Part shown: positions 1 through 35,855 of the stretch, in pieces
Layout: every line of letters begins with the position of its first letter
How positions within the stretch are numbered: position 1 is the stretch's first letter
Assembly: GCA_002723085.1 (NCBI GenBank)
Contig: PBNK01000042.1
Coordinates: 1 to 35,855, forward strand
Reading direction: 5' to 3'
Origin: Crocinitomicaceae bacterium
GTDB taxonomy: Bacteria > Bacteroidota > Bacteroidia > Flavobacteriales_D > Parvicellaceae
DNA length: 35,855 bases
Program-made: the position numbers and the translations under genes
Notes under the pieces: model-generated
Database searches by the model: none
What the model was told of the DNA's origin: nothing
Seen by the model: only the letters and a program-made list of their open reading frames with translations

Positions 1-49
1 AAAAGAAGGAAAAAAAGGCTTAAATGCTGTTAATGTAAAAGTAGTTTAA
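1..49 (+). CDS. Cold-shock domain protein, C-terminal end only (partial)
   Basis: The first complete codon is at base 2 and the reading ends at TAA 47-49. The last 15 residues read KEGKKGLNAVNVKVV. This is the usual end of a CspA-type cold-shock domain in Bacteroidota, where the last beta-strand carries GLNAVNV, and it closely matches the end of the cold-shock-domain protein encoded at 9018-9473. The family binds single-stranded RNA or DNA and melts RNA structure in the cold. The rest of the gene lies outside the window, so its length and any extra domains cannot be judged. A terminator follows 26 bases later. Confidence 0.72.
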   Translation, partial: KEGKKGLNAVNVKVV

Positions 50-74
50 TCTTATTTTTTCAAACATCTTTCTT

Positions 75-104
75 AAAGCTCATCTTAGGATGGGCTTTTT
101 TTTT
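75..104 (+). terminator. Rho-independent terminator after the cold-shock gene
   Basis: AAAGCTCATC and GGATGGGCTTT form a stem (one G-U pair) around a three-base loop, followed directly by a run of T to base 104. It ends the rightward cold-shock transcript. The convergent uup gene stops at 108, so the hairpin separates the two genes; its leftward side lacks a T-run. Confidence 0.75.
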
Positions 105-107
105 GCA

Positions 108-1982
108 TTATTGATTAAGCTCATCCAACTCCATCCAACGAAGCATTTTAACATCTAACAAATCAATAACCTCTCCTAACCTATTGCTTTTATCAATCAT
201 AGCCTCATAATCAACTGATAGATCCTTAAACAGGTTTTCAATTTCTAATTTTTCTGTTTCTAATTTTGCTATCTCACGTTCCAACCTTCGAAATTCTTTT
301 TTTTGATCATAAGACAACTTAGTTGATATTTTTAATTCTTCTTTTTTTTCAGCAGCTTTCTCATCCTTTTTTTTAGTTTTTTCAATTTGAACAAGTTTGG
401 TTCTATAATCAGAATATGAAGAGTAAATGTCTTCAATAACTCCATTTCCTTTAAAAATAAATAGATGATCAGTTAATTTATCCATAAAGTAACGATCGTG
501 AGAAACTAAAATCAAACAACCTTTAAATTGAAGTAAAAACTCTTCAAGCTTATTTAAAGTTAAAAGGTCTAAATCATTGGTTGGTTCATCTAAAATTAAA
601 AAATTTGGATTCTTAATTAATACTGTCAACAAATACAACCTTCTTTTTTCTCCACCACTTAATTTAGAAACATAGGTGTATTGCATTTGAGGAGTAAACA
701 TGAAATGCTCTAACAACTGAGAGGCACTCATTTTTCTACCATCAGCCATTATAATAACTTCAGCAATATCCTTAAGGACATCAATTACTCTTTTATCTTC
801 TTTTAATTGTATTCCTTGCTGTTTGAAATATCCGTATATAATGGTTTCACCAATATTTATTTTACCGCTATCTGGAGTTTCTTTTTGTGTAATGATATTT
901 AAAAAAGTACTTTTTCCAACTCCATTATCTCCAATAATACCAATGCGTTCACCATTTTTAAAGGTATAGTCAAAACCAGAAAGGATTTTCAAATCATCAT
1001 AAGCTTTGTAAACCTTTTTTAATTCTAAAATTTTCCCACCTACCCTACTCATCTTCACTTCAAGATTTAACTCTTGCTTAACCTTTTTTGAGTTTGCTTT
1101 TTCTTTAATTTTATCAAAATTACTTACCCTTGCTTTAGATTTAGTGGTTCGTGCTTGAGGTGTTTTTCTAATCCAATCTAACTCCTTCTTCATTAACCTT
1201 CCTGCTTTCGAAATTTCCGTATTAAAAGTAGTTTCTCTCTCATCTCTTTTAATTAAAAAATATCCGTAGTTACCTTTATGATGATACAGTTTTCCATCCT
1301 CTAATTCTAAAATATGATTGCAGACCCTATCTAAAAAATACCTATCGTGAGTAATCATCAATAATGTAACGTTCTGAGACTTTAAGAAATTTTCCAACCA
1401 CTCTATCATTTCAATATCAAGATGATTAGTTGGCTCATCTAGCAATAATAATTCTGGAGCATCTATCAGCAACATAGCCATCCCTAACCTTTTCTTTTGA
1501 CCTCCAGAAAGTTCGCTAACTTTTTGATCAAGGTTATGGATTTTGAATTTTGAAAGTATTTGATTTAATAGGTTGTCATAATTCCATGCATTTGCTTTAT
1601 CCATATTCAAAGATGCCTCTTCAAATTTTTGGCTTGTATTATCGTTGTAATCGTTAGACTGATTTTCACGAGCTTCTTCATAATCTCTGATTATAGACAT
1701 CATTTCAGTATTGGAATTATCTAATAACTCTTTAATAGTATAACTTTCATTAAATTCTGGCTCTTGTTCTAAATAACCAATTCTTATTCCCTTCCTTAAA
1801 GTAATTTTACCACTTTCTGAAACATCTTTTCCAGCAATTATCTTTAGCATACTAGTTTTTCCAGTGCCATTATTAGCTATAAGTGCAACTTTATCTCCTT
1901 GACTTAATCCAAAAGTTAAGCCTTCAAATAAAACTCTCTCGCCATAGGATTTACTGATGTTTTCAACCGATAAATAATTCAC
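108..1982 (-). CDS. uup: ABC-F family ATPase, Uup type
   Basis: A soluble tandem-ATPase protein of the ABC-F group, whose members act on ribosomes or nucleic acid rather than in transport. NBD1 has a Walker A-like ANNGTGKT (residues 36-43), signature LSGGQ (158-162) and Walker B LLLLDEP. NBD2 has GDNGVGKS (351-358), LSGGE (441-445) and LILDEP. Between them lies the basic linker with RKTPQARTTKSKAR, typical of Uup. Residues about 535-624 form a charged coiled coil like the Uup C-terminal DNA-binding domain, and 624 residues suits the family. The start is GTG at 1982: MNYLSVENISKSYG is the normal family N-terminus and no upstream ATG fits. It is last in a leftward run behind the aminotransferase and sulfotransferase-like genes, 41 bases after the latter. 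The first Walker A has A where G is usual. Confidence 0.88.
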   Translation of the reverse strand: MNYLSVENISKSYGERVLFEGLTFGLSQGDKVALIANNGTGKTSMLKIIAGKDVSESGKITLRKGIRIGYLEQEPEFNESYTIKELLDNSNTEMMSIIRDYEEARENQSNDYNDNTSQKFEEASLNMDKANAWNYDNLLNQILSKFKIHNLDQKVSELSGGQKKRLGMAMLLIDAPELLLLDEPTNHLDIEMIEWLENFLKSQNVTLLMITHDRYFLDRVCNHILELEDGKLYHHKGNYGYFLIKRDERETTFNTEISKAGRLMKKELDWIRKTPQARTTKSKARVSNFDKIKEKANSKKVKQELNLEVKMSRVGGKILELKKVYKAYDDLKILSGFDYTFKNGERIGIIGDNGVGKSTFLNIITQKETPDSGKINIGETIIYGYFKQQGIQLKEDKRVIDVLKDIAEVIIMADGRKMSASQLLEHFMFTPQMQYTYVSKLSGGEKRRLYLLTVLIKNPNFLILDEPTNDLDLLTLNKLEEFLLQFKGCLILVSHDRYFMDKLTDHLFIFKGNGVIEDIYSSYSDYRTKLVQIEKTKKKDEKAAEKKEELKISTKLSYDQKKEFRRLEREIAKLETEKLEIENLFKDLSVDYEAMIDKSNRLGEVIDLLDVKMLRWMELDELNQ

Positions 1983-2023
1983 ATGCTAAACTTAGCAATT
2001 TTAATGCTAGCTATCTAATATAT

Positions 2024-2764
2024 TTAAATAGAGAACTTCATAAGTTCATTATAATAAGGAAGACATTCATCTAACAACAAACGTATATGATTAGGGAAAG
2101 CTTCTTTTTTCTCAGAATAAGGGTTAAACCCTGTAGATTTATGCACATTATTATACCAATATTTAGCCCATATGCCGTCTTCTTTTATAGGCCCTTTTTT
2201 CCATGACAACATACATGAGTTAAACTTTATTTTTAGTGATTCACATAATTTAAGGAGAATTTTATGAGGATTCATTAGTAGATTTTTAGAATCAAGAACT
2301 ACTACATGACTTTTATTTTGTTTTAGTCTATTTAACAACGCTAAACTTGATTTATACCCAACATCGTCTATGGATGGATTAGATATAACTTTATCAAATG
2401 ATGGAAGCATATCTACAGGGTCTCTAACCAAGATAATATTTTTAGTATGATTAGTAAAGCTAATATCATCATCCAAAAGATGATGAGTCATATTTTTAAA
2501 AAATGCAACAGGTTTTTCATGCTTACCAACAATTGAATCAACCACTTTTGAATAATCAATAGGAAGAGTTTTTATTATTTCTTCAGCTCCTGGATGATAT
2601 GTCTTTGCATTGGTCTCATGTAAATAATAGGCATAAAAAGGTTCATCGTAAACAATAGTATCTTGTCTTTGAGCGAAAGAATACATCATTGCTGTTGACA
2701 CATTTCTAGGACCAGACCACAAACAAATTCTATTGCATGAATCTATATTATTCACTGTTTGCAT
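2024..2764 (-). CDS. Sulfotransferase-like P-loop protein paired with a class IV aminotransferase
   Basis: A 246-residue protein. Residues 16-27 (WSGPRNVSTAMM) form the degenerate P-loop of a sulfotransferase-like fold, and R114-D-P with S122 sits where sulfotransferases bind the PAPS 3'-phosphate. WKKGP at 188-192 and the following EDGIWAKYWY are also distinctive. From memory, plant 'BCAT-like' proteins (Arabidopsis At5g27410 type) carry a very similar N-terminal domain fused to a class IV aminotransferase domain; here the aminotransferase is a separate gene just upstream, overlapping by 17 bases. The substrate is unknown and sulfotransferase activity is not proven. I chose ATG 2764 over a TTG at 2782 because AAGAAG lies just before it and it gives the shorter overlap. 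The gene lies between the aminotransferase and uup in one leftward run. Confidence 0.75.
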   Translation of the reverse strand: MQTVNNIDSCNRICLWSGPRNVSTAMMYSFAQRQDTIVYDEPFYAYYLHETNAKTYHPGAEEIIKTLPIDYSKVVDSIVGKHEKPVAFFKNMTHHLLDDDISFTNHTKNIILVRDPVDMLPSFDKVISNPSIDDVGYKSSLALLNRLKQNKSHVVVLDSKNLLMNPHKILLKLCESLKIKFNSCMLSWKKGPIKEDGIWAKYWYNNVHKSTGFNPYSEKKEAFPNHIRLLLDECLPYYNELMKFSI

Positions 2765-3674
2765 TTTCAACTTCTTTAGCAATTAATGCTAAATAATATT
2801 TACTCAGTTGTTTAGAAACTTCTCCAAAACTTCCATTTCCAATCCTTTTGCCATCAACTTTAACAACAGGTGTAATCCCTCCAAAAGTTCCTGTAACAAA
2901 GGCTTCATCTGCTCCATAGACATCAAACAAGGAGAAGTTTTTCTCATAACAGCCTATATTGTTGTTTTTAGCAACATCAATAATGTTTTGTCGAGTTATT
3001 CCATTCATACAATACTCCCCAGTTGAAGTCCACAATTCACCTGCTCTAACAATAAAAAAGTTAGTGGCATTACATGTTGAAACAAAACCGTTTACATCCA
3101 GCATCAAAGCTTCATCAGCACCAGCTTCTACAGCTTGAATCAAAGCCTGAACTTCATGTAATTTACTGTGACAATTTAATTTTGGGTCTAAATAGTCTGG
3201 AGAACCTCTTCTAATGGTGCTTGTAAATAATGTAATTCCTTTATTTTTACTCTCTTCTGAAGCTTTTTTATGTTCAGCTATAATGACAACATTGGGTCCT
3301 GATATAGTTAAACGATGATCTTGAGAAGGTGTTTTCTTAATTCCCCTTGTAATCATTACTCTAACATGCACATCAGTATGCATCTCGTTTATTTCTAGAA
3401 CGGAATTGATTTTAGTAGTCAATTCCTCTTTGTTAAAAGGCAAATCAATTCCGATTGTCTTTGCAGCATTCCATAATCTATCAAAATGCTTGTTTTTAAA
3501 AACCAAAACACCATTATGTAGCCTCATGGCCTCCCATACCCCATCGCCTACTAAGTATCCACTATCAAAAACACTAATCTTTGCGTTATCTCTGTTATAA
3601 AACACATCATTAACTAAAATTTGAATGTTATCGTTCCTTATATCTTCAATAGAATTATGTGTTCCGTGTACCAT
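2748..3674 (-). CDS. Class IV PLP-dependent aminotransferase (BCAT / D-amino-acid transaminase-like)
   Basis: A 308-residue fold-type IV PLP enzyme. SVFDSGYLVGDGVWEAMRL (34-52) is the N-terminal signature, K165 in LDPKLN is the likely PLP lysine, LDVNGFVSTCNATNFF (192-207) is the cofactor-loop region, and GTFGGITPV is the C-terminal phosphate-binding turn. The family transaminates branched-chain or D-amino acids or cleaves aminodeoxychorismate; the exact substrate cannot be read here. The tyrosine-phenylalanine operon is divergent, but this gene's own partner is the sulfotransferase-like gene overlapping its 3' end. The pair matches, as two genes, the two domains of plant BCAT-like fusion proteins, so it may not be the main IlvE. 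The start is ATG at 3674, with 134 bases between it and the divergent pheA. Confidence 0.85.
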   Translation of the reverse strand: MVHGTHNSIEDIRNDNIQILVNDVFYNRDNAKISVFDSGYLVGDGVWEAMRLHNGVLVFKNKHFDRLWNAAKTIGIDLPFNKEELTTKINSVLEINEMHTDVHVRVMITRGIKKTPSQDHRLTISGPNVVIIAEHKKASEESKNKGITLFTSTIRRGSPDYLDPKLNCHSKLHEVQALIQAVEAGADEALMLDVNGFVSTCNATNFFIVRAGELWTSTGEYCMNGITRQNIIDVAKNNNIGCYEKNFSLFDVYGADEAFVTGTFGGITPVVKVDGKRIGNGSFGEVSKQLSKYYLALIAKEVENANSE

Positions 3675-3808
3675 GATTTATTTAAATTATAAATATTAAT
3701 ATAACAAAGCCAATATATTTTTACTTTTTAGAGATAACTTACTTAAATTTGTCCCTTAATTTCTCTATCATAAATCATTTACTATTTTCTCTTTCTAAAT
3801 AATTTCTT

Positions 3809-4651
3809 TTGAATTTAAATAAAATTAAAATAGCTATTCAGGGTGTTGCTGGTTCTTTTCATGAACAAGCTGCTTGTAATTATTTTAATTCTAATGATTT
3901 AAATATTATTTATTGTGACACATTTGATCAAGTTTTTAATCTTGTTTCAAAAAAAAATCACTTGGGAGTTATTGCCATTGAAAATACAGTAGCAGGGAGC
4001 ATTTTACCAAACTATAGATCTCTGCAGGAAAACAACTTTAATATCCTTGGGGAAACCTACATGCGTATTGAACAGCATCTAATGACATTTCCTGGTAATA
4101 AAATAGAAAAAATTAAGGAAATATCGTCACATCCTATGGCCTTAAGACAATGCCAAAAATTCCTCAATAATCACCCTAAAATAAAATCAGTAGAAAAAGA
4201 AGATACCGCTAAAAGTGCAGCTATTATTGAAGAAAATAAGCTTACTAATGCTGCTGCTATTGCTAGTGAAATGGCTGCTGAAATTTACAACTTAGAAATT
4301 ATTGAGAGGGGCATTGAAACAAATAAAAAAAACTTTACAAGATTTTTAATTATTTCTTCAGATAAAAAAGTTATTAAAGCAGATTTTAATAAAGCATCAA
4401 TATGCTTTACCATTGACCATAGTATAGGAAGTTTAGCAAAGGTTTTGACTTTTCTTTCAGAAAGAAATTTGAATTTAACTAAAATACAATCTAATCCAAG
4501 ATTAGGTAAAGAATGGGAGTATTTCTTTTATGTAGATCTACTATTCAAGGATATGAATACTTATTTAAACTCTATGACAAAACTAAAAACAATGGTTGGT
4601 GAATTGATTCTATTAGGAACATATAAAGATGGAATAAAAAATAAGTTATGA
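3809..4651 (+). CDS. pheA: Prephenate dehydratase with C-terminal ACT domain
   Basis: Converts prephenate to phenylpyruvate in phenylalanine synthesis. The catalytic domain starts IAIQGVAGSFHEQAA and contains the TRF active-site motif in KKNFTRFLIIS. A C-terminal ACT domain (about 195-275) has SIGSLAKVL in place of the GALAxxL motif and IQSNPRLG where the phenylalanine-binding ESRP motif sits. There is no chorismate mutase domain; that activity lies in the last gene of the operon. The only start that gives the family N-terminus is TTG at 3809. Its stop overlaps the start of the next gene in ATGA, so translation is probably coupled. It is the first gene of a four-gene operon. Confidence 0.9.
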   Translation: MNLNKIKIAIQGVAGSFHEQAACNYFNSNDLNIIYCDTFDQVFNLVSKKNHLGVIAIENTVAGSILPNYRSLQENNFNILGETYMRIEQHLMTFPGNKIEKIKEISSHPMALRQCQKFLNNHPKIKSVEKEDTAKSAAIIEENKLTNAAAIASEMAAEIYNLEIIERGIETNKKNFTRFLIISSDKKVIKADFNKASICFTIDHSIGSLAKVLTFLSERNLNLTKIQSNPRLGKEWEYFFYVDLLFKDMNTYLNSMTKLKTMVGELILLGTYKDGIKNKL

Positions 4652-5802
4652 ATCTTGCCAATCGTTTAAATACCATTAAAGAATACTACTTCTCTAATAA
4701 ATTAAGAGAAATAGAAAAACTTAAGAAAAATGGCGTTGATGTCATCAATCTTGGAATTGGCAATCCTGACTTTCCTCCTGCTAGAGAAGTAATTGAAACA
4801 TTAATCATAGAAAGTAAAAATCCTTTAAATCACGGATATCAAGGATATAAAGGAATTGAAGAACTAAGAAATGCATATGCTCAATGGTATCAAAAGTATT
4901 TTGACGTAACATTACTACCAAATGAAGAAATTCTTCCTCTAATGGGTTCTAAAGAAGGAATAATTCATATTTCATTGGCTTTTTTAGAAAAAGGCAGTCA
5001 AGTTTTGATTCCAAACCCTGGATACCCTACATATGCATCAGCTGCAAAAATTGCAGAGGCTGAAATTATTTACTACAACTTAACTGAACATGGATCTTGG
5101 TTACCAAATTTTGAAGAACTTGAAAAACTAGATTTAAGTAAAGTAAAAGTGATGTGGATAAATTATCCAAATATGCCAACTGGTCATGTTGCATCTTCAA
5201 AAGAACTAAAACAAATTGTCGATTTTGGAAAAAGAAATAGTATTCTAATATGTAACGATAATCCATATGCATTTATTCTTAATGAAAACCATCAAAGCAT
5301 TTTACAATTTAACGATTCAAAAGCAAATATTATTGAACTAAATTCATTAAGTAAATCGCATAATATGGCCGGTTGGCGATTAGGAATGATTGGAGCAAAA
5401 AAAGAGTTGATTGAAGCCATTTTAAAAGTAAAAAGCAACATGGATTCTGGTATGTTTTTCCCGATTCAAAAAGCTGCTATTACCGCTTTAAATTTGCCTG
5501 ATTCATGGTATAAAAACGTCAATAAAAATTATAATAAAAGAAGAAGAATAATTTGGGAAATCTTAGATTTTTTGGATTGTTCTTATTCAAAAAGTTCTGG
5601 TGGCATGTTTGTATGGGCTAAACTTCCATCAAAAGAAGAAAGTTCTTTTGCATTTTCTGATAAAATTTTAAATAAATATGGTGTTTTCATTACACCTGGA
5701 GATATTTTTGGATCAAATGGAAAAGGCTACATTAGACCTTCTTTATGTAATAATGAACAAACGTTACAAATTGTAAAAGAAAGATTACAAAAAAATAAAT
5801 GA
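4648..5802 (+). CDS. Class I/II PLP aminotransferase of the aromatic amino acid operon
   Basis: A fold-type I aminotransferase of 384 residues. IGNPDFPP (37-44) is the N-terminal substrate loop, NPGYPTYA the cofactor region, INYPNMPTG (171-179) matches the NNPNNPTG motif, and NSLSKSHNMAGWRLG carries the PLP lysine K236; the conserved C-terminal arginine is in GYIRPSL. Its place between prephenate dehydratase and prephenate dehydrogenase suggests that it transaminates phenylpyruvate and 4-hydroxyphenylpyruvate, or prephenate itself. The sequence type also resembles LL-diaminopimelate and aspartate aminotransferases, so the substrate is inferred from context. It overlaps pheA by four bases and is followed by tyrA after four bases. 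Confidence 0.88.
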   Translation: MNLANRLNTIKEYYFSNKLREIEKLKKNGVDVINLGIGNPDFPPAREVIETLIIESKNPLNHGYQGYKGIEELRNAYAQWYQKYFDVTLLPNEEILPLMGSKEGIIHISLAFLEKGSQVLIPNPGYPTYASAAKIAEAEIIYYNLTEHGSWLPNFEELEKLDLSKVKVMWINYPNMPTGHVASSKELKQIVDFGKRNSILICNDNPYAFILNENHQSILQFNDSKANIIELNSLSKSHNMAGWRLGMIGAKKELIEAILKVKSNMDSGMFFPIQKAAITALNLPDSWYKNVNKNYNKRRRIIWEILDFLDCSYSKSSGGMFVWAKLPSKEESSFAFSDKILNKYGVFITPGDIFGSNGKGYIRPSLCNNEQTLQIVKERLQKNK

Positions 5803-5806
5803 CAAA

Positions 5807-6652
5807 ATGATAGTGACAGTGGTTGGTTTAGGTTTAATTGGAGGGTCTATGGCTCTTGCTCTAAAGTCAAGTGGTTTCGCTTCTATTGTTTTAGGTGTAG
5901 ACATTAATCAGCAACATCAAAAAACTGCTCTTAAACTTAAACTAGTAGATCATATTGAAAACCTAAAAAATGCTGTTCAAAAAAGCGACTTAATAATTAT
6001 TTCTATACCTGTTAATCAATCTGGAAAAGTAATTAATGAAATTTTAAATTATTGTGACAAACAAACTGTTATTGATGTTGGATCAACTAAATACGAATTA
6101 GCTAAACTTATTGAAAGACACCCTAAAAGAAGCAATTATGTAGCCTCACACCCAATTGCAGGAACAGAATTCTCAGGTCCTGAAGCTGCAGTAAAAAACT
6201 TATTTAAAAATAAAGTAACCATAATTTGTGACAAAGAAAAATCTTCAGAAAAAGCATATAACTTAACCCATTCCATGTATGAATCATTAGGTATGAAATC
6301 CATCTTTATGTCTTCTAAAGAGCATGACGTTCATAGTGCTTATGTTTCACATATTTCACACATAAGTTCTTTTTCTTTAGCCCTTAGTGTAATGAATAAA
6401 GAAAAAGATGAAAAAAACATACTCAATATGGCTGGTAGTGGGTTTGATTCCACTGTTAGACTTGCTAAGTCAAATCACAAAATGTGGACACCTATTTTTA
6501 TTGAAAACAAAAACAACATTATAGAAGTTCTGAACAATTACATTCAACAACTTCAATCTTTCAAAGAAGCTATAATGAATGAAAATCAGGAAGGTTTATC
6601 AGCTCTTATAAAAGAAGCTAACGGCATTAAGAAAATTTTAGATAACAAATAA
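5807..6652 (+). CDS. tyrA: Prephenate dehydrogenase
   Basis: Oxidatively decarboxylates prephenate to 4-hydroxyphenylpyruvate with NAD(P)+ in tyrosine synthesis. VVGLGLIGGS (5-14) is the Rossmann dinucleotide loop, DVGSTK (90-95) and SHPIAGTEFSGPE (114-126) are family motifs, and H115 is the probable catalytic histidine. YVSHISHIS lies in the helical C-terminal half. At 281 residues it is the short form without mutase or ACT domain, so tyrosine feedback is not obvious. Four bases separate it from each neighbour, which places it firmly in the operon. Confidence 0.92.
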   Translation: MIVTVVGLGLIGGSMALALKSSGFASIVLGVDINQQHQKTALKLKLVDHIENLKNAVQKSDLIIISIPVNQSGKVINEILNYCDKQTVIDVGSTKYELAKLIERHPKRSNYVASHPIAGTEFSGPEAAVKNLFKNKVTIICDKEKSSEKAYNLTHSMYESLGMKSIFMSSKEHDVHSAYVSHISHISSFSLALSVMNKEKDEKNILNMAGSGFDSTVRLAKSNHKMWTPIFIENKNNIIEVLNNYIQQLQSFKEAIMNENQEGLSALIKEANGIKKILDNK

Positions 6653-6656
6653 ACCC

Positions 6657-7739
6657 ATGGAAATCAAATTAGAACCATTATCAAGTTGGCCAATTGAACA
6701 AAAAAAACCAGTAATAATTGCTGGTCCTTGCAGTGCAGAATCTGAAGATCAAATGCTACAAACAGCAAATGCATTAACAAATATTGGAAATGTAATTTTT
6801 AGAGCTGGCGTTTGGAAACCAAGAACAAGACCCAACAGTTTTGAAGGTATAGGTCCGGTTGGTTTAGAATGGATGAACACAGTTAAGCAACAAACAGGCT
6901 TAAAAACAACAACAGAAGTAGCCAATGCAAAACATGTTGAAGAGGTTTTAAAAAATGACATTGATATTATTTGGATTGGTGCAAGAACTACTGTAAACCC
7001 TTTTGCAATTCAAGAAATAGCCGATGCTCTTGTTGGAGTTGATATTCCTGTAATGGTAAAAAACCCTATGAATCCTGATGTTGATTTATGGCTCGGAGCT
7101 ATAGAACGTTTTAGTAAAATCGGTATTACCAAGTTAGCTGCAATACATAGAGGTTTTTTCTCATATGGATCCGTTAAATACAGAAATATACCCCAATGGC
7201 AAGTTGCTGTAGAACTTAAACGAAGAATCAAAGGTATACCAATGATTTGTGACCCTAGTCACATTGCTGGAAAAAGAGAATTGATTAGAGAAGTTTCCCA
7301 AAAAGCAATTGATTTAAATTTTGATGGTTTAATGATAGAAACACACATTAATCCTGAGAAAGCACTAAGTGATAAAGCACAACAAATTAATCCACACGAG
7401 TTAAATTCAATTTTAGAGAAATTAGTAGTTAGGCAAAAATCTACCGACAATGAAAAATTCACTTCTTCATTACAAGGACTAAGAACACAAATTGATGACT
7501 TAGACTCAGAATTATTAGAAGTATTAAAAAGACGAATGAATGTTGCTGAACTTATTGGTCAAAATAAAAAAGAGAATGGTGTAACCATTTTACAAACTGA
7601 CAGGTGGTCTAAAATCTTAGAAAATAGAATTAAAATAGGTGGAAAATACAACCTAAGTGAAGAGTTTATGACAAAATTATTAAAAGCTATTCATCAAGAG
7701 TCTATTAATAGACAAACTAAAGTTATGAATGATAAATAA
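6657..7739 (+). CDS. Bifunctional DAHP synthase / chorismate mutase
   Basis: The N-terminal domain (1 to about 260) is 3-deoxy-7-phosphoheptulonate synthase, which joins PEP and erythrose 4-phosphate at the entry of the shikimate pathway. Visible motifs are AGPCSAES (22-29, with metal-binding C25), KPRTRPNSFEG (54-64), GAR (108-110) and CDPSHIAGKRE (198-208). Residues about 268-352 are a helical AroQ-type chorismate mutase, with LRTQIDDLDSELLEVLKRR and the later RWSKILENR region. The mutase is C-terminal, as known for Bacteroidota enzymes, whereas in Bacillus AroA it is N-terminal. The fusion supplies the mutase missing from the separate PheA and TyrA. It is the last gene of the operon; no clear hairpin follows. 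Confidence 0.93.
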   Translation: MEIKLEPLSSWPIEQKKPVIIAGPCSAESEDQMLQTANALTNIGNVIFRAGVWKPRTRPNSFEGIGPVGLEWMNTVKQQTGLKTTTEVANAKHVEEVLKNDIDIIWIGARTTVNPFAIQEIADALVGVDIPVMVKNPMNPDVDLWLGAIERFSKIGITKLAAIHRGFFSYGSVKYRNIPQWQVAVELKRRIKGIPMICDPSHIAGKRELIREVSQKAIDLNFDGLMIETHINPEKALSDKAQQINPHELNSILEKLVVRQKSTDNEKFTSSLQGLRTQIDDLDSELLEVLKRRMNVAELIGQNKKENGVTILQTDRWSKILENRIKIGGKYNLSEEFMTKLLKAIHQESINRQTKVMNDK

Positions 7740-7813
7740 AGCCATTAACTTTACCATTACTCTTTTTGAATAAGCCATTTTGTTTATTATTTAGGAGATA
7801 AATAACACTAACT

Positions 7814-9010
7814 ATGAACTATAGAAATAATAAACCAAAAAGAAAACCAAATTCAAATTTCAGAAAGGGTAAAGGCAATCAAAAAAGGTCAGGCTTTAAA
7901 AAATCAACACTTGACCCCTCTCTTTTCATAAACAAAAGTGTTCTTTCTGATACAAAAGAATATGTTTCTGATAGGATCTATGATGAAATGCCCATTGACA
8001 ATAAACTAAAAGCTACATTAAAAAACAAGGGGTTTGAAAAACCTACTGAAATTCAAGATAAAACGTTAGAGTCAATTCTTGACAATACAGATGTTTTAGG
8101 TATTGCTCAGACTGGAACTGGGAAAACAGGTGCTTTTTTAATTCCAATTATCAATCAATTATTGGGAAACAAAAGAAATCCATTTGCTTTAGTAGTTGTT
8201 CCTACAAGAGAGTTGGCACTACAAGTTCAGGACGAATTTAAAAGCATGACTAAAGGACTTGGATTGTTTAGCTTTTGTTTTATTGGAGGCACTAACATTA
8301 ATAAAGATTTACAGTTACTAAGAAGATCTAGCCACGTTGTTATTGGAACTCCCGGTCGAATTTTAGATTTAGTCAATAGAAAAGCATTGGATTTAAGAAA
8401 ATTCAACACTCTTATTCTTGATGAATTTGACAGAATGTTGGATATGGGTTTTGTACATGATGTAAAAAAAATCATTTATGGTATGCAAAGAAGAAAACAC
8501 ACACTTCTTTTCTCGGCAACTGTAAATAAGAATCAAAAAGAAATGATTAATAAAATACTTACCAACTACACTACTGTTAAGTTAAGCAGTGGCGAAAGCA
8601 CAGGTGACAACATTGATCAAGATATCATTACTATAGGTCAGGATGACGATAAATTTAAAATTTTGAAAGAAATGTTGCTTAGAAATGATTTTGAAAAAGT
8701 TTTAGTATTTGAAGAAACTAAACACAAAGTCAATAGATTGTGTTCTAAACTAAACAAAGTAGGTATTAAATCAGATCAAATACAGGGAAACAAAAGTCAA
8801 AATGCAAGACAAAGAGCGCTAAACGCATTTAAAGATGGAAAAATAAAGGTTTTAGTAGCTACTGACGTAGCAGCAAGAGGAATAGATGTAAATGACATTA
8901 CACATGTTATAAACTACCAGAGACCCTTAACCTTTGACACGTATATTCACAGAATTGGAAGAACTGGTAGAGCTGGGAAAATTGGAAAAGCGTATACGTT
9001 TATTGATTAG
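7814..9010 (+). CDS. DEAD-box RNA helicase with DEFD motif II
   Basis: ATP-dependent RNA helicase of 398 residues. A very basic 30-residue tail (KPKRKPNSNFRKGK) precedes the Q motif (GFEKPTEIQ, 73-81), motif I AQTGTGKT (98-105), PTRELA (130-135), TPGR (179-182), motif II DEFD (203-206), SAT (234-236), ATDVAARGID and HRIGRTGRAG. The protein ends soon after motif VI, so there is no C-terminal extension; the basic N-tail may supply the RNA contact. Motif II has F in place of A. A TTTG box at 7765-7768 with a weak TATTTAGG 19 bases on may be its promoter. It converges on a cold-shock-domain gene with seven bases between the stops. Confidence 0.9.
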   Translation: MNYRNNKPKRKPNSNFRKGKGNQKRSGFKKSTLDPSLFINKSVLSDTKEYVSDRIYDEMPIDNKLKATLKNKGFEKPTEIQDKTLESILDNTDVLGIAQTGTGKTGAFLIPIINQLLGNKRNPFALVVVPTRELALQVQDEFKSMTKGLGLFSFCFIGGTNINKDLQLLRRSSHVVIGTPGRILDLVNRKALDLRKFNTLILDEFDRMLDMGFVHDVKKIIYGMQRRKHTLLFSATVNKNQKEMINKILTNYTTVKLSSGESTGDNIDQDIITIGQDDDKFKILKEMLLRNDFEKVLVFEETKHKVNRLCSKLNKVGIKSDQIQGNKSQNARQRALNAFKDGKIKVLVATDVAARGIDVNDITHVINYQRPLTFDTYIHRIGRTGRAGKIGKAYTFID

Positions 9011-9017
9011 ATTAATT

Positions 9018-9473
9018 CTAAACTTTTTTTACTCTAACTGCGTTTAATCCATTCATTCCTTTTTCTAATTCAAAAGTGATTGAATCATTTTCTGAAATTT
9101 CGCCATCTAATAAACCACTTACATGAACAAAATATTTTTCATCATCATCAGTGTCTCTAACAAATCCATACCCTTTTGAAGAATCAAAAAACACAACCTT
9201 ACCTTTTCGGACAGGATCATTTTCTTCTTCAGTACGTTTAGGAACACCTATCTCAATATTCTCAGCTTTAATTTCAACTTTTTTCTTAGTTAAGTCTGGT
9301 GGAGTATCAGTGATTTGACCGTTCTCATCCACATAGGCAAACATTTCTTCAAAACCTTCTCCTTTTTTAGAGTTAGCTTTACGCTCTTCTCTTTTCTTTT
9401 GTTTTTCTTCACGTTTTTTTAAACGTTTTTTCTCTTTTTCTTTTTTGTTAAATGTTTCCTGCGATCTTCCCAT
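9018..9473 (-). CDS. Cold-shock-domain protein with long KR/KE-rich N-terminus
   Basis: The 151-residue protein ends in a cold-shock OB fold (88-151) with RNP1-like KGYGFV (100-105) and RNP2-like YFVHVS (114-119), so it should bind single-stranded nucleic acid. Residues 9-38 are almost all K, E and R, a flexible charged tail absent from CspA. A 40-residue acidic-polar linker joins the parts. The product probably acts as an RNA chaperone; the pairing with a convergent DEAD-box gene fits RNA remodelling. The start is ATG at 9473. An exact -7-like box on this strand (TATTTTTG, 9589 to 9582) would give a leader of about 100 bases, as in cold-shock mRNAs, but that is speculative. Confidence 0.87.
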   Translation of the reverse strand: MGRSQETFNKKEKEKKRLKKREEKQKKREERKANSKKGEGFEEMFAYVDENGQITDTPPDLTKKKVEIKAENIEIGVPKRTEEENDPVRKGKVVFFDSSKGYGFVRDTDDDEKYFVHVSGLLDGEISENDSITFELEKGMNGLNAVRVKKV

Positions 9474-9597
9474 GGTTTAATTTTGATTTTATAATTATAC
9501 GAGAAAAAATTAAGGAATGGAAATTACTGGAGCATTTGACTAAAAATCTTTCAATAAATAGCTAATTTAATGCCCATTCATCAAAAATATTTAATAA

Positions 9598-10632
9598 ATG
9601 AAGTATACAGTGTTATCAAATACAGCCATTAAAATCAGCAAAATATGCCTTGGAACTATGACTTTTGGAAAACAAAATACAGAAAAAGAAGGTCATCAAC
9701 AAATGGATTTAGCTGTAGACAAAGGCATTAACTTTTTTGACACGGCTGAGCTTTATCCAGTGCCAGCAGAAAAAGAAACATATGGGAGAACTGAAGAAAT
9801 AATTGGCACTTGGTTTAAAAAAAATAAAAATAGAGAAAAGATAATTTTAGCAAGCAAAATTGCAGGACCAGGAGATTATACAAAGCACATTAGAACTACT
9901 GGATTTTCAAAAAGTGCAATTGCTGAAGCTATAGACAAAAGTCTTAAACGCTTACAAACAGACTACATTGATCTTTATCAACTACATTGGCCAGAAAGAT
10001 ACACCAACACATTTGGAATAAGAGGATTCAACCCAAATACTGATAATAAATGGGATGATAACTTTCAAGAAATATTAGAAATACTTCAAGAATTCATTAA
10101 AATTGGAAAAATCAGACATATTGGATTATCTAACGAAAACCCATGGGCGATAATGAGATATAATGAATTATCAAAAACAGGTTTACCCAAAATGATTACC
10201 ATTCAAAATTCATATTCTTTGTTAAATAGAACTTATGAAATAGGAAACTCAGAAATCTCAATACAAGAAAACATAGGTCTACTTGCATACTCTCCACTAG
10301 CTTGCGGAGAACTAACTGGAAAATATATAAAAGGATTAGACACAAAAGACAGCAGGTTAAACCTATTTAAAAAGTTTGTTAGATACAGCAATGAAAATTG
10401 CAAATTAGCTACAAAAAAGTATGATGAATTGGCTTGTAAACATAATTTATCTTTAACTCAGATGTCTTTAGCTTTTGTTAATTCAAGACCTTTTGTTACA
10501 AGTAACATAATTGGAGCTACAAACCTTAAGCAATTGAAAGAAAATATCGAATCTATTAATGTAGAACTTAGCCGTGAAATTTTACATGAGATTCAAAAAA
10601 TCTATATGCAAATTCCAGACCCAGCTTGTTAA
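9598..10632 (+). CDS. Aldo/keto reductase, Tas-like
   Basis: NAD(P)H-dependent carbonyl reductase of the TIM-barrel AKR superfamily, 344 residues. The catalytic tetrad is visible: D48 (FFDTAELY), Y53, K87 (LASKIAG) and H130 (LYQLHWPER). The AELYPVP turn and the length resemble Escherichia coli Tas. The NADP-binding end reads NIIGATNLKQLKENI, typical of the fold. The substrate is unknown. The gene stands alone, divergent from the cold-shock-domain gene (124 bases between starts) and convergent with the YbiT-type gene (seven bases between stops). Confidence 0.9.
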   Translation: MKYTVLSNTAIKISKICLGTMTFGKQNTEKEGHQQMDLAVDKGINFFDTAELYPVPAEKETYGRTEEIIGTWFKKNKNREKIILASKIAGPGDYTKHIRTTGFSKSAIAEAIDKSLKRLQTDYIDLYQLHWPERYTNTFGIRGFNPNTDNKWDDNFQEILEILQEFIKIGKIRHIGLSNENPWAIMRYNELSKTGLPKMITIQNSYSLLNRTYEIGNSEISIQENIGLLAYSPLACGELTGKYIKGLDTKDSRLNLFKKFVRYSNENCKLATKKYDELACKHNLSLTQMSLAFVNSRPFVTSNIIGATNLKQLKENIESINVELSREILHEIQKIYMQIPDPAC

Positions 10633-10639
10633 AATTCAA

Positions 10640-12265
<1,626 letters not shown>

Positions 12266-12283
12266 TTAATTTAAAAATGCGTG

Positions 12284-12291
12284 CAAATATA
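12284..12291 (-). promoter_or_regulatory. Bacteroidota -7 box before the YbiT-type gene
   Basis: Read on the minus strand, TATATTTG matches the TAnnTTTG -7 consensus exactly and ends 24 bases before the ATG at 12259. No clear TTTG -33 box is visible, so the call rests on the -7 match and its position. Confidence 0.4.
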
Positions 12292-12361
12292 GTAAATCAA
12301 TGATACGATAAATATATACACTCTTTAATTTAAGATATGAACTTAATAAGCTATTAATGGC

Positions 12362-12369
12362 TACTTTTG
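12362..12369 (+). promoter_or_regulatory. Bacteroidota -7 box before the second DEAD-box helicase
   Basis: TACTTTTG matches TAnnTTTG exactly and lies 16 bases before the ATG at 12386. It is back to back with the leftward -7 box at 12284-12291, giving a compact divergent promoter region of 126 bases. The -33 box is not clear. Confidence 0.42.
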
Positions 12370-12385
12370 TATAAATAAATTAACT

Positions 12386-13726
12386 ATGAATTCATTCGAG
12401 TTTCTTCCAAAATCACTAAAACACGCCATTGATGATTTGGGTTTTAAGGAACCAACGCCAATTCAAAGAAATGCAAACTCAGTCATCCTTGCAGGAAAAG
12501 ATGTTGTTGGAATTGCACAAACTGGAACAGGTAAAACATTTGCCTACATGTTGCCCATTTTACAACAATTTAAATTTTCAGAACAAAAGCATCCTAAATA
12601 CTTAATTCTTGTTCCAACTAGAGAATTAGTTCTTCAAGTTGTTGATCAAATCAATGCATTTTCAAAATACATGACTGTTAGAACTATAGGTGTATATGGT
12701 GGTACTAATATTAACACTCAAAAACTAAAAGTAGCTGAAGGGTGTGATATTTTAGTAGCAACACCTGGTAGATTATACGACTTAGTGGTAAGTAGAGCGC
12801 TTCAATTGAAAGAGGTTAAAAAACTAATTATTGATGAAGTTGATGTCATGATGGACCTTGGTTTTCGATTTCAACTCAATAATATTTTTGATTTATTACC
12901 TAATAAAAGGCAAAACATCATGTTTTCTGCAACAATGACTGATGATGTTTCAATTATAATTGATGACTTTTTTACAAAACCTGAAAAAATCTCAATTGCT
13001 GTAAGTGGAACTCCTTTAGAAAATATAATTCAGGAATCATATTCTGTAAAAAACTTTTATACAAAATTAAACTTACTTAAACATTTACTTAGGGATAAAG
13101 AAACTTATGAAAAGGTATTAGTCTTTGTTTCATCTAAGAAAAATGCTGATTTAATTTTTGAAGAAATATCTGAACAATACCTAAATGAATCCTGTATTAT
13201 TCACTCTAATAAATCTCAAAATTATAGGATAAGATCTATAACCCAATTTGAAGAAGGTGAAAACAGAATTCTAATAGCTACTGATATAATGGCTAGAGGG
13301 CTAGATATTGAAAACATTTCTCACGTTATTAATTTTGATGTCCCAAGTTTTCCAGAAAACTACATGCACCGAATTGGAAGAACAGGAAGGGCTGAAAAAA
13401 AAGGGAATTCTATTTTAATGTTTACAGAAAATGAAATAGCATATAAAAATGCTATTGAAGACTTAATGTCAATTAAAATAAAAAAACAAAAACTTCCATC
13501 AGGTATTGTCATTTCGAATGAACTTGCACCTGATGAAAAACCAAGAATTACTGGTCATTACAATGCAGGTTCAAAGATTAAAGAACTTAATCAAGCTTTT
13601 CATAAAAAAAGCGAGAAAAACTCAAAAACAAATCAAGGTGGCTCTTACAGGCGAAAATTGGCGATAAAATATAAAAAACCTAAAACTAGAGGAGATAAAA
13701 ATTTCAATAGAAGAAAGAAAAAATGA
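12386..13726 (+). CDS. DEAD-box RNA helicase with DEVD motif II and basic tail
   Basis: A 446-residue ATP-dependent RNA helicase. It has the Q motif (GFKEPTPIQ, 19-27), AQTGTGKT (44-51), PTREL (77-81), TPGR (126-129), motif II DEVD (150-153), SAT, ATDIMARGLD and HRIGRTGRAE. Residues from about 380 form a linker and a K/R-rich tail (YRRKLAIKYKK and the final RRKKK) that should bind RNA. Motif II has V in place of A. The next gene overlaps in ATGA, so the two are co-translated. Roles in ribosome assembly or cold-dependent RNA unwinding are likely from the family but not shown. Confidence 0.9.
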   Translation: MNSFEFLPKSLKHAIDDLGFKEPTPIQRNANSVILAGKDVVGIAQTGTGKTFAYMLPILQQFKFSEQKHPKYLILVPTRELVLQVVDQINAFSKYMTVRTIGVYGGTNINTQKLKVAEGCDILVATPGRLYDLVVSRALQLKEVKKLIIDEVDVMMDLGFRFQLNNIFDLLPNKRQNIMFSATMTDDVSIIIDDFFTKPEKISIAVSGTPLENIIQESYSVKNFYTKLNLLKHLLRDKETYEKVLVFVSSKKNADLIFEEISEQYLNESCIIHSNKSQNYRIRSITQFEEGENRILIATDIMARGLDIENISHVINFDVPSFPENYMHRIGRTGRAEKKGNSILMFTENEIAYKNAIEDLMSIKIKKQKLPSGIVISNELAPDEKPRITGHYNAGSKIKELNQAFHKKSEKNSKTNQGGSYRRKLAIKYKKPKTRGDKNFNRRKKK

Positions 13727-14202
13727 AAGCAGTTGGAGTAAAAGCTATAAAAGATGAATTAAAAATGCGTTCTAGAGAGGATTTAATGGAATTGTGTTTA
13801 AACCTATCAAAATTCAAAAAAGAAAATAAAGAACTTATTACCTATTTACTTTTTGAAGCAAATGACGAAAGTTATTTTATTCAAGGCATTAAAGATGAAA
13901 TTGATGCTGAATATGAAGAGGTTAACAGAAAAAGCTATTACTATGTAAAAAAAAGCATCCGTAAAATCTTAAGAAACACAAAAAAAAACATTCGATATTC
14001 AAAGAAAAAAAAGACTGAGGTTGAACTCTTATTATTCTTCTGTAAGAAATTAAAAGAATTTACACCTCCAATATCTAAAAGTGTTCCTCTTACTAAAATT
14101 TTTGATCGTGAAATGCAAAAAATTGAAAAAACAATTTTATCATTAGACCCAGATCTTCAGTACGATTATGGAATTGAAATCAATTCTATTAAAAACATGT
14201 GA
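13723..14202 (+). CDS. Conserved basic protein of unknown function downstream of a helicase
   Basis: A 159-residue soluble protein, probably mostly helical and strongly basic in the middle (KKSIRKILRNTKKNIRYSKK, about 76-95), with no signal peptide or membrane segment. The opening LKMRSREDLMELCLNLSKFK and the ending LDPDLQYDYGIEI look like a Bacteroidota family that I recall as DUF6155, but I am not certain of the number. It overlaps the DEAD-box gene by four bases (ATGA), so it is made from the same mRNA and may be a helicase partner or an RNA- or ribosome-binding protein. No catalytic motif is visible. Confidence 0.75.
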   Translation: MKAVGVKAIKDELKMRSREDLMELCLNLSKFKKENKELITYLLFEANDESYFIQGIKDEIDAEYEEVNRKSYYYVKKSIRKILRNTKKNIRYSKKKKTEVELLLFFCKKLKEFTPPISKSVPLTKIFDREMQKIEKTILSLDPDLQYDYGIEINSIKNM

Positions 14203-14220
14203 AACCAAAAAACCCTTATA

Positions 14221-14619
14221 ATGTCACCAGATACAATTGTAAAGTGTTCCCTAAATGATGAAAAATACCTTACATCAATTAATGGCGAAAATCATCAATT
14301 TTACGTAGATGAACCTTTAGAATATGGAGGAGATGATTCAGCACCAAAACCTACTGAATATTTACTTGGAGCTTTGGGAGCATGCACAGCCATTACTATG
14401 AAAATGTATGCTAAGAGAAAACAATGGAATTTAGGAAAAATAAATTTATCCATACAATTAATAAACAATAACGCAGAAAATAAGATAATAAAACATGTTT
14501 CATTTGAAGAAAAATTAAGTGATAATAAAATAGAAAAACTCTTAAAAATTGGAGAAAAATGCCCTGTTTCGAAAATGCTAGCTTTTCCAGTTAAAATGGA
14601 ACTCATTACCAAAGTTTAA
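14221..14619 (+). CDS. OsmC family protein
   Basis: A 132-residue OsmC/Ohr-fold protein. The family reduces organic hydroperoxides with two conserved cysteines; these are C55 (LGACTAITMKMYA) and C114 (EKCPVSKML). PKPTEYLLGALGAC is the typical helix start. The sequence is nearer the YhfA/OsmC-like branch than Ohr, so peroxidase activity is plausible rather than certain. It lies 18 bases after the small basic protein and may share its transcript. The start is ATG at 14221. Confidence 0.88.
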   Translation: MSPDTIVKCSLNDEKYLTSINGENHQFYVDEPLEYGGDDSAPKPTEYLLGALGACTAITMKMYAKRKQWNLGKINLSIQLINNNAENKIIKHVSFEEKLSDNKIEKLLKIGEKCPVSKMLAFPVKMELITKV

Positions 14620-14687
14620 TCATATTAAAATTATTAGAATAATATTGAAAAGTAATATTTACGTATATTTATTACTACTACAAAAAT

Positions 14688-15236
14688 ATGATTTCAAAAT
14701 CTCCTACTTATTCTAGAACAACAATTACGGAATTAATGATTCCTTCATATGCTAATTTTTCCGGAAAAATACACGGAGGAATTCTTCTTTCTTTGATGGA
14801 TAAAGTAGCTTTTGCATGTGCATCTAAACACAGTGGCGAATACTGTGTTACAGTTTCAGTTGAGGGGGTTGAATTTTTTCAGCCTGTTGAAGTTGGAGAA
14901 TTAGTATCTCTAACTGCTTCAGTAATTTATGTTGGCAAAACCTCCATGATAATTGGAATACATATTGAATCAATGAAACCTAAAACAGGTGAAAAAAAGC
15001 ATACCAATTCATGTTATTTTACTATGGTTGCAAAGAATGAAATTGAAAAAAAAACTAAAGTTCCTGATTTAAAAATTGAAAACATTGATGAATTAAAAAG
15101 ATTTGTAGAAGGCAAAGAAATTAAAAAGTTTAGTCGTAAGAAAAGAAAATTATTAGATATGGGAATTGAATCTTACGATAAAGAAAATCTTCTTAAAGCT
15201 TGTTCTATGGAAAGGTGTGATGTTTCAGCAATTTAA
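14688..15236 (+). CDS. Acyl-CoA thioesterase, hotdog fold
   Basis: A 182-residue YciA/BFIT-type acyl-CoA thioesterase that hydrolyses acyl-CoA to fatty acid and CoA. The hotdog core has ANFSGKIHGGILLSLMDKVA (22-41), with HGG (29-31) at the active site and D38 on the central helix. The strand VTVSVEGVEFFQPVEVGELV follows. After the hotdog domain (about 1-135) comes a charged tail of some 45 residues whose role is unclear. The start is ATG at 14688. A weak promoter (TTG at 14645-14647, TATATTTA at 14664-14671) precedes it. Six bases separate it from the yqaA-like gene. Confidence 0.87.
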   Translation: MISKSPTYSRTTITELMIPSYANFSGKIHGGILLSLMDKVAFACASKHSGEYCVTVSVEGVEFFQPVEVGELVSLTASVIYVGKTSMIIGIHIESMKPKTGEKKHTNSCYFTMVAKNEIEKKTKVPDLKIENIDELKRFVEGKEIKKFSRKKRKLLDMGIESYDKENLLKACSMERCDVSAI

Positions 15237-15242
15237 TTTTTT

Positions 15243-15692
15243 ATGGAAGCATTAGCAGAATGGGGATTAATAGGTCTTTTTATTTCTAGTTTTCTTGCTG
15301 CTACGATATTGCCGTTAAGTTCAGAAATTGTATTAAGCATTTTAATTGCTAATAATTATGACTTAAACACTTGTTTAATTCTAGCTACAATAGGAAATTG
15401 GCTTGGTGGGATGAGCAGTTATGGATTAGGTTGGTTGGCCAAATGGAGGTTTATAGAAAAATACTTTCGCATAAAAATAGAAACTATAAAAAATTTCAAA
15501 GATAAAATTGATAAATGGGGAAGCGTTATTGCTTTTTTTTGTTGGTTGCCCATAATTGGAGATCCTTTAGCTGTAGGACTTGGTTTCTTCAAAACAAATG
15601 TAGTTTTAGTTTCTATATGGATGTTTATTGGAAAAATGATTAGGTATATTGCTTGGGCAGGAATAACTTATTGGGGTTTTTCATTAATTTAA
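15243..15692 (+). CDS. YqaA family inner-membrane protein
   Basis: A 149-residue membrane protein of the YqaA group, a short branch of the DedA/SNARE-associated superfamily. Hydrophobic segments lie at about 6-24 (GLIGLFISSFLAATILPLSSE), 42-62, 95-115 and 122-145. The P-x-x-SE turn after the first helix and PIIGDPLAVGLGFF in the third match the family. DedA-type proteins flip lipids or exchange ions; YqaA itself has no firm function. It follows the thioesterase by six bases and is likely co-transcribed. Confidence 0.82.
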   Translation: MEALAEWGLIGLFISSFLAATILPLSSEIVLSILIANNYDLNTCLILATIGNWLGGMSSYGLGWLAKWRFIEKYFRIKIETIKNFKDKIDKWGSVIAFFCWLPIIGDPLAVGLGFFKTNVVLVSIWMFIGKMIRYIAWAGITYWGFSLI

Positions 15693-15726
15693 TACTATTC
15701 TTGTATTTAAAATTAATTTTAGATAA

Positions 15727-16752
15727 ATGGAAATTGGAATTGATAGTTTTGCTGCAACTGATAACAATAAAAAATCTAGTTCAAAAGCAAATTCATTAGC
15801 TGTTGAAAAATTAATTGATAGAATTGAATTTGCCGATAAAAAAGGGTTAAATGTATTTGGCATAGGAGAACATCATCGTTATGAATTTCTTGATTCAGCT
15901 CCTCATATGATACTTGCCGCTGCGGCTGCCAAAACCAGTCAAATCACTTTAACTAGCGCTGTAACTGTTTTAAGTGCAGCAGATCCTGTTAGGGTTTTCC
16001 AAAATTATGCAACACTTGATTTAATCTCAAAAGGAAGAGCTGAAATCATTGCTGGTAGAGGATCTTTTACAGAAGCATTTCCACTTTTTGGGCATCGACT
16101 AAAGGAATACGATGCTCTTTTTAGTGAAAAATTAGAATTATTATTACAAATAAGAAATGAAGAAATTGTTAATTGGGAAGGCCAATTTAGACCACAATTA
16201 AAAAGTCAATCTATATATCCAAGACCGTATCAAGAAAAACTGCCCATATGGATTGGTGTTGGAGGAACTCCAAACTCATTTATTAGAGCCGGTAGTTTAG
16301 GAATGCCATTAATGATTGCTGTAATTGGAGGAGAAACTCAACGTTTTAAGCCCTTAGTTGATTTATACAGAGAAGCAGGAAGAAGAGCTGGTCATGATAA
16401 AAAACTATTAAAAGTTGGATTACATTCTCTAGGATATGTTGCTGAAACTAAAAAGAAAGCCATTGAAGATTATTTTCCTGGTTATGCTGAAACTTTTACC
16501 AGAATTGGTAAAGAAAGAGGTTGGCCACCAGTAACATTAAAAAGATTTAAGGAACAAAACGGTCCTAATGGAGCATATCTAATTGGAGAAGCGGAAGAAG
16601 TAGCTCATAAAATTATTCGTCACAGTAAAGCATTAGGAGGAATAGATCGATTTACATTCCAAATGGACAATGCAGGTTTAACTCATAGTCAACTTAAAAA
16701 CTCCATTAAATTAATAGGTGAAAAAATAATTCCCATTATTAAAAAAAACTAA
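15727..16752 (+). CDS. LLM-class flavin-dependent oxidoreductase (luciferase-like)
   Basis: A 341-residue TIM-barrel FMN-dependent oxidoreductase of the bacterial luciferase-like family. FGIGEHHRYEF (44-54) is the usual GEHH motif, SAVTVLSAADPVRVFQ the conserved strand-helix, and LDLISKGRAEIIAGRGSF the phosphate-binding region. PIWIGVGGTPNSF binds the flavin phosphate. The family oxidises diverse small molecules and the substrate here is unknown. The 34 bases before it contain no hairpin, so it may be read from the upstream transcript or have its own weak start. Confidence 0.88.
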   Translation: MEIGIDSFAATDNNKKSSSKANSLAVEKLIDRIEFADKKGLNVFGIGEHHRYEFLDSAPHMILAAAAAKTSQITLTSAVTVLSAADPVRVFQNYATLDLISKGRAEIIAGRGSFTEAFPLFGHRLKEYDALFSEKLELLLQIRNEEIVNWEGQFRPQLKSQSIYPRPYQEKLPIWIGVGGTPNSFIRAGSLGMPLMIAVIGGETQRFKPLVDLYREAGRRAGHDKKLLKVGLHSLGYVAETKKKAIEDYFPGYAETFTRIGKERGWPPVTLKRFKEQNGPNGAYLIGEAEEVAHKIIRHSKALGGIDRFTFQMDNAGLTHSQLKNSIKLIGEKIIPIIKKN

Positions 16753-16787
16753 TAATGTAGTTTTAGCACTGAATAGTCATAATTACA

Positions 16788-16795
16788 TACATTTG
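16788..16795 (+). promoter_or_regulatory. Bacteroidota -7 box before the glycosyltransferase gene
   Basis: TACATTTG matches TAnnTTTG exactly and lies 14 bases before the ATG at 16810. TTTTAG at 16761-16766 is a poor -33 candidate, so only the -7 box is well supported. Confidence 0.42.
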
Positions 16796-16809
16796 AGTTA
16801 GCATTTAAC

Positions 16810-17718
16810 ATGAATAAAGTTTCTGTCATATTAACTTCTTACAATGGTGAAAAAACCATTAAAAAAACAATTTATTCCATTCTCAATCAAAATGGAATCA
16901 ATGATGAATTTTCAATTGAATTAATTAGTATTGATGATTGTTCATCCGATAAAACCAAAGAAATTCTAAAAGAATTTGATATTATAAAACTTAACACATT
17001 AAAAAATTCAGGAGGTCCAAATGCAGGTAGAAATATTGGCCTAAAAAAAGCAACCGGAAAGTTTATATGCATTGCTGATCAAGATGACATTTGGGACCCT
17101 AACAAACTCATTAAGCTGCTGCCCTATTTACAAAAGGCGCCTATAGTCACTTCAGGATATAAGCTATATGACACCTCTCAAAATAAAGAATTAATAAGAG
17201 GGAACAAACATGAGAATGGTTTTATTTTTTATAAAAAAAATGAAACATTTATTAAACGATTAACCAAATCAATTGATGGTCAAAGCACATATTTAGGCTC
17301 AATTATTTTTAATGAAAGTCTTAAAGATATTTTATTTGAAGAAGAATATGGGATGGTTGATTTTGATTGGATGGTTAAATTGTTTCATCAGCAAAAGTCA
17401 ATAGAAGTCTGTGAGCCTCTATACACTAGAAATGTAGACGGAACCAATTTATCTTTAAATGATTCATACAGAGAAAAAGACTTTAATTTCTCATTAAATT
17501 TTATTCAAGAATATTCCTTTACTTATCCAAATGAAGTTAAAATAGCTCATAAAAAAATTCATGGAAGTAGAGCCAGATATTATTATTTAATTGGCAACAT
17601 GAAAAAAGCAAGGTATTATTTTTTAAAATCTTCATTAAATCTTAAAACAATTGCTTACTATCTTACTACATTTGTGGGCTCCAAATATGTAAAGAAAAAA
17701 TTTAATGTTTTTGGATAA
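16810..17718 (+). CDS. Family 2 glycosyltransferase
   Basis: A 302-residue GT-A fold glycosyltransferase. VSVILTSYNGEKTIKKTIYS opens the nucleotide-sugar domain, IDDCSSDKT holds a conserved aspartate, and ADQDDIWDP is the DxD-type metal and UDP-sugar site. NAGRNIGLKKATGKFI is typical of GT2. It transfers an unknown sugar, probably to a surface or lipid-linked glycan. The C-terminal part has no strong membrane helix. Its stop shares one base with the start of a sulfotransferase gene, so sugar transfer and sulfation may act on the same molecule. Confidence 0.87.
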   Translation: MNKVSVILTSYNGEKTIKKTIYSILNQNGINDEFSIELISIDDCSSDKTKEILKEFDIIKLNTLKNSGGPNAGRNIGLKKATGKFICIADQDDIWDPNKLIKLLPYLQKAPIVTSGYKLYDTSQNKELIRGNKHENGFIFYKKNETFIKRLTKSIDGQSTYLGSIIFNESLKDILFEEEYGMVDFDWMVKLFHQQKSIEVCEPLYTRNVDGTNLSLNDSYREKDFNFSLNFIQEYSFTYPNEVKIAHKKIHGSRARYYYLIGNMKKARYYFLKSSLNLKTIAYYLTTFVGSKYVKKKFNVFG

Positions 17719-18356
17719 TGAGTGAAAGAAAATCTAAAATATTATTATTACTTGGTTGCCAAAGAAGCGGGACTACACTTTTAGCAGCAATGCTTGGAGG
17801 ACATTCTGAAATCAATATGCTTTTTGAATCAACATCAGACGATGTACTTAAATTAATTGGTAAAAAATATAGCGGCAATAAAGCATTAGTAAGAAGACAA
17901 ATCCGTTTCTCTCAAAGATCTTCTAAATTTGGTCATTTAATGAATCGTTTAGCAAATCTAGATTTAGCTAAAACACATAGACACCACAAAAAAAGACCTT
18001 TTCCAACTTCTAAAATGTCTATTCAGGATTATATTAATGAAAAGGCAACTATAATTACCATTACAAGAAATAAAGAAGAAGTGCTCAAAAGCATAACTTC
18101 TAGAACGAAAATGTCATGGAATCAAGCTGAAAAAGAATACGATTTGGCTATTGATGAAATGAATACTGTGAAAGATATTGCATTAAACATCAATTTTGCC
18201 GATTTAGTTAAAAATCCTGAAAACACTCTTAAAGAAATTTGCAAATACTTAGATTTAGATTTTGAAGAAAGAATGTTAAAGGGCCCTGAATACAATTTTG
18301 TTTATCCAAACAAATCTGTTATTGCAGATAAATCTCAGAATGCTTCTTTAAAATAA
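17718..18356 (+). CDS. Sulfotransferase family protein
   Basis: A 212-residue PAPS-dependent sulfotransferase-fold protein. LGCQRSGTTLL (12-22) is the 5'-phosphosulfate loop, and TRNKEEVLKSITSR (116-129) has R117 and S125 at the 3'-phosphate site. FADLVKNPENTLKEICKYL is the usual later motif. It is short compared with many family members (250-300 residues), but the key parts are present. A sulfated glycan or small molecule is the likely product, given the glycosyltransferase overlapping by one base. It has no close similarity to the sulfotransferase-like protein at 2024-2764 beyond the shared fold. Confidence 0.82.
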   Translation: MSERKSKILLLLGCQRSGTTLLAAMLGGHSEINMLFESTSDDVLKLIGKKYSGNKALVRRQIRFSQRSSKFGHLMNRLANLDLAKTHRHHKKRPFPTSKMSIQDYINEKATIITITRNKEEVLKSITSRTKMSWNQAEKEYDLAIDEMNTVKDIALNINFADLVKNPENTLKEICKYLDLDFEERMLKGPEYNFVYPNKSVIADKSQNASLK

Positions 18357-18387
18357 AAAACATTTCGAATCAAATGAATCTGAAGCA

Positions 18388-18402
18388 AATGTCTCAGACA
18401 TT
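18388..18402. repeat. Perfect 7-bp inverted repeat between two genes
   Basis: AATGTCT-C-AGACATT is a perfect inverted repeat with a one-base centre, 24 bases before the flavoprotein start. With no T-run it is not a standard terminator. The symmetry would suit a dimeric regulator's operator, but no regulator gene is nearby. Confidence 0.35.
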
Positions 18403-18425
18403 GACTTATAAAACTAAATTACAAA

Positions 18426-19646
18426 ATGGAAATTGCAATAATTGGAGGTGGTGCAGCAGGTTTTTTCTCCGCAATTAATGCTAAAGAAAACCATCCAAAT
18501 TCAAGAGTTGTAATTTTTGAGAAATCTCAAAAAACACTTACAAAAGTGAAAATTTCTGGAGGAGGAAGGTGCAATGTTACCAACGGTACAAAATCAATCA
18601 ACGAATTGCATAAAGCATATCCAAGAGGAGGTAAAAAACTAAAATCTATTTTTCATGAATTTAATACTGTTGATACAATAAATTGGTTTGAATCAAGAGG
18701 AGTTCCACTTTACACTCAAGATGACAACAGAGTTTTCCCTAAATCCAATAATTCTCAATCTATCATTGATTGTTTATTTAATGAAATAAAAAAATTATCC
18801 ATTTCAATAGAGTTAGGAGTTGGAATTTCTGAAATAGGTAAAGAAGGTCAACAATTAAAACTTTTTTTTAAAAATGAAAATCTAAAACCTCAACTATTTG
18901 ACAAAGTAATAGTAGCAAGCGGGGGTTCTCCAAAAAAAGAAGGCCTTTTCTGGTTAGAAAAATTAGGTCACAAAATTGAACCACCTGTTCCTTCATTATT
19001 TACTTTCAATATGCCTAATCATCCAATAACAAAATTAATGGGATTAGTTGCTGAACCTACTTTAGTTTCTATTCAGGGATCAAAATTGAAATCAAGTGGA
19101 CCTCTACTTATTACACATTGGGGAATGAGTGGGCCAGCAATACTTAAACTTTCAGCATTTGGAGCAAGATTATTACACGAAAAAAAATACGATTTTAATG
19201 TTCAAGTAAATTGGGTAAACGAATCTAATAATGAAAAAATCAACAATGAATTAAAACAAATAATAAAATCTCATCCAAAAAAAGGAATTAACAACATTAA
19301 ACCCTATAAATTACCTGAGAGATTGTGGAATTATATAATAGAAAAAAGCAAATTGCCTACCAACAAAAAATGGGGCGAATTGGGAAGTAAAGGATTAAAC
19401 AAATTAGTCAATTTACTATCAAATGATATTTATCCAGTACTAGGTAAAACAACATTCAAAGAAGAATTTGTCACATGTGGAGGAATAAGTTTAGAAAGCA
19501 TTTCTTTAAAAAATATGGAAAGCAAATCATGTAAAAACCTTTATTTTGCTGGAGAGATTTTAGATATTGATGCCATAACTGGAGGTTACAATTTTCAAGC
19601 AGCATGGTCAACAGCCTTTATTGCAGGAAAACTTAATAGTAATTAA
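18426..19646 (+). CDS. HI0933-type FAD-dependent oxidoreductase
   Basis: A 406-residue flavoprotein of the HI0933 family (COG2081, also called BaiN-like or aminoacetone-oxidase-like). IIGGGAAGFFSAINA (5-19) binds FAD, and KISGGGRCNVTN (42-53) is the family hallmark. AYPRGGKKLKSIFHEF and the C-terminal YFAGEILDIDAITGGYNFQ complete the pattern. The biological reaction is poorly known; a bile-acid enzyme with this fold in clostridia is one case. The gene starts at ATG 18426 after a short palindrome and shares no obvious pathway with its neighbours. Confidence 0.88.
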   Translation: MEIAIIGGGAAGFFSAINAKENHPNSRVVIFEKSQKTLTKVKISGGGRCNVTNGTKSINELHKAYPRGGKKLKSIFHEFNTVDTINWFESRGVPLYTQDDNRVFPKSNNSQSIIDCLFNEIKKLSISIELGVGISEIGKEGQQLKLFFKNENLKPQLFDKVIVASGGSPKKEGLFWLEKLGHKIEPPVPSLFTFNMPNHPITKLMGLVAEPTLVSIQGSKLKSSGPLLITHWGMSGPAILKLSAFGARLLHEKKYDFNVQVNWVNESNNEKINNELKQIIKSHPKKGINNIKPYKLPERLWNYIIEKSKLPTNKKWGELGSKGLNKLVNLLSNDIYPVLGKTTFKEEFVTCGGISLESISLKNMESKSCKNLYFAGEILDIDAITGGYNFQAAWSTAFIAGKLNSN

Positions 19647-19706
19647 TCATATTTTCAACATTAAAAATTCATTATTTACAAATAAAATATCATTTGTTTA
19701 AAGTTA

Positions 19707-19714
19707 TAATTTTG
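19707..19714 (+). promoter_or_regulatory. Bacteroidota -7 box before the YyaL/DUF255 gene
   Basis: TAATTTTG matches TAnnTTTG exactly. It ends only eight bases before ATG 19723, so the mRNA leader would be two or three bases if this start codon is used. A TTTG at 19693-19696 is too close to be its -33 box. Confidence 0.38.
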
Positions 19715-19722
19715 AAAACGAA

Positions 19723-21840
19723 ATGAAATTACGACTTCTTACAACATACATTTGTTTGCTATCTTTAATCACTTGTGGACAAACCTCGAAAGAGAAAAAA
19801 GAAAATATGAGTACGCCAATGCACAAATACACCAATCAATTAATAAATGAAACTAGTCCTTACCTATTACAACACGCTCATAATCCTGTAAACTGGTATC
19901 CATGGGGTGAAGAAGCTTTAGAAAAAGCTAAAAAAGAAAATAAACCAATAATTATAAGTATTGGTTATGCGGCATGTCATTGGTGCCATGTGATGGAACA
20001 TGAAAGTTTCGAAAATGAAGATGTAGCTAGTCTTATGAATGACGATTTCATTTGCATTAAAATTGATAGAGAAGAAAGGCCCGATATTGACCAAATATAT
20101 ATGAATGCTGTTCAATTGATTAGTGGTAGAGGAGGATGGCCATTAAACTGTATTACACTCCCTGACGGTAGACCAATATATGGGGGAACTTATTTTCCAC
20201 CCGAAAACTGGATGAACCTTTTAACAAAAGTTTCCACATTCATAAAAGAATCTCCTGAAAAAGCTGAGGAACAAGCTTCAGAACTTACATATGGTATAAA
20301 CAACACTGAATTCATAACACTTAATAAAGAAAAAGCCGATTTTTCTACATTAGATTTGGATAGGATTTTTACCCATTTTGAAAAACAACTTGACCCTATA
20401 AATGGTGGAAATAAAGGAGCCCCAAAATTTCCTATGCCAGTTGGATATGAATTTTTATTGCATTACCAGCATATAATGGAAGAGTCTTCAGCACTTAATG
20501 CAGTAATGCTTACCCTTAACAAGATGGCTAATGGTGGTATTTACGATCAAATTGGTGGTGGATTTTCAAGATATTCAACAGATACATACTGGAAAGCGCC
20601 ACATTTTGAAAAAATGCTTTATGACAATGCCCAGTTGGTTAGTTTATACAGTTCAGCATACAAGGTCAATAAAGACCCGTTATTTAAAACTATTATCAAG
20701 GAAACACTAGAATTTATTAAACGCGAGTTAACATCAGAAGAAGGAGGTTTTTATTCATCTTTAGATGCTGATAGCGAAGGACAAGAAGGAAAGTTTTATG
20801 TTTGGAACTATGATGAAATTAACGAGTTAATTAATAATGAAACAGAATTGATTTGTGACTATTACAACATAGAAAAAAGTGGAAATTGGGAAAACGGACA
20901 AAACATTTTATTGAAATCAGAATCCAATTCTTCATTTATAAAAAAACACCAACTCAATGAAACAAAATGGTTAGAAAAAATTAAAAATGTAAAATCTGTT
21001 TTATTACAAGAGAGAGAAAAAAGAATTAGACCAGCACTAGACGATAAAATATTAACTTCGTGGAATGCATTAATGTTAAAAGGATATGTTGATGCCTATA
21101 GATCTTTAGATGAAATTGAATATTTAAATATTGCCCTTAAAAATGCAGATTTTATTATAAAACATTTAAAAACTAATAATTATAAGCTCTATCGAAATTT
21201 CAAAAATGGAAAAGCAACAATTAATGGATTTGCCGATGATTATGCATTTACTATTCAGGCTTTTATTTCCTTATACCAAGCAACCTTTGAAGAAAAATGG
21301 CTTAACGAAGCTAATAATTTAATGTCTTATGCATTAGATCACTTTTATGATAAAGAGAATGGCATGTTTTACTACACTTCTGACATTGACCCTTCTTTAA
21401 TAGCAAGAAAAATGGAAGTGTCAGATAATGTCATTCCATCCTCTAATTCTGAAATGGCTAAAAACCTATTTCTAATTGGAAGGTATACCTACAACAATAA
21501 GTATATAGAAATGGCAAAAAAAATGCTTAATAATGTTAAAGAAAATACCATAAAAGGCGGTTCATACTATGCAAATTGGGGAGTACTTTTAGCATGGTTT
21601 AGCGATGAAACATACGATGTTTCAATTGTAGGTGAAAAATGTAATGAAATAAGAAAAGAATTTGACAAACACTTTTTACCTAATATATTTCTATCCGGAG
21701 GAAAAAATGAAGGTAAATCGCCTCTTCTTAAAGACAAATTAATTTCAAATGAAACCACTATTTATGTTTGTCAGGATAAAGCCTGTAAATTACCTGTAAA
21801 TGATGTAAATAAAGCATTAAATCAAATAAAAGGCCAATAA
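19723..21840 (+). CDS. YyaL/SSP411 (DUF255) thioredoxin-like protein with lipoprotein-type signal
   Basis: A 705-residue member of the YyaL / spermatogenesis-associated protein 20 family. Residues 34-190 form a thioredoxin-like domain with [16 protein letters not shown] (47-62) and a CHWC redox motif (85-88). The rest is an alpha/alpha-barrel like N-acylglucosamine 2-epimerase, with [17 protein letters not shown] and [12 protein letters not shown]. The first 18 residues look like a lipoprotein signal: a hydrophobic stretch, SLIT and C18. Most family members are cytosolic and start near [12 protein letters not shown] (M29), so a shorter cytosolic form is the alternative. Its biochemical role is unknown. 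The methyltransferase gene follows after one base. Confidence 0.87.
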
Positions 21841-21841
21841 A

Positions 21842-22459
21842 ATGAATGAAATAAATACAAAAAAGCATTGGGAAAAAGTATATGAAACTAAAAATCCAAA
21901 TGAAGTAAGTTGGACACAAGCCTATCCTAAAACTTCAATTAATTTAATAAACTCATTTAAACAGCAAAAATCGGCTTCAATAATAGATATTGGTGGTGGA
22001 GATAGTCTTCTTGTAGATTTTTTATTAAAAGAAGGATATAATAACATTACAGTGTTAGACATTTCTAAAAAAGCCATTGATAGAGCTAAAAAAAGATTAG
22101 GTAAAAAAGCAAATGAAGTTAAATGGATTGTAAAAGACATAACAAATTTTGAACCTGAAAGCAATTATGACATATGGCATGACAGAGCTGCCTTTCATTT
22201 TTTAAATACTGAAAAAGACATTAAAAAATACGCTGCTATCGCAGGTAAAACAGTTTTAAAAAATCTTGTCATTGGTACTTTTTCAAATGATGGCCCTCTA
22301 AAATGTAGTGGCATAGAAATTGTACAGTATAATGAAAGAAGCATGAAAAATGTATTTAAAAATGATTTTGAAAAAATAAATTCATTTAAAGAAGACCATA
22401 CTACTCCATTTAATACAATACAAAATTTTATTTTTTGTAGCTTTAATAAAAAATTATGA
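21842..22459 (+). CDS. Class I SAM-dependent methyltransferase
   Basis: A 205-residue Rossmann methyltransferase. ASIIDIGGGDSLLVDFLL (45-62) carries motif I and TVLDISKKAIDRAK holds the acidic residue that binds the SAM ribose. YDIWHDRAAFHFLN is the usual motif IV region. The family resembles TPMT/UbiE-like small-molecule methyltransferases; the acceptor cannot be read. It begins one base after the YyaL-type gene and overlaps the metal-binding gene by four bases (ATGA), so it sits in one mRNA with a thiol and metal-handling cluster; thiol or metalloid methylation is only a guess. Confidence 0.85.
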   Translation: MNEINTKKHWEKVYETKNPNEVSWTQAYPKTSINLINSFKQQKSASIIDIGGGDSLLVDFLLKEGYNNITVLDISKKAIDRAKKRLGKKANEVKWIVKDITNFEPESNYDIWHDRAAFHFLNTEKDIKKYAAIAGKTVLKNLVIGTFSNDGPLKCSGIEIVQYNERSMKNVFKNDFEKINSFKEDHTTPFNTIQNFIFCSFNKKL

Positions 22460-22806
22460 AGATGAAAAGAGCCAAATTATTAATCGTTTTTTTGTTAGTA
22501 ACTATTGCGTTTTCAAGCAATGCACAAAGTAAAAAATTAGTTAAAGAATCTTTTAAAGTATGGGGCAAATGTGACATGTGCCAAGAAAGAATAGAGGATT
22601 TCTCATATGAAATAGAAGGAGTTAAGTTTTGCAGATGGAACATTTCTACAAAAATATTTAACGTAAAATATGACCCTAAAAAAACATCAACAGAAAAGAT
22701 TCAAAAAGCTATTGCCTCTATTGGTCACGATACTGAATTATATTCTGCTAAAGAGGAAGATTACAATAATTTACATTTTTGTTGTAAATACGAACGAAAA
22801 AAATAG
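22456..22806 (+). CDS. Exported HMA-like heavy-metal-binding protein
   Basis: A 116-residue protein with a signal peptide (MKMKRAKLLIVFLLV to about SNAQ, 1-24). The mature part is one HMA/MerP-like fold: VWGKCDMCQERIE with C39 and C42 is the metal-binding CxxC loop, and FNVKYDPKKTSTEKIQKAI fits the later beta-alpha part. It ends NNLHFCCKYER with C109-C110, a second cysteine pair that I recall in Bacteroidota HMA proteins. It should bind Cu(I), Zn(II) or a similar soft metal in the periplasm. It is coupled to the methyltransferase by overlap and lies two bases before the secreted thioredoxin-like gene. Confidence 0.82.
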   Translation: MKMKRAKLLIVFLLVTIAFSSNAQSKKLVKESFKVWGKCDMCQERIEDFSYEIEGVKFCRWNISTKIFNVKYDPKKTSTEKIQKAIASIGHDTELYSAKEEDYNNLHFCCKYERKK

Positions 22807-22808
22807 AT

Positions 22809-23579
22809 ATGAAATTATTTAAACTGCTAATAGTTATTTACTTTTTTTTTAGTTCAAATAATTCTATTTCACAAACATACGCTACAGATTTTACCGCAAA
22901 TGATTGCAACGGAACAACCCATAACTTATTTTCAGAACTAGATAGTGGGAAAGTAATTGTAATTGCTTGGGTAATGCCCTGTCTTACCTGTATTACAGAT
23001 CCATTAGCTGCATTTGCAGAAGTACAAAGTTATTCAACTTCACATCCAGATAAAGTACGTTTTTACATGGTTGATGATTATGCAAATACTAGTTGTTCTA
23101 CATTATCAAGTTGGGCCGTAAACTATGGAATGGATAATTGTACTAAGTTTTCAGACCCAACAATTAGCATGAGTGATTATGGTGTGGATGGAATGCCAAA
23201 AATTGTTGTTTTAGGTGGTCCTGATCATAAAATATTTTTTAATGAGAACAGCAGTCATCAGGGCATAGACATTGCTATTAGCCAAGCCATTAGCAGTACT
23301 GATATTTTTAACTTAAACCATTCAGTATTTAATACAAAACTTTATCCAAATCCTGTAAAAAATAATTTAACTATTGAACTTAAAAACTCCTTTTCAACAG
23401 AAATTAATTTTCAAATAATCAACATTATAGGTGAAACTATTATGTCAAAAAAAATAAATTCATTATTTCCAGTTAATGCTTTTCAAATAAATGTTAGCGA
23501 ATTAATAAATGGAGTTTATTTTATAAAAACCTCTTCAAATTCAATTGAAGAAATAAAAACTTTCATTATCTCAAAATGA
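22809..23579 (+). CDS. Secreted thioredoxin-like protein with T9SS sorting domain
   Basis: A 256-residue exported protein. A signal peptide (1-22) precedes a thioredoxin-like domain with VMPCLTC (CxxC C58-C61) and cis-proline P130 in DGMPKIVVL, plus further cysteines C33, C96 and C111. Residues 175-256 form a T9SS type A sorting domain: KLYPNPVKNNLTIEL, then GETIMSKK and NGVYFIKTSS. It should cross the outer membrane and be attached to or released from the surface. Position 57 is P where thioredoxins have W. It is two bases after the HMA gene and overlaps the barrel gene by four bases. A surface thiol or metal role is inferred. Confidence 0.84.
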   Translation: MKLFKLLIVIYFFFSSNNSISQTYATDFTANDCNGTTHNLFSELDSGKVIVIAWVMPCLTCITDPLAAFAEVQSYSTSHPDKVRFYMVDDYANTSCSTLSSWAVNYGMDNCTKFSDPTISMSDYGVDGMPKIVVLGGPDHKIFFNENSSHQGIDIAISQAISSTDIFNLNHSVFNTKLYPNPVKNNLTIELKNSFSTEINFQIINIIGETIMSKKINSLFPVNAFQINVSELINGVYFIKTSSNSIEEIKTFIISK

Positions 23580-24598
23580 GATACATATTAATATCATTAC
23601 TTTCTTTATTGATTTCAAATAAAATCCTTTGCCAAGGATGTTGTTCAGGTGGTTCTGGAAGTCCGATTGCAGGTGGAGCGGCAACGGGTGTTTTGCAAAA
23701 AAACCAAATGGAAGCTTCAGCAAATTATCAGTTTATTAAAAGTGAAAAATTTTATACAGAAAATAGAGATACTAATGCTTTATTTGACAATCTTAATAGC
23801 AATTACATTTTCTATAGAATGGATTATGGTTTTAGTAAAAAACTAACTCTTTCTTTAGCTGCTGGTTACTTTTTGAATAAATCATTAATCGAACTAAATC
23901 AAAATGATACTATTAGTTCTAGAGGGATGGGCGATATTATATTTTTACCCAGATATGACATCTATAATAAAACTAATAATAATATAAGAACTGAATTCAC
24001 AATTGGTTTAGGACTAAAAATACCCTTGGGTTCTCATACTGATTCTATTTTAATGTTTTCTAACCCAATTATAGGTGATATATACGCTTTATCTCCACCT
24101 ACAGTTCAACCTACTAATGGCTCTAATGACATTATGTTTTACTCCTTTTTATTTAGAGATTATATAACTCATAAAATAAGGATTTTCAGCAATTTATTAT
24201 ATATAAAAAGAGGATACAATTCATTAGATCAAAAATTTGGAGACTATGCCAGTATAGGATTATTTATAGGTAAAACATTCAATAGAAAATTAGGATTGAC
24301 TGCACAAATAAAAGGAGAATGGATTGGTGAAATAAAAGCTAAAGATGGGGTAGATTTAATTGCTGAATATAACATTGACATTGCTTCAACAGGTAGCAAA
24401 AAAATATTCTTTATTCCTCAAATAAGCTACATTAAAAAATCATTTGTTTTATTCACAACTTGTGAAATGCCTTTGTATCAATTTGTAAATGGAACCCAAA
24501 TTGGATCTCAATGGCAAATTACAACAGGTTTTAACTATAGATTTATGGCTAAAAGTCCTGAAATTAAAACAGATGAATTCAACATTAAATCAAAATGA
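23576..24598 (+). CDS. Outer-membrane beta-barrel with N-terminal Cys-Cys motif
   Basis: A 340-residue protein. The signal peptide ends near ILCQ, and the mature protein would begin GCCSGGSGSPIAGGAATG (21-38). The rest alternates polar and hydrophobic strands, as in a transmembrane barrel (MEASANYQFI, LTLSLAAGYF, TEFTIGLGLKIPLG), and ends in Phe-Met with a short polar tail. I recall this start in Bacteroidota proteins annotated as transporters or outer-membrane proteins near metal genes, but no function is proven. It overlaps the secreted thioredoxin-like gene by four bases (ATGA) and closes the run. It converges with the CotH gene, with five bases between stops. Confidence 0.75.
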   Translation: MRYILISLLSLLISNKILCQGCCSGGSGSPIAGGAATGVLQKNQMEASANYQFIKSEKFYTENRDTNALFDNLNSNYIFYRMDYGFSKKLTLSLAAGYFLNKSLIELNQNDTISSRGMGDIIFLPRYDIYNKTNNNIRTEFTIGLGLKIPLGSHTDSILMFSNPIIGDIYALSPPTVQPTNGSNDIMFYSFLFRDYITHKIRIFSNLLYIKRGYNSLDQKFGDYASIGLFIGKTFNRKLGLTAQIKGEWIGEIKAKDGVDLIAEYNIDIASTGSKKIFFIPQISYIKKSFVLFTTCEMPLYQFVNGTQIGSQWQITTGFNYRFMAKSPEIKTDEFNIKSK

Positions 24599-24603
24599 AT
24601 TTT

Positions 24604-26616
24604 TTATTGTTTAATGGCTTTTAAAACAGCTTTTCCTAACTCATGCTCAACTTCAAAAATGTATAATCCCGGAACCATGTCTATTAATGAAACTTTTGAG
24701 GAGTTAAAATCCTTTTGAAATTTTCCAATTTGATCATAAACTTTTATGTTTAAAATTTTGATATTATTTGAAGATGAAATAGTAACAATCTCATCAGTTG
24801 GATTGGGGTAAATATTAAAAACAGGTTCATTTATAAGATGTTGAGGAATACCAACATTGGGGCAATTACCTGGCATATTAGCATCAAGCCAATTTAATCG
24901 ATCTATTATCCAGTTTTTAAATTTTAATAATTCTCCTTCATAAGTGTTGGGTTGAATCCCAATTTCTGGTGTACCAACATTTATTCCTAAAATGGGCCAT
25001 CTTACATAATGTCTTTCTTGAGCTTCGTCTAAAACATTTCCTAAAGAATCTATAAATTGAAATAGGTTTGAGGTATCTAAAACTGTATTTCTTAAATTAA
25101 AATATCGACAAGAAAGATCATTGGCAAAAGTAGAATCTTGCAATAATCTTATATACCAACCTGGAGGTTTAACATCTGATGGTCCAGAATAATCGTGTCT
25201 CCACCCTGCCCCATTAAGCATAGCAGAACTGTGATCTTTAAAAGCCCAATCAAAATCCCAAACAGGACCAGCATAAATTAAAGAATCTTTACTGTCTTTG
25301 TCTTTATGAAAATTTCTACTTTTCTTAAACCCATCTACATTTCTAGCAAATTCATTTACAATAAAATAGTCGATAAACGAACGTGTATTAATAAAAGGCC
25401 TATACCCCAAAATAGGGTCTTCAAAATTACTTCCCCACAAAGCATCTTCAAATGCACTGACTTTTTGTTGAATGTATGATTTTTGAGGTATAGATATGTC
25501 ATCTATATCAGGATAATTATAGACATATCGAACATCATCATTTGGAAAATTTGGATTAGTATAATTCGATAACCAACTGTTGTTCCAATCCCAATAATCA
25601 ATTCTAAAAATATAACCTCCTGTTAAACTATCCCCAGCGTTATCATCTAAATCTAATTTTGCAATATCAACCCTACCTTTATCTCTTTTTATTTTTTCTG
25701 TAAATACATAAATTCCATTATAAATAGAATCAATAATTACCTCACATAATTTTGTTCTTGGAGCATAATGTCCCATTTTGGTAAAAATATCAAAAGCCAA
25801 AATGTTTCTTATAAACGTTTTATCGTTATAATTAGCAAGTAAAATCCAATCGTTTTCTTTAGGCATATCAAATAGAGAAACGTTATTGTTTTCTCCAAAC
25901 AAATCTCTAGTTTCAATGCCAAATGGTTTTTGTGGTAAAGTAGAAGAATAAGACCCTCTTATTTCAATACCAGCTATTCCATCATAAACATTAGCAAAAT
26001 CATACGTATGATTAAATAAGCCTAAACCTCTATCTATAATTTTAAAGTCAACATTTATTTTAGGTTCATCTACAATTTGTTGATTGTTAGTTTGTATTAA
26101 AACTAAAGGTAAATTAGAAGAATCTGGAGCATTTAAACCAATAGAAGATTCAATATTTAATTGATAATTCCCATTAGAGTTTGAACTGTAACCGTCTACT
26201 ACAATATAATAAGTTGTATTTGGCTCTAAAAGCTGAGCATTTATACTTGAATTATAAGGTGCTGAATAGGAAGGGGATTGACAACCGTCCTCCTGACATC
26301 CGACAGGACTTCCATTGCAATTATTTTCAAAAATATACAATTGAGAATCATAATCAGTTACGTCTTGACACAGACTAATATCAACATATATTGGAGAAGA
26401 ACCATTGTTAAATTCATAAACAATATCTTTAGCACCTCCTTGATTGCCATAATCAGGACAACTTGCATAATAATCATCATTTGCAATATTGGTATTCCCA
26501 ACAAAAACATAAGGAATAGAAGGTATTAAAATAGCTGAACTACAATTGTCTCCATTAATTTGAGCAGAAAATAATTCTACAAATAATAATAAAGTAATAA
26601 AAAAGAGATTTTTCAA
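24604..26616 (-). CDS. Secreted CotH-kinase-family protein with T9SS sorting domain
   Basis: A 670-residue exported protein. The start is TTG at 26616: it is followed by a signal peptide (KNLFFITLLLFVELFSAQ) and the only other upstream codons run into a stop. Residues about 22-155 resemble a pre-peptidase C-terminal/adhesion-type beta domain with DYDSQLYIFENNC and TTYYIVVDGYS. Residues about 200-575 are the CotH domain: GGYIFRIDYWDW (333-344), RSFIDYFIVNEFARN and PVWDFDWAF (451-459), with D454 and D456 probably at the active site. Residues 600-670 are a T9SS type A tail (FNIYPNPTDE to FEVEHELGKAVL). CotH proteins are atypical protein kinases in Bacillus spores; here the target is unknown. It is third in the rhodanese/MORN operon. 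Confidence 0.83.
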   Translation of the reverse strand: MKNLFFITLLLFVELFSAQINGDNCSSAILIPSIPYVFVGNTNIANDDYYASCPDYGNQGGAKDIVYEFNNGSSPIYVDISLCQDVTDYDSQLYIFENNCNGSPVGCQEDGCQSPSYSAPYNSSINAQLLEPNTTYYIVVDGYSSNSNGNYQLNIESSIGLNAPDSSNLPLVLIQTNNQQIVDEPKINVDFKIIDRGLGLFNHTYDFANVYDGIAGIEIRGSYSSTLPQKPFGIETRDLFGENNNVSLFDMPKENDWILLANYNDKTFIRNILAFDIFTKMGHYAPRTKLCEVIIDSIYNGIYVFTEKIKRDKGRVDIAKLDLDDNAGDSLTGGYIFRIDYWDWNNSWLSNYTNPNFPNDDVRYVYNYPDIDDISIPQKSYIQQKVSAFEDALWGSNFEDPILGYRPFINTRSFIDYFIVNEFARNVDGFKKSRNFHKDKDSKDSLIYAGPVWDFDWAFKDHSSAMLNGAGWRHDYSGPSDVKPPGWYIRLLQDSTFANDLSCRYFNLRNTVLDTSNLFQFIDSLGNVLDEAQERHYVRWPILGINVGTPEIGIQPNTYEGELLKFKNWIIDRLNWLDANMPGNCPNVGIPQHLINEPVFNIYPNPTDEIVTISSSNNIKILNIKVYDQIGKFQKDFNSSKVSLIDMVPGLYIFEVEHELGKAVLKAIKQ

Positions 26617-26634
26617 AACAAAATTTAAAAATAA

Positions 26635-27534
26635 CTATTTTACAGGTTTACCATCTTTCCAAGTGCCCTTATGGTAAATGTCGCCATTTTCTTTTGTAAA
26701 TGTACCTTGTCCTTCATATAAGTTTTTAAGCCATTCGCCATCATATATATCTCCGTTTTTATATATCATCACTCCTTGTCCTGACTTTTTACTGTTCAAC
26801 CATTCACCTAAATATTTATCACCATTGCTATAATAAAATGTACCTTGTCCAGTTCTGCTATCTTTCAAAAATTGTCCAATGTATTTATCTCCATTAGCCC
26901 ATACAAATGTTCCATGACCATCTCTTAATCCATCTTTAAATTCACCTTCATACTTATATCCATCATCCCAAGTATAAACCCCATTTCCATTAATCTCTCC
27001 ATTTTCCCAATTTCCTTCATATTTTTGACCAAATGGCCAAGAATAAATCCCATTTCCATGCTCCTTTCCTTCTAAAAAATCGCCTTCATACTTTTCACCA
27101 TTAGTACTTGTATACACACCATAGCCATTAAATAAACCATTCTTAAAAGTCCCTTTAAAATGATCTCCTTTTCTATATTTCCTTTCATCTTTCCCATTTT
27201 CACAATCTCCAGAAATACAATCAAATGATGATTTTTTAATGTCACCTCTAAATTGATTATTAAACCAAGAACCCATCAAAATTTCACCATTAACACTAGT
27301 ATAAATTCCTTGACCGTTTCTTAACCCATTTTTAAAAGCCCCAACATATTTGTCTCCATTTGAAAAAGTATAAGTTCCTTGACCATTATAAACGCCTTCT
27401 TTAAACCCTCCCAGGTATTTATCTCCCCAAGAATAAGTAATTGAACCATGACCATTAAAACAGTCTCCAATAGTACATTGAGATTTTATATTGAAACTAG
27501 TAGATATAAAAATTAGAATAAGAAAATATCTCAT
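26635..27534 (-). CDS. Exported MORN-repeat protein
   Basis: A 299-residue protein with a signal peptide (MRYFLILIFISTSFNIKSQC; the Cys at 20 could also be a lipid site) followed by about eleven MORN units of 23 residues, with patterns such as GQGTYTFSNGDKY and GNGVYTWDDGYKYEG. Two modules each begin with a GDCxNG turn (near residues 21-28 and 108-115), suggesting an internal duplication; the unit between them is irregular. MORN repeats form extended beta-sheets used for protein or lipid contacts; this one should lie in the periplasm or on the surface. It is 11 bases after the rhodanese gene and 18 bases before the CotH gene, so one mRNA is likely. Confidence 0.87.
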   Translation of the reverse strand: MRYFLILIFISTSFNIKSQCTIGDCFNGHGSITYSWGDKYLGGFKEGVYNGQGTYTFSNGDKYVGAFKNGLRNGQGIYTSVNGEILMGSWFNNQFRGDIKKSSFDCISGDCENGKDERKYRKGDHFKGTFKNGLFNGYGVYTSTNGEKYEGDFLEGKEHGNGIYSWPFGQKYEGNWENGEINGNGVYTWDDGYKYEGEFKDGLRDGHGTFVWANGDKYIGQFLKDSRTGQGTFYYSNGDKYLGEWLNSKKSGQGVMIYKNGDIYDGEWLKNLYEGQGTFTKENGDIYHKGTWKDGKPVK

Positions 27535-27545
27535 GGTTTATCAAA

Positions 27546-28301
27546 TTATTTAAGCGATATTATCATATTTAATAAATGTGTTTTTTCAATAAAACCTGCT
27601 TGTCTCCATCGTTCAGCTCCATTTAACATCCCAACAAATGTAGGAACACTTTGTATATTGAATTGTTTTGATATATCTAAATTATTATCAAGGTCAATTT
27701 TTACAAAATTCACATCCCCTTTTAATGAATCTGATATTTCAGATAAAATAGGATTCATTTGTTTACAAGGCAAACACCATTTAGTTTGAAAACAAATAAC
27801 AGTAGGAACATTAGTACTGTTAAGCATTTCATTAAATTGTTCAATAGAAAATTCTTGTGTAACAGGTTTAATAATTGAATCCTGTTCTATAGTATAGCCA
27901 TTGTTGTACCAAGCTTGAATTCCTCCTGTTAAGTTATAAACTTCTTTAAACCCAATTGATAAAAGTTCTTGAGCTGCCTTAGCACTTCTACCACCCATTT
28001 TACAATAAACAAAAACAGGTTTATCTTTTTGTATGAAGTTTATTTTTTGGTTAAAATTTTCATCATACAAGTTAATGAAACTAGCACCATGTATATAGCC
28101 CTGTCTTATTTCTTCTTCCGTCCTAACATCCAATAATATACCGTTGGACTTACTAAGTTTAGCTTCAAAAACAGAAGCTTCTAAATGTTGTATTATATTT
28201 GTTTTAATGATTTTATCAACATTTTTTGAAGAAGAATTTGAGCAAGAAATTCCAAGTATAGTAATTGATAAGAATAGATGAATATTTAAAAAAAAGTTCA
28301 A
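27546..28301 (-). CDS. Lipoprotein with rhodanese and thioredoxin domains
   Basis: A 251-residue lipoprotein: hydrophobic signal, lipobox LGISC with C20. Residues about 38-138 form a rhodanese domain (LLDVRTEEEI, active-site loop CKMGGRS with C100, GGIQAW), which could move sulfane sulfur. Residues about 150-250 are a thioredoxin domain with WCLPC (175-179) and cis-Pro P220 in SVPTFVGM. The two catalytic domains in one anchored protein suggest periplasmic sulfur or disulfide chemistry. TTG at 28301 is the only workable start before the signal sequence. It leads the operon with the MORN and CotH genes; an exact -7 box lies 25 bases upstream. Confidence 0.87.
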   Translation of the reverse strand: MNFFLNIHLFLSITILGISCSNSSSKNVDKIIKTNIIQHLEASVFEAKLSKSNGILLDVRTEEEIRQGYIHGASFINLYDENFNQKINFIQKDKPVFVYCKMGGRSAKAAQELLSIGFKEVYNLTGGIQAWYNNGYTIEQDSIIKPVTQEFSIEQFNEMLNSTNVPTVICFQTKWCLPCKQMNPILSEISDSLKGDVNFVKIDLDNNLDISKQFNIQSVPTFVGMLNGAERWRQAGFIEKTHLLNMIISLK

Positions 28302-28326
28302 TTTTAAAAAGTTAAGTAAGCGTTTG

Positions 28327-28334
28327 CAAACTTA
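28327..28334 (-). promoter_or_regulatory. Bacteroidota -7 box before the rhodanese-thioredoxin operon
   Basis: On the minus strand TAAGTTTG matches TAnnTTTG exactly and ends 25 bases before the TTG start at 28301. It overlaps the 10-bp palindrome GTTTGCAAAC (28322-28331), which could let a regulator compete with RNA polymerase. No good -33 box is visible. Confidence 0.42.
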
Positions 28335-28360
28335 TAATTTTAAAATTAAAATAATTGATC

Positions 28361-28374
28361 TTATCATATGATAA
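28361..28374. repeat. Perfect 14-bp palindrome in a divergent intergenic region
   Basis: TTATCATATGATAA is perfectly symmetric and lies in the 128-base gap between the leftward rhodanese gene and the rightward secreted protein, upstream of the -7 box at 28327-28334. Its position would suit an operator serving one or both genes. AT-rich DNA produces such palindromes by chance, so confidence is low. Confidence 0.35.
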
Positions 28375-28429
28375 TTGAAAATCAAAATACTTAATGTATA
28401 TTAGACACGAACATAAAAATGTACTTACA

Positions 28430-29248
28430 ATGAAAAAAATAATAGCAATACTTATTTCTTTTGCTTCAACCTCTATAATTAGTCAAAATGTCCCCATAAA
28501 CTTTGAAACAAACGGTAACGGAGCAAATTGGACTTGGACTACATTTGAAAACGATTTAAATCCACCTTTAGAAATTATAGCTAATCCGGATGTTTCAGGG
28601 ATAAACACTTCTTCAACTGTTGCTAAATATACGGCACTTCAAAATGGAAACCCTTGGGCTGGTTTTGAATCTATGCATGGTGCAGACATTGGCTCCTTTT
28701 CATTTAATTCATCGAATTGTACAGTTAAAATTATGGTTTGGAAATCAGTTATTAGTGACGTAGGCTTAAAATTCGTATCGCCTTCTTCAGCTGCTCAACC
28801 AGAAATCAAGATACCCAATACTAAAATCAACGAATGGGAAGAGATAGTTTTTGACTTTTCTTCATTAATTGGTGTTTTTCCCGAAATTGTTGATCAAATT
28901 GTAGTGTTTCCAGACTTCGATTTAAATGGTCGAACTCAAGACAACATAATATACATAGATAACATTTACGGTTCTGTAACCAATACTTCAATTACAGAAA
29001 ATAAAACAAATGCTATCCAAGTATTTCCTATTCCTTCAAATGGAGTATTCAACATTACATCTAAAGGAAACAACGTTAGGCAATTGGTTGTTTACGATTT
29101 AACAGGAAGTGAAATATTTAAGAAGCCAATGATTAACAACAACTGTCAAATAGACCTAACAAATAAAATAGCTAAAGGTTCTTATTTAATCAAATTTACA
29201 GATGAAAACGGTAATTTAATTGCTACAAAAAAAGTAAGTATAGATTAA
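28430..29248 (+). CDS. Secreted protein with probable carbohydrate-binding-like module and T9SS tail
   Basis: A 272-residue exported protein. I use ATG 28430 rather than the earlier ATG 28394 because a clean signal peptide (MKKIIAILISFASTSIISQ) begins there. The middle (about 20-185) is beta-rich with NFETNGNGANWTWTTFEND and DNIIYIDNIYGSV, like galactose-binding-type modules found beside glycosidases and other surface enzymes. Residues from about 195 form a T9SS type A tail: QVFPIPSNGVFNITS and KGSYLIKFTDENG. The ligand is unknown. Its stop overlaps the stop of the opposing esterase gene by four bases. Confidence 0.8.
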   Translation: MKKIIAILISFASTSIISQNVPINFETNGNGANWTWTTFENDLNPPLEIIANPDVSGINTSSTVAKYTALQNGNPWAGFESMHGADIGSFSFNSSNCTVKIMVWKSVISDVGLKFVSPSSAAQPEIKIPNTKINEWEEIVFDFSSLIGVFPEIVDQIVVFPDFDLNGRTQDNIIYIDNIYGSVTNTSITENKTNAIQVFPIPSNGVFNITSKGNNVRQLVVYDLTGSEIFKKPMINNNCQIDLTNKIAKGSYLIKFTDENGNLIATKKVSID

Positions 29249-30384
29249 TTCTTTAAAACTTTAATTTCTTCTATTTTTTCATCATAAAAAATCCTTAAGA
29301 AATAAATTCCATTAGCATATTGACTTAAGTCAATGTTGGTTGCACTTGAGGTTTCTAATAAAATGCCTCTAGCATCAAACAGTTTAAACTCAATTTCTGA
29401 AATATGATTGCCAACAGAAATGTTTAAAGAAGCATGAACAGGGTTAGGAAATGCCATAATTTTTTGATCATTGTTAGTTTGATAACCAGTAGATGAACAA
29501 TCAACAGTGAAAAAGTCTTTCACATAATTCAATTGTGTAGGATTGGTTCCATGATTAGCATCTCCCTTTAAATGAACCACTTGCCCATTGATGTAAGAAA
29601 ACTCTTCTAGAGCTACTGTTGATGTACCTACATCATTTCCAGGACCAAACATTTGTGAGCCATTAAAACCTTGACTTTGTGCTACAATATAAGTAGCTAA
29701 TTGAGCATCTAAAAAAGTAACTCCAACTGATGGACCTCCATTATATGGTATAAGAGGGTCATTAAAATTACAGATACTAAGGTATTTTCTGCCAGTAATA
29801 GGAACTGTTACAACATCATAACCACAATAAGGCAATGAAGCGCTGGTTTGGCCTGATGGTGAATAAAAGTTGCCATTATGATAGTTGGCTTCAGATAACT
29901 GAGAAACCATTCCACAAATGATGTCAACTCCAGTATTTGAATTTTCAATAAGAACTCTATTTGCCAAAGCAGAACCGTTAGAAAAACCCAAAACTCTAAT
30001 TTTATTTGGATTAATATTAGAATAGGTTTGTAAATTATTGATTAAATCTTCCATCATTTCAACATCTGGAGCATCACTACCCTCTTCAGAAATGTTCCAA
30101 CTGTTCATGTATCCAGATGGAGCAATAAGTGCATGACAATCTAAAACGTTTTGAAATTGAGCCAATATTCCTGCTCCTTGTCCACCATTTCCATGTAGTA
30201 ATATACAAACCGGGAAACCTCCATTTGGAACAGCTCCAGAAGGAACATATATATTCATTGGATAGGTATAGCCATTAGGCTCTTGATACCAAGATTTTGT
30301 TATTGAAATGGTTGAATTATTAGTTAATGTCTGTGTAAAAGAACTAGTCGGCACAAATAAAGCCAAGAAAAAAATTAAACGCAT
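29245..30384 (-). CDS. Secreted alpha/beta-hydrolase (esterase) with T9SS tail
   Basis: A 379-residue exported hydrolase. After a signal peptide (1-18) comes an esterase of the PHB-depolymerase/feruloyl-esterase type: oxyanion loop ILLHGNGGQG (61-70), nucleophile S135 in GFSNG, likely acid D209 in CNFNDPLIP and H278 in GDANHGTNP. Residues 308-379 are a T9SS type A tail with MAFPNPVHASLNIS and NGIYFLRIFYDEK. It should cleave an ester in polysaccharide or polyester outside the cell; the substrate cannot be read. It converges with the module protein, overlapping it by four bases. The start is ATG at 30384. Confidence 0.86.
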   Translation of the reverse strand: MRLIFFLALFVPTSSFTQTLTNNSTISITKSWYQEPNGYTYPMNIYVPSGAVPNGGFPVCILLHGNGGQGAGILAQFQNVLDCHALIAPSGYMNSWNISEEGSDAPDVEMMEDLINNLQTYSNINPNKIRVLGFSNGSALANRVLIENSNTGVDIICGMVSQLSEANYHNGNFYSPSGQTSASLPYCGYDVVTVPITGRKYLSICNFNDPLIPYNGGPSVGVTFLDAQLATYIVAQSQGFNGSQMFGPGNDVGTSTVALEEFSYINGQVVHLKGDANHGTNPTQLNYVKDFFTVDCSSTGYQTNNDQKIMAFPNPVHASLNISVGNHISEIEFKLFDARGILLETSSATNIDLSQYANGIYFLRIFYDEKIEEIKVLKN

Positions 30385-30512
30385 ATCATGATAATTTTAA
30401 TAAAATTACATTATAATTCAAAAGCTCCAATCCTTTTATAAATGATTATTTAATAATAAAAATATACAACTATTTTAGTTACGATACGTTTAGAATAAAA
30501 CATTATTCATTA

Positions 30513-31031
30513 ATGAAAAAAAAATTATCCACAGTTGTATTTATTCTAACTATGTTTTTTTCATGGGGACAGGCTCCTTGTGATTCGTTGATTATTGTAA
30601 GTACAGGTGGCAGCAATCAAGCCTTCTTACAAGTTTCTTTAAATATATGTTGTTTACCTGCACCAATTGACTCATGGACAACTACTTCAAACAATGGAAC
30701 TATTTTAGGACATGACACCATGTCTATAACTCATGATATCTATAATTTGAACCCCATTACCACTATACCTTTCGATACTTTAAATACTTGTCTTACCTAT
30801 TCTTGGACTTCTAACAATGTAATGACTTGTTGTGTGACATGGGTTTGGGATGGATTAAATTGGATAAACATGAATAATGTAAATTCAATAGAAGAAATTA
30901 ATTCAACTAATAAAACACTTATTAAAGCAGTAGACTTATCAGGTAAAGAAGTTGATGAATCCAAAATTAAAAATCAAATTATCATCTACCTATATAGCGA
31001 TGGATCCAAAGAGAAAAAATTCATAAATTAA
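30513..31031 (+). CDS. Small Cys-rich secreted protein with variant T9SS-like tail
   Basis: A 172-residue exported protein of unknown function. A signal peptide (MKKKLSTVVFILTMFFSWGQ) is followed by a Thr/Ser/Asn-rich domain with seven cysteines, including ICCLP and MTCCVTW, probably paired in disulfides. The last 50 residues (SIEEIN, LIKAVDLSGKEV, IIYLYSDGSKEKKFIN) resemble the 'DGTVEKK' type C-terminal signals that I recall in Bacteroidota secreted proteins, a variant of the T9SS tail. I do not recognise the central domain. TACGTTTA at 30485-30492 is a near match to the -7 box. The barrel gene follows after 42 bases. Confidence 0.72.
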   Translation: MKKKLSTVVFILTMFFSWGQAPCDSLIIVSTGGSNQAFLQVSLNICCLPAPIDSWTTTSNNGTILGHDTMSITHDIYNLNPITTIPFDTLNTCLTYSWTSNNVMTCCVTWVWDGLNWINMNNVNSIEEINSTNKTLIKAVDLSGKEVDESKIKNQIIIYLYSDGSKEKKFIN

Positions 31032-31073
31032 TGATTTTTTAATACGTTAAGATTAAACAAAAAATATTTTAAA

Positions 31074-31655
31074 ATGTTGATAATAAATAAATTTATAGGT
31101 ATTATAATCTGTGTTTGTATTTCAACACAAATAATATCTCAAAATATTGAAGAGAATAAAGCCGAAATCAATAACTGCAAACATTCTTTAAATATAGAAC
31201 TGATTGGAAGGACATTTGTTTTTAGTTCTATAAATTATGAATATAATATATCTAATAAACTTGCATTAGGCACAGGTTTAGGGCTTCTTTATCTTGGAAG
31301 TGGAGAAATTTCAAGAAATAATAATGGAATAGTTGAAAATGGAAATTATTTTGAGATGAGTTTATCTCAAATGTTATATGCAAACTACTTTTTTTTGGGC
31401 AATAACAAGAATAAAATTTTTATCACAGCTGGAATATCAAATTTTCAAACCATTTCAAGAAATAAGTACCCATCAGAAACTGAAATTTCAAATACTAATT
31501 CTTTTAACTGGAATACTGGCCTAGGTTACCAATACAATAAAGAAAAAATCTTTTTCCGATTAACAGGATATGTCTTAAGAATAAAATCTTTTTCAGATGC
31601 CCTTGGGATTGATGGTTTGCCCTGGGCTGGTGTAACAATAGGTTATAAATTTTAA
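31074..31655 (+). CDS. Small outer-membrane beta-barrel-like protein
   Basis: A 193-residue exported protein. A signal peptide (about 1-22, ending IISQ) precedes amphipathic strands: NIELIGRTFVFSSINYEY, KLALGTGLGLLYLG, KIFITAGISNFQ and the terminal WAGVTIGYKF, ending in F as outer-membrane barrels do. No extra domain is visible. It resembles the small OmpW/OmpX-like Bacteroidota barrels but cannot be assigned to one. It is seven bases before the Kazal lipoprotein gene, so the two are probably co-transcribed. Confidence 0.72.
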   Translation: MLIINKFIGIIICVCISTQIISQNIEENKAEINNCKHSLNIELIGRTFVFSSINYEYNISNKLALGTGLGLLYLGSGEISRNNNGIVENGNYFEMSLSQMLYANYFFLGNNKNKIFITAGISNFQTISRNKYPSETEISNTNSFNWNTGLGYQYNKEKIFFRLTGYVLRIKSFSDALGIDGLPWAGVTIGYKF

Positions 31656-31662
31656 ATGAAAA

Positions 31663-31929
31663 ATGAAAGTATTAAAGTCAACTTTACTAGGAATTGCAAC
31701 CTTAATTGGAATTGTTTCTTCTTGCGACAAACAAAAAAACAATTGTGTAGATACACCAACCGCAAATTCAGCAAATTGTATTGATTCAACCCTTATAGAT
31801 TTAACTGGTGCTTGTATTGAAGTATATGACCCTGTTTGTGGTTGTAACGGAGAAACATATTCAAATTCATGTCATGCAACTACATATGGTGGTGTAACAT
31901 CATATACGAATGGTGAGTGTTGTGATTAA
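31663..31929 (+). CDS. Kazal-type protease-inhibitor lipoprotein
   Basis: An 88-residue lipoprotein: lipobox IVSSC with C21, a 25-residue linker, then a Kazal-like domain (51-86). Its core YDPVCGCNGETYSNSC (55-70) is the hallmark, ending VTSYTNGEC. Bacterial Kazal domains inhibit serine proteases. One usual cysteine (in the AxC position after the core) is missing, while C61 and C87 are extra, so disulfide pairing may differ from the animal fold. It would sit on the envelope facing the periplasm or outside. It follows the barrel gene closely. Confidence 0.83.
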   Translation: MKVLKSTLLGIATLIGIVSSCDKQKNNCVDTPTANSANCIDSTLIDLTGACIEVYDPVCGCNGETYSNSCHATTYGGVTSYTNGECCD

Positions 31930-32013
31930 GTGTACATTAGTTTAATAAGATTGTATTATTATTTATTGTATAGATATTAAAAATTAGGATATTTATATTT
32001 TTAAATATTCAGT

Positions 32014-32310
32014 ATGCCAAGATATGTAAATGATACTTTTCCAAAAGCCTCATTAATTGTTTTAATGATTAGCATTTCAGCGTCTTGTAATCTATCTAAA
32101 TCTAACATTAAAACTTCAGGAGTAATTCAAAAACAAGGAATAACTACCTATCAATACGGAACACATACTATTCCTGGATATGCTTTAAAAAGCAATACCA
32201 TAGATCTTGATAAATACATTGATCAAAAAGTAAAAATAAAAGGAAGTAAGGTGGATGGGTATCCTGTTGATGGAGGTCCTGAATACATTGAAGTTAAAAA
32301 GATTAAATAA
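32014..32310 (+). CDS. Small lipoprotein with OB-like beta domain
   Basis: A 98-residue lipoprotein. A hydrophobic segment (SLIVLMISISASC, ending at C25) is a lipoprotein signal although the N-terminus is longer than usual; M18 is a possible later start. The mature part reads GVIQKQGITTYQYGTHTI, then TIDLDKYIDQKVKIKGSKV and VDGGPEYIEVKKI. This is a short beta-barrel-like pattern that I recall in Bacteroidota secreted proteins, similar to an OB fold, with no known ligand. The gene is followed in the same orientation by a LETM1-like pseudogene. Confidence 0.68.
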   Translation: MPRYVNDTFPKASLIVLMISISASCNLSKSNIKTSGVIQKQGITTYQYGTHTIPGYALKSNTIDLDKYIDQKVKIKGSKVDGYPVDGGPEYIEVKKIK

Positions 32311-32312
32311 AT

Positions 32313-32695
32313 ATGGCTATTAAAAAAAGGGGGAATATGGGATATTGATTTTACTTTCTTTGAAAAAAAAGGAAGAAAGGAATTTGGTGAAAAACTAAAA
32401 AAATAAAGAAAAATCAACTAAAGCCATTAAGAAATTCTTTGGAAATTTAAATGACGAGGCTAAAGAAACTCAATATGCAAGTAAAGTGCTTGTTAAATAT
32501 TTAAAAGAAGGATATTTAACTGATCAATAATAAAAAGAATTAAGAACTCAAATCTATGATTTATTAAAAATTACTGGAATTGGTGTTCCTTTTGTAATGA
32601 TACCTGGAGCCTCTTTATTATTGCCTTTTTTAGTAAAAGTTGCTGAAAAACATGGGATAAATGTTTTACCAAGTTCTTTTTCAAAAAAAATATGA
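32313..32695 (+). pseudogene. LETM1-like protein, broken by two frameshifts and two stop codons
   Basis: Three reading-frame pieces join into one protein. The first (ATG 32313, MAIKKRG then IWDIDFTFFEKKGRKEFGEK) needs one base removed near the A7G5 run at 32322-32333. The second (STKAIKKFFGNLNDEAKETQ then YASKVLVKYLKEGYLTDQ) needs one base removed in the A7 run at 32397-32403. It stops at TAATAA 32528-32533, after which the same frame resumes with KELRTQIYDLLKITGIGVPF, FVMIPGASLLLPFLVKVAEK and HGINVLPSSF and ends at TGA 32693. The end matches the LETM1 signature (VPF-x-x-IPG-x-x-x-LP), known from the mitochondrial cation/proton-exchange protein and small bacterial relatives. The 411-base gap between genes is thus mostly this decayed gene. 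Confidence 0.8.
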
Positions 32696-32721
32696 AATGA
32701 AAATTTTTAGTTAATATAAAT

Positions 32722-35505
32722 TTATTTAATAATACTAAAAACAACCCTTCTATTCATTTGCTTATTATTATTACTATTATTCGAAAACAAAGGTTGATTT
32801 TCTCCATGAGCAATGGTATTAATTCTCCCAGAATCAATACCTAATGATATTAATTCATCTTTAATTTTATTAGCTCTTTTTTCAGAAAGTTTTAAGTTAT
32901 AATTACTTTCTCCAACATTATCTGTATGACCAGAAATTTCAATATTAATGTTTGGGTATTTATTTAAGAATTCATGCACTTCATATATTACTTTTTTTGA
33001 AGATGATGAAATGTTTGCTTTATCAAATTTGAAATTAATGTTTGAAAAATCAATGTTATTAAATTCTTCGATTACTACTAAATTAACAGAATCATTTAAA
33101 TCTGTTTTTTCAATTATCAATTGATCTGAAGAAACTTTAATATCAGAGAAATCCTCTATATCTGGTATGTGTTGAAATAATTCTAATTCATTAAATAAGT
33201 CATTTTCATTAAAACTTAGGTAATCGTTTTCATTGGAATTAAAATCTAAAGGTTTGTTATTTATATCAATAGATAATTTTTGATTATTTCCATTATTTAA
33301 ACACAATTTCAAAACTGCCTTATGGTCCCCAATTTTGTTAGATTTAAATTTGATTTCGTAATAATTTCTTGTTTTAGTATTTATGTCATTAAAAATCCAT
33401 TCAAAATCTTTACTGTTGTAGATTTGATAATAAGTGCCATTTGTAGGAGAAGAAATAGATTTTAAATAATTTTTGTCAATACTGTTTCCATATCCAATAG
33501 TATAAATGGAAATGTCATTATCAACTGCTCTTTTAACCACATCGTTAAAGTTCACTTTTGAACAATTCTCTTCACCATCTGTAACTAAAATAATTGATTT
33601 TTTTGACTTTTGGCTTTTAAACTTTAGCACAGATATTGAGGTATTTAAAGCATCAAGAATAGATGTCCCCCCTCCAAATTTTTTTAAACCGATTATTTCA
33701 AAAGAGTTTTTCAGTTTATTTTTGTTTTCTTCTGGATAACAAATAACTCTAGCTTTATGATCAAATTTTATTAATGAAATTTCATCATTGGAGTTTTTTG
33801 TTTTAGTATGATTCAATACTTCTAGTTGTAATTTTTTAGCTCTAAGTTCGCCCATAGATCCACTATGATCCATAACCAGAGATATAGATTTTGCAGAATC
33901 TGGATTGTTAAAATGTTCTATAATTTCAAAATCAGTAATCTGAACAGAAGGATCATCATTGTACTTTAAAATAAGATTGCACCATATGTGTTTCCAATTT
34001 TCATCTGAAGCTCCATAATAATATACTCCATTATCGTCAATAAGATGAGTGTTTATTGAGATATTAGAATCTGAAAAATTTATGTTCTTTAAAACTAAAT
34101 TCATTATTTCTGAAGAATCTGTAAGTTCACTTATGTGCTTAAAATCTTTAATAATATGGGGATTATAATCTGCCGGAACAGAAGCATCATCAAGAATATC
34201 TTCTATAAATAATGAATTAGAATCATCGAAATATTCAACATTTAATGGATTCTTATTGTTAATTCCACTCAAAAAAACAGCACCTAATTGTTTTGTTTTA
34301 TTGTTTCTAACAATAATATTTTTATTGTCCTTTGTATAATCAAGGAATGAAAAATGTTCTAATTTTTTTATTATGTCACAAGAGTCCGTTTTTCCAATCT
34401 TAATTGAATTCTTAAGAATACCTTTATTAGTTGAATTGAAATATTTATAATCACTAGAAAACTCATAAGGTTTATTATTTATATATCTTTTTTTAGTAAG
34501 TCCAAAATCAATCTTTTTATTCTTATCAAGATTCAATAGATTAACTAAAGTTGTTGTATTGTTCTGATGGTTTAAAACTAAAATAGAATCATTTATCCAG
34601 TTAATATTGTTTATCCAACTGTAATCATATAGTTGCAATTCCTTTATTTGATTTCTTTGCGTAGAACTTATTAATAATGATTGTTCATCGATATCTTCAA
34701 AGGGAACGATATAAAAATTACCACTTTCACTCAAAATTTCATTTGAAAAATGAATTTTACTGTACTTATTATTGTTCTTTTTAGTTTTTACAAATTTTCT
34801 TTTTACCCTATTAAGATCTGAAGATGCTAGTAATGAAAAATCATTTAAAGAATATGTTCTTGTTTTTGTACCATTTGTAAAGGTTATGTTTTTATTGTAA
34901 TCATCTATTTTAAAATCATTAGACTTAACAGACTTTAATTTTGTTTTAAAATCAGCATCATAAACGTTAAATTTATTAGCCGAAACTCTTTGTATAATGT
35001 ACCTATCATTATTGCTAACAGTAAGCTGACCATACCCATTTAAAAATTTAGAATCTTTAAAAGAATACATATACTCTCCAGTCATAGCATCATATGAGCT
35101 AACCATATTCTTTTTCTTTTTTGGATCAAAAGAATATCTTAAAAAATAATTTTCTAATCTTGGAAAAACAACATAACATGGATAGTCAAATTCAGAAATA
35201 ATATCGCCTGATATTATATTTACTATTTTAGTTTTATTATCAGCATTGAGTGCAATGAGAGTCCCATTATAATTGATGTTAATTTCTATAGGTGTTTTTG
35301 AAAAGTGATTAAAATTATGAGTGAAAACAACTTTTTTGTTTTGAACATTGTAATATTTTAGTTCGTATATTTTTCCTATATGACCGACTTTATAACAATG
35401 AGCAAAAAATTTTCCATTTTCGCTATAACTATAATACTCTTTTTGACTAAAAAAACTTGAGAAACACATACTCAAGAATAAAAATAGGGTTAGTGATTTT
35501 TTCAT
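32722..35505 (-). CDS. Large exported protein with propeller-like, VWA and OmpA domains
   Basis: A 927-residue protein with a signal peptide (1-20). Residues about 25-430 are repeated beta-rich segments like a WD40/propeller (SENGKFFAHCYKV, VSNNDRYIIQRV, SESGNFYIVPFE), though no clean WD repeats are visible. Residues about 540-715 form a von Willebrand A domain with an intact MIDAS: DHSGS (546-550), GGGTS with T614, and D643 in VTDGEE. Residues about 825-925 are an OmpA domain (GHTDNVG with D862, and R877) that should bind peptidoglycan. The protein may link a metal-dependent adhesion module to the wall. The start is ATG at 35503-35505. It stands alone, opposite the partial gene at the window end. 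Confidence 0.85.
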   Translation of the reverse strand: MKKSLTLFLFLSMCFSSFFSQKEYYSYSENGKFFAHCYKVGHIGKIYELKYYNVQNKKVVFTHNFNHFSKTPIEININYNGTLIALNADNKTKIVNIISGDIISEFDYPCYVVFPRLENYFLRYSFDPKKKKNMVSSYDAMTGEYMYSFKDSKFLNGYGQLTVSNNDRYIIQRVSANKFNVYDADFKTKLKSVKSNDFKIDDYNKNITFTNGTKTRTYSLNDFSLLASSDLNRVKRKFVKTKKNNNKYSKIHFSNEILSESGNFYIVPFEDIDEQSLLISSTQRNQIKELQLYDYSWINNINWINDSILVLNHQNNTTTLVNLLNLDKNKKIDFGLTKKRYINNKPYEFSSDYKYFNSTNKGILKNSIKIGKTDSCDIIKKLEHFSFLDYTKDNKNIIVRNNKTKQLGAVFLSGINNKNPLNVEYFDDSNSLFIEDILDDASVPADYNPHIIKDFKHISELTDSSEIMNLVLKNINFSDSNISINTHLIDDNGVYYYGASDENWKHIWCNLILKYNDDPSVQITDFEIIEHFNNPDSAKSISLVMDHSGSMGELRAKKLQLEVLNHTKTKNSNDEISLIKFDHKARVICYPEENKNKLKNSFEIIGLKKFGGGTSILDALNTSISVLKFKSQKSKKSIILVTDGEENCSKVNFNDVVKRAVDNDISIYTIGYGNSIDKNYLKSISSPTNGTYYQIYNSKDFEWIFNDINTKTRNYYEIKFKSNKIGDHKAVLKLCLNNGNNQKLSIDINNKPLDFNSNENDYLSFNENDLFNELELFQHIPDIEDFSDIKVSSDQLIIEKTDLNDSVNLVVIEEFNNIDFSNINFKFDKANISSSSKKVIYEVHEFLNKYPNINIEISGHTDNVGESNYNLKLSEKRANKIKDELISLGIDSGRINTIAHGENQPLFSNNSNNNKQMNRRVVFSIIK

Positions 35506-35641
35506 AAAATAATTTTTTGTCTATTTATAAAACGAGTTTTATGAATAATGGTACACTATAGTAATATTAGGCTTCTATTATTGATTATAAAACCAATAAA
35601 TTAAATACTTTTAGATTCAATTTATAACTAAAACTAAAAAG

Positions 35642-35855
35642 ATGAAATTCTATAAAACAATTTTATTTATCTGCATATTATTTACAAATTCATTCTATTC
35701 TTTTTCTCAAGAATTAATTATTGGTGAAGAAAGAATTGAACCTGGAATTGCCGTTGTTTTTGAAGGGGCAATAAAAGATATGATTATGCCTTCTTCAACT
35801 AATTTAAATGAAAACCTAACTGATATTCATATTGAAGCAAGAGTTAATTGGGATA
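35642..35855 (+). CDS. Exported protein, probably P19-like metal-binding (partial)
   Basis: The first 71 residues lie in the window, and the gene runs off the end. A signal peptide (MKFYKTILFICILFTNSFYSFSQ) is followed by IGEERIEPGIAVVFEGAIKD and ENLTDIHIEARVNWD. The D-x-H-x-E-A pattern resembles the copper/iron-binding face of periplasmic P19/FetP/Tp34 proteins, which help ferrous iron uptake. The match is from a short stretch, so the assignment is tentative. It is divergent from the VWA-OmpA gene; a weak promoter (TTG 35581-35583, TACTTTTA near 35606) precedes it. Confidence 0.5.
   Translation, partial: MKFYKTILFICILFTNSFYSFSQELIIGEERIEPGIAVVFEGAIKDMIMPSSTNLNENLTDIHIEARVNWD

Follow-up and report, generated by a model that had tools for sequence, protein, structure and literature searches.

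Genomic Evidence for HMA-TRX-BAR, a Probable Outer-Envelope Copper-Handling Module of Bacteroidota

Gene Organization of the Locus

The window (the whole 35,855-nt stretch of DNA analyzed, a contig of a Crocinitomicaceae bacterium) carries a run of closely spaced forward-strand genes encoding a class I SAM methyltransferase, an exported HMA-like metal-binding protein (HMA), a protein with a ResA/Sco-like thioredoxin domain and a C-terminal T9SS sorting domain (TRX), and a predicted outer-membrane beta-barrel (BAR) (Table 1). By their ORF coordinates, the methyltransferase and HMA genes, and likewise TRX and BAR, share ATGA overlaps, and HMA and TRX are separated by 2 nt. A preliminary description had these four genes overlapping or at most 2 nt apart, and the reading frames, found at or next to its positions, have this spacing. 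The stop of a gene for a DUF255 lipoprotein lies 1 nt ahead of the methyltransferase start. Because the successive spacings are 1 nt, ATGA, 2 nt, and ATGA, the five genes from DUF255 to BAR are probably co-transcribed, and the transcription unit probably starts one gene earlier than the methyltransferase, at the DUF255 lipoprotein. A promoter and terminator scan gave no excess over shuffles. The DUF255/DsbH-like protein has a lipoprotein-type signal and is not conserved with the HMA-TRX-BAR core.

The methyltransferase is translationally coupled to HMA here and lies outside the conserved unit. Its earlier inclusion as a core part had to be abandoned: among 46 BAR genomes scanned, 13 have the methyltransferase, which adjoins BAR only in the window. 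Relatives of the window methyltransferase are near BAR in L055, L057, L058, L076, and L100 (named loci from other genomes; see below). The gene order in L055, L058, L076, and L100 is MBL-rhodanese, methyltransferase relative, small Cys-rich protein, TonB receptor, HMA, TRX, BAR.

Directly downstream of the window operon, on the opposite strand, is a gene for a T9SS CotH protein; in L012 and L013, a protein that by eye is CotH-like and T9SS-type is likewise encoded immediately before the triad. The window additionally encodes a lipoprotein-type protein in which a rhodanese domain is fused to a thioredoxin domain.

Table 1. Positions of the features discussed, in the window and in named loci of other genomes (locus:start-end).
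Feature	Position	Strand	Match or motif
DUF255 / Thioredox_DsbH lipoprotein	19723-21840	+	PF03190 1.2e-69; CHWC
Methyltransferase, class I SAM	21842-22459	+	PF13649 5.6e-10
HMA, exported HMA-like metal-binding protein	22456-22806	+	TIGR00003 1.3e-9, Pfam HMA 6.8e-5, both below curated cut-offs
TRX, ResA/Sco-like thioredoxin domain and C-terminal T9SS sorting domain	22809-23579	+	PF18962 1.5e-14
BAR, predicted outer-membrane 12-strand beta-barrel	23576-24598	+	AF2 model, COG4313-like fold
T9SS CotH protein	24604-26616	-	
Rhodanese-thioredoxin fusion	27546-28301	-	lipoprotein-type
CotH-like T9SS protein	L012:12395-13927		
Distant BAR relative	L019:9338-10285		ACDICNMD start
Remote BAR relative	L017:3341-5405		
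Remote BAR relative	L018:1531-3595		
Small HMA-like protein	L054:3840-4409		NMxCxRC
Small HMA-like protein	L075:4473-5042		NMxCxRC
Small HMA-like protein	L127:9934-10503		NMxCxRC
Small HMA-like protein	L110:4551-5108		NMxCxRC
Small HMA-like protein	L111:3767-4324		NMxCxRC
Small HMA-like protein	L114:3064-3600		NMxCxRC
Small HMA-like protein	L116:5604-6185		NMxCxRC
Small HMA-like protein	L118:9325-9897		NMxCxRC

Sequence and Predicted Structure of the Three Proteins

BAR of the window has no Pfam or NCBIfam match (Pfam E up to 1). Its AF2 model (pLDDT 83) is a barrel of 12 strands with an N-terminal segment before strand 1, as in COG4313 channels, and the closest fold is the COG4313 channel 4rl8 (Z 26.4; rmsd 2.3 over 255 residues). 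In such channels, the N-terminal segment ahead of the first strand sits in the barrel lumen (PMC4493636). The PF13557 (Phenol_MetA_deg) profile does not match the window BAR at E 1, and its match to the BAR homologue in L095 (E 0.02) is below the cut-off (15.4 vs. 22 bits); the Pfam CopB profile gave no BAR match at E up to 1. PcoB is not among the fold matches listed for BAR, an absence that constitutes no evidence.

The most conserved part of BAR is the N-terminal segment Q(G)CC[SAG]GG...AGG (residues 20-43), in which C22 and C23, the only invariant cysteines, are retained in all of 50 homologues. Because the named loci were seeded partly with QGCCSGG, which could bias the motif, conservation was re-measured on 28 barrels recovered with a whole-length profile; it is 0.89 for the Cys-Cys segment vs. 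0.69 for the barrel. Seed bias is rejected as the source of the motif: the Cys pair is present in 100% of these 28 barrels, and QSCC and QCC variants appear. The predicted confidence of the segment is low (AF2, pLDDT <50), and for this reason its location in the pore is something we only infer.

In HMA, TRX, and BAR alike, the signal peptide is followed by Gln, as described by the Bacteroidetes Q-rule (PMC5837995), and the mature BAR thus probably begins pyroGlu-GCCSGG. For the mature N-terminus GCCSGGSG proposed in the preliminary description, the Cys-Cys segment therefore stands and the start point does not, Q(pyroGlu)GCCSGG being likelier by the Q-rule. A lipoprotein reading of the Cys pair is unlikely, since position -3 lacks the lipobox Leu and the Q-rule context fits signal peptidase I.

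Three more divergent barrels were noted. The L019 barrel, a distant relative of BAR (hhalign probability 96%, E 5e-9), is encoded beside MbnP-like and MbnH-like genes. Remote relatives in L017 and L018 start with QACCSSGTPLSAQ or QACCSAGTPLSAQ, and the same conserved gene (DUF3179-like by eye) comes next after both.

The window HMA has a signal peptide, GKCDMC near the mature N-terminus, and a terminal CCKYER, in agreement with its earlier characterization as an exported HMA-like CxxC protein ending in a Cys pair. The metal site is invariant as CxMC in five homologues, and the C-terminal Cys pair (CCxYxR) is likewise invariant in the HMA homologue set. Matches to HMA and CopZ-type models are weak, and because the scores are under the curated cut-offs (Pfam PF00403, 23.6 vs. 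24.8 bits; NCBIfam TIGR00003, 38.1 vs. 62 bits) we file the protein as HMA-like; the homologue in L130 passes the Pfam cut-off (35.3 bits). A profile of the operon HMA, built from four of the five BAR-bearing family members plus G053, gave >185 bits among 60 relatives only in those five, of which G031 is the independent case. Against the same profile, the fused HMA copy in G053 scored 147 bits, and the general HMA paralogue, which most of the 60 relatives have, about 110 bits or less. The operon HMA therefore forms a subclass of its own.

TRX comprises a thioredoxin domain (about residues 22-168) and a T9SS sorting domain (Por_Secre_tail) that is over the cut-off in two profiles (PF18962, 54.5 vs. 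27 bits; TIGR04183, 34.2 vs. 23 bits), and it contains MPCLTC, in line with its earlier description as a surface-secreted thioredoxin-like protein. The AF2 model (pLDDT 90.6) has a ResA/TlpA-like fold, as indicated by the score against ResA (Z 16.2, vs. 13.8 against Sco1), C58xxC61, and M129-P130. The CxxxC of Sco proteins is absent, all of 50 TRX sequences having CxxC. Residues C33, C58, C61, and C96 are invariant in 50 homologues, and M129-P130 and H140 are near-invariant in an alignment of 70 sequences; these conserved Cys, Met, and His residues are common to BAR-linked and BAR-free copies of TRX. Because the residue preceding cis-Pro neighbors the CxxC in thioredoxins, C58, C61, and M129 could form a soft-metal site. 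Since the cysteines of BAR, TRX, and HMA are invariant in the homologue sets, chance is excluded as an explanation for them.

Linkage and Gene Fusions Across Bacteroidota

Among the 60 relatives, a clear BAR is present in five genomes of the window's family, the window included. Four have the order HMA-TRX-BAR; in G031, contig ends interrupt the operon. In G053 (L096), a more distant genome of the order, BAR and HMA form one protein of 455 aa, with TRX before it.

Profile scans yielded two larger sets: 42 genomes with a strong BAR out of 395 Bacteroidia genomes, and, from genome contigs, 53 strong named loci, all from Bacteroidota MAGs except one labeled only 'bacterium'. In 39 of the 42 genomes, representing 17 families, BAR has TRX no more than 3 kb away (expected 0.1). 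In 52/53 named loci, TRX is directly upstream of BAR, a count that includes two loci interrupted by the contig end and one copy that is truncated; in L090, one gene lies between TRX and BAR. HMA is immediately upstream of TRX in 22/53 named loci and fused to the BAR C-terminus in three (L095, L096, and L098), and about half have no adjacent HMA. Within 10 kb of BAR, HMA occurs in 8/42 genomes (expected 0.29, P 4e-10) and an unfused heavy-metal-binding domain (HMBD, PF19335) in 12/42 (expected 0.54, P 5e-14). The P values presuppose that genes are placed at random and that the genomes are independent; broken contigs reduce the counts, and common ancestry exaggerates the significance, but the signal is present in 17 families. 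Furthermore, in 23 of the 42 genomes (ten families), the BAR reading frame ends in an HMBD: the reading-frame lengths of the HMBD matches agree with the BAR frames, and PF19335 was confirmed in L130, with YVCPMHPEVTSAVPAKCPKCGMDLEKKK at the end of the barrel as an example. Barrel and TRX genes were neither without linkage nor mostly apart from metal genes, and the view of HMA, TRX, and BAR as a conserved linked unit is borne out by these counts.

A reading of the locus as chance, or as generic clustering of exported genes with no common function, could appeal to the richness of Bacteroidota genomes in T9SS proteins and HMA genes, and to the operon-unrelated HMA copies in most of the 60 relatives. 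It is ruled out, however, by class-wide linkage one to two orders of magnitude above random placement and extending over 17 families, by the gene order in the named loci, and by the gene fusions, which leave it a very small probability.

At its C-terminus, the BAR family bears one or the other of two metal-binding domains that are unrelated to each other, and the window form has HMA as a separate protein. These HMA and HMBD fusions speak most strongly for a role of the barrel with metal; fusions and linkage are established directly, as are the conservation of ligand residues, the predicted folds, and the export signals. As a control, the thiol gene AhpC/TSA occurs near BAR in 1/42 genomes (expected 0.39), both figures referring to the matches listed. 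Linkage of MbnP to BAR is not significant (1/42 genomes), and that of multicopper oxidase to BAR itself is weak (2/42). It is the BAR-free TRX copies that the oxidase accompanies: in 16/32 genomes they adjoin one (expected 0.25, P 1e-28 under the same assumptions). The one oxidase tested beside a BAR-free TRX has a T9SS tail.

The same proteins might instead serve thiol maintenance: TRX would be a surface disulfide reductase or oxidase for copper-exposed surface proteins (e.g., T9SS multicopper oxidases) or for the barrel, and BAR would pass a thiol or other small molecule. This would suit the TRX fold, which is nearest to the ResA/TlpA thiol oxidoreductases, the presence of CxxC rather than the Sco CxxxC, and the link between COG4313 channels and hydrophobic substrates (PMC4493636). 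Yet BAR is fused to two unrelated metal-binding domains, and thiol genes (AhpC/TSA) are without linkage to BAR among the matches listed, such that these two roles, taken jointly, are unlikely.

Copper Context

In L128, L129, and L130, and also in L075, TRX-BAR ends an RND operon of the CusA/CusB/CusC type, with a CusA/CzcA-family RND pump, CusB-like adaptors, and an OEP channel. In L127, the neighbors of TRX-BAR are a gene for a multicopper oxidase of the copper-resistance type and one for a small HMA-like/AraC protein. Together with the BAR-free TRX copies beside multicopper oxidases, this gives two settings that differ in their partners and are each tied to copper genes, so that copper is the best guess for the metal, with silver and other soft metals possible; HMA and HMBD domains occur in Ag, Zn, Cd, and Hg systems as well. 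The preliminary proposal of metal handling, with copper as a guess, thus finds support, most probably for copper, in the HMA and HMBD fusions, the unfused HMBD genes, and the Cus-type and oxidase neighbors.

Proteins of ~190 aa with an N-terminal, HMA-like NMxCxRC recur beside TRX, at barrel and oxidase loci alike (Table 1). Both of those tested have an AraC-type HTH match, making them candidate metal regulators.

Searches of the window genome, which is 95% complete, found neither a multicopper oxidase nor an HMBD protein nor a heavy-metal P-type ATPase; the ATPase search gave a match in all 14 control genomes. A second HMA protein and one MbnP are present. Because this genome is without other recognized copper tolerance genes, the case for copper in the window organism rests on homologues, and that for detoxification on relatives. 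Additionally, because the window operon is no add-on to a known detoxification set, copper acquisition is a possible, if doubtful, role, by which the barrel would admit copper, the surface TRX would reduce or capture it, and HMA would carry it to periplasmic cuproenzymes. The gene content of the window genome is consistent with acquisition, as are the TonB-dependent receptor directly before HMA in several loci and the reported import of copper by PcoB, a barrel of a copper-defense operon (PMC9210255), but the commonest recognized neighbors of the module are Cus-type efflux pumps, HMBD proteins, and multicopper oxidases.

Proposed Function

On the evidence of gene content and sequence, HMA-TRX-BAR is probably an outer-envelope copper-handling module of Bacteroidota. 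BAR would be a COG4313-like outer-membrane channel, with the N-terminal Cys-Cys segment in or at the periplasmic pore mouth as a soft-metal ligand or gate. Its periplasmic partner would be a Cu(I)-binding domain, provided as a separate HMA, a fused HMA, or a fused HMBD. Outside the cell, the T9SS-exported TRX may accept the metal, or set the redox state of either copper or the barrel thiols, by means of its CxxC, the Met before cis-Pro, the extra Cys pair, and the His. Copper tolerance by outward transfer would be the favored direction, because the module accompanies copper detoxification genes in many genomes. It is the identity of the metal, its binding, its passage, and its direction that we infer.

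Tentatively, the module might operate as a trans-outer-membrane Cu(I) relay, from the metal domain, either periplasmic or fused to the barrel, to the Cys-Cys gate in a COG4313-type barrel and on to the T9SS-displayed TRX, which would act as a cuproprotein outside; this idea is compatible with all the data. If true, copper would follow a pathway that relies on type IX secretion for its surface step, and BAR would be a new family of barrels for metals. Copper passage across the outer membrane of Bacteroidota is hardly known. In the open-licence literature, we found no description that links copper to a T9SS thioredoxin or to barrels of Bacteroidota; for a marine relative, the genes listed in a genome survey comprise those for a TonB receptor, Sco proteins, an oxidase, and RND pumps, with no barrel of this kind (PMC11213822). 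BAR is a defined family of proteins for which Pfam has no entry and which is repeatedly fused to two unrelated metal domains, and the surface TRX family is common to barrel loci and multicopper oxidases with T9SS signals. Outer-membrane copper traffic in Bacteroidota thereby becomes directly testable.

Comparison With Known Systems

The nearest known system is PcoA/PcoB (CopA/CopB) of Proteobacteria, in which, as here, an outer-membrane barrel is paired with copper proteins. PcoB has been reported both as importing copper (PMC9210255) and as acting within efflux (PMC12509749), and its disordered N-terminal ligand segment matters for copper resistance (PMC12509749). Unlike PcoB, BAR has no CopB Pfam match, and its ligand segment is Cys-Cys/Gly rather than His/Met-rich; furthermore, the partner of BAR is a T9SS thioredoxin-like protein, and metal domains are fused to the barrel. 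The COG4313/Phenol_MetA_deg channels (Pput2725, 4rl8) and FapF have the 12-strand fold in common with BAR, but the window BAR lacks a PF13557 match, and the members known so far have been linked with hydrophobic substrates or with the export of amyloid. ResA/TlpA and Sco proteins share the thioredoxin domain fold, CxxC, and cis-Pro with TRX, which differs in having a T9SS sorting domain, four invariant Cys, and Met before cis-Pro, and in lacking the Sco CxxxC. With regard to CusCFBA, HMBD and CusB/CusA-type genes are directly upstream of TRX-BAR in several genomes, whereas the window locus has no RND pump, and BAR comes as a second outer-membrane protein in addition to the CusC-like one. Thus, HMA-TRX-BAR resembles PcoA/PcoB-type systems in kind, and by family it is none of those tested.
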